Below, piece by piece: positions 1-64,000 of a DNA stretch of 64,000 nucleotides. The notes beneath the pieces are model-generated. The model did not search any database. It was given only the letters and a program-made list of their open reading frames with translations, and was not told the DNA's origin. The DNA comes from Cyanobium sp. FGCU52 (lineage in GTDB: Bacteria > Cyanobacteriota > Cyanobacteriia > PCC-6307 > Cyanobiaceae). Numbering within the stretch: position 1 is the stretch's first letter; every line of letters starts with the position of its first letter. Where the stretch lies: positions 1 to 64,000 of the forward strand of contig JANWUS010000053.1 of the NCBI GenBank assembly GCA_024958715.1, written 5' to 3'. The translations under genes and the position numbers were made by a program.

Positions 1-37
1 TCCGCCTTGGGCGCGCCGGAAAAGCCCGCAAACGTAA

Positions 38-355
38 TTCAGCAAGCCCTATTTAAATCACTTCCTGCTCTACGCAGATCTATTGACGCCTGCCGATGGA
101 GTCAGCTGTGTTGGCGAGTTTCTTGGCGACTGGTTTATTCACAAGGCCATGTGGTCCAACAAAACCACGGTCAAGGCCAATGCCACCAGCCTGAAGAAGT
201 TCTATGGCTTCATGGCCGAGCGAGGGCTGATCAAGCCTGAAGAGTTCGCCTCACTGAAACAGCAGATCAAGGATGAGCTTCCGGACTGGCTGGACGCTGT
301 CGAGAGATACAACAACCCGGATACTGACCTCCTTGAGGATGGCTGGCCGATCTGA
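38..355 (+). pseudogene. Integrase-like (SAM-like N-terminal) remnant
   Basis: This reading frame encodes a pattern (LNHFLLYADLLTPADG, then DWFIHKAMW, SLKKFYGFMAERGLIK and PDWLDAVERYNNPD) that I associate from memory with the helical core-binding domain of tyrosine-recombinase-like proteins. No catalytic R-H-R-Y domain follows; the frame ends at 355. In the same frame a TAA at 35-37 interrupts what reads as a continuing N-terminal part (RRKSPQT, stop, FSKPYLNH), so the gene looks broken or truncated by the window edge. The only start inside is TTG at 83. Codon use is less GC-extreme than in the neighbours. It could instead be a short intact hypothetical protein starting at TTG 83. Family assignment is by pattern only. 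Confidence 0.4.
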
Positions 356-423
356 AATGGAGGTCGCGCCGCAGCCGCAGATGTTGCCTGGCTGCGGCTG
401 CGGGCTTGTCACAGCTGGTGAGG

Positions 424-1443
424 TCAGCCGGCCTGGTGCGGTTCCGCAGTGCGCACCTCCTGGTGATGGTCTGCCAAGCGCACCTCCCGGTGCGACACCA
501 GAAACGCCTCGATCCAGTCGTGGTGACGCTTCTGCAGGATGCGATCAGCGATCGTCGTTGCCTCCTCAGGGATGGAGAAGCGCTTGCGGAATCCCTGGGT
601 GAGGGCCTCCAGCAGGGGGCGAGGGAGCTGGCGGATGGCGCCGTGCAACGTGCGGATCGTGGCCGCATCGAGGGGGAGCAGCCCCGGATCCTGCTGGGAT
701 GCAGGGGCGGCAGCCTGAGCAGAGGGCTCTGCTGGTGTCGATGCCCTTGCCTGGTGCTGCGCAGCCGGCTGGGCCTGGCGGGGCTGGACCGCTGGGCGTT
801 CTTGAGCCGCTGAGCTGGTGACCTCGCGCTGGCGCTTGTCATAGAGGGCGAGGCCAAACGGGTTCCCGAAGGTCATCAGCGCCCGCTTCATGGCATCGGT
901 CTCGGCCTCCTTGAGAGCCGATTCATGGGCCTGGCCCAGATCCACGTCGATGCCATGTCCGGCACCACTCCCCTCGCGGACCAGGGGCACCAGGCCACCG
1001 GCCGTGACAGTGACGCGGACGCGGGCGGTATAGGTGACGCCCCAGCCAGGCTTCTGGTCCCGGCCAATCAAACGTTCGGCCTGTGCGACACAGCGGACGG
1101 CGATGGTTTGGCGCTGCCAGCCATCGAAGCCAAAGATGCGGTTGGCTTCGGCGATGGCTTGCCAGCCCTCCAGGTAGCTCACGCGGCTGCGGCCCTGCTC
1201 CCGCTGGCGGACGTTGGCCCGATCGAGCGGGGCGGAGAGGGCAGCGAGCTGCTCGGGGGAGAAGCCAGGGGGCTGAACCGGGACGGCGCCCGACACGGAT
1301 TCCGGCGCGGATGGAGGGAGCGCCTCGCTGAGATCAGAGGAGCGGATCAGATCCAGGGCCGATGGAGGACTCTGGCTGGGTCGAGGAGGAGCGGGGCGGC
1401 TGGTGCTACGGGCCCCGTTGGCAGAAGGAACGGCGACGGTCAT
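424..1443 (-). CDS. Rad52/Rad22-family single-strand annealing protein
   Basis: The protein has 339 residues. Residues 1-55 are Pro/Ser-rich and probably disordered. The Rad52/Rad22 domain follows (about 58-205), with GFSPEQLAALSAPLD, SYLEGWQAIAEANRIFGFDGW, the beta strand YTARVRVTV, GHGIDVD, and the hallmark helix ESALKEAETDAMKRALMTFG. A low-complexity Ala/Gln/Pro linker and a basic C-terminal helix complete it. Rad52-type proteins coat single-stranded DNA and anneal complementary strands; in bacteria they mostly come from phages or plasmids. It is the last gene of a minus-strand trio after the Gp157-family and SLOG genes, which supports a mobile-element recombination module. The family is confident; the specific role is inferred. 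Confidence 0.85.
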   Translation of the reverse strand: MTVAVPSANGARSTSRPAPPRPSQSPPSALDLIRSSDLSEALPPSAPESVSGAVPVQPPGFSPEQLAALSAPLDRANVRQREQGRSRVSYLEGWQAIAEANRIFGFDGWQRQTIAVRCVAQAERLIGRDQKPGWGVTYTARVRVTVTAGGLVPLVREGSGAGHGIDVDLGQAHESALKEAETDAMKRALMTFGNPFGLALYDKRQREVTSSAAQERPAVQPRQAQPAAQHQARASTPAEPSAQAAAPASQQDPGLLPLDAATIRTLHGAIRQLPRPLLEALTQGFRKRFSIPEEATTIADRILQKRHHDWIEAFLVSHREVRLADHHQEVRTAEPHQAG

Positions 1444-1525
1444 GGCGTTGGAAGCAATGGTGTGAGGAGGGGAGAGGGCCCCGGCTGCTCAGCCAGGACC
1501 CCACCTGTGAGGGGGCTTTGCCCCC

Positions 1526-2146
1526 TCAGCCGATGCGCCAGGAGCGGCGAGAAAGGAGCTGTGCACCGGTGATCTGCTGGCCGGCTTTGAGGGCCTCCTT
1601 GATGGCGGCCTTGTCCGGCTTGCTGGTGGTCGTGAAGCTCAGCCACGCGGGATCGAGGGCCTGCTCGTCGTCGATCACCACGGCAGAGGACTTACGGGAG
1701 GTGAGCTCGTGATTCGGGAACGAGAAGCGGGTGGCTGCGGGCTGCAGCCGGGTGAGGACCAGGACCAGGGAGTCCTCCAGCGCGTCGGCCCGGCTGGCAT
1801 CGGAGCGGGAGAGATCGGTGAGCCGCTTGGCCTGCTGCTGGCGGTAGGCGGCCTGGCCGCGGAGGTGCTCGATCACCCAGCAGGTGGCATCGGCCTTGGC
1901 GGCGAGGGCCTGCTTGTTGCCCTCTTCTGCCAAAAGGGCCGCTTCCAGTTCAGCCAGGGCGGACTGGCGCTGCTCCAGGTCATCGGTCTCCAGCTGCTCG
2001 GCCAGCTGGCCGATGGCAGTAGTGAGCTCCTGGGCCTCGATGCCCAGCTGCCAGAGCGAACCGGTGCGCTGGAGGGAGCAGGACGGCCCGGCGGCCTGGG
2101 GGAGAGATGGGGAGAGAGGAACGGCGTGGGCAGTGAGAACAGCCAT
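1526..2146 (-). CDS. Siphovirus Gp157-family protein
   Basis: The protein has about 206 residues and is dominated by a long helical, coiled-coil-prone region (QLAEQLETDDLEQRQSALAELEAALL, shown here only in part by its heptad pattern of Leu and Glu). It ends with a small domain containing SFPNHELTSRKSSAVVID and the helix DKAAIKEALKAGQQITGAQL. That organisation is typical of the phage Gp157 family, which commonly sits next to single-strand annealing proteins in phage recombination cassettes. The start is placed at ATG 2146, where the usual start-like sequence MAVLTAHAV begins; an in-frame start at 2173 would add nine hydrophobic residues. It lies between the SLOG gene (52 bp) and the Rad52 gene (82 bp). 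The biochemical role is unknown. Confidence 0.7.
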   Translation of the reverse strand: MAVLTAHAVPLSPSLPQAAGPSCSLQRTGSLWQLGIEAQELTTAIGQLAEQLETDDLEQRQSALAELEAALLAEEGNKQALAAKADATCWVIEHLRGQAAYRQQQAKRLTDLSRSDASRADALEDSLVLVLTRLQPAATRFSFPNHELTSRKSSAVVIDDEQALDPAWLSFTTTSKPDKAAIKEALKAGQQITGAQLLSRRSWRIG

Positions 2147-2197
2147 GGGGATGTGAATGGGAAAGAGGAACAAGAGGAACGGGGCGGCGGATGCCGC

Positions 2198-2719
2198 TCA
2201 GGCGGCGAGGGGCTCCGGTGAGAAGAGCGGCGGCACTTCCATCACCACCACCGGCACCGGCGCACGGGAGGAGCAGCGGCGGGCCTGCTGCACCAGCGAG
2301 GCCGTGCCTGCTCCGCCGGGGAAGGCGATCACCAGCACCGAGGTGCTGAACGCTGGGGAGGTGTGGGCCTGGGCCTCCACCAGGGCCTGCTCAAGGAGAA
2401 GGCGATTGCGGATGGGGCCGGCAGCGCGGCCATGGCGGCGCCAATCAGCAGCGAGGGACTGGACCCGCCAGCCGAGCTGATGGGCGGCACGGCCGATGGC
2501 GCGATCAGCGCCACGGGCCCCGCCATGCAGCAGCAGATGGACAGGCCGGCCACCGCTGCGCTGGAGCAGGGCGGAGGCGATGCGCTCCTGTGGCCAGACG
2601 AGATCACGGCCACCAGCGGCGACGATGACGACCGAGCGATGGGCCAACGCCGGCGGCGGCAACAGGCCAGGAAGAGACAATGCAGCGGCCTGGGCCACTG
2701 CAGCAGAGGACAAGCTCAT
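2198..2719 (-). CDS. SLOG-fold (DUF2493, YspA/YpsA-related) nucleotide-binding protein
   Basis: The protein has 173 residues. Features visible are a beta strand leading into VVIVAAGGRDL, HLLLHGGARGADRAIGRAA, a D-W strand with an R-N turn (GPIRNRLLL), and the late Gly-rich loop VIAFPGGAGTASLVQQA. These match the SLOG Rossmann-like fold of DUF2493 proteins, which bind nucleotides or nucleotide-derived ligands and are abundant in phages, plasmids and some defence loci. It is the promoter-proximal gene of the trio with Gp157 and Rad52. The first 25 residues are Ala/Leu/Pro-rich and outside the domain, so the start may lie further in. The ligand cannot be deduced from sequence. Confidence 0.7.
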   Translation of the reverse strand: MSLSSAAVAQAAALSLPGLLPPPALAHRSVVIVAAGGRDLVWPQERIASALLQRSGGRPVHLLLHGGARGADRAIGRAAHQLGWRVQSLAADWRRHGRAAGPIRNRLLLEQALVEAQAHTSPAFSTSVLVIAFPGGAGTASLVQQARRCSSRAPVPVVVMEVPPLFSPEPLAA

Positions 2720-3168
2720 GGGCTACAGAGCAAACGAACGGGGCAAGTTGTCCGAGGATTTCGTTGCCGCAGGCGATGGGCTCGTGGCCTTTGGCGCTGG
2801 TCTTATTCTACCAGTACAAACGCACTAGACAGCGGGCAGAGTGGCTGCAGGGCAATGGATCTACACAAAGCAAAGCCATGCGCTGATGGATCAGGAAGCT
2901 GATAAGCAGACCCGCCAGATTTAACGCCGAATGCCCAGCTGACCGCGCAGCCGCGCGAGGAAATTTGGGGCCTTCCTCTTCCCCATCAACGCGTGCGAAG
3001 GCCCGGCCACCGCAGCCGCGGGAGAGCGGCCATGCCCTCCACCCCCATACCGGCCCGGAGCGGAGGGCGGCGGCGGCTGGCCGATGCACGCCACGGCGCA
3101 GCCCCATAGGGGCAAGCCGTGGCACGCTGAAGGACGGCCGTCGCCGACCGGAGCCCTGCGGCGGTTGC
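2720..3168. other. Gene-free stretch of the island
   Basis: I see no convincing gene in these 449 bases. The frames that stay open on either strand have Pro/Arg/Gly-rich translations without recognisable motifs. The part at 2740-2930 is clearly less GC-rich than the surroundings and lies upstream of the SLOG gene, so it probably holds that gene's promoter; reading the minus strand, TAGAAT (around 2804-2809) could serve as a -10 element, but no good -35 is evident. Confidence 0.4.
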
Positions 3169-3555
3169 TCAGCCCCAGGGAACGTCCAGGAACTCCACCA
3201 GCAGCACGCCCCGGTGGGTGCCATGGATCCTCACCAGGCCCGACTTGGCAGCGCGCTCCATGCCAGGACGCTCCTTGCGCACCTGCTCGGCGCTGGCCAG
3301 CACCCGCACCCAGCCGCCGGTCATGAAGTCCTCGCTGCCCGTCTCGAAGGCCTGCAGCCGGCGGTGCTGGTTGCTGTTGCGCTCGTAGTACAAGCCTCCC
3401 CCCGTGGGATCGGTCCCCTCTGCCCAGACCTGATCCACCATCAACTTCCCGATCGCCAGTGGGTCCCGTGCCGCTGCGTCGATGGCCTCACCATCAAGCA
3501 CCAGGGGGTTGCCCGGGTCGTCACGGTTGTCGGAAACGATCAGGCGAGTGGACAC
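3169..3555 (-). CDS. Hypothetical protein
   Basis: This 128-residue protein is soluble, mixed charge, and has no membrane segment or signal peptide. Sequence landmarks are MSTRLIVSDNRDDPGNPLVLDG, EAIDAAARDPLAIGKLMVDQVW, GGGLYYERNSNQHRRLQAFETG and a C-terminal RGVLLVEFLDVPWG. Amino-acid composition is that of a real protein and not of a GC-rich shadow frame. I do not recognise a family. It is the gene closest to tRNA-Pro on the island side and is separated from it by a repeat-rich 200 bp. It may belong to the island. Confidence 0.6.
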   Translation of the reverse strand: MSTRLIVSDNRDDPGNPLVLDGEAIDAAARDPLAIGKLMVDQVWAEGTDPTGGGLYYERNSNQHRRLQAFETGSEDFMTGGWVRVLASAEQVRKERPGMERAAKSGLVRIHGTHRGVLLVEFLDVPWG

Positions 3556-3641
3556 AACCCCAGCCCTTGGCAGATCAGGACATCAATCATCGAGGCCCCA
3601 CGGCGATCTGTCTTCAGTGGCCCATCCAGTCCGATGGAGCA

Positions 3642-3722
3642 TGGGAGAGAACCTCTCCCATCTGGAGCGGGAGAGATCAACCGGCGGGGAGCGGAGCGGG
3701 AATCTCTCCCCAAATCTCTCCC
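3642..3722. repeat. Cluster of ATCTCTCCC direct and inverted repeats
   Basis: Within about 80 bp there are a perfect hairpin TGGGAGAG-AAC-CTCTCCCA (3642-3660), a GGGAGAGAT copy (3669-3677), and two direct ATCTCTCCC copies (3702-3710 and 3714-3722). The GGGAGAGAT and ATCTCTCCC copies can pair with a 9-bp stem. The block lies between the hypothetical gene and the 3' end of tRNA-Pro. It could be a recombinase accessory site, iteron-like binding sites or a terminator; the sequence alone does not decide. Confidence 0.6.
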
Positions 3723-3752
3723 ATCTCCCTTGGTCAATCGGTGAAAAGTCAA

Positions 3753-3826
3753 TCGGGGCGACAGGATTCGAACCTGCGACCTAGTGCTCCCAAAGCACCC
3801 GCGCTACCAAGCTGCGCCACGCCCCG
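3753..3826 (-). tRNA. tRNA-Pro (anticodon UGG)
   Basis: On the minus strand the 7-bp acceptor stem is CGGGGCG paired with CGCCCCG, the discriminator is A, the T arm carries GGTTCGAATCC, and the anticodon stem GTGC/GCAC closes the loop TTTGGGA, giving anticodon TGG for proline. No CCA is encoded after the discriminator base. The 3' end faces the island on its left, which is the usual orientation when a tyrosine recombinase integrates at a tRNA gene. Confidence 0.95.
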
Positions 3827-3848
3827 CCGGAGGCAGTGTACGCGGGGA

Positions 3849-4010
3849 TCAGCGGGGGGCTGTGGCCGCTTCCGCGCGGGGGAGTCCGGTGAGGGTGCTG
3901 CCTGGCTGTCCGGCTGGGCGGGGCAGCGGCATGTTCAACACCACCAGGAGAAAACCCAGGCTGCTGAACAGGGCAACGAGCATGGAGCGGGTGCTGGAAG
4001 CCGGACCCAT
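3849..4010 (-). CDS. Single-helix membrane mini-protein, unknown
   Basis: This frame encodes 53 residues, beginning MGPASSTRSMLVALFSSLG. A single hydrophobic helix spans about residues 9-27 (MLVALFSSLGFLLVVLNM region), followed by a Pro/Gly-rich tail ending TAPR. The size and layout resemble the many one-helix small proteins of cyanobacterial thylakoids, but it matches none that I know by sequence. It lies just 5' of tRNA-Pro (22 bp away) on the same strand. A less GC-rich stretch upstream (4011-4060) could hold its promoter. It may be a real small gene; evidence is the transmembrane pattern and plausible composition only. Confidence 0.45.
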   Translation of the reverse strand: MGPASSTRSMLVALFSSLGFLLVVLNMPLPRPAGQPGSTLTGLPRAEAATAPR

Positions 4011-4177
4011 AATGTGCGTCTACCCTATTCCTTTACGACTTTAAACCAGGTTGCTGATGGTGGATGCCGCAAAGTTGCTGAAACCCTGATGCAAGGATCC
4101 GCTGACAACATCACCATAGGGGGTGGTCCGGATCGATCGCAGAGTGTACAACGTTGAGACTGCTGGCTCTGCGGGCC

Positions 4178-4414
4178 ATGGCTGTTCACACCGTCAGCGT
4201 TGAAGGGGGGGCCGCCTTCCCCTGTCCCGACGATCGGCCCATCCTGTTCGTGGCCTGGGAGCAGGGCGTGATGCTGCCCTTCTCCTGCAGGGTCGGGGGG
4301 TGCGGCCGCTGCAGTGCCCGCGTGCTGAGCGGCAGGGTGGAGCCTTCGGCGGAAACGGAAGCCCGCCTCTGCAGCACCTATGCGCTGAGCGACTGCACGA
4401 TCGCCCTGGCCTGA
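4178..4414 (+). CDS. Small [2Fe-2S] ferredoxin-like protein
   Basis: The 78-residue protein reads AVHTVSVEGG at the start and carries the plant-type ferredoxin cluster motif C-x4-C-x2-C (SCRVGGCGRCSARVLSG) and a fourth Cys in EARLCSTYAL. Canonical plant-type ferredoxins are about 96-98 residues; this one is trimmed in the loop between the third and fourth Cys and at the C-terminus. It likely carries electrons in the cytoplasm, though no partner is encoded beside it. I chose ATG 4178 over the TTG at 4154 because homologous ferredoxins start directly with this first beta strand. It is monocistronic, facing the convergent sepF-like gene. Confidence 0.8.
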   Translation: MAVHTVSVEGGAAFPCPDDRPILFVAWEQGVMLPFSCRVGGCGRCSARVLSGRVEPSAETEARLCSTYALSDCTIALA

Positions 4415-4440
4415 TCGCGGACGGGCGCCCTCCGTGGTAA

Positions 4441-4719
4441 TCAGCCGGCTGGCTCGCCCTCATCCCGGTTGATCGCCACCAGGGCCGGGGCGAACAGGAA
4501 CACGGTGTCCCCCAGCCGCTCCGACTGGCCATCCATGGCAAAGACCCCGCCGGAGACGAAGTCGATGGTGCGCTGCGCTTCTTCGGGATCCATCTCGCCC
4601 AGGTGCAGCACAACGGTGCGTTGCTGCTGAACCGCCTGCACGGCCGTCATGGCGTCCTCATAGCGGGTGGGGTGCATGACCACCACCTCGGGTTGCCAGT
4701 TGCCGAAGGGGGTCTCCAT
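4441..4719 (-). CDS. SepF-core family protein
   Basis: The 92-residue protein matches the SepF fold: EVVVMHPTRYEDAMTAVQAV, RTVVLHLGEMDPEEAQRTIDFVSGGVFAMDG, then ERLGDTVFLFAPALVAI. SepF (Cdv2/Ylm F) tethers FtsZ to the membrane using an N-terminal amphipathic helix, a long linker and this C-terminal core. Here only the core is present; the membrane-binding helix and linker are missing. It may therefore be a cytosolic paralogue of a full SepF encoded elsewhere. It is convergent with the ferredoxin gene and divergent from the small gene at 4847. Confidence 0.75.
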   Translation of the reverse strand: METPFGNWQPEVVVMHPTRYEDAMTAVQAVQQQRTVVLHLGEMDPEEAQRTIDFVSGGVFAMDGQSERLGDTVFLFAPALVAINRDEGEPAG

Positions 4720-4815
4720 GGCCGGGGCGGAGCTGCCGCGAAGGGCGAGGCCCCAGTCTGCCTGCCGCTGGTGCTTCCTGCTCCGAGGGGCTGGCGCCTG
4801 GGCCGTGGACCGCTA

Positions 4816-4831
4816 GTGTTGAAACCAACAC
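4816..4831. promoter_or_regulatory. 16-bp palindrome GTGTTG-AAAC-CAACAC
   Basis: A perfect 6-bp inverted repeat with a 4-base centre sits 15 bp before the start codon of the small gene at 4847, between it and the divergent sepF-like gene. Position and symmetry fit a repressor operator or a 5'-leader hairpin. No known regulator motif is recognised. Confidence 0.4.
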
Positions 4832-4846
4832 ATGCGGAGGTCGGTC

Positions 4847-5032
4847 ATGGGTGAGCACGTGGACAGGCCCGCCTGTGTCTCCGGTTTCGAAGGCGGTGAC
4901 AGCACCTCTCTGAAGTGGGGGTCCGACGGTGAGCTCACCCCCCTGGATCTGCACCGGATCCTCGCCCGGCTGTGCGTCGACGATCCCCAGGTGTGCGGCG
5001 GCCTGGAGGACGGCTGCCTGCCCTCGGCCTGA
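4847..5032 (+). CDS. Small Cys-containing hypothetical protein
   Basis: The 61-residue protein starts MGEHVDRPACVSGFEGG and ends GLEDGCLPSA; a central amphipathic segment reads LTPLDLHRILARLCVDDP. It has four cysteines and no membrane segment. A GGAGG Shine-Dalgarno sequence (4836-4840) lies six bases before ATG 4847, which favours this start over the in-frame ATG at 4832. It converges on ridA with a 7-bp gap. No family is recognised. Confidence 0.5.
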   Translation: MGEHVDRPACVSGFEGGDSTSLKWGSDGELTPLDLHRILARLCVDDPQVCGGLEDGCLPSA

Positions 5033-5039
5033 CGACCGC

Positions 5040-5435
5040 TCAGCTGAGCTGGGCGATGGCATCGATCTCCACGCGCGCCCCCTTCGGCAGGGCGGCCACC
5101 TGGACGCAGGCCCGGGCCGGGGCCACCTCGCCGTCGAACAGTTCGGCATAGAGCGCGTTTACCCGCGCGAAATCCGCCAGATCCACCAGGTACACCGTGG
5201 TGCGGACCACCCGGGCGGGGCTGGTACCGGCCGCCGCCAGCACGGCGCGGAGGTTGGCGAGCACCTGGCGGGTCTCAGCTTCGACGTCGCCGTCGCCCAC
5301 CATCGCGCCACTGACGGGATCCAGCGCGATCTGACCGGAGCAGTAGAGCACCCCACCGGCCTTCACGGCCTGGTTGTAGGGGCCGACGGGGGCGGGGGCG
5401 GCGTCGGTGCGGACGGCTTCGGCGGCGCTGCTCAT
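5040..5435 (-). CDS. ridA: RidA/YjgF enamine/imine deaminase
   Basis: The 131-residue protein is the usual length for RidA, which hydrolyses reactive 2-aminoacrylate and related imines made by PLP enzymes. Family landmarks are APVGPYNQAVKAGGVLYCSGQ, the loop with GDVEAETRQVLANL, and the C-terminal ARACVQVAALPKGARVEIDAIA, in which the arginine (PARACV) binds the substrate carboxylate. It is divergent from the ABC ATPase gene, whose start is about 28 bp away. It acts in the cytoplasm as a trimer. Confidence 0.9.
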   Translation of the reverse strand: MSSAAEAVRTDAAPAPVGPYNQAVKAGGVLYCSGQIALDPVSGAMVGDGDVEAETRQVLANLRAVLAAAGTSPARVVRTTVYLVDLADFARVNALYAELFDGEVAPARACVQVAALPKGARVEIDAIAQLS

Positions 5436-5463
5436 GCCTCAGGGGAAGATAGGAACCGAGCCT

Positions 5464-6630
5464 ATGGCCTGCCCTGCGCCCGTGACCGCGCTCCATACCG
5501 CCGCCGACTCCATCGCCACCCCCTCCCTCTCCTCTGCTGCCGCTCGGGTTGATGTCGATCACCTGCGTCTCACCGATCTCTGGCACCGCTACGCCGGCGC
5601 GGCGGACGGCGCGTGGACCCTGCGCGGCATCGACCTGCGCCTGGCCCCGGGTGAACTGGTGGGTCTGCTGGGCCCCTCCGGCTGCGGCAAGACCACCCTG
5701 CTGCGCTTGATCGCCGGTTTCGAGCAGCCCGCCCGGGGAGAGGTGGCGATCGACGGCCGACTGGTGGCCGGCTCGGGGCGCTGGCTGGAGCCGGAGCGCC
5801 GGGGCGTGGGCATGGTCTTCCAGGACTACGCCCTGTTCCCCCATCTGGATGCCTGGAGCAACGCCTGCTTCGGCCTGCGCCGGGGCCAGGATCCGGCCCG
5901 GGCCGCCTGGCTGATGGACCTGCTGGGCCTGGGCGGCCTGGAGCGCCGTTACCCCCACGAGCTCTCGGGCGGTCAGCGCCAGCGGCTGGCCCTGGCCCGC
6001 GCCCTTGCGCCGGGTCCTGCCCTGGTGCTGCTCGATGAACCCTTCTCCAACCTCGATGTGGAGGTGCGTCTGCGGCTGCGCAGCGAGCTGCCGGAGGTGC
6101 TGGCCCGTTGCGGTGCCGGTGGCCTGCTGGTGACCCACGATCCGGAGGAGGCCCTCGCCATCTGCGATCGGGTCGGCGTGCTGCGGGAGGGGGTGCTGCA
6201 CCAGTGCGCCTCCCCCCGCGATCTGGTGGACCGTCCTGCCACCGCCTTCGTGGGCCGCTTCCTGCTGCAGGGCAACCTGCTGCCTGCCCAGCACGATGGT
6301 GAGATCGTGACGACGCCCCTGGGCCGGCTCGCCTGCACCGGCCCGGCCGGCGACCCCCCGCCGGCGGCGGTCGCCGGCGATCCGACCGAGGTGATGGTGG
6401 GCGATCAGGCTTTGCAGTTCGAGGCCGATCCGGACGGGCCGGCCGTGGTCTGCGGCCGGGAGTTTCTCGGCCGCGACTGGCGCTACCGGATCCGCTGCGA
6501 TCACCTCCCCCTGCAACTGCGCTTGCCCCTGGGCAGGGATCTGGCCAGCGGCCAGCGAGGGCATCTGCGGTTGATGCCGGGCGAGCCTGCCCGGCTGTTC
6601 CCCTGCGGCCGGCCGCTGGTGGCGCTCTAG
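5464..6630 (+). CDS. ABC transporter ATP-binding protein, Fe3+/FutC-like
   Basis: The protein has about 388 residues. The nucleotide-binding domain shows Walker A GPSGCGKTT, Q-loop (VFQDYALFPHL), signature LSGGQRQRLALARAL, Walker B LVLLDEPFSNLD and the switch His (LLVTHDPEEAL). A C-terminal beta-rich region (about 245-388) resembles a TOBE-type regulatory domain. Such subunits energise iron(III), polyamine or sulfate importers; the early region and DEPFSNLDVEVRL pattern are most like FutC/FbpC. No permease or binding protein lies nearby, so it is an orphan ATPase. I chose ATG 5464 because the in-frame ATG at 5407 would run into the divergent ridA gene. It converges with the phosphatase gene with a 4-bp overlap. 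Confidence 0.85.
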   Translation: MACPAPVTALHTAADSIATPSLSSAAARVDVDHLRLTDLWHRYAGAADGAWTLRGIDLRLAPGELVGLLGPSGCGKTTLLRLIAGFEQPARGEVAIDGRLVAGSGRWLEPERRGVGMVFQDYALFPHLDAWSNACFGLRRGQDPARAAWLMDLLGLGGLERRYPHELSGGQRQRLALARALAPGPALVLLDEPFSNLDVEVRLRLRSELPEVLARCGAGGLLVTHDPEEALAICDRVGVLREGVLHQCASPRDLVDRPATAFVGRFLLQGNLLPAQHDGEIVTTPLGRLACTGPAGDPPPAAVAGDPTEVMVGDQALQFEADPDGPAVVCGREFLGRDWRYRIRCDHLPLQLRLPLGRDLASGQRGHLRLMPGEPARLFPCGRPLVAL

Positions 6631-7853
6631 CCGCCCAGCCGCCGCAGCGCCATCAGGGTGCAGTCGTCGGCCAGGGGCTCTGCGTTCACGTAGCGCTCGA
6701 GGGAGGTCAGCAGCTCCTGGAGCACTCCGGGAAGGGGCGCATCCCCGCCCCCGACGCTCTCGAGCACGTCGGCGCACCCCTCCGCTCCGTAGGGAAGGCC
6801 CCGGGTGTTCTCGGCCTCGGTGATGCCATCGGTGTGCAGCAGCAGCAGATCGCCCGGCAGCAACGCCAGCTCCCGCTCCTGATAACGGCGTGCCGGGAAG
6901 GCACCCACCAGCATCCCGGGCGGAACCTCGATCGGCTGACAGCGGCCCTGGCGCAGCAGGAGCGGCGCCCCGTGGCCGCCATTGGCCAGCATCAGCCGGC
7001 CGCTGCCCACCTCCAGCAGGCCGCAGAACAGGGTGGCGAACACACCGCTGTCGTTGCCCTCCGCCAGGGCATCGTTCAGGCGCTGCAGCACCAGAGCCGG
7101 CGAGCGTTCCCCGCTGGCCAGGACCCGCACCAGCCCCACGATCCGGGCCATCAGCAGGGCGGCGGCGATGCCATGGCCCGACACGTCACCGATGCAGAGG
7201 AACAGATGCTCCTCATCGATGAAGAAGGCATCGAAGAAGTCGCCCCCCACGTGGGAGGCCGGCTCCATGCGCGCCGCCATGGCGATGTCGGTGCGCCCGG
7301 GGAACATCGGATCCTCGAGGGGCAGCATGGCCGTCTGCAGCGAGCGGGCCAGTTCCAGCTCCTTGTGCAGCTGGGTCAGTTCCAGCCGGTGGCGTTCCGC
7401 TTCCATCGCCAGCTGATTCGTCAACCGCATCCGTTCCGTCAGCGAGCGCATCAGGTTGCGGGCGACGCCCGGCAGGGGCACGATCCGGGTCCAGAGCAAC
7501 GGTGGCGCCAGCTCCAGCACCGTGGCGTCCGTCTCGGCCCGCACCAGGGCGGAGGCCGGCAGTCCGTCGATGGCGGAGAGCTCGCCGATGCACTGCCCCA
7601 CCGGCAGGGGGATGCCTTCGACGCCCGCCGTCTCGGCCGCCCCGGCGTCGAGGTGCACCGACACCTTTCCCTCCAGGATCACGAAGATCGAACGGTTCGC
7701 CTGCCCGGGCCTGAGCAGGGCGCTGCCCCGGGCGAGGTGATGGACCGGGCAACCGCGCAGGGCACGGGCCAGCGGGCCCTGGGCCACGTCGCGGAACAGG
7801 GGGATCCGGCTGAGGGCTGCCGGATCGACACCGGTGGACATCCTTTCGCTCAC
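6627..7853 (-). CDS. cNMP-binding/PP2C-type (SpoIIE/RsbU) phosphatase
   Basis: The protein has 408 residues. An N-terminal cyclic-nucleotide-binding-like domain (about 12-140) reads IPLFRDVAQG, GSALLRPGQANRSIFVILEGKVSVHLD and GQCIGELSAIDG. A coiled-coil helix (about 150-185) leads to the PP2C phosphatase domain with metal-binding VGGDFFDAF, GDVSGHGIAAALLMA, NGGHGAPLLL and the late Asp of LADDCTLMAL. In partner switching such enzymes dephosphorylate the STAS antagonist. It lies 7 bp after the kinase gene, as expected for the third member. The fused sensor suggests input from a small ligand, although the cyclic-nucleotide phosphate cassette is not canonical (no clear R-T-A), so cNMP binding is uncertain. 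Confidence 0.88.
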   Translation of the reverse strand: MSERMSTGVDPAALSRIPLFRDVAQGPLARALRGCPVHHLARGSALLRPGQANRSIFVILEGKVSVHLDAGAAETAGVEGIPLPVGQCIGELSAIDGLPASALVRAETDATVLELAPPLLWTRIVPLPGVARNLMRSLTERMRLTNQLAMEAERHRLELTQLHKELELARSLQTAMLPLEDPMFPGRTDIAMAARMEPASHVGGDFFDAFFIDEEHLFLCIGDVSGHGIAAALLMARIVGLVRVLASGERSPALVLQRLNDALAEGNDSGVFATLFCGLLEVGSGRLMLANGGHGAPLLLRQGRCQPIEVPPGMLVGAFPARRYQERELALLPGDLLLLHTDGITEAENTRGLPYGAEGCADVLESVGGGDAPLPGVLQELLTSLERYVNAEPLADDCTLMALRRLGG

Positions 7854-7860
7854 CCAGCCC

Positions 7861-8325
7861 TCATCGGCCCGGAGTCTCCTGCGGCCAGCTCAGGCAGAGG
7901 GTCAGTTCATTGCGATCGTTGATCCGGCGGTAGCGCATGTCGTCGCAGAAGCGCCGCACCATCACCAGGCCCAGTCCGCCGATGCCCGTCTCGGCCAGCA
8001 CGGTGGGTGCGGTGGGGGAGGGAGCCGCGGTTGGATCGAAGGGAGCGCCACCGTCGCGGACCTGCAGGCAGACGGGGCTGCCGCCGCTGGGGTCACCAGG
8101 GTCGAGCAGCAGTTCGACGGGGGTGTCGAGGGCTCCGGGTCCGGCATGGTCGACCAGATTGGCCAGCACCTCGTTGAGGCAGAGATCGAGCCGATCGATC
8201 AGCTCCTGGGGCACCGAGCGCTGCCGGCAGCGCTCCGCCAGCCACAGGGACGCCTCCCTCAGGCTGTGGGGATCGGGTTGGATGTGGAGCTGATCGGCGG
8301 GGAGGGCGGCGGCCATGACGCTCAC
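7861..8325 (-). CDS. Anti-sigma-factor-type serine kinase (RsbW/HATPase family)
   Basis: The 154-residue protein is a GHKL ATPase of the RsbW/SpoIIAB type. N-box residues are seen in LDLCLNEVLANLVDHAG, the G1 box in VRDGGAPFDP, and a G2-like loop in TGIGGLGLVMVRRFCDDM. These kinases bind and phosphorylate the STAS antagonist and sequester a sigma factor or other output protein. The start codon overlaps the stop of the STAS gene by 4 bp (ATGA), so the two are probably translated in coupled fashion. The output partner is not encoded nearby. Confidence 0.88.
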   Translation of the reverse strand: MSVMAAALPADQLHIQPDPHSLREASLWLAERCRQRSVPQELIDRLDLCLNEVLANLVDHAGPGALDTPVELLLDPGDPSGGSPVCLQVRDGGAPFDPTAAPSPTAPTVLAETGIGGLGLVMVRRFCDDMRYRRINDRNELTLCLSWPQETPGR

Positions 8326-8705
8326 CCTGCGGCCCCCAGCGCAGCCAGAGCTTGCGCTTCATCGGTGTGGATCGGGATCACCTCGCTGATGCCTGTGGAG
8401 GTGAGGGTGGCCTCCACCGAGGAACCGGGGGCCACCAGCAGGGCCATCCGTCCGCCCTTGGCCTCGAGGGCCCGGGCGCTGCTGACGATGCTGCGGATGC
8501 CGATCGAGGCCAGGAAGCTCACCGCGCGCAGATCCACCAGCACCTGCTGCGCGTGGGAGGCGGTGAGGCTGGTGAACTTCAGAGCGATCGGCTCCATCCC
8601 CAGCATGTCGAGCCGTCCGGCCAGCCGCACCGTCCGCAGGTCGTCGCTGATGTCTTCGTGGTGGATGCTGCTGCCGGTGACAGGGGAATCGGTGGGATCG
8701 GCCAT
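8322..8705 (-). CDS. STAS-domain anti-sigma-factor antagonist (RsbV type)
   Basis: The protein has about 127 residues and the STAS pattern: a strand RTVRLAGRLDMLGM, then QQVLVDLRAVSFLASIGIRSIVSSARAL, where the Ser of ASIG is the usual phosphorylation site, and a final region GRMALLVAPGSSVEATLTSTG. It is the first gene of the STAS-kinase-phosphatase operon. The start is set at ATG 8705 (MADPTDSP); an earlier in-frame start at 8726 would add seven residues. About 110 bp upstream to gloB's stop are available for a promoter. Confidence 0.88.
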   Translation of the reverse strand: MADPTDSPVTGSSIHHEDISDDLRTVRLAGRLDMLGMEPIALKFTSLTASHAQQVLVDLRAVSFLASIGIRSIVSSARALEAKGGRMALLVAPGSSVEATLTSTGISEVIPIHTDEAQALAALGAAG

Positions 8706-8838
8706 CGGCTGCCCCGCTGCTCGCAAGATGCCCGAAACCTAACGGCGAATCGGATCCGGAAACCTCGCCGCGGGGCCGCAAAGGTGACAGGGCCGACGCA
8801 ACAAATGTCGCCTGCATCACCTCGGCAAGCCACCGGGC

Positions 8839-9609
8839 TCAGCCGGTCCAGTGATTGCGGCTCTCGCGCAGCTCGGCCAGCTCCGCGGCATCCGCCGCCC
8901 GCATGAACAGATTGGTGGCCCGCTCCTCGGCGATCGTGCTCGGGATCGTGGGCAGGCCCTGGTGCCGGCGCCGTTGCACCACCGCCAGCCGCTCGGCCAA
9001 GGCGGCGTCGCTCGGCCGCTGGCGGGCGGCCCAGCGCAGGTTGGATTCGGTGTACTCGTGGGCGCACCACACCCGCGTGGATCCGGGGAGCGAGGCGAAG
9101 CGCTGGAGGGCGTCGTGCATCTGATCGGCCGTGCCCTCGAACAGGCGGCCGCAGCCGCCGGCGAACAGGGTGTCGCCGCAGAACAGCTCGCCCGGGAGGA
9201 GATAGGCGATGTGGGCGCGGGTGTGGGCCGGCACGTCGAGCACCTCCAGGGTGTGGCCAAGCAGCTCCACCCGATCCCCTCCGGCCACGCCTTCGGTCTG
9301 GAACGGGATCCGCTCCCGGTCGGCCCGGGCCGCCACCACCCGGGCTCCGGGCCAGCGGCGCAGCAGCTGCGGGGTGCCGCCGATGTGATCGCTGTGGTGG
9401 TGGGTCTGCAGCACCGCCTCCAGCTCCAGGTCCCGCTGCTCGAGCCAGTGGCGCACCGGCTCGGCCACCGCCGGATCCACCAACGCCGCCCGGCTGCCGT
9501 CGTGGAGCACGAACACGTAGTTGTCGTTCAGCACGGGGATCAGCTCCACCGTGAGCGGGGCTGGGGCGCCGGCGGGAGCCTGGGTCTGGCCGGAAGCGGA
9601 GGGGGGCAT
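8839..9609 (-). CDS. gloB: Hydroxyacylglutathione hydrolase (glyoxalase II)
   Basis: The protein has 256 residues, the usual glyoxalase II length. It hydrolyses S-lactoylglutathione to lactate and glutathione in methylglyoxal detoxification. The metallo-beta-lactamase fold shows [12 protein letters not shown], the binuclear metal motif [34 protein letters not shown] and the C-terminal [13 protein letters not shown] with late residues for glutathione binding. It is transcribed divergently from hisG, with 88 bp between the starts for both promoters. The first 18 residues are Ala/Pro/Gly-rich and the real start may be slightly further in. Confidence 0.92.
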
Positions 9610-9697
9610 CGGTAAAGTCCAGCCTGCGGCGCCCGTTCATCATCCCTGCCCAGGACTCCCCGATCCGACCCTTGAGCTGCGAACGAGGATCCCTCCG

Positions 9698-10348
9698 ATG
9701 ATCACTGTCGCCCTGGCCAAAGGCGCCCTGCTGAAGGATTCGGTGCGCCGCTTCGCCGCCGCCGGTCTCGACTTCTCCGCGCTGCTGGAGCCCGACAACC
9801 GGCTGCTGATGGTGCCGAGCGCCTGCGGCACGGCCCGGGCGCTGCTGGTGCGCAACGCCGACGTGCCGGTGTACGTGGCCTACGGCCAGGCCCAGCTGGG
9901 CGTGGTGGGCTACGACGTGCTGCGGGAGCACCGCCTGCCGGTGGCCCAGCTGGTGGACCTCGGCTTCGGCGGCTGCCGCATGGCGGTGGCGGTGAAGGCC
10001 AGCAGCGGCTACCGCCGGGCCGCCGACCTTCCCCCCCACTGCCGCGTCGCCAGCAAGTTCACCGCCTGCGCCGCCAGCTTCTTCGAGGAGCTCGATCTGC
10101 CGGTGGAACTGATCCACCTCACCGGCTCGGTGGAGCTCGGGCCGATCACCGGCATGTCGGAGGCGATCGTGGATCTGGTGGCCACCGGCCGCACCCTGCG
10201 GGACAACGGCCTGGTGGCGATCGAGGATCTGTTCCACAGCACGGCCCGCCTGATCGGCCATCCCTTGGCCCTTCGCCTCGATGACGGCGCCCTGCGCGCG
10301 CTGGTGGAACGGCTGGAGGCGGCCTCCCGCGCGCCCCTCCCGGTCTGA
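9698..10348 (+). CDS. hisG: ATP phosphoribosyltransferase, short form
   Basis: The 216-residue enzyme catalyses the first step of histidine synthesis, joining ATP and PRPP. Visible are [59 protein letters not shown] and the PRPP loop [18 protein letters not shown]. It lacks the C-terminal regulatory domain of long-form HisG, so a HisZ partner should exist elsewhere. ATG 9698 follows GAACGAGGAT, a plausible ribosome-binding region. Its stop overlaps the ABC exporter start by one base (TGATG), a coupling often seen in picocyanobacteria. Confidence 0.93.
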
Positions 10349-12147
10349 TGGCCTCCCTCGACTGGCAGCGGTTGCGGCGCCTGCTGCCCTATCTGGGCCG
10401 GGATCGCCGCCGCCTGATGCTCACCCTGCTGCTGCTGATTCCCCTGGCGCTGGCTGCCGCCGTCCAGCCGCTGCTGGTGGGCCAGGCCATCTCGGTGCTG
10501 CGCGGCGAGTCGGTGATGCCCTGGCTGGCGGGCATGGCACGGCCGGCCGCCCTGCGGCTGCTGGTGACCCTGCTGCTGGTGGCGGTGCTGGTGCGCCTGG
10601 CGCTGCAGGGCACCCAGATCTTCAATGTGCAGGTGGTGGGCCAGCGCCTCACCGCCCGCATCCGCGACGACCTGTTCCGCCACGCCCTCGACCTCTCCCT
10701 GCGCTTCCACGACCGCACGCCGGTGGGCAAGCTGCTCACCCGCCTCACCAGCGACGTCGACGCCCTGGCGGAGGTGTTCGGCAGCGGTGCGGTGGGGGTG
10801 CTGGCGGACCTGGTGACGCTGCTGGTGATCGGGGCCACGATGATCACGATCGAGTGGCGGCTCGGCCTGCTGCTGATGGCGGCCCAGGTGCCGATCACCG
10901 CGGTGATTCTCTGGCTGCAGCGCCGCTATCGCGTGGCCAACTACCGGGTGCGGGAGGAACTGGGCCAGCTCAACGCCGATCTGCAGGAGAACCTCCAGGG
11001 CCTGGAGGTGGTGCAGATGTTCCGGCGTGAGCAGGTGAACAGCGCCCAGTTCGGCCGCACCACCGACGCCTACCGCCGCGCCGTCAACGGCACGATCCTC
11101 TACGACAGCGCCATCTCCGCCTTCCTGGAGTGGGTGGCGCTGGCGGCGGTGGCGGTGGTGCTCGCCCTGGGGGGCTGGATGGTGACCGCCGGCAGCATGG
11201 GGCTGGGCCTGCTCACCACCTTCATCCTGTTCTCGCAGCGCCTGTTCGATCCCCTGCGCCAGCTGGCGGAGCGCTTCACCCAGATCCAGGGGGGCCTGAC
11301 GGCGGTGGAGCGCATCGGCGAACTGCTCGAACAGCCGATCGAGATCGCCGATCTGGCCGCGGCCGACCGCAGCACGGCGGCCCGGCGCAGCGGCCTCGAG
11401 GGCAGCAGCCCCGGCGAGGTGGTGTTCGAGAACGTCTCCTTCGCCTACCGGCCCGACGATCCGATCCTCGAAGACCTCTCCTTCCGCCTGGCGCCGGGGG
11501 AGCACGTGGCGATCGTGGGTCCCACCGGCTCCGGCAAGACCACCGTGATCCGCCTGCTCTGCCGGCTCTACGAACCCCAGCGCGGCCGCATCCTGCTTGA
11601 TGGCGTCGACATCCGCGAGCTGCCCATCGCCACCCTGCGCCGCCGGCTCGGTGTGGTGCTGCAGGACACCTTCCTGTTCAGCGGCAACGTGGCCGACAAC
11701 CTGCGGCTGGACGCCCCGATCGATGACGCCACCCTGGAGCGCACCTGCCGGGAGCTTGGCCTCCAGCCCCTGCTCGAGCGCCTCGGCGATGGTCTGCAGA
11801 CCGAACTGAGGGAGCGGGGCGGCAACCTCTCCTCCGGGGAGCGTCAGCTGCTGGCGGTGGCGCGGGTGGCGCTGCGGGATCCCTCGGTGCTGGTGATGGA
11901 TGAGGCCACCGCCTTCCTCGATCCCTCCACCGAGGCCACCCTCCAGCACGACCTCGAGCGCCTGCTGCAGGGCCGCACCGCCATCGTGATCGCCCACCGC
12001 CTGGCCACGGTGGAGGCGGCGGACCGGATTCTGGTGCTGCGCCGCGGCCGGCTGGTGGAGCAGGGCACCCACCAGCAGCTGCGGGCGGCCGGCGGGCTCT
12101 ATGCCCAGCTGGCGGAGCTGCAGGAGAAGGGGCTGGCCACCCTCTGA
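10348..12147 (+). CDS. ABC exporter, fused membrane and ATPase domains (MsbA-like)
   Basis: The 599-residue half-transporter has about six membrane helices in residues 15-325 and a C-terminal ATPase domain. The ATPase shows Walker A GPTGSGKTT, Q-loop VLQDTFLFSGNVADNL, signature NLSSGERQLLAVARVAL, Walker B VLVMDEATAFLD and the switch HRLATVEAADRILVL. Such proteins act as dimers exporting lipids, peptides or drugs. It is co-transcribed with hisG through a one-base overlap; the link with histidine synthesis is probably only positional. Its 3' end overlaps the convergent hydrolase gene by 49 bp. The substrate is not evident. Confidence 0.9.
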   Translation: MASLDWQRLRRLLPYLGRDRRRLMLTLLLLIPLALAAAVQPLLVGQAISVLRGESVMPWLAGMARPAALRLLVTLLLVAVLVRLALQGTQIFNVQVVGQRLTARIRDDLFRHALDLSLRFHDRTPVGKLLTRLTSDVDALAEVFGSGAVGVLADLVTLLVIGATMITIEWRLGLLLMAAQVPITAVILWLQRRYRVANYRVREELGQLNADLQENLQGLEVVQMFRREQVNSAQFGRTTDAYRRAVNGTILYDSAISAFLEWVALAAVAVVLALGGWMVTAGSMGLGLLTTFILFSQRLFDPLRQLAERFTQIQGGLTAVERIGELLEQPIEIADLAAADRSTAARRSGLEGSSPGEVVFENVSFAYRPDDPILEDLSFRLAPGEHVAIVGPTGSGKTTVIRLLCRLYEPQRGRILLDGVDIRELPIATLRRRLGVVLQDTFLFSGNVADNLRLDAPIDDATLERTCRELGLQPLLERLGDGLQTELRERGGNLSSGERQLLAVARVALRDPSVLVMDEATAFLDPSTEATLQHDLERLLQGRTAIVIAHRLATVEAADRILVLRRGRLVEQGTHQQLRAAGGLYAQLAELQEKGLATL

Positions 12148-12986
12148 ACGTCGGCGGCGCCGCTCGCCAGACCCTCCTCCTCCAGCCAGCTGCCGATCAC
12201 GGCCGCCAGCCGATCCGGCATCTGGCGCATCGGCAGGTGGCCCGCCTCCGCCAGCAGCTCGTAGCGATGCAGCGGGCTGTAGCCCGCCAGGTGGCGCACG
12301 TAGCGGGCCTGCATCACCGTGTCGCGGCCCCCGGCGATCCACAGGTTCGGCACCGTGAGGCCGTGCACGAGCGCGGGCAGCTGGCGCACGGCGCCCCGGT
12401 GGGTGCTGCAGGCCAGCAGGCCGCGGGCCGCGCGCAGGTCGGCCACCAGGGGCGAGCGGATCGCCTGGGCCGCCGGCAGCTCCCCCAGCCAGCCGGGCCG
12501 CCAGCGCAGGAAGGTGGCGCCGCCCAGGCGGACGCGGGCGAAGGCGCGCGGCTGGTACACCCCACCGCCCGCCGCCACCTGCACCAGGCCCACCAGCCGC
12601 TCCGCGAGCCGGGGGGCCGCGTGCAGGGCGATGCTGCCGCCGAGGGAGTGGCCCATCAGCACCACCGGCCGATCACCGGCCTCGGCGATCACGGCGTCCG
12701 CCAGCCAGCGGCCGTAGCCGGCCAGGCTGGGCTGGAGCCCCCGGGGCCGGGGCCGGTCGCCGAATCCCGGTAGGTCGGGACACCAGAGCTGCCAGCGCGG
12801 TTCCAGCTCCCGCCGCAGCGGTTCCCACAGCCGGCCCGACAGCAGCCAGCCATGCAGCCCCACCAGCAGCGGAGCTTCCGCCCCGGCCGTCGCAGCGGAG
12901 GCTGCGGAGCGGGCAGTGGGCCCTGGTGACGGCTGAGTGGCAGGGGTGGTCGGGGCGATCGGGGACCTCCGGGGCGAAGGACCCAC
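12099..12986 (-). CDS. Alpha/beta-hydrolase fold protein
   Basis: The protein has about 295 residues. It shows LLVGLHGWLLSGRLWEPL (oxyanion region), the nucleophile elbow GHSLGG, an Asp in IAGGRDTVM and the catalytic His in AEAGHLPM. It is a general serine hydrolase or esterase; the substrate is unknown. The frame is open up to an ATG at 13076, but that would collide with the divergent GNAT gene and add Pro/Thr/Ser-rich sequence. I place the start at GTG 12986, still leaving a low-complexity leader of about 35 residues. Its 3' end overlaps the ABC exporter gene by 49 bp. Confidence 0.8.
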   Translation of the reverse strand: MGPSPRRSPIAPTTPATQPSPGPTARSAASAATAGAEAPLLVGLHGWLLSGRLWEPLRRELEPRWQLWCPDLPGFGDRPRPRGLQPSLAGYGRWLADAVIAEAGDRPVVLMGHSLGGSIALHAAPRLAERLVGLVQVAAGGGVYQPRAFARVRLGGATFLRWRPGWLGELPAAQAIRSPLVADLRAARGLLACSTHRGAVRQLPALVHGLTVPNLWIAGGRDTVMQARYVRHLAGYSPLHRYELLAEAGHLPMRQMPDRLAAVIGSWLEEEGLASGAADVQRVASPFSCSSASWA

Positions 12987-13029
12987 CCTGCCTGAAGCAA
13001 CGATCGTTACGTCAGGATCGTCAGACTGC

Positions 13030-13557
13030 TTGATCCCCTTCCCGCGCCCCGTGCCGGAGCCGTCTCCCCCCCTCACCGCCGACCCGTTCGCGAGCCTCTA
13101 CGGCGAGCGCTATCGGCTCTGTCCCACCGGGCCCGCCCGGGTGAATCTGGTGCTCAGCCGCGAGCGGGAGATCGATCTGATCGAACTCGAGTCGCTGTGC
13201 GATGCGGTGGGCTGGAGCCGGCGACCCCTGCGGCGGGTGCGCAAGGCCCTCCAGCACAGCCTGCTGCGGGTGGGGCTGTGGCGCCACGACCCTCGCCTGC
13301 CGCGTCTGGTGGGCTTCGCCCGCTGCACCGGCGACGGCGTGGTGGAGGCCACCGTCTGGGACGTGGCCGTCCATCCCCTCTACCAGGGGGCCGGGCTGGG
13401 CAAGCAGCTGATGGACTACGTGATCGAGCAGCTGCGCCACCAGGGGGTGGACCGGGTGAGCCTGTTCGCCGACCCCGACGTGGTGGGCTTCTACGAGGCC
13501 CAGGGCTGGGAGCTCGAACCGCTTCAGCGGCGCTGCGCCTTCTGGTATTCCCCCTGA
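13030..13557 (+). CDS. GNAT-family N-acetyltransferase
   Basis: The protein has about 175 residues. The acetyl-CoA motif A is clear: VWDVAVHPLYQGAGLGKQLMDYVIEQL, followed by VDRVSLFADPDVVGFYEAQGWE. It acetylates an amine on a protein or small molecule; the substrate is unknown. The start is uncertain: TTG 13030 (encoding the L of CLIPFPRP) or GTG 13051 are the best candidates, because the in-frame ATG at 12937 would overlap the divergent hydrolase. This enzyme commonly neighbours hisG in marine Synechococcus. It ends 28 bp before the convergent glycosyltransferase. Confidence 0.85.
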   Translation: MIPFPRPVPEPSPPLTADPFASLYGERYRLCPTGPARVNLVLSREREIDLIELESLCDAVGWSRRPLRRVRKALQHSLLRVGLWRHDPRLPRLVGFARCTGDGVVEATVWDVAVHPLYQGAGLGKQLMDYVIEQLRHQGVDRVSLFADPDVVGFYEAQGWELEPLQRRCAFWYSP

Positions 13558-13585
13558 GCGGGATCGGGCTGGCGGCCGCGGCGGG

Positions 13586-14302
13586 TCAGGGCGCGGTCTG
13601 GCCGTAGATCGCCGCCAGGGCCTCCGGCGGCACCCCCCGGCGCCAGGCGCGCCGCAGCCGGGCGTTGGCGAGGGTGGTCGCCCAGACACCCCGCTGGTGC
13701 CAGCGCCGGCCGTTCACCGTGACGGCCTCGGGCAGGCAGCGGATCCGCGCCCGTGTCCTCAGCCGCAGCACGAAGTCGAGGTCTTCCATCAGCGGCAGGG
13801 GGGCGATGCCGCCGCTCGCCTCGTAGAGACGACGCGGCAGCAGCAGGCCCTGGTCGCCGTAGGGCAGCTGACGCCAGCGGCTGCGCAGCGCCACCCCCCG
13901 TTCCACCAGACGCAGGGCCGCAGACCTGCCCTCGATCGCCAGCGGGAAGCACCAGGCCTCCTCCCTGCGTCCCGGCGCCGGGACGTCCTGCCGGCCCAGC
14001 ACCGCCCCCACCTGGTGCTGCCAGCCCGCGGGAAGCCGCACATCCGCATGGAGCAGCAGCAGCCAGGTGGCTGAACTGGCGTCCACTCCCCGCGCCAGCT
14101 GCCGGCCGCGGCTGGGAGGTTCCCACAGCACCTGGGCGCCGGCCAGGCGTGCTGCGGCAGCGGTGCGGTCGCCGCTGTCCCCGTCCACCACCAGCACCTC
14201 GCGCACCAGCGCCGACCCCGCGGCCAGATCCGCCAGCAGGGCCGGCAGCCGCCGCGCTTCGTTGCGGGCCACCACCACCACGCTCAGGGGCGGCAGGCTC
14301 AT
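13586..14302 (-). CDS. Family 2-type glycosyltransferase (TIGR04283-like)
   Basis: The 238-residue protein is a GT-A glycosyltransferase: LSVVVVARNEARRLPALLADLA, VLVVDGDSGDRTAAAA, LLLLHADVRLPAGW (the D-x-D equivalent HADVRLP) and PLMEDLDFVLRLR. It matches the TIGR04283 group, which is regularly next to a TIGR04282 protein, as here. The upstream gene's stop overlaps its start by 4 bp (14299-14302). The acceptor is unknown; some relatives have been linked to arsenosugar synthesis. It is the last gene of the htrA operon. Confidence 0.85.
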   Translation of the reverse strand: MSLPPLSVVVVARNEARRLPALLADLAAGSALVREVLVVDGDSGDRTAAAARLAGAQVLWEPPSRGRQLARGVDASSATWLLLLHADVRLPAGWQHQVGAVLGRQDVPAPGRREEAWCFPLAIEGRSAALRLVERGVALRSRWRQLPYGDQGLLLPRRLYEASGGIAPLPLMEDLDFVLRLRTRARIRCLPEAVTVNGRRWHQRGVWATTLANARLRRAWRRGVPPEALAAIYGQTAP

Positions 14303-14937
14303 CGCCAGGCGCTCAGATCGCCCGGTCGATCGAGATCCCCCCGTTCCGCCAGCAGGCGGACCGGCAGGCCGGCCGCCTCGGCCACGGCCAGGGTCTGGCC
14401 CAGCACCTGGCTGCTGCCCCAGGGGATCCCCGCGAACAGGGCGGGCCAGCGACCCGCCAGCCCGATCAGCCAGTAGCCCCCGTCGGCGGCGGGCCCCAGC
14501 ACCAGCGGCGCCCGTTCCAGGGCCCGGAAGGCCTCCACCAGGTCGGCGCTCTCCAGCGACGGCAGATCACTGCCGATCAGCACCACCCGGGCGGCTCCCT
14601 CCCGCCGGGCCCGCATCAGCTGCCGCTGCATCAGCAGCCCCAGGCTGCCCGCCCCCTGCGCGACGATCCGCAGCCGAGGCCGGTGCTGCGGCCAACGGGC
14701 CAGAGCCCAGCGGCGCGCCGCCCGCAGCCCCAGCCCCTGCACCGCCAGGACGATCTCGGCACCGGCGGGGAGCGGGGCACCCGCCACCGACGCCAGGGTG
14801 TGCGCGCAGAGGCGGTCATGGACCGCGGCCGCTGCCCGCATCCCCAGACCCCCGGCGAGACGTCGCTTGCAGCGACCCGGGGAGGGGCCGCGCGCCAGCA
14901 CCACCAGCTGGGCCCGCCCTGACGGGCCGTTCGTCAT
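14299..14937 (-). CDS. DUF2064/TIGR04282-family nucleotidyl/glycosyltransferase
   Basis: The 212-residue protein has the nucleotide-diphospho-sugar-transferase-like signature of DUF2064: LVVLARGPSPGRCKRRLAGGLG near the N-terminus, RVVLIGSDLPSLESADLVEAF and LVLGPAADGGYWLIGL. Members are annotated as TIGR04282 arsenosugar-type glycosyltransferases, but most are uncharacterised. It lies between htrA and the TIGR04283 glycosyltransferase with 4-bp overlaps at both ends. These overlaps strongly suggest that the two transferases work as a pair, with htrA as the upstream operon member. Confidence 0.85.
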   Translation of the reverse strand: MTNGPSGRAQLVVLARGPSPGRCKRRLAGGLGMRAAAAVHDRLCAHTLASVAGAPLPAGAEIVLAVQGLGLRAARRWALARWPQHRPRLRIVAQGAGSLGLLMQRQLMRARREGAARVVLIGSDLPSLESADLVEAFRALERAPLVLGPAADGGYWLIGLAGRWPALFAGIPWGSSQVLGQTLAVAEAAGLPVRLLAERGDLDRPGDLSAWR

Positions 14938-16079
14938 CGCTGCCGCGGCAGCTCGGCAGGGCGGAGGGTGAGAGTGAGCCGCTGCTCACCGCGGCGCACG
15001 GTGAAGATCAGCGGTTCGCCCACCCGGCCGCGATCCACCGCCAGCTGAACCTCGGAGGGGTTCTTCACCGGTTTGCCGGCCACCTGTTCGATCAGGTCGC
15101 AGGGACGCAGGCCACCGGCATCCGCCGGCCCCCCCTGCATCACGTCCACCACCACCACGCCATTGACCTCCGGCAGGGTGCACTCATCGGTGGCGCCGTT
15201 GATCTCGCGCGCCAGCTGGGGAGTGAGCGCCTGGAGGCGGATGCCCACGTAGGGGTGACTGGCGTAGCCGCGGTCGAGGATCTGGGCGGCGATCTGGCGG
15301 GCCGTGTTGATCGGCACTGCGAAGCTCAGACCCGCGCCCGGGGCCTGGCGGATGGCGGTGTTGATGCCGATCACCTGACCGTGGTCGTTGATCAGGGGGC
15401 CGCCGCTGTTGCCGGGATTCACGGCGGCGTCGGTCTGGATGTAGGGCACCCGCTGGCCTTCGCCCACGGCGTTGGTGCGCTGGATGGCGCTGATGATCCC
15501 GGCGGTGACCGTGTTGTCGAGGCCGAGGGGATTGCCGATGGCGATCGCCCACTCGCCGGGCCGCAGCTTGGCGGAATCCCCCAGGGGTGCCACCGGCAGC
15601 CGCGAGGCCACCACCTTCACCACCGCCACGTCGGTGAGGGGATCGGCCCCCAGCACCTTGCCGGTGAAACTGCGACCGTCGGGGAGGGTCACGTTCACCT
15701 CGCTGGCGCCCTCCACCACGTGGGCGTTGGTGAGCACCACCCCGTCGGAGCGGGTGATGAAGCCCGATCCCTGGCCCTGCTGCTGCTGGATCGCCGGTCC
15801 CCGGCCCAGCAGACCGCCGAGGGGGTTGACGGTGCGCTTGACGGTGTCGATCCGCACCACCGCCGGGCCCACCTTGGCCACCGCCTCAACGATCACGTTG
15901 CTGCCGGGCTGCAGGGGAGCGGCCACGGGGGCATCGCTGACCCGCGCCTTCTCCTGGGGCGGCATCACCGGCAGGCGCAGGCCCATGCAGCTCCCCAGGA
16001 GGCTGCTGCAGGCCGCCGCTGCCAACAGGGCGGCAGGGCGTTGGAAGAGACGGGAGCGGTGCGGCGACGGGGCGACCAT
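14934..16079 (-). CDS. HtrA/Deg-family periplasmic serine protease
   Basis: The protein has 381 residues. A signal peptide with a hydrophobic run and a possible lipobox (SLLGSC) covers about residues 1-32. The trypsin-like domain has the triad His in VLTNAHVV, Asp in LTDVAVVKV and Ser in NPGNSGGPL. One PDZ domain at the C-terminus includes GVVVVDVMQGGPADAGGLRPCDLI. It is HhoA/HhoB/HtrA-like, degrading misfolded proteins in the periplasm or lumen. ATG 16079 is chosen because it gives a proper signal peptide. It is divergent from dnaA (105 bp between starts) and leads an operon with the two transferase genes. Confidence 0.92.
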   Translation of the reverse strand: MVAPSPHRSRLFQRPAALLAAAACSSLLGSCMGLRLPVMPPQEKARVSDAPVAAPLQPGSNVIVEAVAKVGPAVVRIDTVKRTVNPLGGLLGRGPAIQQQQGQGSGFITRSDGVVLTNAHVVEGASEVNVTLPDGRSFTGKVLGADPLTDVAVVKVVASRLPVAPLGDSAKLRPGEWAIAIGNPLGLDNTVTAGIISAIQRTNAVGEGQRVPYIQTDAAVNPGNSGGPLINDHGQVIGINTAIRQAPGAGLSFAVPINTARQIAAQILDRGYASHPYVGIRLQALTPQLAREINGATDECTLPEVNGVVVVDVMQGGPADAGGLRPCDLIEQVAGKPVKNPSEVQLAVDRGRVGEPLIFTVRRGEQRLTLTLRPAELPRQR

Positions 16080-16184
16080 CGGGGCGGCGAGGGGTGGGTT
16101 CGGCGGGAGATCGGGTGTTGCTGCATCGCTCAGGAGCAGCTCCCTCACCGTGCCTATATTCGGCTGCCGTGAGATGGGGGTCCG

Positions 16185-17570
16185 GTGCAGCGGGGCGATC
16201 GGCTTTGGCACCGGGTCCAGGAGGCTCTTCAGGACAGCCTCAGCAAGCCTACCTTCGAGACCTGGATCCGGCCGGCACGCTGTCTTTCTGCCGATGATGG
16301 GACGCTGCGTCTGCAGGCGCCCAACAGCTTCGCCTGCAGCTGGCTGCGCAAGCACTACCTGGCCAAGATCGAGCAGGTGGCTGCCGAGATCGCCGGTGAG
16401 CCCGTTCATGTCGAGATCGGTGTGGTGCCCGGAGAGGGGGCCGACGGCGCCGCTCCCGCTGCTGTCGTGGCTCCGATCGCTGCCGAGGGGTCGGCTGCCG
16501 CTGCCGCGCCAGCCCGGGCGTCCGTGGGGACGCGGCTGACGGCGAACCTCAATCCCCGCTACGTGTTCAACCGCTTCGTGGTGGGTCCCAACAGCCGCAT
16601 GGCCCACGCGGCGGCCCTGGCGGTGGCCGAGGCTCCGGGGCGGGAGTTCAATCCCCTGTTCATCTGCGGGGGAGTGGGCCTGGGCAAGACCCATCTGATG
16701 CAGGCCATCGGCCACTACCGGCTGGAGATCGATCCCGAGGCGCGGGTCTTCTACGTGTCCACGGAAACCTTCACCAACGACCTGATCCAGGCGATCCGCA
16801 AGGACGGCATGCAGGCCTTCCGTGATCGCTACCGCGCCGCCGATCTCATCCTTGTTGACGACATCCAGTTCATCGAAGGCAAGGAGTATACCCAGGAGGA
16901 GTTTTTCCATACCTTCAACGCCCTGCACGAGGCGGGCCGCCAGATCGTGATCGCCTCCGACCGCCCACCCAGCCAGATCCCCCGGCTGCAGGAGCGCCTG
17001 ATCTCCCGGTTCTCGATGGGCCTGATCGCCGACATCCAGGCCCCTGATCTCGAGACCCGGATGGCGATCCTGCACAAGAAGGCCGAAGCCGAGCAGATGG
17101 CCCTGCCGCGGGAGCTGATCCACTACATCGCTGGTCGCTTCACCTCCAACATCCGCGAACTCGAAGGCGCCCTCACCCGTGCGGTGGCCTTCGCCTCGAT
17201 CACCGGACTGCCGATGACGGTGGAGTCGGTGGCGCCGATGCTGGATCCCGTCGGCAACGACGTCGATGTCACCCCCCAGCAGGTGCTCGATAAGGTGGCC
17301 GAGGTGTTTGAGGTGCGGATCGATGAGATGCTCAGCCCCAGCCGCAAGCGGGCCGTGAGCCAGGCCCGCCAGGTGGGTATGTTCCTGATGCGTCAGAACA
17401 CCAGCCTCTCGCTGCCGCGCATCGGTGAGGCCTTCGGCGGCAAGGACCACTCCACCGTGATGTATGCGGTGGAGCAGGTGGAGAAGAAGCTCAGCGCCGA
17501 CCCCGCCCTGGCGCGCCGCGTGCAGCAGGTGCGCGATCTCCTGCAGATCGACTCCAGGAAGCGCAGATAA
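16185..17570 (+). CDS. dnaA: Chromosomal replication initiator DnaA
   Basis: The 461-residue protein has all four DnaA domains. Domain I begins [21 protein letters not shown]; an Ala/Pro linker covers about 90-120; the AAA+ domain has Walker [11 protein letters not shown] and Walker [10 protein letters not shown]; the DNA-binding domain IV carries the signature [19 protein letters not shown]. It starts with GTG 16185. A TATATT hexamer (16155-16160) in the upstream gap could be a -10 element. No DnaA-box cluster or dnaN lies nearby, so the origin is probably elsewhere, as is common in cyanobacteria. Confidence 0.96.
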
Positions 17571-17660
17571 TGAGCATCCAGCCCAGCATCCATTCCTCCA
17601 TGCAAGCGTGGGTGCCTGCAGTGCGGTCAACGCGGCAATGACGATGTACATTACCGAAGA

Positions 17661-18977
17661 TTGACACTGAATACGCCGGTGGCTGTACGAAGGATTCTGC
17701 TTGTCATGATGCAGCCACCCGGCAGTAATGGTGTCCAGGGTCTTATCTACGACAAGATTCTTCCCTATCTTGATGCCTGTGGCTGGGAATTTCACTTTGC
17801 GGGGCCTTCGCCTTCGATGGCATCGGTACTGACTGAGAAGGTCAACTGTCACCCTTCAAGGCTGCACTACAGCACTAATGTTTCTTGGTCTAAACGCTTT
17901 TCTGTTCTCAAGAATCGCTGTCGAAATCGTTCCTTGATGTATTTGAGTTATGGTTTTCTCCAGCTGATCAGCTCTCGCATTGAGCGCCTGCTGCGCCATG
18001 ATCATTTGAGTTACACGCTTGCAGGTCTTAGGCGTGTTGTGCGTGAGGCTGAAGGACAATGGGACTACGACTTGATTGCCGGAAAGACTCCTGACTTCCA
18101 GGTGCTCGAAGAGGTCGCGAGCCTTGCTGAAGAGATGAATAAACCCCTTGTCGCCCTGATCGATGATCCCCATGGATACCGGAACGAATTGGGTTTTGTG
18201 CCGCAGGATGCAGAGAAGCAGCGAAGAATTCTCCGTCAATGTCGCGGGGCTGTCTTTATGTCTCCGCTGACGAGAGATCGCTATGTTCAGTCAGATTTGG
18301 TTGATTCTGGCAAGGCTTATGCAATGACAGATAGTTATCCTGTCTCATCTTCATTGTATGTCGCAGGGGGTGGCTGTCACGATCGGCTTCCTTGTGCGAC
18401 CCACGCAAGTACTGTCGCCACTCCCCAGCTTCATCTTGTCTACCTCGGTATGCTTCCTGAATGGCGGCCTATTGAGGCCCTGCTGACTGCTCTTGAGATG
18501 GCTTCAATCTCTGTGCAGGTTGATGTTTACGGCTACCTCTATTCAGGCGCAAAAGATAAAATCATGGCCAGCCCGAAACTGAGACGCGCCATTCGATTGC
18601 ACCGGTCTGTAAGTTATGAAGCCTCCCATTGGCTAGCGGAAGAAAGTGCGGGCTTGCTTGTTGCTATAGGCCCTCGCCATGTCGACAATCAGCCCTCTAA
18701 ATTCTTTGAGTATCTCGGTCACCGTAAGCCTTATCTTGTGCTTGGGCCAAGGGGAAATCCGATTGAAGCTTTGATCAGGGATCTAGGAATCGGCGTGTAC
18801 TGCGATATTGGAAGTACGCAATCAATCCTCGCTGGCATCCTGAAATTTAACAATCATTATTCTTCCTTTATCGAGGCTTACGACCGCAACCTCGAGTTGA
18901 TTGAAAACTACAGCGCTCCAAGGGTTGCCGGCAAATGGGTTGAGTGCCTGGAGGCCATGCTGAGGCAGGATTCCTGA
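17661..18977 (+). CDS. GT-B-type glycosyltransferase-like protein, atypical composition
   Basis: The 438-residue protein starts with ILLVMMQPPGSNGVQGLIYDK, typical of the N-terminal half of GT-B glycosyltransferases. The C-terminal half contains LHLVYLGMLPEWRPIEALLTAL and PSKFFEYLGHRKPYLVLG, which resembles the nucleotide-sugar-binding helix of GT4-like enzymes (P-x-K-x-x-E-Y). Its DNA is clearly richer in A and T than the flanking genes, and it uses many A/T-ending codons, consistent with horizontal transfer. It starts with TTG 17661 or GTG 17679. It stands alone between dnaA and cbbX. Surface polysaccharide synthesis is the likeliest role, inferred only from the fold. Confidence 0.7.
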   Translation: MTLNTPVAVRRILLVMMQPPGSNGVQGLIYDKILPYLDACGWEFHFAGPSPSMASVLTEKVNCHPSRLHYSTNVSWSKRFSVLKNRCRNRSLMYLSYGFLQLISSRIERLLRHDHLSYTLAGLRRVVREAEGQWDYDLIAGKTPDFQVLEEVASLAEEMNKPLVALIDDPHGYRNELGFVPQDAEKQRRILRQCRGAVFMSPLTRDRYVQSDLVDSGKAYAMTDSYPVSSSLYVAGGGCHDRLPCATHASTVATPQLHLVYLGMLPEWRPIEALLTALEMASISVQVDVYGYLYSGAKDKIMASPKLRRAIRLHRSVSYEASHWLAEESAGLLVAIGPRHVDNQPSKFFEYLGHRKPYLVLGPRGNPIEALIRDLGIGVYCDIGSTQSILAGILKFNNHYSSFIEAYDRNLELIENYSAPRVAGKWVECLEAMLRQDS

Positions 18978-18993
18978 AGCACTGAGCTTCAGG
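18973..18993. terminator. Hairpin terminator between glycosyltransferase and cbbX
   Basis: CCTGAAGC (18973-18980) and GCTTCAGG (18986-18993) form a perfect 8-bp stem with a 5-base loop. It overlaps the stop codon of the plus-strand gene and lies 12 bp beyond the stop of the minus-strand cbbX, so it can serve both convergent genes. There is no clear T-run. Confidence 0.6.
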
Positions 18994-19004
18994 GTTCCTG
19001 TGAT

Positions 19005-19943
19005 TCACGACACGATCGGCTCGCTGGGATCCAGCCCTTCCACCTCCCCCTGGAACACCCGGCTCGCCACGATGTCCTCCGCCTCGATCGTCATCAGATC
19101 GATCTTCGTGAGCGGCGAACCCATGCGCTTGAACAGCCGATTCGCCTGACGCATGCGGGCCCGGTCGATGGCGTTTCGGATCGAGCGGGCATTGGCGAAG
19201 AACGGCAGTTGCATGCGCCGCACGATGTACTCGGCGAAGGCGGCGGTGGCCTCCTCGCTGAAGCGGTAGTTCTCCTCGGCAAGAATCAGCTTGGCGATCG
19301 CCAGCAGCTCATCGGCGCTGTAGTCGGGAAAGTCGATGTGGTTGGCCACCCGCGAGGAAAGGCCCGGATTGGACTGGTAGAAGACGTCCATCCGCTCCTT
19401 GTAGCCGGCGAAGATCACTACCAGATCGTCGCGGTTGGCCTCCATCACCTGCAGCAGGATCTCGATCGCCTCAGCGCCGTAATCCCGTTCGTTCTCGGGG
19501 CGGTAGAGGTAGTAGGCCTCGTCGATGAACAGCACCCCCCCCATCGCCTTCTTCAGCATCTCCCGCGTCTTCGGCGCCGTGTGGCCGATGTACTGACCCA
19601 CCAGGTCGTCGCGGGTGGCGGTCACCACATGGCCCTTGCGCACGTAGCCGAGGCCGTGCAGGATCTTCGACATCCGCTCGGCCACCGTTGTTTTGCCGGT
19701 GCCCGGGTGGCCGGTGAACGACATGTGCAGGCTGGGCGGCGCGGTGTCGAGGCCCACCTGCTCCCGCGCCCTGTTCACCACCAGCAAGGCGGCGATCTCG
19801 CGGATGCGCGCCTTGACCGGCCGCAGGCCGATCAGCTCCCGGTCGAGCTGGTCGAGCACCGCCTGGATGCCGGCGCCCTCGTAGGCCGCCTGCAGGTCGA
19901 CCGCGGTGTCGTCGGCGGAAATGGGTCGCTCAGAGGAGCTCAT
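19005..19943 (-). CDS. cbbX: RuBisCO activase CbbX
   Basis: The 312-residue AAA+ ATPase remodels inhibited RuBisCO, pulling on the large-subunit C-terminus to release sugar phosphates. It shows Walker [10 protein letters not shown], the pore-loop region [16 protein letters not shown], Walker [16 protein letters not shown], and [17 protein letters not shown] with the sensor-2 arginine. It is the last gene of the carbon-fixation cluster and its start overlaps the acRAF stop region by 14 bp. Its place downstream of acRAF fits the alpha-carboxysome gene order known from picocyanobacteria and chemoautotrophs. Confidence 0.95.
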
Positions 19944-20181
19944 CGACGGCGGTGGCGAAGGTGGTTTCGGCTTCGCCCACCGCCGGGTTCTCCCCTTCGC
20001 CCTCGGGACGGAGGGTGAGGTTCACATAGGTCCGCCCGAAGCTGATGTCGGGGAACCGGCCCACGCGCTCCGAGAGCGCATTCAGGCGCTCCAGGAAAGT
20101 GCGGGTGGTGTCGTAGTCCGCGAACTCGATGCGCCGCTCCAGGCGATCCGGGCGGTTCCTGTGGGTCCAGGGATGGTCCAT
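19930..20181 (-). CDS. acRAF: Alpha-carboxysome RuBisCO assembly factor (pterin dehydratase-like)
   Basis: The 83-residue protein has the pterin-4a-carbinolamine dehydratase-like fold: [42 protein letters not shown] and [15 protein letters not shown]. In true dehydratases this region has an H-H-P motif for catalysis; here the position reads [12 protein letters not shown], so the active-site histidines are lost. That loss is characteristic of acRAF, the chaperone that helps assemble form IA RuBisCO. I chose ATG 20181 ([12 protein letters not shown]) because the earlier in-frame region is Pro/Arg-rich and overlaps chpX. It sits between chpX and cbbX. Confidence 0.85.
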
Positions 20182-20191
20182 GACGTCGACC

Positions 20192-21355
20192 TTACGCCTG
20201 CGGCGGTTCCGCCTCGGCGTCGAGGGCGTCGGTGCGCGCCCGGCTGAGGCGGAGGGCCCAGGCCGCGGCGTGGGCACGGTTCGCCTCCCGGGCCGCCGGC
20301 TCGCTGGCCGTGAGCGGCTGGGGGAAGGTGCCGCGGATGGCGGCGTTGGTGACGCAGAACATCGCCTTCTGGAAGCTCATGCAGATCTTCACCCGCACGT
20401 CCCCTTCGCCCCGGGTGCGCTCGTCGTACCAGCGGTGCAGCCGCGCAGGCAGATGTCGGTACATGTCCTGCATCAGCAGGCTGGGGGGGATGCCGGCGCC
20501 CATCGTGGGCAGGGGATCGGCGAACAGGGCTCCGTAGGCGAACGTCGACTGATCAGGGGAAATCTGCTGGGCCTGGGCGTTGAAGGACACCGTGCCCAGG
20601 AACGGGGTGCCGCGCAGGAACACCGCCTCCACGTAAGGAACGGCCACGTCCACCAGGAAGGTGAGGCCGGCGTCGGGTGGCAGCACCCACAGCCGCTCGC
20701 CGGCCACCTCCACGGCGTAGGTGATCGGCAGGCCGGCGGCGGCCACCAGGGCGTCCTTGATGAACTCCACCACCCCCTCGATCGTGCGCACCTCACCGGC
20801 GGCCTCCGCCCGGGCCAGATCCAGGAACAGATCGCTCATCACCCGCCAGAACTGGCCGAGGGCATGGGTGGTGGCCGCGGCGCGGATCAGTTCGGGGAGG
20901 AACTCCCGGAACAGCGGATGCAGCACCGCCAGCAGGGGATCGCGCCGGGTCTTGCGGGCGATGATCGCCCGGCAGTTCTCCTGGAACGCGGGGCTGTCGA
21001 GATAGGCATCGAGCCCGCCGGTGCCATGCCAGAGCATCACCTTCATGCAGTACTCGGCGTACTCGTAGTTGATGCGGTCGTGGCAGAGGTGGCGCCAGAT
21101 CCTGCCCGGGCTCAGGTCGCCGTCGAGAAAGCGGAAGACCGGGAAGGGATTGAGGAACTGCTTCTCGGCCTGGTGGATGAGGTTGATGCTGTAGGCATCG
21201 AGAACCTCCCCGTAGCTCTGGAGCACATCCACCACCTGAAGCAGGTTGTCGGGGGTGTCGGCCAGCAGGGTGCGGCCGGCCAGCAGGGACGCCTCCAGGT
21301 CGGCGGCGCTGGGCTGCCCTCCGGCGTGAACGAGTTCGGCGGGGATGACCGGCAT
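20192..21355 (-). CDS. chpX: CO2-hydration protein ChpX/CupB type of NDH-1MS'
   Basis: The 387-residue protein belongs to the ChpX/ChpY (CupB/CupA) family, which binds zinc and converts CO2 to bicarbonate in association with a specialised thylakoid NDH-1 complex. Landmarks are VDVLQSYGEVLDAYSINLIHQAEKQFLNPFPVFRF, here given by its position (about residues 42-76), IWRHLCHDRINYEYAEYCMKVMLWHGTGGLD region (about 85-115), and FPQPLTASEP near the end. The His and Cys residues of HLCHDRINYEYAEYC are candidate metal ligands. Its ATG overlaps the ndhD4 stop by one base, so ndhF4-ndhD4-chpX form one unit. The pairing with NdhF4/NdhD4 marks the constitutive low-affinity type. Confidence 0.92.
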   Translation of the reverse strand: MPVIPAELVHAGGQPSAADLEASLLAGRTLLADTPDNLLQVVDVLQSYGEVLDAYSINLIHQAEKQFLNPFPVFRFLDGDLSPGRIWRHLCHDRINYEYAEYCMKVMLWHGTGGLDAYLDSPAFQENCRAIIARKTRRDPLLAVLHPLFREFLPELIRAAATTHALGQFWRVMSDLFLDLARAEAAGEVRTIEGVVEFIKDALVAAAGLPITYAVEVAGERLWVLPPDAGLTFLVDVAVPYVEAVFLRGTPFLGTVSFNAQAQQISPDQSTFAYGALFADPLPTMGAGIPPSLLMQDMYRHLPARLHRWYDERTRGEGDVRVKICMSFQKAMFCVTNAAIRGTFPQPLTASEPAAREANRAHAAAWALRLSRARTDALDAEAEPPQA

Positions 21356-22890
21356 CAGCCCAGACCTCCCGCTCCGCTCGACGCCACCACCAGGCTGGGC
21401 AGGCCGGCCAGCAGGGCGGTGGTGGATTCACTCAGGTGGCCGAGGGTGGCGGGCACCAGACCCAGCAGCACCACACCGAGGGCCAGGCCCAGGGTGGTGA
21501 GGGTTTCCCGCGGCGCCACGCCGGCCAGGCGAACGTCGAGGCGGGAATCGCGCGCGGGATCGGTGGGGGGCGTGATCGCCAGTCGCCCGAAGAAGGCGCG
21601 GTTCACCAGCAGCAGGAAGTACACGGCCGTGAGGCCCGAGCCCACCATGCACAGCAGGGTGGCCAGGGGATAGGAGGGCAGGCTGCCGCGGAACACCAGG
21701 AACTCGGAGATGAAGCCGGCCATCCCCGGCAGTCCGGCGCTGGCCATCACGCCCAGGATCATCAGCGTGCCGGTGAAGGGCAGGCCCCGCTCCGGATTGA
21801 GCAGGCCCCGCAGCACCTCCAGGTCGCGGGTGCCGGTCTTGCGGTACACGATCCCCACCAGCAGGAACAGCAGGGCGGAGATCAGGCCGTGGCTCACCAT
21901 CTGGAACACCGCCCCCAGCAGGCTCACCGGCGTGGCGGAGGCCGCCGCCAGGAGCACGTAACCCATGTGCCCCACCGAGCTGAAGGCCACCATCCGCTTC
22001 ATGTCCCGCTGGGCGATGGCCGCCAGCGATCCGTACAGCACCGACACCGCCGCCCAGATCGCCAGCCAGGGGGCCACCACGGCCCAGGCTTCGGGAAACA
22101 TCCCCAGGCCGAAGCGCAGCAGCCCGTAGGTGCCCAGCTTCAGCAGCACCCCGGCCAGCAGCACCGACACCGGCGTGGAGGCCTGGGTATGGGCATCCGG
22201 CAGCCAGGTGTGGAAGGGCACCAGGGGGATCTTGATGCCGAAGCCGATCAGCAGGGCTCCCAGCAGCAGCAGCTGGCTGCCCATTGACAGCCGGTCGCTG
22301 AGCACCGGGCTGAGGCTGAAGTCCACCGAGCCGGTGAACAGCGCCAGGCCCAGGAAGGCGCCCAGGATCAGCACCCCCGAGACGGCCGTGAACAGCAGGA
22401 ACTTGGTGGCGGCATAGGCCCGATCCGCACCGCCCCAGATCGAGATCAGCAGCCAGAGGGGGATCAGTTCGAGCTCGTAGAACAGGAAGAACAGCAGCAG
22501 GTTGTCGGCCAGGAAGGCGCCGTTCACAGCGCCGCTGATCAGCAGCAGCAGGGCGAAGTAGATGCGGGGGCGCTGGCTGATGTCGCGGGTGCAGACCGCC
22601 GACACCAGGGTGAGGGCGGCGTTGACCAGCACCAGGGGCATCGAGAGGCCGTCGATGCCGAGCCGGTAGTCGAGGCCGATGCTGTCGACCCAGGGCAGCG
22701 ACTCGACCATTTGCAGCGCACCCTCGCCCGGGTCGAAGGCCAGCAGCACCCGCAGGCTCCAGAGCAGCTGCAGGCTGAGCACGGTGATCGCCACGGCCCG
22801 CATCCGGCCCGGGGGCGGATCACCGGGCAGAAGCAGCAGCAGGGCCGTGCCCAGGAACGGGATCAGCAGAAGGATGCTCAGCATCGGCAT
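21355..22890 (-). CDS. ndhD4: NDH-1 subunit NdhD4 (CO2-uptake type)
   Basis: The protein has 511 residues and about fourteen membrane helices, matching the NuoM/NdhD proton-pumping family. Landmarks are LGIDGLSMPLVLVNAALTL, FFLFYELELIPLWLLI, the loop PLVPFHTWLPDAHTQA and RDMKRMVAFSSVGHMGYVLL, which contain the conserved Glu, Lys and His of the proton path. It is placed as NdhD4 by its position between ndhF4 and chpX. The start at ATG 22890 overlaps the ndhF4 stop by one base. It probably pumps protons in the NDH-1MS' complex driving CO2 hydration. Confidence 0.93.
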   Translation of the reverse strand: MPMLSILLLIPFLGTALLLLLPGDPPPGRMRAVAITVLSLQLLWSLRVLLAFDPGEGALQMVESLPWVDSIGLDYRLGIDGLSMPLVLVNAALTLVSAVCTRDISQRPRIYFALLLLISGAVNGAFLADNLLLFFLFYELELIPLWLLISIWGGADRAYAATKFLLFTAVSGVLILGAFLGLALFTGSVDFSLSPVLSDRLSMGSQLLLLGALLIGFGIKIPLVPFHTWLPDAHTQASTPVSVLLAGVLLKLGTYGLLRFGLGMFPEAWAVVAPWLAIWAAVSVLYGSLAAIAQRDMKRMVAFSSVGHMGYVLLAAASATPVSLLGAVFQMVSHGLISALLFLLVGIVYRKTGTRDLEVLRGLLNPERGLPFTGTLMILGVMASAGLPGMAGFISEFLVFRGSLPSYPLATLLCMVGSGLTAVYFLLLVNRAFFGRLAITPPTDPARDSRLDVRLAGVAPRETLTTLGLALGVVLLGLVPATLGHLSESTTALLAGLPSLVVASSGAGGLG

Positions 22891-24734
22891 CAGCCCCGGA
22901 ACCAGGAGAGGCTGCTGAACAGCAGCACGATCGCCAGCACCACGGTGAGCACGTAGGTCTGGAGATGGCCGCTCACCCCCAGCTTGAGGGCCTCGGCACT
23001 GGCCAGGGAGCCGACGCCGATGCGGTTGACCAGCCCGTTCACCACCACCCGGTCGAAAGCATTGGTGAGCTGGGCCAGGCCGGCCACGAAGGCCACGATC
23101 GTGGCCCGGTAGATGCGGTCGGTATAGAAGTCGTAGGCCAGCAGATCCTGCAGGGTGCGCAGGGGCCTGACCACCGACCGTGACCAGAACTTGTCGAGCG
23201 GCACCAGGGCCCCCACGAACACGCCGCTCGCCCCGCTGGCCACCACCAGGCCCGTGGTGAGCCAGGAGAAGGAGGCGATGCCCGGAGATGGATCGATCCG
23301 GCCGATCACCAGCGGCGTGAGCAGCACCAGCACCGTGAGTGAGACCATCGGCAGGGCCATCAGCCAGTTCACTTCGGGGGTGCGCTTGGTCTTGGGATGG
23401 GGGGTGTCGAGGAATACCTGCCGGTACACCCGAACCAGATTGAAGGCCGTCAGGGCGTTGGTGAGCAGCACCACGCCGGCGAACAGCGGCGCCATCGCCG
23501 CCATGCGCTCCACCATCAGGCCGAAGCACCAGAAGCAGCCCAGGGGCAGCAGCCCCGTGAGCCCGGCGGCGGCCACCAGGTAGGCGCCGGTGGTGGCGGG
23601 CATCCGCCGCCCCAGCCCCCCCAGTTCGGTGATGTCCTGGCAGTTGGTGGTGGCGATCACGCTGCCCACGCTCATGAACAGCAGGGCCTTGGCCAGGCCG
23701 TGGGCGAACAGCAGCAGCAGGGCGACCCCGGGGAGCTGCAGGGCGATCGCCAGGAACACCAGGCCCAGATAGGAGGTGGTGGAGTAGGAGAACGCCCGCT
23801 TGAGATCCACCTGGGCGATCGCCACCAGCGCACCGCCGAGGGCGCTGATCGTGCCCACCACGAGCAGCACGTCGATCGCCACCGGGGAGAGCCTCAGCAG
23901 GGGCATCAGCTTCAGCAGCACCAGGGCGCCGCAGGTGACCACGGCCGAGTTGCGCAGGATCGAGGCGGGGTTCGGACCCTCCATCGCCTCATCGAGCCAC
24001 AGGTGCATCGGGAACTGGGCGCACTTGCCCATGGGGCCGGCGATCAGCCCGAGGCAGAGCAGGGTGGCCGCCAGCGGTGAGAGATCGGCTTGGGCCGACC
24101 AGGCGTAGAGGTCGTTGAACTCCAGCGAACCCGCCCAGGCCGAGAGGGCCACCAGGCCCATCAGCAGCAGCACGTCACCCACGCGTTTGGTGAGGAAGGC
24201 GTCGCGGGCGGCGGTGACCACCAGGGGCTGGGCGTACCAGAACCCCACCAGCAGATAGGTGGAGAGGGTGAGCATCTCCAGCAGGAAATAGCTCAGGAAC
24301 AGATTGCTGCTCAGCACCACCCCGGACATGGCCCCTTCGAAGAAACCCACCAGGGCGTAGAAGCGCGCCAGGGACCATTCCTTGTCGAGGTACCCCAGGG
24401 CGAACACCTGGCAGATCAGGCTCATGAACGTGACCAGCTCCAGGGCGGCCAGGTTGGTGAGCGAGAGATCGAAGCCGATGCGCAGGTCGAGGTCGGCCGC
24501 CTGGAACCAGGGGATCTCGAGGTGCTGGGGGCCGATCGTGAGCACCTCCCGCAGGATCAGGCTGCCGTGCAGCACCGCCAGCAGGGTGACCAGCAGGTTG
24601 AGGTAGGCCGCCGGCCGGGGGCCGTTGCGCTTCACCCAGCCCGAAGCCCAGGGCAGGGACAGCACCATGCCACCGAACCCGTACAGGGGGATCAGCCAGA
24701 CCAGCTGGATCGGCAGGGAAGGGGCTGGGGACAA
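22890..24734 (-). CDS. ndhF4: NDH-1 subunit NdhF4 (CO2-uptake type)
   Basis: The protein has 614 residues and about sixteen membrane helices of the NuoL/NdhF family. It shows RIGFDLSLTNLAALELVTFMS, FFEGAMSGVVLSSNLFLSYFLLEMLTLSTYLLVGFWYAQP (about residues 130-170), FPMHLWLDEAMEGPNPASILRNSA and QVDLKRAFSYSTTSYLGLVF. The MHLWLDEAMEGP loop, rather than the respiratory PLHTWLPDAMEGPTP, is typical of CO2-uptake NdhF3/NdhF4 proteins. It leads the ndhF4-ndhD4-chpX operon. A hairpin 67 bp upstream separates it from the bacterioferritin-like gene. Confidence 0.92.
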   Translation of the reverse strand: MSPAPSLPIQLVWLIPLYGFGGMVLSLPWASGWVKRNGPRPAAYLNLLVTLLAVLHGSLILREVLTIGPQHLEIPWFQAADLDLRIGFDLSLTNLAALELVTFMSLICQVFALGYLDKEWSLARFYALVGFFEGAMSGVVLSSNLFLSYFLLEMLTLSTYLLVGFWYAQPLVVTAARDAFLTKRVGDVLLLMGLVALSAWAGSLEFNDLYAWSAQADLSPLAATLLCLGLIAGPMGKCAQFPMHLWLDEAMEGPNPASILRNSAVVTCGALVLLKLMPLLRLSPVAIDVLLVVGTISALGGALVAIAQVDLKRAFSYSTTSYLGLVFLAIALQLPGVALLLLFAHGLAKALLFMSVGSVIATTNCQDITELGGLGRRMPATTGAYLVAAAGLTGLLPLGCFWCFGLMVERMAAMAPLFAGVVLLTNALTAFNLVRVYRQVFLDTPHPKTKRTPEVNWLMALPMVSLTVLVLLTPLVIGRIDPSPGIASFSWLTTGLVVASGASGVFVGALVPLDKFWSRSVVRPLRTLQDLLAYDFYTDRIYRATIVAFVAGLAQLTNAFDRVVVNGLVNRIGVGSLASAEALKLGVSGHLQTYVLTVVLAIVLLFSSLSWFRG

Positions 24735-24800
24735 GGGTGGAGGCAGGGCGACGGCGGGGTGCGGGAAGCGGGGCGTCGGCGCTGGACTTTACGCAGGCTG

Positions 24801-24819
24801 CCGGATCGACCCGATCCGG
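24801..24819 (-). terminator. Hairpin between cso operon and ndhF4 operon
   Basis: CCGGATCG (24801-24808) and CGATCCGG (24812-24819) form a perfect 8-bp stem with a 3-base loop. It is 22 bp downstream of the bacterioferritin-like gene and 67 bp upstream of ndhF4 on the same strand. With no T-run it is more likely a partial terminator or processing site than a full stop. Confidence 0.55.
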
Positions 24820-24840
24820 ATCATGATTGCCCGTTGGTTT

Positions 24841-25314
24841 TCAGAACACGGCGCGCTGCAGGCTCGTCGCGGTGGCCGTGAGGTGGGCGAGCCAGGCGGC
24901 CAGCTCCTCCCCGTGGTGCTGCTCCTCGTCCCAGAGCGCACGGAAGAAGGATTCATTCTCCCGGTCGCCGATCAGCAGGCAGAACCGCACCGCCTCTGCG
25001 TAGTGGTGGATCAGGTCGGTTTCCAGCAGGCCGTTCAGGCGCAGCAGGCCCACCAGATCAGCGGCATGGGCGACGGGCCGGAGCTGGGAGGCGGCGGGGG
25101 CCGCTCCCAGGGCGATCATGCGCTGCACGATCCGTTCGGCGTGCTGCATCTCTTCCACCGTTTCCCGGCGGAAGCGATCGGCCGTCTGGCCGTCACCCCA
25201 GGCCTGAACCAGGCTGGCGTGGGTCATGTACTGCTGCACGGCCGAGAGCTCGAGGCTCAGGGCCCGGCCGAGGTAGCCAAGGACGCGGGGATGAACGGCG
25301 TCCATCGGGCTCAC
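24841..25314 (-). CDS. Bacterioferritin-like protein of the carboxysome cluster
   Basis: The 157-residue four-helix protein resembles bacterioferritin: [39 protein letters not shown] (E-x-x-H ligand pair), [14 protein letters not shown] and [16 protein letters not shown] (second E-x-x-H-like pair). These residues could form a diiron centre. A bacterioferritin-family gene sits at this end of alpha-carboxysome operons in Halothiobacillus and many picocyanobacteria; its role is unclear, with iron or redox buffering for the carboxysome as possibilities. Its start overlaps the csoS1E stop by 4 bp. Confidence 0.85.
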
Positions 25315-26045
25315 AGGCGGCGGGCCACGCCGCTGGCGCCGATGGCCGGCTCCACCTCGCCATGGGGGCGGGCGATGATGTGCGCGGCCACCAGGCCGTC
25401 GCCCACCCGCTCGCAGGCATCGGCGCCGGCGCGGACGGCGGCGTTCACGGCGCCGGTTTCACCGCGCACCATCACGGTGACGTAGCCCCCGCCCACGAAT
25501 TCACGGGCCACCAGGGTGACTTCGGCTGCCTTGGTCATGGCATCCGCCGCCTCGATCGCCGGCACGAGGCCGCGGGTTTCGATCATGCCGAGGGCGATGC
25601 CGTGGACGGTGGGAGCCATGGGGGAGGGGGCGAGGGTGCTGGGCGACTTGGGTGGGGTGCCGCCGGAGGCGGCGCCGCGACCGCGACTGCGGGCGGCGGG
25701 AGCGCTGCGGGCGCTGGTGGTGGCACGGGCGCCACCGGCACGGGTGCTGGTGGTGCGGCTGGAGGCCGCCGCCGCACGGGCCGGTGTGCGGCTGGTGCTG
25801 GCGCGGCTGGCCGAGCTGGCCGCCGGCAGGGCCGGTGGCGTGGAGGCCGGTGAGGGTGTGGCCGCAGTGGCCGGGCCCGGGGTCGCGGCTGACCCGGCGG
25901 CGGCGCTGCTGGTTGCCGCCGGAGTGGCGGGGGCGGGGGCCGCCGCAGCCGGAGGGGCAACGTTGCCCGCACCGGCGGCCGGGGTGGATCCGGCGGTGGT
26001 GGAGCCGGTCCGGGCGGAGGGGGCGGTGCGGGTGCGGCGGGCCAT
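25311..26045 (-). CDS. csoS1E: CsoS1E: BMC-domain shell protein with long N-terminal extension
   Basis: The frame encodes 244 residues. Residues 1-142 are an Ala/Ser/Thr/Pro/Arg-rich, probably disordered extension. Residues 143-244 are one BMC domain ([19 protein letters not shown] onward) nearly identical to CsoS1 in this window, differing at only a few positions (for example TLVA versus RLIG). CsoS1E with an N-terminal extension is known from marine Synechococcus, so this start is credible, though a shorter product from ATG 25619 would be an ordinary CsoS1. It should join the shell facets, with the extension reaching inside or outside. The gene overlaps the bacterioferritin-like gene by 4 bp and lies 81 bp after csoS4B. 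Confidence 0.8.
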
Positions 26046-26126
26046 GGGGCGCAGGGGTGAGAAGGGAGCGGGTCGGGGCTGGTCGGGGGCGTGTCGCCCG
26101 TCAGCGGGGGACGGAAGGATCGTTCA

Positions 26127-26378
26127 TCAGCCGTCAGGTTCCCAGAAGTCGATGATCCCGGCGATCGTCAGGTCGGTGTGGGTGTCGGGGTCGCCGCAGG
26201 CGAAGCGGGCCGCCGAGCCGCTGGCGGTGAACACCCAGTTGCCGGCGGACGCGCCCACCGGATCGACGGCGACGCTGAGCTTGCCCTTGGCGGTGCGCAG
26301 CACCCGCAGGTTCCAGTGCTTCAGTCCCGGCACCCGCTGGGTGCAGACGAGCGACCCGGTGACCTGCATGATCTCCAT
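26127..26378 (-). CDS. csoS4B: Carboxysome vertex protein CsoS4B
   Basis: The 83-residue protein is a bacterial microcompartment vertex (CsoS4/EutN/CcmL) pentamer subunit that caps the icosahedral vertices of the shell. It reads MQVTGSLVCTQRVPGLKH, KLSVAVDPVGASAGNWVFTASGSAAR and DLTIAGIIDFW. Its ATG overlaps the csoS4A stop by one base. Length and motifs are normal for the family. Confidence 0.94.
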   Translation of the reverse strand: MEIMQVTGSLVCTQRVPGLKHWNLRVLRTAKGKLSVAVDPVGASAGNWVFTASGSAARFACGDPDTHTDLTIAGIIDFWEPDG

Positions 26379-26737
26379 CAGGCCTTGCCTCCGCTGGCGG
26401 CCGTGCCGGGTGCCGCTGCGGGGGGAGCTGGCGCGGCCGCGGTGGAGGGTTTCGCAGCGGGAGCTGCGCTCGAGCTCGGCGGGCTCTTGCCCGCCTCCGG
26501 ATCCCAGTGGTCGATGATGCCCACGATCGTCAGATCGCTCGGGTACGACTTGCTGCCGGCCGCCTCGCGTGCAGCCGAGCTGCCCACGCAGATCACCCAG
26601 TCGCCGGGGATGCAGCCCACCGCATCGACGGCCACCTTCTGCGTGCTGCCGTCGAGCACCACCTGCAGGTGCTTGTGCTCGAAGTCGGGGATGCGGTTGG
26701 TGGACACCAGCGGCTTCACCACCTTGCAGATCAGCAT
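26378..26737 (-). CDS. csoS4A: Carboxysome vertex protein CsoS4A, C-terminally extended
   Basis: The first 85 residues are a canonical vertex pentamer subunit: MLICKVVKPLVSTNRIPDFEH, KVAVDAVGCIPGDWVICVGSSAAREAAG and SDLTIVGIIDHWDPE. Residues 86-119 form an Ala/Pro/Ser-rich tail ending SGGKA that CsoS4A proteins usually lack. The tail keeps the frame intact up to the one-base overlap with csoS4B. It would project from the vertices. One base separates the gene from the end of csoSCA. Confidence 0.93.
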   Translation of the reverse strand: MLICKVVKPLVSTNRIPDFEHKHLQVVLDGSTQKVAVDAVGCIPGDWVICVGSSAAREAAGSKSYPSDLTIVGIIDHWDPEAGKSPPSSSAAPAAKPSTAAAPAPPAAAPGTAASGGKA

Positions 26738-26738
26738 C

Positions 26739-28457
26739 TCAGTGGCCTCCGGATTCCGGGAAGGTGATCGTGGAACCTACCGCTTCGGCAGGGGTGTGGG
26801 CGTCCTTGTCCCGCACGGTCAGCAGGGCATGGAGCAGTCCCTGGGCAAACAGCTCGGCGTAGCGGCTTTCGATCGCCGCGCCCACCCGCCGGGCGCTGCG
26901 CACGGCCCGCTCCTTGGCTCCGGGCACCTTGCCGCTGTAGTCGAAGCGCACCACCACCGGCACCGGCAGCCCGCGGGACACGTTCAGGCCCTTGAAGATC
27001 TTCACCCCCACGTCGAGGTCAGGAGCGCCTTCCTCCACCGTGTCCATGTAGGCGAAGTAGGTGAGATTGCGCAGGTGGATCTCCTTGAAGCCGATGCCCA
27101 CGCCGATGAACCGCTCGGCATGGCCCGCATCGCTGTAGTGGCCGCCGTGGAACTCGCGCACGTAGTCGATCTGAGAGAGGTTGTTCTCGATCAGCCGGGC
27201 GATCATCCGAACCATGCCGGGATCCGGCGCCGACGCCGCGGCTTCGCGCACCAGTTCCACAATCCGTTCCCGGGCCTGGGCCGCCGGCAGGCTGCGGGTG
27301 GCCTCGTGCACGTCGCGGGCATCCAGCCAGCGGTCGAGATGGGTGGTGCCGTCGATGCCGGGCACGTGCACCCGGATGGCATCGGTGTCGGTGTCGATGC
27401 CCATCAGCAGCAGATCCACCGAGGCGCCGCAGCAGAAGCTGTTCTCCACCGCCTGCTGGAAGTCGTGCAGCCGGCTGATGCCGCAGGAGGCGGCGAGCGC
27501 GTCGTTGCTGCCGTGGGCGGCACAGCCCTCATGGCTGGGGTCGAGGGAGCTGAAGTGGTAAAGCACCACCTTCAGGTAGCGGGTGTCCGCATGGGCGGGA
27601 TTGGGGATCGCCTCGCGGTAGCGGCGGTGCTCGGTCTTCACCCAGCGATCCACCGTGTTCTCCACATCGAACAGGGCGCCGGCATGGGGCCGGCGGCGCA
27701 CGGAGGCATAAGGGATCCTCAGTCCGAAGGCGATGGCATGGGCCAAGCGGCCGTCGGCGCAGGGGGTGATGTCGAGCAGGTGGAAGCCGCAATCGAGCAG
27801 GAACTGGTCGAAGGCGGTGGCCGCGGGGCTGCCGGGTCCGCCGGCGAGCGGATCGGCGTCGAAGAAGAAGGCGCTGGTCTGCTCGTAAGTTTCAAACACG
27901 CACCAGGCGAACAGGGTGCGCATGTCGAGCTGGGTGACCCAGGCCGTTTCCAGGATCGGCAGCGGCAGTTCGAATCCCAGCTCGCGCCGGGCCAGCTCCT
28001 GGGCCCGGCTCACGAAGTCCCCTTCGTGCTGCAGGGCCGAAAGCTGCTTGAGCACCGGCACGATGCGATCGAAGCGGTCCTTCACCTGCAGGTCGTAGGC
28101 GTGCAGCGCCCTGTTGGCCGCCTGATCGCTGAGGGGATGACCTGCGGAGCCGGACCTGGCCCCGGCGGCACTCCGGTTGCGGGGGCTCTGTGCGGAGAGC
28201 GCGCCGGGGGGCGTGCTGGTGCCCCGTTGCCGCTGCGTCAGCACGGGCTGCGGCCGGATCCGACCGGTGGGTCGGCCGCTGCCGCTGCTGCTGTTCCTGG
28301 CCACACGAGCGCGGGTTCCCCGGGCCGGCAGAACGCCGGGGCCCTGGGTCTCGGCCGCGTCAGTCTCCTGGGGAGATGCCGGGTTCGGCCTCCGATCGGC
28401 GCGTCGGGGGGCGGTGGGGGCGAGGGGGGCGGCGTTCATCGCCGGACGGCGGGGCAT
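26739..28457 (-). CDS. csoSCA: Carboxysomal carbonic anhydrase CsoSCA (CsoS3)
   Basis: The 572-residue protein converts bicarbonate to CO2 for RuBisCO inside the shell. It is a divergent beta-class enzyme: candidate zinc ligands are Cys~233 (ITPCADGRLAHA, with the Asp/Arg pair next to it), His~315 (CAAHGSND) and Cys~325 (AASCGISRL). A degenerate second half (about 400-572) follows, as in the known structure. The first 105 residues are Pro/Arg/Ser-rich and disordered; in relatives this part binds RuBisCO or CsoS2. It starts at ATG 28457 (or 28439), 8 bp after csoS2, and ends one base before csoS4A. Confidence 0.95.
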   Translation of the reverse strand: MPRRPAMNAAPLAPTAPRRADRRPNPASPQETDAAETQGPGVLPARGTRARVARNSSSGSGRPTGRIRPQPVLTQRQRGTSTPPGALSAQSPRNRSAAGARSGSAGHPLSDQAANRALHAYDLQVKDRFDRIVPVLKQLSALQHEGDFVSRAQELARRELGFELPLPILETAWVTQLDMRTLFAWCVFETYEQTSAFFFDADPLAGGPGSPAATAFDQFLLDCGFHLLDITPCADGRLAHAIAFGLRIPYASVRRRPHAGALFDVENTVDRWVKTEHRRYREAIPNPAHADTRYLKVVLYHFSSLDPSHEGCAAHGSNDALAASCGISRLHDFQQAVENSFCCGASVDLLLMGIDTDTDAIRVHVPGIDGTTHLDRWLDARDVHEATRSLPAAQARERIVELVREAAASAPDPGMVRMIARLIENNLSQIDYVREFHGGHYSDAGHAERFIGVGIGFKEIHLRNLTYFAYMDTVEEGAPDLDVGVKIFKGLNVSRGLPVPVVVRFDYSGKVPGAKERAVRSARRVGAAIESRYAELFAQGLLHALLTVRDKDAHTPAEAVGSTITFPESGGH

Positions 28458-28464
28458 CGGGCGA

Positions 28465-30867
28465 TCAGCCTCGTGCGCCGCCGGACACGGTGATCAGCGA
28501 TCCGGAGCTGGTGTTGCCGCTGGAGCCGGTGATGCGGCTCACGGGTTCGGGGATCGCCTCGTTGCGCTTGGGCTGGAAGCTGGGCATCGCCGACATCGGG
28601 CCCGGACGGGTGGGGTTGCGGCGACGGGCGGAAGCACCTTCGGTTCCGGTCACGTGCTCACCACGATCCCAGTCGTCGCCGGTGATCTTGAGGCCCGCGG
28701 AGATGCCCTCGCCGGTCACCCGCGACACGGGGCGCACGTCCTCGTCCACGGTCACGGGGGCGGGAGCCACCGGACGCTGGGCGGGGGGGCGACGGTCGAA
28801 GCGGAACTGCTCGGTGCCGGTCACCTTGTCGGCCGCCATGTCGAACGGACCGGTGATGCGGCCGCCCTGCTCGTAGGTGCTGCCGGTCACGTGGCCGGTG
28901 CGCTCGCGCTCGATCTGGGCGGCACGCGCCGGCGACTGAACGCTGAACTGCTGCCAGGGAGCGGACTCGAGCGGCTGGGGAAAGTCGGCGTCGGCGCTGC
29001 TGGCGGCGGAACAGGTGGCGGCCAGCTGGTCGGCGCCCACGTAAGGGGTGCCGGTGATGTCCTCGCAGGCGCCCCGTTCGGCGCCGGTGAGGCTGCCGCC
29101 GATGCCGGGCTGGATGCCGGTCATCACGGTGCCCATCCGCACCGGTGTGCGCTGGCGCACGGCCTGGACCTGGCCGGTGGAACACCAGGCGCCCGCCTGC
29201 TCAAGGCCGGCGTAGGGGGTGCCGGTCACCACCTTGCAGGTGCCGGGCTCATCGCCGGTCACCTTCTCGGAGCGACCGGTGCGGGTGCCGCTCACCACCA
29301 GGTTGCGGTTGGTGATGCTGAAGCCCACCTTGGCCGGTTCGGGCGCGGGACGCGCGCCGCAGAACTTCTCGTACTGCTGGCTGCCGATGTATTCGTCGCC
29401 GGTGATGATCCGGCAGCTGCCGGGCTCGTCACCCGTCACCTGGTCGCTGCGGCCCACGTGGGTGCCGGTGATGCCGGTGCCCCGCAGGGTCTGGAGCGTG
29501 GCCACCTTGCTGGGAACGCGGCCGGGCACCTTGGCCTCGGCGGCCTCGTTCACGTACTGGTCGCCCGTGAGCTGGCGGCCGGAGCCCGGTTCATCGCCGG
29601 TGACTTTCTGGGAGCGGCCCACCAGCACACCCGAGACCGGCTGGCCGCCGAGGGTGGAGGTGCGGCCCACCTTGCGGGGGGAGGGCTGGGTGGTGCCGCA
29701 GTAGGCGGCCGACTGGTTGGCCGACACGTACTCGGTGCCGGTGATGGTCTTGCAGGTGCCGGGTTCGTCGCCGGTCACCTTCTCGGAGCGGCCCACCTCG
29801 TTGCCGGTGACCCGGTTGCCGTGGGTGGTGGCGGTGACGCGCACCTTGGCGGGCTGTGCCGGCGAGGGATCCTTGCCGCAGAAGGTCTGGAACACCTCTG
29901 AGCCCAGGTACTCGGTGCCGGTGATCGTGCGGCAGGTGGCCGCCTCGTTGCCGGTGGTCTTGGGCGAGCGGTTGGCCTGGGTGCCGGTGACGACTTGACC
30001 GCGGAGGGTTTCACTCACCCCCACCTTCCAGCTGGCGTCGGCGGCGGCGGCCTGGCGGGCGCCGTGGCGGTTGGGGCCGGTGGGGCGGGTGCCGCCGCCG
30101 ATGCGGGCGGTGCCGGCCGAACCCACCTTGCACTTCAGTTCCCGCACCTTCTGGGCCAGTTCGCGGGAGGTGAGGTCGGGATTGGCCTGGCGGGCCACCG
30201 CAGCGGCGGTGCTGCTGGTGGGGGCCACGGCGGACTTGCCACGCTTGGAGAGGGCCTCGCGGCGGGCGAGCACCAGGGAGCGGCTCGGGTTGTGCTGGGC
30301 GCTCACCTTGCGGTTGGTGCTGCGGCCGCTGCCGCCGTTGCCGTTGCGGGAGGAGGCGCGGCTCCCATCGAGGGAGAGGCTGGGGGCGCTGCTGCGGCTG
30401 CGCTCGACCGCCTTCTCTCCTTCCTGGCACTTGCACTTGTGGCCGGGGTCGGCGCTCACGGCCGGCGCACCCGCGCCGGTGGCGGTGGGCCGACGCACTT
30501 CCTGACGGGTGCGATCGCGGGAGGTGTCGGCGCGCTTGCCGCGGCGGGAGAGGGCTTCGCGGCGGGCGAGCACCAGATCGCGGCTGGGATTGGCGATCGG
30601 CCGGGCGGTGCTGCGCCGGGGAGTTGCCGAGGGGGTGCTCAGGGAGGTGGAAGTCCGGGAGGGGCGGGGACGCTCCACCGGGGCGGCGTCGCTGGCCTGC
30701 CGCACATCCGCGGCGGACGGGGCCGGGCTGGTGCGGGACGGCCGGCTGTCGGCCGCGGTGCGCACCCGACCTGGAGTCGAGCCATAACGGCCAGCGGATT
30801 TCTTGCCGCTGCTGGTGAGCGCCTTCCGGCGTTCCAGGGCTGCTGCACGACTGGAGGAGCTGGCCAT
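28465..30867 (-). CDS. csoS2: Carboxysome scaffold protein CsoS2
   Basis: The 800-residue disordered scaffold links RuBisCO to the shell. The N-terminal region has basic RuBisCO-binding motifs near residues 12, 99 and 206 (ERRKALTSSGK, ARREALSRRGK, ARREALSKRGK). The middle region has six repeats built on V-T-G-T and G-R-S-x-K-V-T-G-D-E-P-G-T-C patterns with paired Cys; the third repeat lacks both Cys (DEPGSGRQLTGDQYV). The C-terminal region carries degenerate VTG repeats and ends SRITGSSGNTSSGSLITVSGG, the shell-anchoring tail. Repeats give strong DNA repetition at 28700-30000. Two forms (full and truncated by frameshift) are known in some species; I did not find a definite slippery site. Confidence 0.95.
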   Translation of the reverse strand: MASSSSRAAALERRKALTSSGKKSAGRYGSTPGRVRTAADSRPSRTSPAPSAADVRQASDAAPVERPRPSRTSTSLSTPSATPRRSTARPIANPSRDLVLARREALSRRGKRADTSRDRTRQEVRRPTATGAGAPAVSADPGHKCKCQEGEKAVERSRSSAPSLSLDGSRASSRNGNGGSGRSTNRKVSAQHNPSRSLVLARREALSKRGKSAVAPTSSTAAAVARQANPDLTSRELAQKVRELKCKVGSAGTARIGGGTRPTGPNRHGARQAAAADASWKVGVSETLRGQVVTGTQANRSPKTTGNEAATCRTITGTEYLGSEVFQTFCGKDPSPAQPAKVRVTATTHGNRVTGNEVGRSEKVTGDEPGTCKTITGTEYVSANQSAAYCGTTQPSPRKVGRTSTLGGQPVSGVLVGRSQKVTGDEPGSGRQLTGDQYVNEAAEAKVPGRVPSKVATLQTLRGTGITGTHVGRSDQVTGDEPGSCRIITGDEYIGSQQYEKFCGARPAPEPAKVGFSITNRNLVVSGTRTGRSEKVTGDEPGTCKVVTGTPYAGLEQAGAWCSTGQVQAVRQRTPVRMGTVMTGIQPGIGGSLTGAERGACEDITGTPYVGADQLAATCSAASSADADFPQPLESAPWQQFSVQSPARAAQIERERTGHVTGSTYEQGGRITGPFDMAADKVTGTEQFRFDRRPPAQRPVAPAPVTVDEDVRPVSRVTGEGISAGLKITGDDWDRGEHVTGTEGASARRRNPTRPGPMSAMPSFQPKRNEAIPEPVSRITGSSGNTSSGSLITVSGGARG

Positions 30868-30969
30868 ATCCGCCCGGTGAATGAAATGACGAGGTTGGCG
30901 GCGGCCGTCAGGCCGTCGCGAAGGACGGGGACCCGGCCGAAACCGGGCCCGTCGGTGTGGTCGCTGGAA

Positions 30970-31311
30970 TCAGCGGCCTTCGAAGACCACGAAGCAGGAG
31001 CCCTGGCTCTGGGTGTAGGCGTCGTAGCCCACGAGGCGCACGTGGTGGTCGGGGTAGGCGCGGTGGCAGGCCTCGAGCTCGCTCACGATCACACCAAGAT
31101 CCTTCTCACCGAAGAAGGGCAGCTTCCAGTACGACCAGTAGGTCGCCATGGAGCGGCTGGGGTGAACGTGCTCGATCAGGGGGCTCCAACCCTGGGCAAT
31201 GATGTAAGCGATCTGGTCGTAGATCTCGTCCTGGGTGAACGGCGGCAGGAAGCCGAAGGTCTCCAGGGTGGCGACTGTTTGGTAGTCACCCACGGTGCTC
31301 TGGAAGGGCAT
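30970..31311 (-). CDS. cbbS: RuBisCO small subunit, form IA
   Basis: The 113-residue small subunit starts MPFQSTVGDYQTVATLETFGFLP and contains the usual YWKLPFFG, EVxxxC-like ELEACHRAYPDHHVRLVGYD and FVVFEGR end. It assembles with CbbL as an L8S8 enzyme within the carboxysome. It is 100 bp downstream of cbbL, with a strong hairpin in between, and 102 bp upstream of csoS2. Confidence 0.97.
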   Translation of the reverse strand: MPFQSTVGDYQTVATLETFGFLPPFTQDEIYDQIAYIIAQGWSPLIEHVHPSRSMATYWSYWKLPFFGEKDLGVIVSELEACHRAYPDHHVRLVGYDAYTQSQGSCFVVFEGR

Positions 31312-31362
31312 GGGGATGCTGGGGTTGAAGGTGGTTGGGAAACGTCCCGGGCCTCCGCCTCA

Positions 31363-31397
31363 GGAGAAGGGAGCCGGCCAGGCCGCCCTCCCTCTCC
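31363..31397 (-). promoter_or_regulatory. Intergenic hairpin between cbbL and cbbS
   Basis: GGAGAAGGGAG (31363-31373) pairs with CTCCCTCTCC (31388-31397) with one bulged base, and an inner GGCC pair tightens the loop. It lies 14 bp beyond the cbbL stop on the same strand. It may protect the cbbL mRNA from 3' decay or partly terminate it, setting transcript ratios within the operon. Confidence 0.5.
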
Positions 31398-31411
31398 ATT
31401 GGCGTCGACGA

Positions 31412-32827
31412 TCAGACGGCGACGTCGAGCTTGTCGACGGTGTCGAACTCGAACTTGATCTCCTTCCAGGTCTCGAGGGCGATGGCCAGCTCGGGGCTGT
31501 GCTTGGCGGCCTCGGTGAGGATCTCGCGGCTCTCCTTCTCGATCTCGCGACCGGCGTTGCGGGCCTTGACGCAGGCTTCGAGGGCCACGCGGTTGGCGGC
31601 GGCGCCGGCGGCCGAACCCCAGGGGTGACCGTGGGTACCACCACCGAACTGGAGCACCGAGTCGTCACCGAAGATGGCGACGAGGGCGGGCATGTGCCAC
31701 ACGTGGATACCGCCGGAGGCGACGGCGAACACGCCGGGCATCGAACCCCAGTCCTGATCGAAGAAGTTGCCGCGGGTGCGATCTTCGGGAACGAAGGATT
31801 CGCGCAGCTGGTCGATGTAGCCGAGGGTGGTCTGACGGTCGCCCTCGAGCTTGCCCACCACCGTGCCGGTGTGGAGCTGGTCACCACCGGAGAGGCGCAG
31901 GCACTTGGCCAGCACGCGGAAGTGGATGCCGTGCTTGGGATGGCGGTCGATCACCGCGTGCATGGCGCGGTGGATGTGGAGCAGCATCCCGTTCTTGCGG
32001 CACCACTTCGCCAGACCGGTGTTGGCGGTGAAGCCACCGGTGATGTAGTCGTGCATGATGATGGGCTGACCCAGTTCCTTGGCGAACTCGGCCCGCTCAT
32101 ACATCTCCTCGGGAGTGGCGGCGGTGCAGTTGAGGTAGTGCCCCTTCTTCTCACCGGTTTCCGCCTGGGCGGACTGAACGGCTTCAGCCACGAACTCGAA
32201 ACGGTTCTGCCAGCGCTGGAACGGCTGGGAGTTGATGTTCTCGTCGTCCTTGGTGAAGTCGAGACCGCCGCGCAGGCACTCGTACACCACACGGCCGTAG
32301 TTCTTGCCGCTCAGGCCGAGCTTCGGCTTGATGGTGCAGCCCAGCAGGGGACGGCCGTACTTGTTCATCCGGTCGCGCTCGACCTGGATGCCGTTCGGCG
32401 GACCCATGCAGGTCTTGATGAAGGCCAGCGGGAAGCGGATATCTTCCAGGCGCAGGTGGCGCAGGGCCTTGAAGCCGAACACGTTGCCGACCAGGGAGGT
32501 CAGCACGTTGGTAACGGAACCCTCCTCGAACAGGTCGAGGGGATAGGCGATGAAGGCGTAGAACGACTCCTTGTCGCCGGGCACGTCTTCGATGCGGTAG
32601 CAGCGGCCCTTGTAGAAGTCGAGATCGGTGAGGAGCTCGGACCACACGGTGGACCAGGTGCCGGTGGAGGATTCAGCGGCCACGGCGGCAGCCACTTCTT
32701 CCTTGGGAACGCCTTCCTGGCCGGTGCACTTGAAGCAGGCCAGCAGGTCGGTGTCGAGGGGGACGTAATCAGGAGTCCAATACGTGTCGCGGTACTCCTT
32801 GACCCCGGCGTCGTACTTCTTGCTCAT
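31412..32827 (-). CDS. cbbL: RuBisCO large subunit, form IA
   Basis: The 471-residue large subunit shows the catalytic loops: [39 protein letters not shown] with the carbamylated Lys, [13 protein letters not shown], loop 6 region [11 protein letters not shown] and [15 protein letters not shown]. The sequence [21 protein letters not shown] and the alpha-carboxysome context mark it as form IA. It fixes CO2 on ribulose-1,5-bisphosphate. It follows csoS1 by 67 bp. Confidence 0.98.
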
Positions 32828-32894
32828 GGGGATGGTGCGGTTGGTTCGGGGGTGAATGCAGAGAGTCGGCGCCTCAGCTCAGGCGCTCAACCGC

Positions 32895-33206
32895 TCAGTC
32901 CTTCGAACCGAGGCCGAAGCTGCTGTTCAGGGCCGGCTCCACTTCGCGGTGGGGGCGGGCAATGATGTGGGCGGCCACCAGGCCGTCACCCACGCGCTCG
33001 CAGGCATCGGCGCCGGCACGGACGGCGGCGTTCACCGCACCGGTCTCGCCCCGCACCAGCACGGTCACGTAGCCGCCACCGACGAATTCGCGGCCGATCA
33101 GGCGCACCTCGGCGGCCTTGGTCATGGCGTCAGCGGCTTCGATCGCGGGCACCAGGCCGCGCGTCTCGATCATGCCGAGGGCGATGCCCATGGTTTCGTT
33201 TGCCAT
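32895..33206 (-). CDS. csoS1: Carboxysome hexameric shell protein CsoS1
   Basis: The 103-residue BMC-domain protein ([52 protein letters not shown]) tiles the shell facets as hexamers whose small pores pass bicarbonate and ribulose bisphosphate. I chose ATG 33206, which has an AGGAG Shine-Dalgarno six bases before it, over the earlier in-frame start at 33275, which would add a basic leader found in no BMC protein. It is the first gene of the operon with cbbL. The SD sequence can be masked by a short CTCCT/AGGAG hairpin. Confidence 0.96.
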   Translation of the reverse strand: MANETMGIALGMIETRGLVPAIEAADAMTKAAEVRLIGREFVGGGYVTVLVRGETGAVNAAVRAGADACERVGDGLVAAHIIARPHREVEPALNSSFGLGSKD

Positions 33207-33223
33207 TGCCTGCTCCTGGAGGA

Positions 33224-33238
33224 GGGGGTGGAATGTTC
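33224..33238 (-). promoter_or_regulatory. Leader motif shared with sbtA
   Basis: The plus-strand 15-mer GGGGGTGGAATGTTC lies 18 bp upstream of csoS1 and recurs exactly at 34815-34829 upstream of sbtA. In both places CCTGGAG lies next to it (33215-33221 and 34801-34807). On the transcribed strand both copies are followed by a small hairpin. It could be a common protein- or RNA-level control site for the two CO2-concentrating operons. Confidence 0.45.
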
Positions 33239-33318
33239 GCTTGCAACCCTCCTCCTCCGCCTCTCCCTTCGTCAACCCATCAGGCCCTTTCCGGCCATCA
33301 CCAAACCCGCCCCAACAG

Positions 33319-33348
33319 ATAAGCCAGTCTTATGCATGCAACACATAA
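33319..33348. promoter_or_regulatory. Overlapping LysR-type palindromes upstream of csoS1
   Basis: Two overlapping inverted repeats lie in the only A/T-rich part of the gap between csoS1 and sbtB. ATAAGCCAGTCTTAT (33319-33333) is a perfect ATAAG-N5-CTTAT palindrome that also fits T-N11-A. TTATGCATGCAACACATAA (33330-33348) is TTATG-N9-CATAA. Such sites are typical for LysR-type regulators of carbon genes (CbbR, CmpR, NdhR/CcmR); which regulator acts here is inferred. Confidence 0.5.
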
Positions 33349-33397
33349 CGTAAGCAATGCTTGGTGGGGACTGGTTTCCCTGTGCTGACGTGAGCCT

Positions 33398-33679
33398 TCA
33401 GAACGGTTCGGCCTGGGATACGAAACCGACGCCGCCGTAGCGCTTCAGCACCGGGCCCAGCGAGGCCCGCAGCTTCGGCAGCAGGTCCGGTTCGCAGAAC
33501 ACGATCACGTGGGCGTTGGCCCCCAGGCCGCTGAAGTCCATCGCCTCGTCGATCGCTCCCCCCACGCCCATCCCGGTGACATGACGCATCACCGAATACC
33601 CCGGCGCCCCGCTTTCCCGGATCGCCCGGCAGACGCGGGCCACCTCCCGTTCGCTGAGAAAGAGGTCGATGCGGTTCAT
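33398..33679 (-). CDS. sbtB: PII-like protein SbtB
   Basis: The 93-residue protein has the ferredoxin-like PII fold: MNRIDLFLSEREVARVCRAI, a T-loop region SGAPGYSVMRHVTGMGVGGAID, and HVIVFCEPDLLPKLRASLGPVLKRYGGVGFVS. SbtB binds cAMP, AMP or other adenine nucleotides and regulates the bicarbonate transporter SbtA. It ends at SQAEPF and lacks the C-terminal Cys motif (CGPxGC) seen in Synechocystis SbtB. Its start overlaps the sbtA stop by 4 bp, the usual tight coupling of the pair. Confidence 0.92.
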   Translation of the reverse strand: MNRIDLFLSEREVARVCRAIRESGAPGYSVMRHVTGMGVGGAIDEAMDFSGLGANAHVIVFCEPDLLPKLRASLGPVLKRYGGVGFVSQAEPF

Positions 33680-34671
33680 CGGGCCGACGGAATCAGGTTC
33701 TGCACCAGCAGCATGTACAGGGGGATGCCCACCACCACGTTGAAGGGGAAGGTGACCCCCAGGGCGGAAGAGATGTAGAAGCTCGGATTGGCCTGGGGCA
33801 CCGTCATCCGCATGGCCGCCGGCACGGCGATGTAGGACGCGCTGGCACACAGCACCATGAACAGCAGGGCGTCGCCCTGGTTCAGTCCCAGCAGCAGGGC
33901 GATCGCCAGGCCGGCCATCGCGTGCAGCAGGGGCGCCAGGATGGCGAAGGCGATCAGGAAGGTGCTGGCCTGGCGCAGATCCCGCAGCCGCTGAGCGGCC
34001 ACGATCCCCATGTCCAGCAGGAAGAAGCAGAGGGCGCCGTAGAACAGCTTCTCGGTGAAGGGATCCATCTTCGCCAGCCCGGCCGGGCTGAAGCTGGCCA
34101 CCACGAAGCCGATCACCAGGCTGCCCACCAGCAGAAAGATCGAGCCGTTGAGGAACGCCTCCTGCAGCACTTCCCGCCACCGCAGAGTCTCCCCATCCCC
34201 CTCGTCGCGGGGAGCGGTGAGCCTCGCCAGCAACACCCCCACCACGATCGCCGGCGATTCCATCAGCGCCAGGGCGGCCACCATGAAGCCGTCGAACTCC
34301 ACCGCCAGCACGTTCAGGAAGCTCTGGGCCGTGATGAAGGTCACGGCGCTGATCGAGCCGTAGGCCGCCGCGGTCGCGGCGGCGTTGTAGGTGTCCAGCC
34401 GGGTGCGCAGCATCAGGAAGCTGCTCAGCGGCACCAGCAGCGACATCGCCACCGCGGCGCCGATGGTGAGCAGCACCTGGCTGCCCAGACCGCTCTGGGC
34501 CAGTTCCATGCCGCCCTTGAAGCCGATGGCCAGCAGCAGATAGAGCGAGAACAGCTTCGGCAGCGGCGTGGGCAGTTCCAGGTCGGACCCCAGCAGCACG
34601 CCGAGGATGCCGAGAAAGAAGAACAGGACAGGGGCGGAGAGGAGGTTCTGGAGAACCAGGTTCGATTGCAT
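33676..34671 (-). CDS. sbtA: Sodium-dependent bicarbonate transporter SbtA
   Basis: The 331-residue protein has about ten membrane helices in two inverted halves. Landmarks are LFFFLGILGVLLGSDLELP, LLLAIGFKGGMELA, TAAAYGSISAVTFITAQSFL and ALLFMVLCASASYIAVPAAMRM, the last two lining the substrate site. It is a high-affinity Na+/HCO3- symporter of the plasma membrane that loads the cytoplasm with bicarbonate for carboxysomes. It is the upstream gene of sbtAB, 246 bp from the divergent rdgB start, a gap that holds the leader motif shared with csoS1. Confidence 0.94.
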   Translation of the reverse strand: MQSNLVLQNLLSAPVLFFFLGILGVLLGSDLELPTPLPKLFSLYLLLAIGFKGGMELAQSGLGSQVLLTIGAAVAMSLLVPLSSFLMLRTRLDTYNAAATAAAYGSISAVTFITAQSFLNVLAVEFDGFMVAALALMESPAIVVGVLLARLTAPRDEGDGETLRWREVLQEAFLNGSIFLLVGSLVIGFVVASFSPAGLAKMDPFTEKLFYGALCFFLLDMGIVAAQRLRDLRQASTFLIAFAILAPLLHAMAGLAIALLLGLNQGDALLFMVLCASASYIAVPAAMRMTVPQANPSFYISSALGVTFPFNVVVGIPLYMLLVQNLIPSAR

Positions 34672-34814
34672 CGCCCACCCGTGCCTGTGGGGGAAAGGTA
34701 GGGACGGATCTTGGGGGTGGCCGTCAGGGTCCGGCCAATGTTGATCGGGGAGTCGTCCGTTTCCGGGCCCAGTCCCTAACGTTTCGCGCGAGGCAGGAAC
34801 CCTGGAGTTTCTCC

Positions 34815-34829
34815 GGGGGTGGAATGTTC
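34815..34829 (-). promoter_or_regulatory. Leader motif upstream of sbtA (second copy)
   Basis: The exact 15-mer GGGGGTGGAATGTTC of the csoS1 leader recurs here, 144 bp before the sbtA start and 88 bp before rdgB. On the strand transcribed for sbtA it is followed by CCGGAG-AAA-CTCCAGG-like pairing (34801-34819). It may mark the 5' end of the sbtAB mRNA or a regulator site in its promoter. Confidence 0.4.
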
Positions 34830-34917
34830 AACCCGTCCCTGCCTCACCCCCTCCCCGCACGCTCCCGCACCCCCCTCCGCACGCCCTCCCGCACAATGAG
34901 GGCCCGGCGCCCGGTCC

Positions 34918-35529
34918 TTGCCCCACCCGCTCCGCTCCGTACGGCCTGATCCACCGGTGCTGGTGATCGCCAGTTCCAACCCCCACAAGATCGCCGAGAT
35001 CAGCCGGATGCTGGCGGTGGTGAACCTTGAGGTGCGGCCACAGCCCTCTCACCTTGAGGTGGAGGAGACGGGAACCACCTACGCCGAGAATGCCCGCCTG
35101 AAGGCCGAGGCCGCCGCCCTGCTCACCGGCTGCTGGGCCCTGGGCGATGACTCCGGCCTCGAGGTGGATGCCCTCGCAGGGGCTCCCGGCCTGTATTCGG
35201 CCCGCTACGCCCCCAGTGACCCGGAGAAGATCCACCGCCTGCTCCATGAGCTGGGCGATTCCCTCTACCGCGGCGCCCGCTTCGTGACGGCGATGGCCCT
35301 GGCCGATCCCGGCGGCACCACCGTGCTCGAGGGCTGCGGCATCTGTCACGGCCGGATCCTGCGGGAGCCCGAGGGCAGCGGCGCCGGCTACGACCCGGTG
35401 TTCCACGTGCGCGAGGCCGGCAGCAGCTACGCCCGCATGTCGGAGCACCTGCGCAGCCGCCTGGGCAGCCGCGGCAAGGCCGCCCGCACGATCGCCCCCG
35501 GGCTGCGCCGGCTGCTGGGCCTGGATTGA
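34918..35529 (+). CDS. rdgB: XTP/dITP pyrophosphatase (RdgB/HAM1 family)
   Basis: The 203-residue house-cleaning enzyme hydrolyses ITP, dITP and XTP. It shows VLVIASSNPHKIAEISRML, ETGTTYAENARLKAEAAALLTG, WALGDDSGLEVDAL, YSARYAP and GSGAGYDPVFHV. It starts with TTG 34918 or possibly GTG 34960, close to the first strand. It lies between sbtA and csoS1D and, in many picocyanobacteria, this HAM1 gene sits at the same edge of the cso cluster, so the link is conserved, perhaps only by position. Confidence 0.92.
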   Translation: MPHPLRSVRPDPPVLVIASSNPHKIAEISRMLAVVNLEVRPQPSHLEVEETGTTYAENARLKAEAAALLTGCWALGDDSGLEVDALAGAPGLYSARYAPSDPEKIHRLLHELGDSLYRGARFVTAMALADPGGTTVLEGCGICHGRILREPEGSGAGYDPVFHVREAGSSYARMSEHLRSRLGSRGKAARTIAPGLRRLLGLD

Positions 35530-35555
35530 CCGCTGGGCACGGCCCGGAGGGACGC

Positions 35556-36383
35556 TCAGCCGTTGATCTGGGCCACGGCCCGCATCGCCGCCGCCGCCGC
35601 CTCCTCCACGTCGCCCTCCTTGCCGGCCAGGGTGAGGCGGCCGAAGGCCCCCACGGCCTTGACATCCACCACGGTGATGTTGGAGGCCTTCTCCGCCTCG
35701 TTGGCCGCCATCAGCACGTAGCCGGCGGGCTCGGTTTCGAGGATGAACATGCTCATGCCGGCCTGGATCATCGAGCCGCGCCGGTTCTGGCGGTTGATCA
35801 GCACGGCGTGGTCGGGGGTGATCGCCCGGATGATCTCCGTCCAGGTGACCTCGCAGCGGCTGCGGCGGTCGATGCTGCTGCCGATCGCCTCCAGCACCAC
35901 CTCACCGGAGTGGAGCACGTTGCTCTGGTCGCGGTGGTACATCGCGATCGAGCCGAAGGCCCGCTCCACCACCATCTGGCCCAGCCGCACCGTGCTGGCC
36001 TTCAGCGCGATGTCGGTGACCCGGTGCACCGCCATGCCCGGGGACACCTCCAGCCAGAGGCAGGCATCGCCGGGGATCGGCAGGAAGCCCTGGGACACGG
36101 TGCCCATGTAGGCCGCCAGCTGGGGCTGCAGCGAATCGAGAAACACGTAGGTGCGCAGCTCGATCGACTGCACATGGCTTGACTGACGCGCGATCCGCCG
36201 ACCCTCGCTGTCGGTGGTGATCACGCAGCTGGCGCCGGAGGACTGGCCGCCGATGTCGGTGCCGGTGATGCGGGGCCCGGCGCTGCTGAGGGCGGAACGC
36301 CGCCGGCTCACAGCCCGGTCCTCACCGTCGTAGGAGGAGCCGGAGGGTGGGCTGAGGGAACGCGTCAACCTGGAATCCGTCAC
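35556..36383 (-). CDS. csoS1D: Tandem-BMC shell protein CsoS1D
   Basis: The protein has 275 residues. An N-terminal disordered segment (about 1-60) is followed by two BMC domains (about 65-165 and 170-265): [46 protein letters not shown], then [29 protein letters not shown] and [25 protein letters not shown]. Such tandem proteins form stacked trimers with a large gated pore for metabolite passage. It starts with GTG 36383, because the long open frame beyond it is antisense to another gene. It converges with rdgB (26 bp). Confidence 0.93.
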
Positions 36384-36513
36384 GGCGCCGACGCCGGTCC
36401 GGCTGCAAGCGATGCCCGGCGACGCTCTGGAAGTGGGGTCATCGTACCGCGTGAACCCCTTGCCCTCCCTCACGCAGCCGGTACCGTCCGGCCCAAACGC
36501 GTCGCCGAACGTC

Positions 36514-36996
36514 ATGCCCTCGAAGCGCCCCTCCACCCGTTCCGCCGCCGAGGCCACCGATGCCACCCGCGCCGCCGAGCCGCTGCCGGCGGAGGAGGCC
36601 CGGGGGCCCCTGCCGGACTGGATGGCCCAGGCGGCCGCCCAGGGGGTGAAGCCGGAGCAGGCCCTGGCCTTCATCGGCCTGGGGCTGATGCGGCGCATGG
36701 CCGGCGGCGAGGAATCGGCCTGGATCTGGAACGAGGAGGAGGACGGCGGCAGCGTGGATCTGGCGGCCCTGCGCCAGCGCCTGGAGATCACCCAGCTGGC
36801 CCTGCAGACCGGCGCCCCCCTCAGCACCGCCGAGCTCACCCAGCTGCTGGGGGCGCGCCCCGGCGGGCCGGTGGTGGAGCGCGGCGGCCTGCGGGCCCGC
36901 CGCCTCGGCCGCAACCTCTGGAAGCTGGCCCGGATCGAGGACGGGGGCGATCGGGCGGGCGCCTCGTTCGCCGAGGGGTTCCGCCGCCGGCTCTGA
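36514..36996 (+). CDS. Conserved-position hypothetical protein between csoS1D and chlN
   Basis: The protein has about 160 residues from ATG 36514 ([16 protein letters not shown]). It has a disordered acidic/basic leader, a helical segment [28 protein letters not shown], and a winged-helix-like part [30 protein letters not shown], where the last helix could contact nucleic acid. It ends [22 protein letters not shown] do not recognise a named family. A gene is known at this place in other picocyanobacteria from general memory, but its function is not known to me. An upstream in-frame ATG at 36412 would overlap the csoS1D promoter. Confidence 0.6.
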
Positions 36997-37087
36997 ATCC
37001 CGCCCGGAGGCGCGGGCGGGAGGGGGCGCGGGTGCGGGATCGCACACCGGAAGCCTCCCCGGGCCCCCACTTCCCCAACAGATGTAA

Positions 37088-38467
<1,380 letters not shown>

Positions 38468-38476
38468 GCCGCTCCG

Positions 38477-40141
38477 ATGGAACTCACCCTCTGGACCTAC
38501 GAAGGCCCTCCCCACGTGGGGGCGATGCGCATCGCCACCTCGATGGAAGGGGTGCACTACGTGCTGCATGCCCCCCAGGGCGACACCTACGCCGATCTGC
38601 TGTTCACGATGATCGAGCGGCGCGACCGCCGGCCGCCCGTCACCTACACCACCTTCCAGGCCCGCGACCTGGGCGGTGACACGGCCGAACTGGTGAAGCG
38701 CTCGATCGCCCAGGCGGTGGAGCGCTTCCAGCCCGAGGCCCTGCTGGTGGGGGAGAGCTGCACCGCCGAACTGATTCAGGACCAGCCCGGCGCCCTGGCC
38801 GCCGGCATGGATCTGGGCGGCATCCCGATGGTGAATCTGGAGCTGCCGGCCTACTCCAAAAAGGAGAACTGGGGGGCGGCGGAAACCTTCTACCAGCTGG
38901 TGCGGGGTCTGCTGAAGGCCAGCGTGCCGCCGCCGGGAACGCCGAAACCCGCCCCCGGCCGCTGGCGGGAGGAGGGCCGCCGGCCGCGGGTGAACCTGCT
39001 GGGCCCGAGCCTGCTGGGCTTCCGCTGCCGCGACGACGTGCGCGAGGTGACGCGGATGCTGGCGGAGCACGGCATCGATGTGGCGGTGACGGCCCCGCTG
39101 GGAGCCCGGCCCGCCGATCTGCTGCGGATCCCCACGGCCGACGCCAACGTCTGCCTCTATCCCGAAGTGGCGGGCACCGTCTGCAGCTGGCTGGAGCGCA
39201 GCTTCGGCATGCCGGTGGTGCGCACGGTGCCGATCGGCATCGCCGCCACCGAGAGCTTCCTGCAGGAGGTGCACCGGGTGCTCGATCTGCCCCAGCCGCC
39301 CGCCGATGGGGCGGCGCGGGAGGGGGAGCGCCGCTCGCGGCTGCCCTGGTACTCCCGCTCGGTGGACTCCACCTACCTCACCGGCAAGCGGGTGTTCATC
39401 TTCGGCGATGCCACCCATGCGGCGGCCGCCGCCCGCATCGCCGCCCACGAGCTGGGCTTCCAGGTGGTGGGACTCGGCAGCTACAGCCGCGAGCAGGCCC
39501 GCGAGGTGCGCGCGGCCGCGGCGGAGCTGGGCCTTGAGGCCCTGATCAGCGACGACTACCTGGCGGTGGAGCAGGCGATGGCCGACGCGGCCCCGGAACT
39601 GGTGCTCGGCACCCAGATGGAGCGCCACAGCGCCAAGCGCCTCGGCATTCCCTGCGCCGTGATCAGCACGCCGCTGCACGTGCAGGACGTGCCGGCCCGC
39701 TATGCGCCCCAGATGGGCTGGGAGGGAGCCAACGTGATCTTCGACAGCTGGGTGCACCCGCTGATGATGGGGCTGGAGGAGCACCTGATCGGCATGTTCC
39801 GCCACGACTTCGAGTTCGTGGACGGCCACCGCAGCCATCTCGGCGATGGGGCGCCTTCGGTGGCGCCGGCGGCCGATCCGGTGCATGGCGGCAGCGCCAC
39901 CGCCACCGCCACCGCCACGCTCACGGCGCCTGTTGAGGCTCCGGCCCAGGCGCCGCAGGCGGGGGAGGGCGTGGCGGGTGCCATCCGCTGGAGCCCCGAT
40001 GGCGAGGCGGAACTGCAGAAGATCCCCTTCTTCGTGCGCGGCAAGGTGCGGCGCAACACCGAAACCTTCGCCCGCGAGCGCGGCATCGCCCTGATCGACG
40101 CCGAAACCCTCTACGACGCCAAGGCCCATTTCAGTCGCTGA
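38477..40141 (+). CDS. chlB: Light-independent protochlorophyllide reductase subunit B
   Basis: The 554-residue protein begins [43 protein letters not shown] (about residues 1-43), the invariant ChlB N-terminus with the Asp that acts as an unusual iron-sulfur ligand (QGDTYAD). [12 protein letters not shown] and FQxRDLG-like [11 protein letters not shown] are also present. The C-terminal 45 residues form the small helical domain conserved in ChlB/BchB ([17 protein letters not shown]), joined by an Ala/Thr/Pro linker. It works with ChlN and ChlL. Confidence 0.96.
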
Positions 40142-40183
40142 GGCTGGCAGAGCCTTGCGCACGACTCCGGTCCGCAACGCCCC

Positions 40184-41946
<1,763 letters not shown>

Positions 41947-41958
41947 TCCCCTGCCACT

Positions 41959-41976
41959 GATCAGCTTCGGCTGATC
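41959..41976. terminator. UUCG-loop hairpin after chlL
   Basis: GATCAGC-TTCG-GCTGATC is a perfect 7-bp stem with the stable UUCG tetraloop, 13 bp beyond the chlL stop and 12 bp beyond the convergent metallopeptidase stop, so it can end both transcripts. Confidence 0.65.
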
Positions 41977-41988
41977 CCACGGGAACGA

Positions 41989-42861
41989 TCAAACGGGTTT
42001 GCCGCTGAAGGTGTCGCAGCTGTTCATGTCCCCGCTGCGCAGGCCGGTGACGAACCAGCGCTGACGCTGGGCGGCGCTGCCGTGGGTGAAGGTCTCGGGC
42101 CTCACCCGTCCGCTGCTCTGGCGCTGCAGGGTGTCGTCGCCGATCCTCGCCGCCGCATTCAGGGCTTCCTCGATGTCGCCCTCCTCGAGGGTGCGGCGCT
42201 GGGTGGCGGTCTGGTGCGCCCAGACACCCGCCAGGCAGTCGGCCTGGAGCTCAAGGCGCACCGAGAGCTGATTGGCCTGGGCTTCCGGCAGCCGCCGCTG
42301 CAGCTTCTGCACCTGCTGATCAATGCCGAGCAGGTGCTGCACGTGGTGACCCACCTCATGGGCGATCACATAGGCCTGGGCGAAATCGCCGGGGGCTCCG
42401 AGCTGGCGGCGCAACTGGCGGTAGAAGTCGAGGTCGATATACACCTTCTCGTCGCTTGGGCAGTAGAAGGGCCCCATCGCCCCCTGGGCCATGCCGCAGG
42501 CGGAGGCCACCACGCGATCGAAGATCACCAGGCGCGGCGGCACATAGCGGCCCCCGTTGCGCCGGAACTGGTCGCTCCAGGTGTCCTCGGTGTCGGCCAG
42601 CACCACCGACACGAAGTCGGCGAGTTCGTCCTGGGCCTGACTGGTGCTGCCTGCCCGCGGCTGCTGCACCACCACCGGATCCGGGCGCAGGCCTCCACCG
42701 CCGCTGACCTGCTGGAGGATCACTGTGGGATCGCCGCCGAGAAGGGCGATCACCACGGCCAGGATGATCCCCAGCAGGCCCACGCCACCGGCCACCGCCG
42801 GGGCGCCCATGCCACGCCGGTCCTCCACGTTGTCACTGCGGCGTCCGTCGGACCAGCGCAT
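41989..42861 (-). CDS. YpfJ-type neutral zinc metallopeptidase
   Basis: The 290-residue protein has one N-terminal membrane helix (about 22-42), then a zincin domain. The zinc-binding helix is AYVIAHEVGHHVQHLLG and RLELQADCLAGVWAH supplies the third ligand Glu/Asp; YCPSDEKVYIDLDFYRQL is also characteristic. It belongs to the YpfJ/DUF2342-like family whose substrates are not known. It is convergent with chlL and lies 32 bp upstream of nothing coding on its strand except the unknown gene at 42894, which precedes it in transcription. Confidence 0.88.
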   Translation of the reverse strand: MRWSDGRRSDNVEDRRGMGAPAVAGGVGLLGIILAVVIALLGGDPTVILQQVSGGGGLRPDPVVVQQPRAGSTSQAQDELADFVSVVLADTEDTWSDQFRRNGGRYVPPRLVIFDRVVASACGMAQGAMGPFYCPSDEKVYIDLDFYRQLRRQLGAPGDFAQAYVIAHEVGHHVQHLLGIDQQVQKLQRRLPEAQANQLSVRLELQADCLAGVWAHQTATQRRTLEEGDIEEALNAAARIGDDTLQRQSSGRVRPETFTHGSAAQRQRWFVTGLRSGDMNSCDTFSGKPV

Positions 42862-42893
42862 GGTTGTCTCCTGGGGGGTGCGGGATAGGGGCT

Positions 42894-43778
42894 TCAGATC
42901 TCGGCCACGGCCCGCTCCACCAGCCGCCGCGCCACCGCCTGCACACCGGTGTGGTAGTAGGTGTCGGTGAAGGCATCGAGGAACACGGCCAGCTGCTCGA
43001 AGCCCCCCTGCCAGGGCCCGAGGGTCTGCTCGAGGGCCTGGACGGCCTTCTGCCCGGTCAGCCCCAGCTGCCCCACGAACCCCTGGGCCCAGCCGCTCCA
43101 GGTGCCCACGCTGCTGCGGATGAAGTTCATGTGGGCGTCGTCGCCATGGCCGGGGATCAGGCCGGCCATCAGCGGGTAGGCCGGCATCTCCCGCAGTTCG
43201 TGCGAGCCGGCGGCGCCGAGCAGCCCGTCGAGGCGCTCCAGGGCCTGATCGCCCAGCGGCAGCAGGGCATCGAAGCAGATCAGGGCCGTCATCCGCACCC
43301 GCTCCTGCTGGCCGTAGTCGGCCAGGGCGGCGGCGAAGGCGCCGAAGCTGTCGCCCGGCAGCCCGTTCACCTGGGTGAACGCCAGCATCTCGGCGGCCAC
43401 CTTCAGGCCCAGATCCACCGCCTGCAGGGTGTCGGTGGCAGGGGTGAGGGCCGAGAGGCGCTTGATCAGCGGCAGGCCGCTGGTGACGTTCGCCAGGAAG
43501 CGCAGGCCGCCGGTGGCGTGCTGGGAGCGGTTGACCGCGTCGTAGAGGCTGAGGGCGCGGCCGTAGCCCTCGTGGCGGGCCTTGCTGAGTTCATCGGCGC
43601 GGTCGCGCACCTGCACCATCAGCTCCGGATCCTCGCTGCCGAGAGCGTCGGCGATCAGTTCCTTGGAACTGGTGGTGTTGTGGAAGCCGCCGGCCAGGGT
43701 GCCGATGCCGGTGAGCGCCAGCACGGTGAGATTGCGCCGGGGCAGGTGGTCGAGGCGGTTGAGGACGGTGGGGCTCAT
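42894..43778 (-). CDS. Unknown protein with N-terminal membrane-like helix
   Basis: The 294-residue protein begins MSPTVLNRLDHLPRRNLTVLALTGIGTLAG, with a possible signal anchor at 15-32, and is then mainly helical. Notable segments are HATGGLRFLANVTSGLPLIKRLSAL, GDQALERLDGLLGAAG and VAVFLDAFTDTYYH-like QLAVFLDAFTDTYYHTG. I recognise no domain or catalytic motif. Its start overlaps the stop of the upstream gene (44371-43775) by 4 bp, so the two belong together. Composition is that of a true protein. Confidence 0.65.
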   Translation of the reverse strand: MSPTVLNRLDHLPRRNLTVLALTGIGTLAGGFHNTTSSKELIADALGSEDPELMVQVRDRADELSKARHEGYGRALSLYDAVNRSQHATGGLRFLANVTSGLPLIKRLSALTPATDTLQAVDLGLKVAAEMLAFTQVNGLPGDSFGAFAAALADYGQQERVRMTALICFDALLPLGDQALERLDGLLGAAGSHELREMPAYPLMAGLIPGHGDDAHMNFIRSSVGTWSGWAQGFVGQLGLTGQKAVQALEQTLGPWQGGFEQLAVFLDAFTDTYYHTGVQAVARRLVERAVAEI

Positions 43779-44371
43779 GCGGCGGGCTCCAGGACGGCGG
43801 TTTTCGGCAGGGGCACGGTCACCGGCGCCTGACGGCCGGGGGGCAGCGCTCGTGCCGTGCGCTCGTCTTTGGCTTTCAGGGCCGGCTTGAGGGCGGCCAG
43901 ACCCTTGAGATCGAACGCCCCGAGGAGTTCATGGCGGCGTTCGGTGTCCAGGCCGCTGCCCTGTCCGATCACCTTCACCTGGAAGCGATCGGCGACCAGC
44001 AGCCCGCTCACCTGCGGGCCCTGATCCACCAGCGGCCAGCCCTGGATCACCGCGGTGCTGCCGGCGTACTTGGAGCGGGCGGCCGGAGCCGTGGTGGTGT
44101 CACTGATCGCCAGGAGCGCCAGCACCTCATCGCCCCGCTTGAGCCGGGCTTCGCTGAAGCCGCGCTTCTCCTGGGTGAACACCAGCTGTTCCCCCAGCTC
44201 CGGTTTCGGGAACAGCCGGTTGAAGGCGGTGCCATTCACCACCTCCCGCTTGGCGACGTTGCCGACGGTGCCGCCGGGCAACCAGTCGCGGAAGGGAAGG
44301 AAGAGGAAGGCGCCGAGGAGAAGGCCCGCGATCAGGAGCAGACCCAGTCCCCAGCGCAGGGCGCGGGACAT
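43775..44371 (-). CDS. Unknown membrane-anchored protein
   Basis: The 198-residue protein has an N-terminal membrane helix (WGLGLLLIAGLLLGAFLFLPF) and a soluble beta-rich domain of about 165 residues that would face the periplasm or lumen: GTAFNRLFPKPELGEQLVFTQEKRG, ARLKRGDEVLALLAISDTTT and LLVADRFQVKVIGQG. No known family is recognised. It overlaps the downstream unknown gene by 4 bp; the pair may be a small membrane complex or operon. Confidence 0.65.
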   Translation of the reverse strand: MSRALRWGLGLLLIAGLLLGAFLFLPFRDWLPGGTVGNVAKREVVNGTAFNRLFPKPELGEQLVFTQEKRGFSEARLKRGDEVLALLAISDTTTAPAARSKYAGSTAVIQGWPLVDQGPQVSGLLVADRFQVKVIGQGSGLDTERRHELLGAFDLKGLAALKPALKAKDERTARALPPGRQAPVTVPLPKTAVLEPAA

Positions 44372-44420
44372 GGCGAGGAGAAACGTCTGCAGCAGTGCTA
44401 GCAGCGCAGCCCTGCTCTGT

Positions 44421-44447
44421 CCTCTGGTCGTCGCCTTTCGCCAGAGG
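44421..44447 (-). terminator. Hairpin terminator of por
   Basis: CCTCTGG (44421-44427) pairs with CCAGAGG (44441-44447) around a 13-base loop, 42 bp after the por stop. On the minus strand it is followed by short A/T-poor sequence, so termination may be factor-assisted. Confidence 0.5.
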
Positions 44448-44488
44448 CCTGAGGGAGGGTGTCGCTCCAGGCCCTCCGGCTCCGATCC

Positions 44489-46380
<1,892 letters not shown>

Positions 46381-46438
46381 CGGTGAGCAGCGGCGAGCCC
46401 ACCGCTTGTAGCAGTCCCGCCCGTTGCTGCCAAGGGCG

Positions 46439-46540
46439 TCAGGCCTTGTACAGACTGAAGCAGAGACGCACGGCCAGCACGCCCGCATGGGCGGCCACCA
46501 CCAGAGCGATCAGGACCTCGGCCTGGGTGATCGGGTTCAT
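46439..46540 (-). CDS. psaM: Photosystem I reaction-centre subunit XII
   Basis: This 33-residue protein reads MNPITQAEVLIALVVAAHAG and ends VRLCFSLYKA. The single membrane helix and the end pattern R-L-x-x-x-L-Y-K match PsaM (typically about 30 residues, e.g. ending RLxxELYK). PsaM helps form PSI trimers. It lies upstream of por and the unknown membrane gene, on the same strand; psaM next to por is a gene order I associate with picocyanobacteria. It is too short to be found by usual length cut-offs. Confidence 0.85.
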   Translation of the reverse strand: MNPITQAEVLIALVVAAHAGVLAVRLCFSLYKA

Positions 46541-46601
46541 TCGGATCGATGACGAAAGGCAACGACCCATTCTTCGCCGGGCTCCCGCTACGGTCCAGCC
46601 G

Positions 46602-47117
46602 ATGCCGCCGCCGTTGTCACAGCTCTTGATGGCTCCTGCCCCTTCCCCCTCCCCCCTGCGGATCGGTGCCGATGCCCTGCGGACGCTGGACGTCTCGGCC
46701 CTGGAGCCGCTGGCGGATCTCCCCCCCGCCGCCCTGCTGGAGCGGGCGGGCACCCTGGAGCTCGAGCTGGAGTGGCCGCGGGAGGCGGATGACCCCCGCG
46801 AGCTCTCGGAGATCCCTGAGGTGCGCCTCTGGAGCCTGCGGGCCGATGCCCTGCACCCCTGGCTGCCGCTGCTGCTGGAGCGCTCCAGCGGCCAGCTGAC
46901 GCGCCATGTGGCGATGCTGCTGCCCCACGGCTTCCAGCGGACCGAAGGGATCCGCTTCGCCCCGGAGAGCCTGGAGCTGTGGATCAGCCATCGGCTGTTC
47001 CAGCTCGATGCCTGGTCCCGAGCTTCCGGCGTGGACTGCCGCCAGGGACTCGGCCAGATGGCGGCGGTGCTGGGCTTCGAGCTTGATCCGGGCTTCTGGT
47101 CGGTGTTCGAGGCCTGA
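46602..47117 (+). CDS. crr6: CRR6-family NDH-1 assembly protein
   Basis: The protein has 171 residues and the CRR6 (DUF1817) features near the end: HVAMLLPHGFQRTEGIRFAPESLELWISHRLFQLDAWSRA (about residues 108-147) and GLGQMAAVLGFELDPGFW. CRR6 helps maturate the NdhI subunit of thylakoid NDH-1. This connects with the NDH-1MS' genes of the CO2 cluster in the window. ATG 46602 or 46629 may be the start. The lipoate ligase gene starts 4 bp after its stop. Confidence 0.85.
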   Translation: MPPPLSQLLMAPAPSPSPLRIGADALRTLDVSALEPLADLPPAALLERAGTLELELEWPREADDPRELSEIPEVRLWSLRADALHPWLPLLLERSSGQLTRHVAMLLPHGFQRTEGIRFAPESLELWISHRLFQLDAWSRASGVDCRQGLGQMAAVLGFELDPGFWSVFEA

Positions 47118-47121
47118 GACC

Positions 47122-47940
47122 GTGGCCCCGGGGAGCGAGCCACCGGCTGGCCGCGGCGTTCTGCGCTGGATCCCGCCCGTTGCCCTCGAGGGTGCCTGGC
47201 AGATGGCCCTCGACGAGGTTCTGCTGGATGCGGTGGTGGCCGGCGACGATCCGAGCGGCCCGCTGATCCGGCTGTACCGATGGAGCCGGCCCACCCTCTC
47301 GCTCGGCTATCACCAGCGCCGGATCGAGCCCCACTGGTGCCAGCTGGCCCTAGAGGGGACGATCGATCTGGTCAGGCGGCCCAGCGGTGGCCGGGCGGTG
47401 CTTCATGCCGGTGACCTCACCTATGCCCTGGTCTGGCCTTCGCCGGGACTGCCCCGCCTGGAGGCGTATCGCCAGGCCTGCGCCTGGCTGCAGCGGACCT
47501 TCGCCGACCTGAACCAGCCGCTGGAGTTCGGCGACCATCGTCCCGCCGTCGCCACTGGCAACTGTTTTGCTCTCGCCACCGCCGCCGACCTGGTCCACCC
47601 TGATGGCAGCAAACGCATCGGCAGCGCCCAGCTCTGGCGGCGGGGCCATCTTCTCCAGCACGGCAGCATCCAGCTGAAGCCCCCGGCCGCCCTCTGGCGA
47701 GAGCTGTTCGGCACTCCGCCCCCCTGCCTCGCCCCCCTCCCTGTCGGCGACGGGGAACTGGTGGAGCGGCTGGCTGCGGCGGCGGTGGCCTTCTGGGGAG
47801 AGCTGCGAACCCAGCCCCTCACGGACATGGAACGGGCCGCGGCCGCTGAGCGGCTGGACCGTTACCGGGCACCGGAGCTCTGCAGGGCTGCCCCGGACTC
47901 GGTGACCTCGCCGGTGCCGACCATGCCGCGAGCCACCTGA
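47122..47940 (+). CDS. Lipoate/octanoate--protein ligase family
   Basis: The 272-residue protein belongs to the LplA/LipM/LipB-like ligase fold: GAWQMALDEVLLDAV, RLYRWSRPTLSLGYHQ, RRPSGGRAVLHAGDLTYALV and KRIGSAQLWRRGHLLQHGSI, where the lysine in SKRIGSAQ is the usual lipoyl-AMP lysine. It attaches lipoate or octanoate to dehydrogenase or glycine-cleavage proteins. It starts with GTG 47122, directly after crr6. Its last 79 bp overlap the convergent M50 protease gene. Whether it uses free lipoate or octanoyl-ACP is not clear. Confidence 0.88.
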   Translation: MAPGSEPPAGRGVLRWIPPVALEGAWQMALDEVLLDAVVAGDDPSGPLIRLYRWSRPTLSLGYHQRRIEPHWCQLALEGTIDLVRRPSGGRAVLHAGDLTYALVWPSPGLPRLEAYRQACAWLQRTFADLNQPLEFGDHRPAVATGNCFALATAADLVHPDGSKRIGSAQLWRRGHLLQHGSIQLKPPAALWRELFGTPPPCLAPLPVGDGELVERLAAAAVAFWGELRTQPLTDMERAAAAERLDRYRAPELCRAAPDSVTSPVPTMPRAT

Positions 47941-49175
47941 GCGAGGGCCAGCCCGAGCGGGTAGGTGCCGCCGCGGCGGGCCGCAGCCATCAGGGCGGGG
48001 GGCAGGCGCAGACCCAGGCGCTGCAGCACCGCTTCCCCCAGCTCCGGCCGTTCCAGGGTGCCGCTGGGCAGGCCTGCAGGGCTGAGCACCAGCAGCCGTT
48101 CACAGTTGGGTTCGTCGAGCTTCAGCACGGCCTGCCAGAGCGGCGCCGACTCGCTGATCGCCGGAAGGCTCTCGAGGGGGCGAAGGTGGTCGCCCACCCG
48201 TTCCTCGTCCCAGCGCTGGACCGGCAGCTCCTGGAGGGGGGCATCGTCGATCACGCCCTTCCAACGCCCGCGGTCGCAGACCAGCAGCCAGTCGGGGGCT
48301 CCCGCTGCTTCGCTGCCACCAGGAACAGCGCCACCGCCGGTTCCGGGGGCCGTCCCCAGCCGCAGGTCGCTCAGCTGACGCAAGCTCGTGGAGGCCTCCA
48401 CCACCCGGAAACGGCGCTGGGCCACCTCCTTCACCTGCAGATCCCGGAGCACCTGCTGGATCTGCAGCAACTGGCGCTGGTTGCGGGAGGCTCCCAGTCC
48501 GAACCAGCCGAGCAGCATCAGCCAGGCACCACCGATCCCGGCGCCCCGCAGCAGCAGCAGCACCCCCAGGCTGATCGCCAGCAGGGAGAGCAGCCGGCCG
48601 CAGGCATTGGCCACCTCGACGCCCCGTCGCTGGCTGCCGGTGACCTGCCAGACGAGGGCCTTGACGATCAGCCCCCCGTCGAGGGGGAGACCGGGCAGAA
48701 GATTGAACAGGCCCAGCACCAGGTTCAGGGTGCCGAGCTCCTGCACCATCGGACCCAGAACCGGCGAAAGGTGCGTGACCTGGTGGCTGCCGGCCAGGAG
48801 TGCCGTTCCCAGCACCAGGCTCACGGCCGGACCCGCCGCCGCCACCAGCAGGGCGCCCCGGGCCGTGGAGCATTCCCGCTCCACGCTGGCCACGCCCCCC
48901 AGCAGGAAGAGGGTGATGCTGCGCACTTTCACCCCCTGGGCCAGGGCCATCAGGGAGTGGCCGAGCTCATGCAGCAGCACCGAGACGAACAGCAACAGGG
49001 CCGTGACCAGGGCCACCACCCACACCATCCCCGGTGATGTTCCGGGGGTGAGTTCCCGGCGGAACTGCTGCTCGAAGGCCAGGGTCGCCACCAGCAGGAT
49101 CACGAACCAGGTGGGGTGGATGCGCAGGGGGATGCCGCGGATCTTCAGCAGTTGCCAGCCTTCGCCCACGGCCAC
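47862..49175 (-). CDS. Site-2 (M50) metalloprotease
   Basis: The 437-residue membrane protein is a Rip/SpoIVFB-type intramembrane protease. The zinc-binding HELGHS lies in a helix near residue 70, and the third ligand in NLLPGLPLDGG around 160. Four to six helices in residues 15-225 precede a cytosolic C-terminal half resembling a degenerate CBS-pair (RRFRVVEASTSLRQLSDL, DDAPLQELPVQRW). It may cleave anti-sigma or other membrane regulators. It is divergent from trpF (56 bp). Confidence 0.9.
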   Translation of the reverse strand: MAVGEGWQLLKIRGIPLRIHPTWFVILLVATLAFEQQFRRELTPGTSPGMVWVVALVTALLLFVSVLLHELGHSLMALAQGVKVRSITLFLLGGVASVERECSTARGALLVAAAGPAVSLVLGTALLAGSHQVTHLSPVLGPMVQELGTLNLVLGLFNLLPGLPLDGGLIVKALVWQVTGSQRRGVEVANACGRLLSLLAISLGVLLLLRGAGIGGAWLMLLGWFGLGASRNQRQLLQIQQVLRDLQVKEVAQRRFRVVEASTSLRQLSDLRLGTAPGTGGGAVPGGSEAAGAPDWLLVCDRGRWKGVIDDAPLQELPVQRWDEERVGDHLRPLESLPAISESAPLWQAVLKLDEPNCERLLVLSPAGLPSGTLERPELGEAVLQRLGLRLPPALMAAARRGGTYPLGLALAQVARGMVGTGEVTESGAALQSSGAR

Positions 49176-49231
49176 CGTTCCATCGAGCCCCCGGTAGCTT
49201 CCGGAGAGTGGAAACCCGATCCTAGAAACCG

Positions 49232-49966
49232 ATGGCTCCCGACTTCGGGCCCCAGCCTCGCCTGAAGGTCTGCGGCCTGCGCCAGCCGGCCCAGGCCCGG
49301 GCGGTGGCCGCCCTGGGGGTGGAGGCCGTGGGGGTGATCGGGGTCAGCACGTCCCCGCGCTATGTCGCTGCGGCGGATCGGCCGGCGCTGTTCGCCGCCA
49401 TGGCCGAAGGGGCCCCGGCCTGTCTCGGTGTGCTGGTGGTGGCCGATCCGCCGGACGAGGAGCTGGAGACCCTGGTGAATGGCCGTGGCCATGCCGTGGT
49501 CCAGCTCCATGGTCAGGAGAGCGTGGAGCGTTGCCGATCGCTGCGGCAGCAGCTCGGACTCCCCCTGTGGAAGGCGGTGCGGGTCCGCGGCCCCCATGAC
49601 CTGGACGCCGCCCTGGCCTATGCCCAGGTGGTGGATGCCCTGCTCCTGGATGCCTGGGTGCCCGACCAGCTGGGGGGCACCGGGCATCGCATCCCGATCG
49701 AATGGCTGGAGGACTTCGTGCCGCCCCTGCCCTGGTGGCTGGCCGGTGGTCTCACCCCGGAGCGACTGCCGGAGGTGCTTCAGCGCCTGCGGCCCCATGG
49801 CCTGGATGTGTCCAGCGGAGTGGAGGACGCCCCCGGTGTGAAGAACCTGGAGCGTGTGCGGGCGTTGGTCGCGGCGCGGGATCGCTCGGTCGCGGCCGGC
49901 ACGGCAGGATTCAGCCCATCTCCGGGATCGACCTCCCCGTGCCCCATGCCCCCCTCGACGCCGTGA
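49232..49966 (+). CDS. trpF: Phosphoribosylanthranilate isomerase
   Basis: The protein has 244 residues and a TIM-barrel: RLKVCGLRQPAQARAVAALGVEAVGV with the catalytic Cys, VVQLHGQES, LLLDAWVPDQLGGTG and WWLAGGLTPER, GLDVSSGVEDAPGVKN. It catalyses the third step of tryptophan synthesis. The last 25 residues ([13 protein letters not shown]...) run on past the usual end and overlap the next gene's start by 4 bp (GTGA). Confidence 0.92.
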   Translation: MAPDFGPQPRLKVCGLRQPAQARAVAALGVEAVGVIGVSTSPRYVAAADRPALFAAMAEGAPACLGVLVVADPPDEELETLVNGRGHAVVQLHGQESVERCRSLRQQLGLPLWKAVRVRGPHDLDAALAYAQVVDALLLDAWVPDQLGGTGHRIPIEWLEDFVPPLPWWLAGGLTPERLPEVLQRLRPHGLDVSSGVEDAPGVKNLERVRALVAARDRSVAAGTAGFSPSPGSTSPCPMPPSTP

Positions 49967-50535
49967 CGCCTCCCCCGACCCGTGTGGCCGCGGCCCTTGG
50001 CCTCGGCTTCCGCCGACGGCGGACCTCAGCCCTGGCCGCGCTGGTCGGATGCCTGCTGGCGACCGCGGCTTCTCAGGTGCGGGCCCAGGATCTGGTGGGC
50101 TGCCGGCTGGTCGAGGCCACGCTCCAGTGCCTGCCGGGTGTCGATGCCACGCCCCAGCAGCAGATCCAGATCCTGAAGGGCGAGATCGGCGCCGACCTCC
50201 AGCAGGAGGCCATGGTGGAGCAGCGCATCGACGGGCTGCGCCAGGTGGTGCTGGCCGGAGAGGCCATGGAGGGAAGCCTGGTCCGCGCCCAGTTGGCCAC
50301 GGATTCCGGGGCCAACCTCGGAACGGTGACCTACCACTGGTACCGCCTTGCTCCCGGGCGGAACCGCTGGGAGCTGATCCCTGACGCCCAGGGGGACAGT
50401 TACACCGTCAGCCGCAACGACATCGCCTACGAACTGATGGTTGTCGTGGTGGTGACCACGCCCGATGGAACCAGGCGCAGCCAGTCGGCCCCGGTGGGGC
50501 CGGTGCGGGTGCTTAATCCGTTGGCTTCTCCCTGA
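49963..50535 (+). CDS. Secreted hypothetical protein
   Basis: The 190-residue protein starts with GTG 49963. It has a signal peptide (SALAALVGCLLATAASQVRAQ) with a likely AxA cleavage near residue 41. The mature part is VGCRLVEATLQCLPG, with a disulphide-capable Cys pair, a coiled stretch, and a beta-sandwich domain GTVTYHWYRLAPGRNRWELIP...YELMVVVVVTTPDGT like a single Ig/fibronectin-type module. It is probably periplasmic or lumenal. No family is recognised. It overlaps trpF by 4 bp and converges with folE. Confidence 0.65.
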   Translation: MTPPPTRVAAALGLGFRRRRTSALAALVGCLLATAASQVRAQDLVGCRLVEATLQCLPGVDATPQQQIQILKGEIGADLQQEAMVEQRIDGLRQVVLAGEAMEGSLVRAQLATDSGANLGTVTYHWYRLAPGRNRWELIPDAQGDSYTVSRNDIAYELMVVVVVTTPDGTRRSQSAPVGPVRVLNPLASP

Positions 50536-50560
50536 GGCCGAACCGTTGGGAGCCGAAGGC

Positions 50561-50580
50561 TGCTGATCAGCTGATCAGCA
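50561..50580. terminator. 20-bp perfect palindrome at the folE end
   Basis: TGCTGATCAGCTGATCAGCA is a perfect 20-bp palindrome that covers the last codons of folE (stop at 50567) and lies 25 bp after the secreted-protein gene. It can form a cruciform or a hairpin to stop both convergent transcripts. It shares TGATCAGC with the chlL terminator. Confidence 0.5.
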
Positions 50581-51310
50581 GCGATTCCTGCTGCTTCACC
50601 AGCTCGAAGAACTCGGCCTTGAGGCTGGGGTCGTGACGGAAGTCGCCGCGCACCACCGAATTGACCATGCTGGTCTGCGGTTCCTTCACGCCCCGCCACT
50701 TCATGCAGTAGTGCTGGGCTTTCACCAGGATCGCCAGACCGCGGGGCTGACAGAGGCGCTCGATCTCATCGGCCAGGATGATCACCGCTTCCTCCTGGAT
50801 GTGGGGGCGCGAGAACACCCAGTCGGCCACGCGCGAGAACTTCGAGAGCCCGATCACCCGCTCACCGGGCTTGATGCCGATCCAGCAGCTGCCCAGGATG
50901 GGCACCAGGTGGTGCGAGCAGGCCGAACGGACCGTGATCGGCCCCACGGTGTAGATCTCGTCGAGCTGTTTGACGTTGGGGAAGCTGGCGATCTTCGGCT
51001 GCTCGTGATAGCGGCCCCTGAACACTTCGTGGAGATACATCCGGGCGACCCGTTCGGCCGTCTCCTCGGTGTTGTGATCGTTGTCGATATCGATCACGAG
51101 GCTGCGCAGCAGCTCGCGCACCTTGCCGGCAACTTCGATTTCCAGTTGATCGAGCTCGCCCTCGAGCAGATGGTCAGCGATGTTGTCGTTGGCCAGGAAC
51201 GGCACACCGGCTTTCTCCAGGCGCTCGCGGATGCGCAGGCTCACCGGCAGGGGAGCGGCGGTGGGAACGTTCTGGCGATTGCCGACGCCGTTGGGGAGGG
51301 TGGAGGTCAT
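50567..51310 (-). CDS. folE: GTP cyclohydrolase I
   Basis: The 247-residue protein has zinc ligands in VRSACSHHLVPILG and a late Cys near KAQHYCMKWRGVKEP, and the family motif ETAERVARMYLHEVFRG, GPITV. It converts GTP to dihydroneopterin triphosphate for folate or pterin synthesis. It lies 9 bp after the SDR gene and is the last of the ado-aar-accA-SDR-folE run. Confidence 0.94.
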   Translation of the reverse strand: MTSTLPNGVGNRQNVPTAAPLPVSLRIRERLEKAGVPFLANDNIADHLLEGELDQLEIEVAGKVRELLRSLVIDIDNDHNTEETAERVARMYLHEVFRGRYHEQPKIASFPNVKQLDEIYTVGPITVRSACSHHLVPILGSCWIGIKPGERVIGLSKFSRVADWVFSRPHIQEEAVIILADEIERLCQPRGLAILVKAQHYCMKWRGVKEPQTSMVNSVVRGDFRHDPSLKAEFFELVKQQESLLIS

Positions 51311-51319
51311 GGGAGAGAT

Positions 51320-52030
51320 TCAGAAGGCGCCGGCTGCCGGCATGAGGGTGAGGTCTTCGACCGTCTGGGTGTAAGGCTGCTGCGCGAGGTACAGCACGGC
51401 GTCGGCCACCTGCTCGGGGGCAAGCATGGCACGGCGGTCGAAGGAACTGTGGACGGTTTCGCTGTCCCAGAGGGGTGTATTGACCGAACCGAGGGTGAGG
51501 GTGGTCACGCTTACACCATGCTGCCGTTCCTCTTCCGCCAGACAGCGACTGAAGGAGGCCAGGGCGGCCTTGCTGACGCAGTAGGCCCCCCATTCCGGGA
51601 AGGCGTTGCGGGCCGCATGGCTGCTGACGTTGATGATGCGGGCACCCCCCGCCGTGCGCAGCCGCGGCAGCAGGGCCTGGCAGATCTGAAAGACGCTGGT
51701 GAGGTTCAGCTGCAGCAGCCACTGCCAGCGATCCACCGGCATGTCGGCCAGGGATCCCGTCCAGGCCGCGCCCGCATTGTTGATCAGCAGCCGCGGCTCC
51801 AGCCCGCGGGAGCAGAGGGCCTCGAGGCCGGGCCTGATCGCTCCGGGATCCCCCAGATCGATCCCCTCGCTCTCCACCCGGGTGCCCGAGGCCCTGAGCT
51901 CATGGGTGAGGCTGTCGAGCTCGGCGCTGGGCCGGGCCACCAGCAGGAGATCGAAGCCTGAGGCTGCAAGCCGCCGGGCCGCCGCGGCTCCAATGCCCCG
52001 GGAGGCACCGGTGATCAGGGCACAGGTCAA
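51320..52030 (-). CDS. Short-chain dehydrogenase/reductase
   Basis: The 236-residue SDR has ALITGASRGIGAAAARRLA, LLINNAGAAWTG and the catalytic Tyr/Lys in AYCVSKAALASFSRCLAEEE. The substrate is unknown; it may be a carbonyl or pterin reductase, considering folE next to it. It is 24 bp after accA and 9 bp before folE. This gene lies at the same place in many picocyanobacterial genomes as far as I recall. Confidence 0.88.
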   Translation of the reverse strand: MTCALITGASRGIGAAAARRLAASGFDLLLVARPSAELDSLTHELRASGTRVESEGIDLGDPGAIRPGLEALCSRGLEPRLLINNAGAAWTGSLADMPVDRWQWLLQLNLTSVFQICQALLPRLRTAGGARIINVSSHAARNAFPEWGAYCVSKAALASFSRCLAEEERQHGVSVTTLTLGSVNTPLWDSETVHSSFDRRAMLAPEQVADAVLYLAQQPYTQTVEDLTLMPAAGAF

Positions 52031-52054
52031 GGAGGTTCGGTAGGAACCGAAACC

Positions 52055-53044
52055 CTACGCCGCCGGAACCGTCGGCGTGGCAGACCCGTCCAGAAACCGT
52101 CCCATGCGTCTGAACTTGGCGTAGCGCTGGTCGATCCGCTCCTCCTCCCCCAGGGCCAGCAGCTCGCCAAGCTGGCTCAGCAGGGCGGTCTTGAGGGTTT
52201 CCGCCGCCTTCAGGGGCGCCCAGTGGTTGCCGCCGGAGGGTTCCGGCAGCACCGCATCGATCACGCCGAGCTGCAGCAGATCGGGGCCGGTGATGCGCAG
52301 GGCCTCCGCCGCCACCGGGGCCTTGGCGGCATCCCGCCAGAGGATCGAGGCGCAGGCCTCAGGGCTGGCCACGGTGTAGACGCTGTGCTCGAACATCAGC
52401 AGCCGATCCGCCACCCCGATCCCGAGGGCCCCGCCTGACCCCCCTTCGCCGATCACGGTGGCGATGATCGGCACCCGCAGCCGGAACATCTCGCGCAGGT
52501 TGACGGCGATCGCCTCCCCCTGTCCCTGCTCCTCCGCCAGTACCCCCGCATAGGCCCCGGGGGTGTCGATGAAGGTGATGATCGGCAGGCGGAAGCGATC
52601 GGCATGCTCCATCAGGCGCATCGCCTTGCGGTAGCCGCCGGGAGAGGCCATGCCGAAGTTGCGGGCCACGTTCTCCTTGGTGTCCCTGCCTTTCTGGTGC
52701 CCCAGCATCAGCACCGGCTGGTCGCCGATCCGGCCGACGCCCCCCACCAGGGCCTGGTCGTCGGAGCCGCGGCGGTCGCCGTGCAGCTCGATCCATTCGT
52801 CGCTGATCACCTGGATGTAATCGAGCGTGCTGGGGCGCTGGGGGTGGCGCGCCACCTGGATCTTCTGAGCCGGGGTGAGGGCGTTGAAGATCTCCTCCCG
52901 CCGGCGCGTGGCCAGGGTTTCCAGTTGCAGCAGCTGCTGGCTCACGTCCACCTCGGAGTCGCGGGCCAGCTGGCGGATCTGCTCGATCTGCTCCTCCAGC
53001 TCCACCAAGGGCTTCTCGAAATCGAGCAGGGCGCGACGGGCCAT
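52055..53044 (-). CDS. accA: Acetyl-CoA carboxylase carboxyltransferase subunit alpha
   Basis: The 329-residue subunit transfers the carboxyl group from biotin to acetyl-CoA, the first step of fatty-acid synthesis. Landmarks are [53 protein letters not shown] region (about 74-108), [27 protein letters not shown] and [27 protein letters not shown] region. It follows the AAR gene by 45 bp and supplies malonyl-CoA for the acyl-ACP pool that AAR uses. Confidence 0.95.
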
Positions 53045-53089
53045 CGGCGGGTCTCGGGGGGACGTGGGGGGAGGAAGGTGGCGGCCGGC

Positions 53090-54139
53090 TCAGGCGGTGG
53101 CCAGGCTGGGGATGGTCTCGCTCTCGAGACCGAGGGCGCGGAACCCGTGGCGACGGGAGGCGGCGCCGATCCAGTCCATGCGATCGAGCTGGATGTTGTT
53201 GCGGCCCCAGCTGAAGTTGGTGTGCTCGTTCTCGAAGTCGAGCAGCATCGCTTCGGCGAAGCAGGCGAACATCTGGCGCAACGGGCGGGCCATGTCGGCG
53301 GCCTGGGCCACGGTCTGCCAGTCGATGTCGGTGTGGAACTCCACGATGCCTCCCTTGAGCACGTGGATTCCCTCGCCCGCGGCCTTCGTGTCCAGATTCT
53401 TGGGGTAACCGCCGTCGATCATCAGGCAGGGGCGTTTCAGGCTGCCCGCATCGATGGTGTGACCCTGGGGCAGGCTGGCCACCCACACCACGATGTCCGC
53501 CTCGGGCAGGGCCTCCTCGAGGGCGAGGATGCGCCCCCCGCCCAGTTCCGCCTGGAGATCCAGCAGCGGCTGGGGCTGGCGGGCCACCAGCAGCAGTTCG
53601 GCCACCCCGGTGCGCTGGCTCAGCCAGCGGCAGACGGCGCTGCCGATGTCGCCCGTGGCACCCACCACCGCCACCGTGGCCTTCCGCAGGTCGATGCCCA
53701 GCCGGGGGGCCTCGTTCTCCACCTGCTGGCAGATCACCCAGGCGGTATGGGTGTTGCCGGTGGTGAAGAGCTCCCACTTGAGCGTGGTGTTGCGGATGTG
53801 CTGTTCCTTGAGGAGATTGAAGTTCTCGAAGATGATCGAGGTGAAGCCCCCCAGGGCGCTGATGTCGATCCCGCTCTTCTGGGCCAGCTCCATGGCGTTC
53901 AGCACCTTGCGCCTTGCCGTCTTGAAGCGGCTGAGCATCTCCGGCACGAACACCGAGTCGATGTAGGCCCCCTCGATCGTTTTGCCAGTGGCGCTGGTGA
54001 CGTTGAAGCGCTCCACAAGCTGGGGCGGAGCGCTGCACCACATCTCAAGGTCTCCCTGGGCGTACTCGGGGAAACCGAGCTGCTCGGCAAGCTGACGGGC
54101 GGACTCGAAGCTGGTGGAGTGACCGATCAGGCCGAACAT
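53090..54139 (-). CDS. aar: Long-chain acyl-ACP reductase (AAR)
   Basis: The 349-residue protein reduces acyl-ACP to fatty aldehydes. It begins [23 protein letters not shown], has an active-site-like region and a Rossmann NADPH loop [18 protein letters not shown], and the family-specific [31 protein letters not shown] (about 104-134). Together with ADO it produces odd-chain alkanes for membranes. It lies 124 bp downstream of ado and 45 bp upstream of accA. Confidence 0.96.
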
Positions 54140-54263
54140 GGGCGAGGCAGACGGGGCTTGGGGAAGGCAGGGATCCTGACAGCCGCTGGAGACGGTTGAA
54201 GGTCCTGTCGCCGGCGATACATCCTGCCATGCCCGATTCGGGCCCCAGGCCGGAAACCCCGAT

Positions 54264-54995
54264 TCAGCCCACCAGGGCGGAGGCGGCCATGCGGGCGATC
54301 TCCCGAGGGGTGAAGCCGATCTCCGTGAGGGCTTCCTGATAGGAGGTGAGGAAATCAGCCATCAGATCCTCCTTCTCCATCTGCAGCACGGCGGCATCGC
54401 CGGCCACCTGATCGAGCATGCGGCGCACAAGGGGCAGGTTGTCGCGGTTGGCCTGCTCGAACTCCTCGCGGATGGTGTCGAGGTTGGCCTTGAGCCACTC
54501 CTGCCCGTAATTGAGGTGCAGGTATTCATCCTTCACCACGCCCTCGGTGATCTTGCGCGCGAAGGGATCGGCGACGGGAATGTAGATGTGATAGGCCGAG
54601 ATGGCGAAGGCCTCGATCAGAATCGCCTGAATCAGCAGACAGGTGACCACCTTGCCCTCGGAGAGGGCCTTCTGGAAGTTGTTGCGCAGGGGCGCGAAGA
54701 AGTCGCGGGCGAAGGGCATGTCGGCCTCCACGCCCAGATTGGCGCCGCAGGCGGTGAAGCCTTTCTTGTGTTTGAGCTCCATCCGCGCCAGGCGGCCGAG
54801 TTCCTCGGCCTCGTTGGGGAGGAGGGTGCCCAGGGCGATGTAGTTGTCGTGGGCCTCCTGCTCACCCTCGATCACGATCGCGTTGATGCGGCTGTAGGCG
54901 CTCTTGTAGGAGCTGCTGCCGAAATCGGGCAGACCATCAGGCAGACCTTGGTTCTCGGCGGCCGGCACGGGGCTGGGGGTGTCGAGAGAGGGCAT
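54264..54995 (-). CDS. ado: Aldehyde-deformylating oxygenase (ADO)
   Basis: The 243-residue ferritin-like diiron enzyme turns fatty aldehydes into alkanes. Diiron ligands are in [35 protein letters not shown] and [16 protein letters not shown]. The Tyr/Phe-rich tunnel ([17 protein letters not shown]) is conserved. I chose ATG 54995 (MPSLDTPSP) over an upstream ATG at 55019. It leads the aar-accA run and is 37 bp from the end of the creatininase gene. Confidence 0.95.
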
Positions 54996-55032
54996 GTCCA
55001 GAGGGTAAGGGCAGGTCATGACTGTAGACACC

Positions 55033-55836
55033 TCAGTCCGAACCCGGGGTCGGGGGCCAGTCGGAGCGGAGCAGGGCTTCCAGGCGCCTCTGCCAGCCCT
55101 GCACCAGCCGCTCGAACAACTCCGCCCCCAGCTGGGGCGAGGCCCCACCCGCGTCCCCCACCACCCCGCTGGTGCTGATCTCCCGGGTCAGCCAGGAGGC
55201 GGGGGCCTCCCCCTCAAGGCTCCAGCCTGGAGGCGGTGCGAGGCCGGGGCCATCGGCCGGTCGGGCCGGGCCCACCAGCTCGGGCCGCAGGTGCAGCATC
55301 AGGCTGGTTTCGGCCAACCCGGCATGAAGCCCCTGGCTGCGTTCCGGTTCGGGAATCAGCTCGCCGATTCCCTCGGGCCCCCGCCAGAGGAAGCAGGGCA
55401 GAACCGCCAGCTGGGGCGTGCCTGCCCGCAGCTGCCGCGCCGCCACCTCCAGCAGGCCGATCTGCCCCCCATGGGCATTGAGCAGCACGAGGCGCCGGAA
55501 GCCTGCCTCCGCCAGCTGGGTGCCGATCTGAACCACCAGGGCGATCAGCAGGTCGGGCGAGAGGGAGAGGGTGCCGGCGAAGCCGGCGTGTTCCGGCGAG
55601 AAGCCCAGGCTCTGCAGGGGCAGACGCCAGATCGGCAGCGCCGGATCCAGCCGTTCGAGCACCGCGTCGCACAGCCGGTCAGCGAACAGGGCATCGGTGG
55701 CCAGCGGCAGATGGGGGCCGTGCTGCTCGATCGCGCCGAACGGCCAGATCACCGTGCTGCCCGGCCTGGCAGCGCCACGGCGCACATCCGGCCAGGCCAG
55801 ATCCTCCAGCCGGCGTCGGGGCACGGTGTTCTCCAT
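55033..55836 (-). CDS. Creatininase-family amidohydrolase
   Basis: The 267-residue protein begins [21 protein letters not shown] and shows the creatininase metal motif [39 protein letters not shown], and [16 protein letters not shown], which supply Glu, His and Asp ligands. Members hydrolyse cyclic amides, including creatinine or formamidopyrimidine deformylation products; the substrate here is unknown. It is divergent from the S1-domain gene, with 57 bp between the starts. Confidence 0.88.
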
Positions 55837-55893
55837 CGGCCTGTCCCCGGAGGTGGTCCGTACAGTGTGAAGCCCCTGAGCATCCCCGAGGTC

Positions 55894-57153
55894 ATGGCCG
55901 GAACCGGCAACCCAGCGCCGCGTCAGTCCCGGCCGCCCGGCCCCCGCGCCGGGGGTGGCGCCGCGGCCCCGCAGCCGCCCCGCAAACCGCCGCAGGTGCT
56001 GCTGATCCGCAAGGAGGAAACCCCTGCCGCCGCCGCTCCCGCCGAGGTGGAGTCGGCCGTTCCTCCCGCTTCGCCCACCCCCGCCGCCGCTCCCACCAGG
56101 CCGGCAGCGGCCGCGAGCGATGACGACCGCTTCGACCTCGGGGATCTCGAGGGCATGACCATGGCCGACCTGCTCGGCCCCGATCCGGGCCGCGGCGGCC
56201 GGCGTGGATCCGCCGCCCCCGCCGCCGAGCGCACCCAAGCGGCAGCCTCCTCGCGCACCGTTGACGATTTCGACTTCGACGAGGAGGCCTTCCTCGCCGC
56301 CCTCGATGAGAACGAGCCGGTGGGCACCACCGGCGAGGTGGTGAGCGGCACGGTGATCGGCGTCGAGAGCGATGGCGTGTATGTGGATATCGGCGGCAAG
56401 GCTCCGGGCTTCATGCCCAAGAAGGAGTGCGGCCTGGGGGTGATCACCAACCTCAAGGAGCGTTTCCCCAAGGGACTGCCGGTGGAGGTGCTCGTCACCC
56501 GCGAGCAGAACGCCGATGGCATGGTGACCATCAGCGCCCGCGCCCTGGCCCTGCGCCAGAGCTGGGAGAAGGTGCGCCAGCTGGAGAAGGACGGCACGGT
56601 GGTGCAGGTCAAGGTGAACGGCTTCAACCGCGGTGGTGTCACCTGCGACCTCGAGGGTCTGCGCGGTTTCATCCCCCGCTCCCAGCTCAACGACGGCGAG
56701 AACCACGAGGCCCTGGTGGGCACCACCCTGGGCGTGGCCTTCCTCGAGGTGAATGCGGACACCCGCAAGCTGGTGCTCTCCGAGAAGAAGGCGGCCACCG
56801 CGGCCCGCTTCGCCCAGCTGGAGGTGGGCCAGCTGGTGGAGGGTCATGTGGCCTCCGTCAAGCCCTACGGCTTCTTCGTCGACCTGGGCGGTGTGAGCGG
56901 TCTGCTGCATCAGTCGTCGATCACCGGCGGCGCGCTGCGCGATCTGCGCGAGGTCTTCCGTCAGGGCGACGTGGTGAAGGCCCTGATCACCCAGATCGAT
57001 CCCGGCCGGGGCCGCATCGCGCTCAACACCGCCCTGCTGGAAGGCCAGCCCGGAGAGCTGCTGATCGAGAAGGACAAGGTGATGGCGGAAGCCGCGGATC
57101 GGGCCAACCGGGCCCGTTCGGTCCTGCGCCAGCAGGAGCAGGCCGCCGGATGA
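55894..57153 (+). CDS. S1 RNA-binding domain protein (ribosomal protein S1-like)
   Basis: The protein has 419 residues. Residues 1-135 are Pro/Ala-rich then acidic (VDDFDFDEEAFLAALDEN). Three S1 domains follow, with VVSGTVIGVESDGVYVDIGGKAPGFMPKKE, VKVNGFNRGGVTCDLEGLRGFIPRSQL and GHVASVKPYGFFVDLGGVSGLLHQSSI (starting near 145, 235 and 325). Chloroplast and cyanobacterial S1 proteins also have three. It may be a second S1-like translation factor. ATG 55894 or GTG 55867 are possible starts. Its stop overlaps tab2 by 4 bp. Confidence 0.9.
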   Translation: MAGTGNPAPRQSRPPGPRAGGGAAAPQPPRKPPQVLLIRKEETPAAAAPAEVESAVPPASPTPAAAPTRPAAAASDDDRFDLGDLEGMTMADLLGPDPGRGGRRGSAAPAAERTQAAASSRTVDDFDFDEEAFLAALDENEPVGTTGEVVSGTVIGVESDGVYVDIGGKAPGFMPKKECGLGVITNLKERFPKGLPVEVLVTREQNADGMVTISARALALRQSWEKVRQLEKDGTVVQVKVNGFNRGGVTCDLEGLRGFIPRSQLNDGENHEALVGTTLGVAFLEVNADTRKLVLSEKKAATAARFAQLEVGQLVEGHVASVKPYGFFVDLGGVSGLLHQSSITGGALRDLREVFRQGDVVKALITQIDPGRGRIALNTALLEGQPGELLIEKDKVMAEAADRANRARSVLRQQEQAAG

Positions 57154-58052
57154 CCCCGGCCCCGTTCGCCGCCCCTCCCGTGGCCGCCCCCGACTGGGAA
57201 CTCGATTACTACTCACGGCCGATCATCGAGGCCGACGGCAAGAAGCGCTGGGAACTGCTGATCTGCTCCACCCCCGACCCCGCTCTCGTCGAGGCGGTGG
57301 AGCCGTTCCGCTGGGCCCGTTCCTGCCCCGCCGGTTCCGTGAACTCCCTGTGGCTGCGTGAAGCCCTGCAGGAGGCGCTCGACGCGGCCGCCGAGCAGGG
57401 GCTGGGCCGTCCCCGCCGCCTGCGCTGCTGGCGGGCCTCGATGCGCACCATGGTGCAGCGGGCGGCCGAAGGCCTGGGCCTCGAGCTGGTGCCCAGCCGC
57501 CGCTGCTATGCCCTGGTGGAGTGGTTGCGGGAGCGGGAGGCCAGCGTGTACCCCGCCGAGGAGGGCTACCTGTGCGGTCCCCTGGCCCCCCTGCCCGCTC
57601 CGATCCGACCGATCCCGGTGCCCCTGCCGGAAGCGGTGCGCGGTGATCGCTGGAGCTGGGTGAGCCTGCCGGCCGCGGCGCTGGCCGAGGCCCCGGAATG
57701 GGACACGGGATTCGCCTCCCTGCTTCCCCTGCCCGGGGGCATCGACCCCCAGGCACCGGTCACCGGGCTGCGCCTGGTCAGCCGCTCCCGGGCCCTGGCG
57801 ATCTCCGGCTGGCTGGCGGGTCTGGAGCCTGTGCGGCTGGAGATCGACGGGGAGCAGCTGGTTCTGGAGGCGGCCCTGGAGGATCGCTGGCTGGTGGCCA
57901 TGCTCTCCGCCGAGGAGGCCGCCGCCGCCGCCTCCGCCTTTGCCCTCGCCCGGGAGCAGGCGGGCGGACTGCAGTTCATCGCCGTGCAGTCCGATGAGAA
58001 CGCCCCCGGCTTCGAGGGCTTCTGGATCCTGCGCGATCTTCCCGATGGCTGA
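57150..58052 (+). CDS. Tab2/Atab2-family RNA-binding protein
   Basis: The 300-residue protein matches the Tab2/Atab2 family known to activate translation of photosystem I psaB mRNA in chloroplasts. Landmarks are DWELDYYSRPIIEADGKKRWELLICS, SRRCYALVEWLREREASVYP, DPQAPVTGLRLVSRSRALAISGWLAGLEPVRL region (about 205-235) and FQFI-like LQFIAVQSDENAPGFEGFWILRD. It starts in a 4-bp overlap with the S1 gene, and overlaps pgeF by 8 bp. The combination of S1 and Tab2 genes points to coordinated translation of photosynthetic mRNAs. Confidence 0.88.
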   Translation: MTPAPFAAPPVAAPDWELDYYSRPIIEADGKKRWELLICSTPDPALVEAVEPFRWARSCPAGSVNSLWLREALQEALDAAAEQGLGRPRRLRCWRASMRTMVQRAAEGLGLELVPSRRCYALVEWLREREASVYPAEEGYLCGPLAPLPAPIRPIPVPLPEAVRGDRWSWVSLPAAALAEAPEWDTGFASLLPLPGGIDPQAPVTGLRLVSRSRALAISGWLAGLEPVRLEIDGEQLVLEAALEDRWLVAMLSAEEAAAAASAFALAREQAGGLQFIAVQSDENAPGFEGFWILRDLPDG

Positions 58053-58863
58053 GGAACTCGATCCCCCCTTCGACCGTCCCGACGTGGGCTTCAATGCGCT
58101 GCCCGGCTGGACCTGGGTGGGCACCTACGGCGGCCACTTCCTCCAGGCCGACCTGCTGGCGGGCTTCGAGCACGGGTTCTTCACCCGCCTGTGGCAGGGG
58201 CGCGAACCGGTCGAACTGGCGGGCTATCTCAGTGCCGGCATCAGCGTGCATCGCCCGAAGCAGGTGCACAGCGCCCTGGTGCTGCCCGCCAGCGCGGCGG
58301 CGGGGGAGCCCTGGCCGGAAGCCGATGGCCTGGTGAGCGACGGGGGCGGGCAGAGCCTCTGGGTGTGCGGCGCCGACTGCACGCCGGTGCTGATCGCCGA
58401 TCCCGCCAGCGGTCGTGTGGCCGCCTGCCATGCGGGCTGGCGTGGGGTGGCCGGCAGGATCCTGCCGGGTGCGATCGCACAGCTGGAAGCCGCGGGCAGC
58501 CGCCGCCGCGATCTGCTGGTGGCCCTCGGTCCGGCGGTCAGCGGAGCCCGCTACCAGGTGGAGCGGATGGTGAGCGAGCAGCTGGCCGAGTCCCTGAGGC
58601 CTCCTGGCGAGGCGGAGCCCGGCGGTGCCGGTGCCCTCGAGGAGCTGATCGCCTGCGGCGCCGTGAGGCCCGATCCGGAACCGGGACGGGATCGTCTGGA
58701 CATCCGGGCGGCGACGGTTCGCCAGCTGGGACACGAGGGCATCGCGCCCGAGCGGATCGCCATCTGTCCGCTCTGCACGGTGGAGGAAGAGGAACTCTTC
58801 CATTCCTGGCGCCGCGACCACGTGAAAGCGGTGCAATGGAGCGGCATTGTGGCGCAATCCTGA
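58045..58863 (+). CDS. pgeF: Peptidoglycan-editing factor PgeF (laccase-domain)
   Basis: The 272-residue protein is a YfiH/PgeF cysteine-histidine hydrolase that removes misplaced residues from peptidoglycan precursors and was long annotated as multicopper polyphenol oxidase. It shows HRPKQVHSALV, CGADCTPVLIADPASGRVAACHAGWRGVAG and GPAVSGARYQV, with His, Cys and His ligands for zinc. It overlaps tab2 by 8 bp; cyabrB follows by 48 bp. Confidence 0.9.
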   Translation: MAEELDPPFDRPDVGFNALPGWTWVGTYGGHFLQADLLAGFEHGFFTRLWQGREPVELAGYLSAGISVHRPKQVHSALVLPASAAAGEPWPEADGLVSDGGGQSLWVCGADCTPVLIADPASGRVAACHAGWRGVAGRILPGAIAQLEAAGSRRRDLLVALGPAVSGARYQVERMVSEQLAESLRPPGEAEPGGAGALEELIACGAVRPDPEPGRDRLDIRAATVRQLGHEGIAPERIAICPLCTVEEEELFHSWRRDHVKAVQWSGIVAQS

Positions 58864-58911
58864 ATGAATCTTCCTCGGGGTGCTTGCGTTCAGGGGGTTT
58901 GGCGCGACATT

Positions 58912-59301
58912 ATGCAGCTGCCGCAAATTCTTTTCGAGATGCTCACCGGAGTGGACCTCCTCGCCAAAGTCAAGGAGTTGGGAGATGTCAGTAAGTCCGA
59001 TCTCGTTCGGGCCTGTGGCTATGTTTCCACCAAGAAAGACGGCACGGAGCGGCTCAACTTCACGGCCTTCTATGAAGCCCTGCTCAACGCCAAGGGCGTT
59101 GATTTCGGAGCGGCGCCCAAGGCGGGTCGGGCTGGCCGAAAGCTCAGCTTCAGCACCAAGGTGCAGTTCAACGGCAATCTGATGGTCGGCAAGGCCTACA
59201 CCGCCATGCTCGATCTCAAGCCCGGCGACGAGTTCGAGATCAAGCTCGGCCGCAAGCAGATTCGTCTGGTGCCCCTGGGTGCCGAGGACGAAGAAGGCTG
59301 A
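58912..59301 (+). CDS. cyAbrB-type transcriptional regulator
   Basis: The protein has 129 residues (or about 120 from ATG 58939). It carries the cyanobacterial AbrB sequence LTGVDLLAKVKELGDVSKSDLVRACGYVSTKKDGTERLNF (about 11-50), FYEALLNAKGVDFG, and the C-terminal AbrB-like SFSTKVQFNGNLMVGKAYTAMLDLKPGDEFEIKLGRKQIRLVP. These nucleoid-type regulators control carbon/nitrogen balance and bicarbonate-transporter genes in other cyanobacteria (cyAbrB2 represses sbtA in Synechocystis). Its last 62 bp overlap the convergent FAD dehydrogenase gene. Confidence 0.9.
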   Translation: MQLPQILFEMLTGVDLLAKVKELGDVSKSDLVRACGYVSTKKDGTERLNFTAFYEALLNAKGVDFGAAPKAGRAGRKLSFSTKVQFNGNLMVGKAYTAMLDLKPGDEFEIKLGRKQIRLVPLGAEDEEG

Positions 59302-60946
59302 GGGCCAGGGCTTCGGCCACCTGGATCCCATCGATCGCTGCCGAGAGGATGCCTCCGGCATAACCGGCACCCTCCCCCGCCGGGAAAAGCCCGAGGGTGT
59401 TGCAGCTCTGGCGGGTTTCCGCATCCCGGTGAATCCTCACCGGCGATGAGGTGCGGGTTTCCACCCCGGTGAGCAGCACGCCGGCTCCCGTGTAGCCCGG
59501 GATCCGGCGCTCGAAGGCCGGCAGAGCCTCTCGGATCGCCTCCAGCACCGGTTCCGGCAGGCAGCCCTCCAGGCTTCCCAGTCGCACCCCCGGCAGGTAG
59601 GAGGGTGCCACCCCTTCCCCTGTTTCCTGGCCGCTGGGTTTTCGCTGCAGGAAATCCTCCAGCCACTGGGCCGGGGCGCGATAGTCACCGCCGCCGGCCA
59701 GGAACGCCTGCCGCTCCCAGTGGCGCTGGAAGGCCACCCCAGCCAGGGGATCCCCCGGACCCTCGCCGTAGGGCTCCACGTCGGCGGTGGTGATCGTCAC
59801 CACCAGGGCACTGTTGGCATTGCGCTCGTTGCGGGAGTGCTGGCTCATGCCGTTGGTCACCACACAGCCCTCCTCCGAGGTGGCGCCCACCACCAGACCG
59901 CCCGGGCACATGCAGAAGCTGTAGACATCGCGGCCGTTGCCGCCGTGGTGCACCAGCTTGTACTCGGCGGGACCCAGCCGGGGATGGCCGGCCGCCGTGC
60001 CCCAGCGGCCCCGATCGATCAGGGCCTGGGGATGCTCCACACGCAGGCCCACGGCGAACGGCTTGGCCTCCAGCGCCACCCCCACCTCCCGGAGCATGGC
60101 GAAGGTGTCGCGGGCGCTGTGGCCGACGGCCAGCACCACATGGTCGGCCTCGATGCTTTCGCCATCGGCCAGGACCAGCCCCCGGAGCCGTCCTCTCCCA
60201 TCCGCATCCGTTTCCCGCACCAGCCGCTCCACCCGGGCCCCGAAGCGCACCGTGCCGCCCAGCTCCTCGATCCGCTGCCGCAGGCCCCGCACCACCGTGG
60301 CCAGCTTGAAGGTGCCGATGTGCGGCCGATGCAGGGTGAGGATCTCCTCCTGCGCCCCGGCCGCCACCAGTTCCTCCAGCACCTTGCGCACGTAGCTGGC
60401 CGGTTCGCTCACCTGGCTGTAGAGCTTGCCATCGGAGAAGGTCCCGGCTCCCCCCTCACCGAACTGGGCATTCGATTCCGGATCGAAGGGTCGCCTGCCC
60501 TTCCAGAAGCCGAAGGTGTCGGCGCTTCGCTCCTTCACCGCCTTGCCCCGCTCCAGCAGCAGCGGCCGCAGCCCCATCCGGGCCAGCAGCAGAGCTGCGA
60601 AGTAGCCGCAGGGTCCGGCGCCCACCACCACGGGCCTGAGGGGGGGGCGATCGGTATCCGTGAACCGGGCCACGAGGCGGTAGCGCTCGTCCGGGGTGGG
60701 GCGCAGGTGGGGATCGTCGGCGAAGCGGCGCTCCAGGCGTCGCCTGCTGGCCGGGTCGAGATCGAGCTCAAGATCGAGGCTGTAAACCAGGGCGATCGCT
60801 CCCCGGCGCCTGGCGTCGACGCTGCGCTTCACCAGCCGGTGGCTGCGCAGTGCGCTCGCGGGGATGCGCAGCCGCCGACAGATCGCCGCTTCCAGGTCGG
60901 CCTCGCTGTGGTCGAGGGGGAGCTTGAGCTCACTGAGGCGGAGCAC
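59240..60946 (-). CDS. FAD-dependent dehydrogenase (COG2509-like)
   Basis: The protein has 568 residues from GTG 60946. It has an N-terminal alpha/beta domain (about 1-90) with LKLPLDHSEADLEAAICRRL, the FAD loop VVVGAGPCGYFAALLLARMGLRPLLLERG, QFGEGGAGTFSDGKL, and the late GLFPAGEGAGYAGGILSAAIDG with the FAD-binding GEGAGYAGG. It resembles the uncharacterised oxidoreductase group COG2509. The substrate is not known. Its 3' part overlaps cyabrB by 62 bp. Confidence 0.85.
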   Translation of the reverse strand: MLRLSELKLPLDHSEADLEAAICRRLRIPASALRSHRLVKRSVDARRRGAIALVYSLDLELDLDPASRRRLERRFADDPHLRPTPDERYRLVARFTDTDRPPLRPVVVGAGPCGYFAALLLARMGLRPLLLERGKAVKERSADTFGFWKGRRPFDPESNAQFGEGGAGTFSDGKLYSQVSEPASYVRKVLEELVAAGAQEEILTLHRPHIGTFKLATVVRGLRQRIEELGGTVRFGARVERLVRETDADGRGRLRGLVLADGESIEADHVVLAVGHSARDTFAMLREVGVALEAKPFAVGLRVEHPQALIDRGRWGTAAGHPRLGPAEYKLVHHGGNGRDVYSFCMCPGGLVVGATSEEGCVVTNGMSQHSRNERNANSALVVTITTADVEPYGEGPGDPLAGVAFQRHWERQAFLAGGGDYRAPAQWLEDFLQRKPSGQETGEGVAPSYLPGVRLGSLEGCLPEPVLEAIREALPAFERRIPGYTGAGVLLTGVETRTSSPVRIHRDAETRQSCNTLGLFPAGEGAGYAGGILSAAIDGIQVAEALALSLLRPRHPGAPDESACGRA

Positions 60947-61073
60947 GGCGGCTGGGCGGTGCGGTTCCCCTCCGTTGTAGGAGACGATGGGTGGCGGATC
61001 ACCACGCGGAGCGCCAGGGAACCGCCGAACCTGCCAGGGTGGTGTCTTACCGCCTGCCGTCTCCATGGGAGTG

Positions 61074-61202
61074 ATGCACTGTCCGCTGTGTGTCGGACTG
61101 GCTGTCCTCTCGGCAGTGCGCTTCAGCGCCCTTGCCCTGCTGGTGTGGCAGCGCTTCCGCCCGGAGCCTGCGGCTGCCTCCGCCGGGCTGCTCCCGGTCT
61201 GA
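61074..61202 (+). CDS. Possible one-helix mini-protein
   Basis: A frame of 42 codons reads MHCPLCVGLAVLSAVRFSAL with a hydrophobic stretch of about 20 residues, a C-x-x-C pair at the N-terminus and a tail ending AGLLPV. A weak GGGAG lies two to three bases before the ATG. It is the only gene-like element between the FAD gene (60946) and ppsA (61248), otherwise about 300 bp without clear features. It may well be chance. Confidence 0.3.
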   Translation: MHCPLCVGLAVLSAVRFSALALLVWQRFRPEPAAASAGLLPV

Positions 61203-61247
61203 GGCGCAGCCGGCTTCCTGCCTCTGCCGAGCAGGCCTTCCCTGCCT

Positions 61248-63743
61248 TCAGGCCGGAGCGGCGCCCAGGGGAGCCGGCGCGGTCTGAGCGTTGGTTTCCA
61301 TGGCGGCGATCGCCAGGCGGGTGCGCACCACCGCATCGGGGTTGAGGCTGATCGAGTCGATCCCCTCCTCCACCAGGAAGCGGGCGAACTCCGGGTAGTC
61401 GCTGGGCGCCTGGCCGCAGATGCCGATCTTGCGGCCGCAGCGTTTGGCGGTGCGGATCGCCAGCCGGATCATCTCCTTCACCGTGGCGTGGCGTTCATCG
61501 AACAGGTCGGCCACCAGGGCCGAGTCGCGGTCGAGGCCGAGGGTGAGCTGGGTGAGGTCGTTCGAGCCGATCGAGAAGCCGTCGAAGCGTTCGGCGAAGG
61601 CCTCGGCGCCGATCACGTTGCTCGGAAGCTCGCACATCACGTACACCTCCAGCCCGTTGCGGCCGCGCACCAGCCCCTCCTTGGCCATCTCGGCGAGCAC
61701 CCGATCGCCCTCCTCGGGGGTGCGGCAGAACGGCACCATCGGAATCACGTTGGTGAGGCCCATGGTTTCGCGCACCTGGCGCAGGGCTCGGCACTCCAGG
61801 GCGAAGGCGTCGCGGAAGCCCTCGGCGTAGTAGCGGGAGGCCCCGCGCCAGCCGATCATCGGGTTCTCCTCGCTGGGCTCGAAGGCCCGGCCCCCCAACA
61901 GCTTGGCGTATTCGTTGCTCTTGAAGTCGGAGAAGCGCAGGATCACCGGCCTGGGGTGGAAGGCGGCGGCGATCCGCGCCATTCCCTGGGCCAGCAGATC
62001 CACGTAGTAGTCGGCGGGCTGCCCGTAGCCGCAGGTGAGCGCGGCGATCGCTTCGCGCTCGGCCGCATCGCCGACCCGCTCCGGCTGCAGCAGCGCCATC
62101 GGATGGACGCGGATGTGGTTGGCGATGATGAACTCCAGCCGGGCCAGTCCCACCCCGTCGCAGGGGATGCGGGCCAGGTTGAACGCCTCCTCAGGGTTGC
62201 CCACGTTCATCAGGATCTGCGTGCGGGTGGGAGGCAGATCGTCGAGGGCCTGCTCGTCGACATGGAAGGGAACGGCACCTCGGTACACGTGTCCCACATC
62301 CCCTTCGCAGCAGCTGATCGTGATCGTGTCGCCATCGGCGATCCGGCCGGTGGCATCCCCTGTGCCCACGATCGCCGTGATGCCCATCTCGCGGGCGATG
62401 ATCGCCGCATGACAGGTGCGGCCGCCCTGGTCGGTGACCACCCCGCTGGCCTTCTTGAGGATTGGCTCCCAGTCGGGATCGGTGCGCACCGTCACCAGCA
62501 GGTCGCCCGTCTCGAAGCGGCGGATCTCCGAGGGGTCGTGGATCACCCGTGCCCGGCCGCTGCTCACCGAGGCGCCGATCGCTCGCCCGCTGGTGACCTG
62601 CTCTCCCGGGGCGGCATCGAGATGCCATGTGTGCAAGACGGCCCCCTGGCGCCGGGACTGGACCGTCTCGGGCCGGGCCTGGAGGATGTACAGCTCGCCG
62701 CTGGGGCCGTCCTTGGCCCACTCGATGTCCATCGGGGTGGGCATGCCCCGGCGGGTGCTGTAGTGCCGCTCGATCGTCACGGCCCAGTGGGCCAGGGTGA
62801 GGACCTCCGGGTCGCTGAGCGCCCAGCGCTGCTGTTCCTCCACCGGCACGTCGACGTTGCGCACGGAGCGACCGCCTGTCTCGGTTGCGTCGGCGTAGAC
62901 CATCCGGATCGCCTTGCTGCCGAGCCTTCGGCTGATGATCGACGCAAAGCCCTGCGCCAGGGTGGGCTTGAAGATCAGCAGCTCGTCGGGGTTCACCGCC
63001 CCCTGCACCACGTTCTCCCCGAGGCCGTAGGCGGCGGTGAGCAGCACGGTGCCGGTGAAGCCGGTCTCGGTGTCGATGCTGAACATCACCCCCGAGCAGG
63101 CCAGATCCGAGCGCACCATCCGCTGCACGCCGATCGAGAGGGCCACCTCCAGGTGATCGAAGCCGTTGAGCTGGCGGTAGGAGATCGCCCGATCCGTGAA
63201 CAGGGAGGCGTAGCAGTGTCGGCAGGCGTCCAGCAGAGCCTCCTCGCCCTCGATGTTCAGGAACGTCTCCTGCTGGCCGGCGAAGCTGGCGTCGGGAAGG
63301 TCTTCGGCGGTGGCGCTGGAGCGCACGGCCACCGCGGGGGAGCCCATGGCCCGGTAGGCCTCGCGGATCGCCTCCGCCAGATCCGCTGGGAGCGGGGCGC
63401 TCAGCAGCAGCTCCCGGGCGGCATGTCCGGCCGCCTGAAGGGCCGGCAGGTTCTCCGCATCAAGCCCCTGCAGGATGCTCCTGAGCCGGGATTCCAGCCC
63501 GGCCGCGCTCAGATGAAGGCGATAGGCCGCCGCCGTGGTGGCGAATCCACCCGGAACCCTCACCCCTTCGCCGGCGAGCTCGCGGATCATCTCCCCCAGG
63601 GAGGCGTTCTTGCCTCCAACGTCGGCGACGGCGTCGATGCCCACCTCCTCGAAGGGGACCACCAGGCGCTTGCCGGTCTCGGTGCCAGACAAGGTGGCGG
63701 AGACGTTGTCGGACAGGGTGTCGGTGACGGGAGCTTCCGGCAT
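61248..63743 (-). CDS. ppsA: Phosphoenolpyruvate synthase
   Basis: The 831-residue enzyme makes phosphoenolpyruvate from pyruvate and ATP. The N-terminal ATP-grasp domain shows VGGKNASLGEMIREL and VAVRSSATAEDLPDASFAGQQETFLN; the mobile His domain holds GGRTCHAAIIAREMGITAIVG; and the TIM-barrel has GVGLARLEFIIANHI, PMIGWRGASRYY, IGSNDLTQLTLGLDRDSALVA and the catalytic Cys in IGICGQAPSDYPEF. It supports gluconeogenesis. It is monocistronic here. Confidence 0.96.
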   Translation of the reverse strand: MPEAPVTDTLSDNVSATLSGTETGKRLVVPFEEVGIDAVADVGGKNASLGEMIRELAGEGVRVPGGFATTAAAYRLHLSAAGLESRLRSILQGLDAENLPALQAAGHAARELLLSAPLPADLAEAIREAYRAMGSPAVAVRSSATAEDLPDASFAGQQETFLNIEGEEALLDACRHCYASLFTDRAISYRQLNGFDHLEVALSIGVQRMVRSDLACSGVMFSIDTETGFTGTVLLTAAYGLGENVVQGAVNPDELLIFKPTLAQGFASIISRRLGSKAIRMVYADATETGGRSVRNVDVPVEEQQRWALSDPEVLTLAHWAVTIERHYSTRRGMPTPMDIEWAKDGPSGELYILQARPETVQSRRQGAVLHTWHLDAAPGEQVTSGRAIGASVSSGRARVIHDPSEIRRFETGDLLVTVRTDPDWEPILKKASGVVTDQGGRTCHAAIIAREMGITAIVGTGDATGRIADGDTITISCCEGDVGHVYRGAVPFHVDEQALDDLPPTRTQILMNVGNPEEAFNLARIPCDGVGLARLEFIIANHIRVHPMALLQPERVGDAAEREAIAALTCGYGQPADYYVDLLAQGMARIAAAFHPRPVILRFSDFKSNEYAKLLGGRAFEPSEENPMIGWRGASRYYAEGFRDAFALECRALRQVRETMGLTNVIPMVPFCRTPEEGDRVLAEMAKEGLVRGRNGLEVYVMCELPSNVIGAEAFAERFDGFSIGSNDLTQLTLGLDRDSALVADLFDERHATVKEMIRLAIRTAKRCGRKIGICGQAPSDYPEFARFLVEEGIDSISLNPDAVVRTRLAIAAMETNAQTAPAPLGAAPA

Positions 63744-63881
63744 CGGCCTGGCGCGCGGCTGCCGTCACTCTGGCGCTGCCGGGCGGGAGGGCAAGCGCCG
63801 TTGCGATTTCTTCGTGGCCTCCCTCCCCGTGGGGTTCCAGCTGGCGCCTTCAGGCCCCGGCTCAGCGTCTCTGCCTGCGGC

Positions 63882-64000
63882 TCAGCGCCTCTGGCTGCTG
63901 GCTGCCTGGATCTGGCTGATCGAGGTGTCGATCACCTTCTTGTCGGCGGCGGTGAGCTGGTTGTAGCAGCCCTGACGCACGAGCACGGTGATCTGCACGG
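63882..64000 (-). CDS. C-terminal end of a gene cut by the window edge
   Basis: On the minus strand a frame enters from the right window edge and ends at a TGA (63882-63884). The last 38 residues include VQITVLVRQGCYNQL and TAADKKVIDTSISQI, and end SSQRR. The composition is typical of a real helical C-terminus, and no other frame is plausible here. Family unknown. The gene lies 138 bp beyond ppsA's start. Confidence 0.55.
   Translation of the reverse strand, partial: VQITVLVRQGCYNQLTAADKKVIDTSISQIQAASSQRR

Follow-up and report, generated by a model that had tools for sequence, protein, structure and literature searches.

CsoS1E of Cyanobium sp. FGCU52, a minor carboxysome shell protein with a selected cationic tail and a possible role in carboxysome positioning

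Results and discussion

The cso locus and its csoS1E gene

The window analysed, 64,000 nucleotides of DNA from Cyanobium sp. FGCU52, carries on its minus strand an alpha-carboxysome (cso) cluster comprising csoS1A, the Rubisco genes, csoS2, csoSCA, csoS4A, csoS4B and csoS1E. Pfam confirmed csoS1A, csoS4A, csoS4B and csoS1E, while the remaining cso names were assigned by eye. The nearest named records are from Cyanobium and Synechococcus, which fits an alpha-cyanobacterial cso cluster. csoS1A (32895-33275, minus strand; ORF list and Pfam), the tail-less twin of csoS1E, is listed from a TTG, but its true start is likely to be the ATG six residues before GIALG; the start lies at the equivalent place in 19 of 19 other csoS1A genes checked. 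Near csoS1A are a gene for a Na+-dependent bicarbonate transporter (33676-34671; Sbt_1) and, by eye, a small PII-like reading frame at about 33398-33780. A long ORF (35556-37178), with a weak BMC match at its end (E 7.9e-5, below the cut-off), is probably csoS1D with a false upstream start.

The gene at 28465-30867 (minus strand) was named csoS2 and encodes the scaffold, which carries Rubisco-binding repeats. Vertex pentamers are encoded by csoS4A (26378-26737, minus strand; Pfam) and csoS4B (26127-26378, minus strand; PF03319), the latter being the upstream neighbour of csoS1E. CsoS4A ends in a 41-residue A/P/S stretch of net charge +1; this stretch differs in length among genomes (median 15 residues, 95 loci) and is about neutral. 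Relatives of csoS4B were sought in viral contigs and none was found. Downstream of csoS1E lie a ferritin-like gene (24841-25314, minus strand; Pfam), which also follows csoS1 in a gammaproteobacterial cso locus, and a pterin-4a-carbinolamine dehydratase-like gene of the cso cluster (19930-20277, minus strand; PF01329, E 5.5e-6). A promoter and terminator search at 24600-26800 found none.

csoS1E itself (25311-26045, minus strand, ATG at 26045; ORF list and Pfam) encodes 244 amino acids. Its BMC (BMC-H) part (25311-25619), delimited by alignment and Pfam, begins at an internal Met, residue 143, whose ATG at 25619 aligns with the start Met of CsoS1A; the extension is thus 142 residues long (25620-26045), as the sequence-only reading of this DNA had put it, or 148 when counted up to GIALG. 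PF00936 (BMC) matches residues 151-227 (E 1.3e-25), and a Pfam search of the same protein gave no match in the tail. AlphaFold2, run on a 29-sequence alignment, gave pLDDT block means of 40-51 for residues 1-150 and 84-89 for residues 151-210, with a fall again toward the C-terminus. CsoS1E is therefore predicted to be a folded BMC domain with an unstructured tail, in line with the disorder proposed earlier; the tail was delimited by its composition, the AlphaFold2 model and its kept frame. It runs from a basic start through a neutral Ala/Pro/Ser/Thr stretch ending PPALPAA to an Arg/Ser/Thr-rich half and a Gly/Pro linker, and contains 14 Arg and one Lys with no Asp or Glu.

The product of 25311-26045 is CsoS1E, an already named minor alpha-carboxysome shell protein: it has a single CsoS1-like BMC domain, a disordered N-terminal extension and a place in the cso cluster beside csoS4B. 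The earlier reading had already given it this name. Although CsoS1E passes the NCBIfam CsoS1 model (174.6 against a cut-off of 166), its tail and its separation from CsoS1A in the tree described below set it apart from the CsoS1 major shell protein.

CsoS1E is an old paralogue of CsoS1A

Over the 86-residue BMC core, CsoS1E and CsoS1A of the window share 81 residues and differ at five, so the near identity claimed from the sequence holds. At the DNA level 35 of 258 bases differ, four, two and 29 of them at codon positions 1, 2 and 3; the differences do fall mostly at third positions, although 'roughly a tenth' of sites was slightly low for 13.6%. Across 74 close CsoS1E pairs, which share members, the core dN/dS was 0.010. 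A tree was built from 47 cores of each paralogue, and its best split separated 46 CsoS1A from all 47 CsoS1E, which points to CsoS1E as an old paralogue of CsoS1A and no recent copy. Gene conversion as the source of the likeness is rejected because the two sets of cores split in the tree. Together, these comparisons support purifying selection, rather than recent duplication or gene conversion, as what keeps the BMC domains alike, and on this the earlier reading was right. Two results count against that rejection: by raw DNA identity, the own CsoS1A was a tied nearest neighbour for the CsoS1E of two loci (L141 and L156), and when proteobacterial copies were added in a larger tree, 12 CsoS1A fell beside the E clade, whose support was 0.30.

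Two core positions distinguish the paralogues. Position 29 is R in 47/47 CsoS1A and T in 46/47 CsoS1E, and position 81 is R in 46/47 CsoS1A and mostly S, G, V or N in CsoS1E; positions 32 and 44 contrast by majority only. Between loci, median core identity is 100% for CsoS1A, which is almost invariant, and 96.5% for CsoS1E. Among the C-termini listed, CsoS1A ends in KD and CsoS1E in RR plus one residue (21/22).

Such differences, together with the adjacency of csoS1E and csoS4B, would suit an architectural or pore-tuning hexamer sitting beside the vertices, alone or mixed with CsoS1A, with the tail as a spacer that limits stacking or tunes hetero-hexamers. Published analysis reports co-evolution of CsoS1E with CsoS1A and CsoS4A/B and a model that puts CsoS1E around the pentamers (PMC10689251). 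Co-evolution is hard to interpret for paralogues so alike, however, the reported shell map has a resolution of about 18 A (PMC10689251), and an architectural role alone would leave the kept basic residues and the tail motifs described below unexplained. We regard such a role as rather unlikely.

Next to csoS4B, csoS1E stands where proteobacteria have a csoS1 without a tail. Gene order in L166, a gammaproteobacterial locus, runs csoS4A, csoS4B, csoS1, csoS1, ferritin-like, pterin dehydratase-like, ParA-type (McdA-like) and McdB-like, the Mcd names being given by gene place and protein ending; in the window it is csoS4B, csoS1E, ferritin-like, NDH-type genes (by eye) and pterin dehydratase-like. 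Of 108 testable loci, 82 have a ferritin-like pattern after csoS1E; among the 26 without it, 20 are listed, and 14 of these carry tails from the set of 18 below 50% GC. In proteobacterial loci 70 of 74 CsoS1 copies have their start five to six residues ahead of GIALG, and no lead to the first in-frame Met exceeds 56, in a count that includes some copies two or three times (L160 and L173 are the same locus, as are L166, L172 and L180). Since these proteins are tail-less, the sampling places the acquisition of the tail in alpha-cyanobacteria, on the csoS4B-adjacent csoS1. Two CsoS1E traits, Ser-81 and a basic C-terminus, recur in the last csoS1 copy of several proteobacteria, which fits this origin; the trees do not settle it.

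The tail is coding sequence under selection

A search of the 299 genomes in the order found csoS4B in 286, and 165 csoS4B-bearing loci, many of them one locus under two ids, were taken for comparison. A BMC gene follows csoS4B in 146, 13 end within 451 bases of it, and six continue for at least 2.4 kb after csoS4B with no BMC gene. The 146 loci gave 117 distinct sequences, from which seven were set aside (L160, L162 and L164-L166, proteobacterial and tail-less; L047, with the tail in another frame; and L049, N-masked), leaving 110 tails of 56-204 amino acids counted up to GIALG. In L047 (G137) a tail-like sequence runs from an ATG after csoS4B in a frame that differs from that of the BMC domain, through either a sequencing error or a genuine frameshift. 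Three records named Microcystis elabens or Aphanothece (L167, L095 and L097) have csoS4B 90-92% identical to that of the window; these names may not match the true place of the organisms among alpha-cyanobacteria.

An extension frame lacking conservation would have refuted the first reading, and this condition does not hold. In all 110 distinct orthologues no stop interrupts the frame between csoS4B and the BMC domain. Scanning for an in-frame ATG began 30 nt ahead of the csoS4B stop, and the first one met was taken as the tail start; these starts fall -8 to 99 nt from that stop. Ala follows the start Met in 92/110 tails and MA[TS][PR] opens 70/110. In the 18 tails below 50% GC (1637 codons) the other five frames hold 71, 202, 133, 42 and 157 stops; the zero in the tail frame holds by construction, that frame being traced upstream from the BMC domain as far as an ATG. 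Over the 74 close pairs, which are not independent because sequences recur among them, tail dN/dS was 0.365 with a pairwise median of 0.36, and none of 73 scored pairs exceeded 1. The pattern indicates that the tail is real coding sequence, kept by purifying selection.

Which start is used is less clear-cut. Translation of the short form alone would also have refuted the first reading; against it, the ATG aligned with the CsoS1A start is kept in only 80/110 orthologues and absent in 30/110; L056 and L070 have GTG at this place and L019 has an ATG one codon later. A Shine-Dalgarno word (at least four bases of AAGGAGGT, at -18 to -4) was found at 17/19 csoS1A starts and at 77/110 starts of the csoS4B just upstream of csoS1E, but at 0/110 long csoS1E starts and 0/80 internal ATGs, so that neither start is favoured. 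The csoS1E leaders listed from GC-rich genomes are C/T-rich.

The kept internal ATG, the large variation in length with many indels, and the lack of csoS1E in all 28 sampled genomes of one genus group (g2, below) would be expected if the tail were a low-complexity addition under weak constraint, free to expand and of little function, with the BMC domain as the useful product, perhaps also made from the internal ATG. Against this stand the dN/dS (0.37, no scored pair above 1), the partly conserved N-terminus, the open frame in low-GC genomes, and an internal ATG that 30 orthologues lack and that in the other 80 has no Shine-Dalgarno word. A tail of little function therefore seems quite improbable to us.

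Composition, charge and motifs of the tail

Net charge is positive in all 110 tails (median +11, minimum +1), 24 of which have no acidic residue, whereas only 3 of the 95 A/P/S-rich CsoS4A C-terminal stretches readable in the same loci are positive (median -1). Between the 74 closest pairs Lys/Arg was kept at 93.4% of positions (Lys-Arg exchange counted as kept), A/S/T/P/G at 79-87% and Asp/Glu at 65.4%. In the more distant bands, in which tail alignment is unreliable, the order changes: A 0.749, P 0.654 and Lys/Arg 0.577, then A 0.707, P 0.600 and Lys/Arg 0.475. Shuffled DNA of low-GC tails encodes K+R 0.136 and D+E 0.062 against 0.141 and 0.070 observed, and for the remaining tails 0.154 and 0.041 against 0.106 and 0.017. 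As shuffled DNA also encodes a positive excess, the charge excess alone is no proof of selection. Depletion of hydrophobic residues does exceed the expectation from base composition, at 0.143 observed against 0.361 in shuffled DNA for low-GC tails and 0.080 against 0.151 for the others. F, W, Y and C together account for 67 of 13403 tail residues, with W rounding to 0.0%. Most of the charge sits in the second half, whose mean is +7.5; the first 12 residues average +1.6 and the remainder of the first half +1.4.

Short hydrophobic motifs mark lineages: [QK][TI]VD[VI] in 20/110 tails, TVTA[QKT]TV in 10/110 and ALPAA-like stretches in 47/110, including PPALPAA of the window. One tail has two kinds; 16 are listed without any by a slightly different pattern, two of them with near versions. 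These are probably short docking motifs. QTVDV-like motifs occur in marine-type tails (part of L058-L092 and of L155-L161) and TVTAQTV in one group. In the four loci searched (L155, L156, L157 and L161) the QTVDV-type motif is absent from other cso-operon proteins and is found in CsoS1E alone.

Distribution across genomes

At least two CsoS1-type matches were found in 87/87 genomes outside genus group g2 (59/59 and 28/28 in two samples), and in the 28-genome sample the open frame holding the second match was 173-300 codons long in every case. All 28 sampled g2 genomes (4/4 and 24/24) have a single CsoS1-type match. From the literature and two Prochlorococcus records without csoS1E (L158 and L159), g2 is probably high-light Prochlorococcus, from which CsoS1E has been reported absent.

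The expected side of the tail

CsoS2 N-terminal repeats that bind Rubisco are basic. The CsoS1E tail is basic too, and a tail reaching the lumen, through the pore or from a flipped hexamer, could bind Rubisco, CsoS2 or other cargo; binding of cargo or CsoS2 had been suggested from the sequence. CsoS1E was among all nine cso proteins reported by mass spectrometry in purified Cyanobium PCC 7001 carboxysomes (PMC10689251). The N- and C-termini of CsoS1A are stated to lie on the concave, cytoplasm-facing side (PMC10938918). PduA is described with the same concave, cytoplasmic topology, although that account calls native BMC orientation ambiguous and mentions dissenting evidence (PMC6109187). Given the topology stated for CsoS1A, the CsoS1E tail should be outside, and luminal binding of cargo or CsoS2 is unlikely.

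A profile of 92 distinct CsoS2 Rubisco-binding repeats gave no significant match to the tails (best 4.9 bits, E 0.12), against 3.5 bits for the best shuffled tail (five per tail) and 102 bits for the CsoS2 of the window, whose repeats served as positive control. CsoS2-type Rubisco-binding repeats are thus rejected for the tail. Cyanobium carboxysomes holding Rubisco are also reported to assemble without CsoS1E (PMC6120970). We consider a luminal, cargo-binding tail improbable, and the earlier suggestion of binding to cargo or CsoS2 is not supported.

A possible role in carboxysome positioning

By analogy with PduK and EutK, we tentatively favour, at somewhat less than even chances, an outward tail that positions or spaces carboxysomes. 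CsoS1E would be a minor hexamer that tiles into the shell with CsoS1A through its near-unchanged BMC domain and displays up to six flexible, positive tails per hexamer on the carboxysome exterior. Like the extensions of PduK and EutK, these could contact an anionic or specific cellular partner, candidates being nucleoid DNA, polyphosphate, the membrane, or a protein reached via the short lineage motifs, and such contacts might hold carboxysomes apart and in place. In favour count the kept frame of the tail and the purifying selection on it, its positive charge and scarcity of hydrophobic residues, and the high retention of Lys/Arg in the closest pairs. The tail, its frame and charge, its distribution and the gene slot were computed here; topology, the absence of McdAB and the PduK and EutK phenotypes come from the literature, and positioning is our interpretation.

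Well-formed Pdu compartments lacking PduK remain polar, and the PduK extension, on the outward concave face, has been suggested to contact other cell parts (PMC9132943). Eut compartments lacking EutK are mostly polar and more static, and the tail of EutK includes a domain of positive charge (PMC12487888). After purification, however, PduK and EutK from Klebsiella behaved as monomers (PMC12058022), which weakens the analogy with CsoS1E.

A positioning tail would matter most in alpha-cyanobacteria because McdAB is reported missing there (PMC12918739, PMC8262871). With the alpha-McdA of the gammaproteobacterial locus L166 as query, the genome of the window gave no match, and 44 of 61 family genomes gave distant ParA/P-loop-type matches (best E 5.8e-9, 28% identity); as a control, best matches in three of four other proteobacterial cso genomes were 50-83% identical, two of them adjoining csoS1. 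A McdB search, run with no positive control, was empty in 61/61 family genomes.

Minimal Cyanobium carboxysomes made in tobacco chloroplasts without CsoS1E, CsoS1D, CsoS4A/B and CsoSCA clustered, and the authors likened this to distribution mutants (PMC6120970). In MED4, a high-light strain, the Rubisco signal reportedly occupies irregular areas, 200-400 nm in size, next to the nucleoid (PMC7886902), which agrees with clustering and proves nothing. Since the sampled g2 genomes are without CsoS1E and, by report, without McdAB, a positioning role would be dispensable there. The wide variation of tail lengths and motifs across orthologues also speaks against positioning, and the placement of CsoS1E beside pentamers is compatible with it but suggests another role. 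The fuller proposal, that CsoS1E is the carboxysome-distribution factor of alpha-cyanobacteria, arising on the csoS1 next to csoS4B in a lineage without McdAB and tethering or spacing carboxysomes (for example, on the nucleoid) by an outward, McdB-like cationic tail, is speculative and on balance doubtful.

In the open-licence literature searched, no paper proposing positioning by CsoS1E was found, and its passages on CsoS1E proposed neither a function for the tail nor a link to positioning. New here is the evidence for a coding, selected, cationic and old tail and for a second CsoS1-type gene in all sampled non-g2 genomes, together with a reasoned reversal of the expected side and function of the tail.

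Alpha-cyanobacteria include the dominant marine picocyanobacteria. If positioning by CsoS1E were true, it would offer a simple answer to carboxysome spacing and inheritance in alpha-cyanobacteria without McdAB, and carboxysomes would join Pdu and Eut compartments as a third type positioned by a BMC-H extension. CsoS1E would then be a part worth including when Cyanobium carboxysomes are rebuilt in plants.

Comparison with known systems

Some proteobacterial cso loci contain McdB-like disordered genes ending Trp-Pro-Asp (L162, 10887-11312; L160, about 7545; L166, 6214-6552), and no ParA-type ORF was seen beside that of L162. Alpha-McdB resembles the CsoS1E tail in being disordered, basic and rich in A/S/T/P/K, but it is reported as a separate protein with a C-terminal Trp (PMC12918739), whereas the tail is covalently part of a shell protein and practically without Trp, CsoS1E of the window having none. 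The L166 McdB-like protein contains KSLPAATKSRGR, resembling RALPAARGRS of two tails (L022 and L027). Homology of tail and alpha-McdB was rejected: the McdB-like proteins of L160 and L162 have no KSLPAATKSRGR-like stretch, so the resemblance is treated as one of composition.

Like CsoS1E, PduK and EutK are minor BMC-H paralogues that carry a flexible extension, which is long and predicted flexible in CsoS1E and has been proposed to face outward in PduK. Their extensions are reported as C-terminal, with a Cys-rich motif in PduK and a nucleic-acid-binding-type fold in EutK (PMC12058022), whereas that of CsoS1E is N-terminal and predicted to be wholly disordered. CsoS1A/CsoS1C, the major hexamer (PDB 2EWH, 2G13, 3H8Y and 8WXB), has a core close to that of CsoS1E (81/86 identical in the window) and lacks the tail. 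The closest counterpart is the published alpha-cyanobacterial CsoS1E (Cyanobium PCC 7001 and others), which likewise has a single BMC domain, a disordered N-terminal extension and a place after csoS4B; its extension is given as about 80 or 80-100 amino acids, against 142 in the window.
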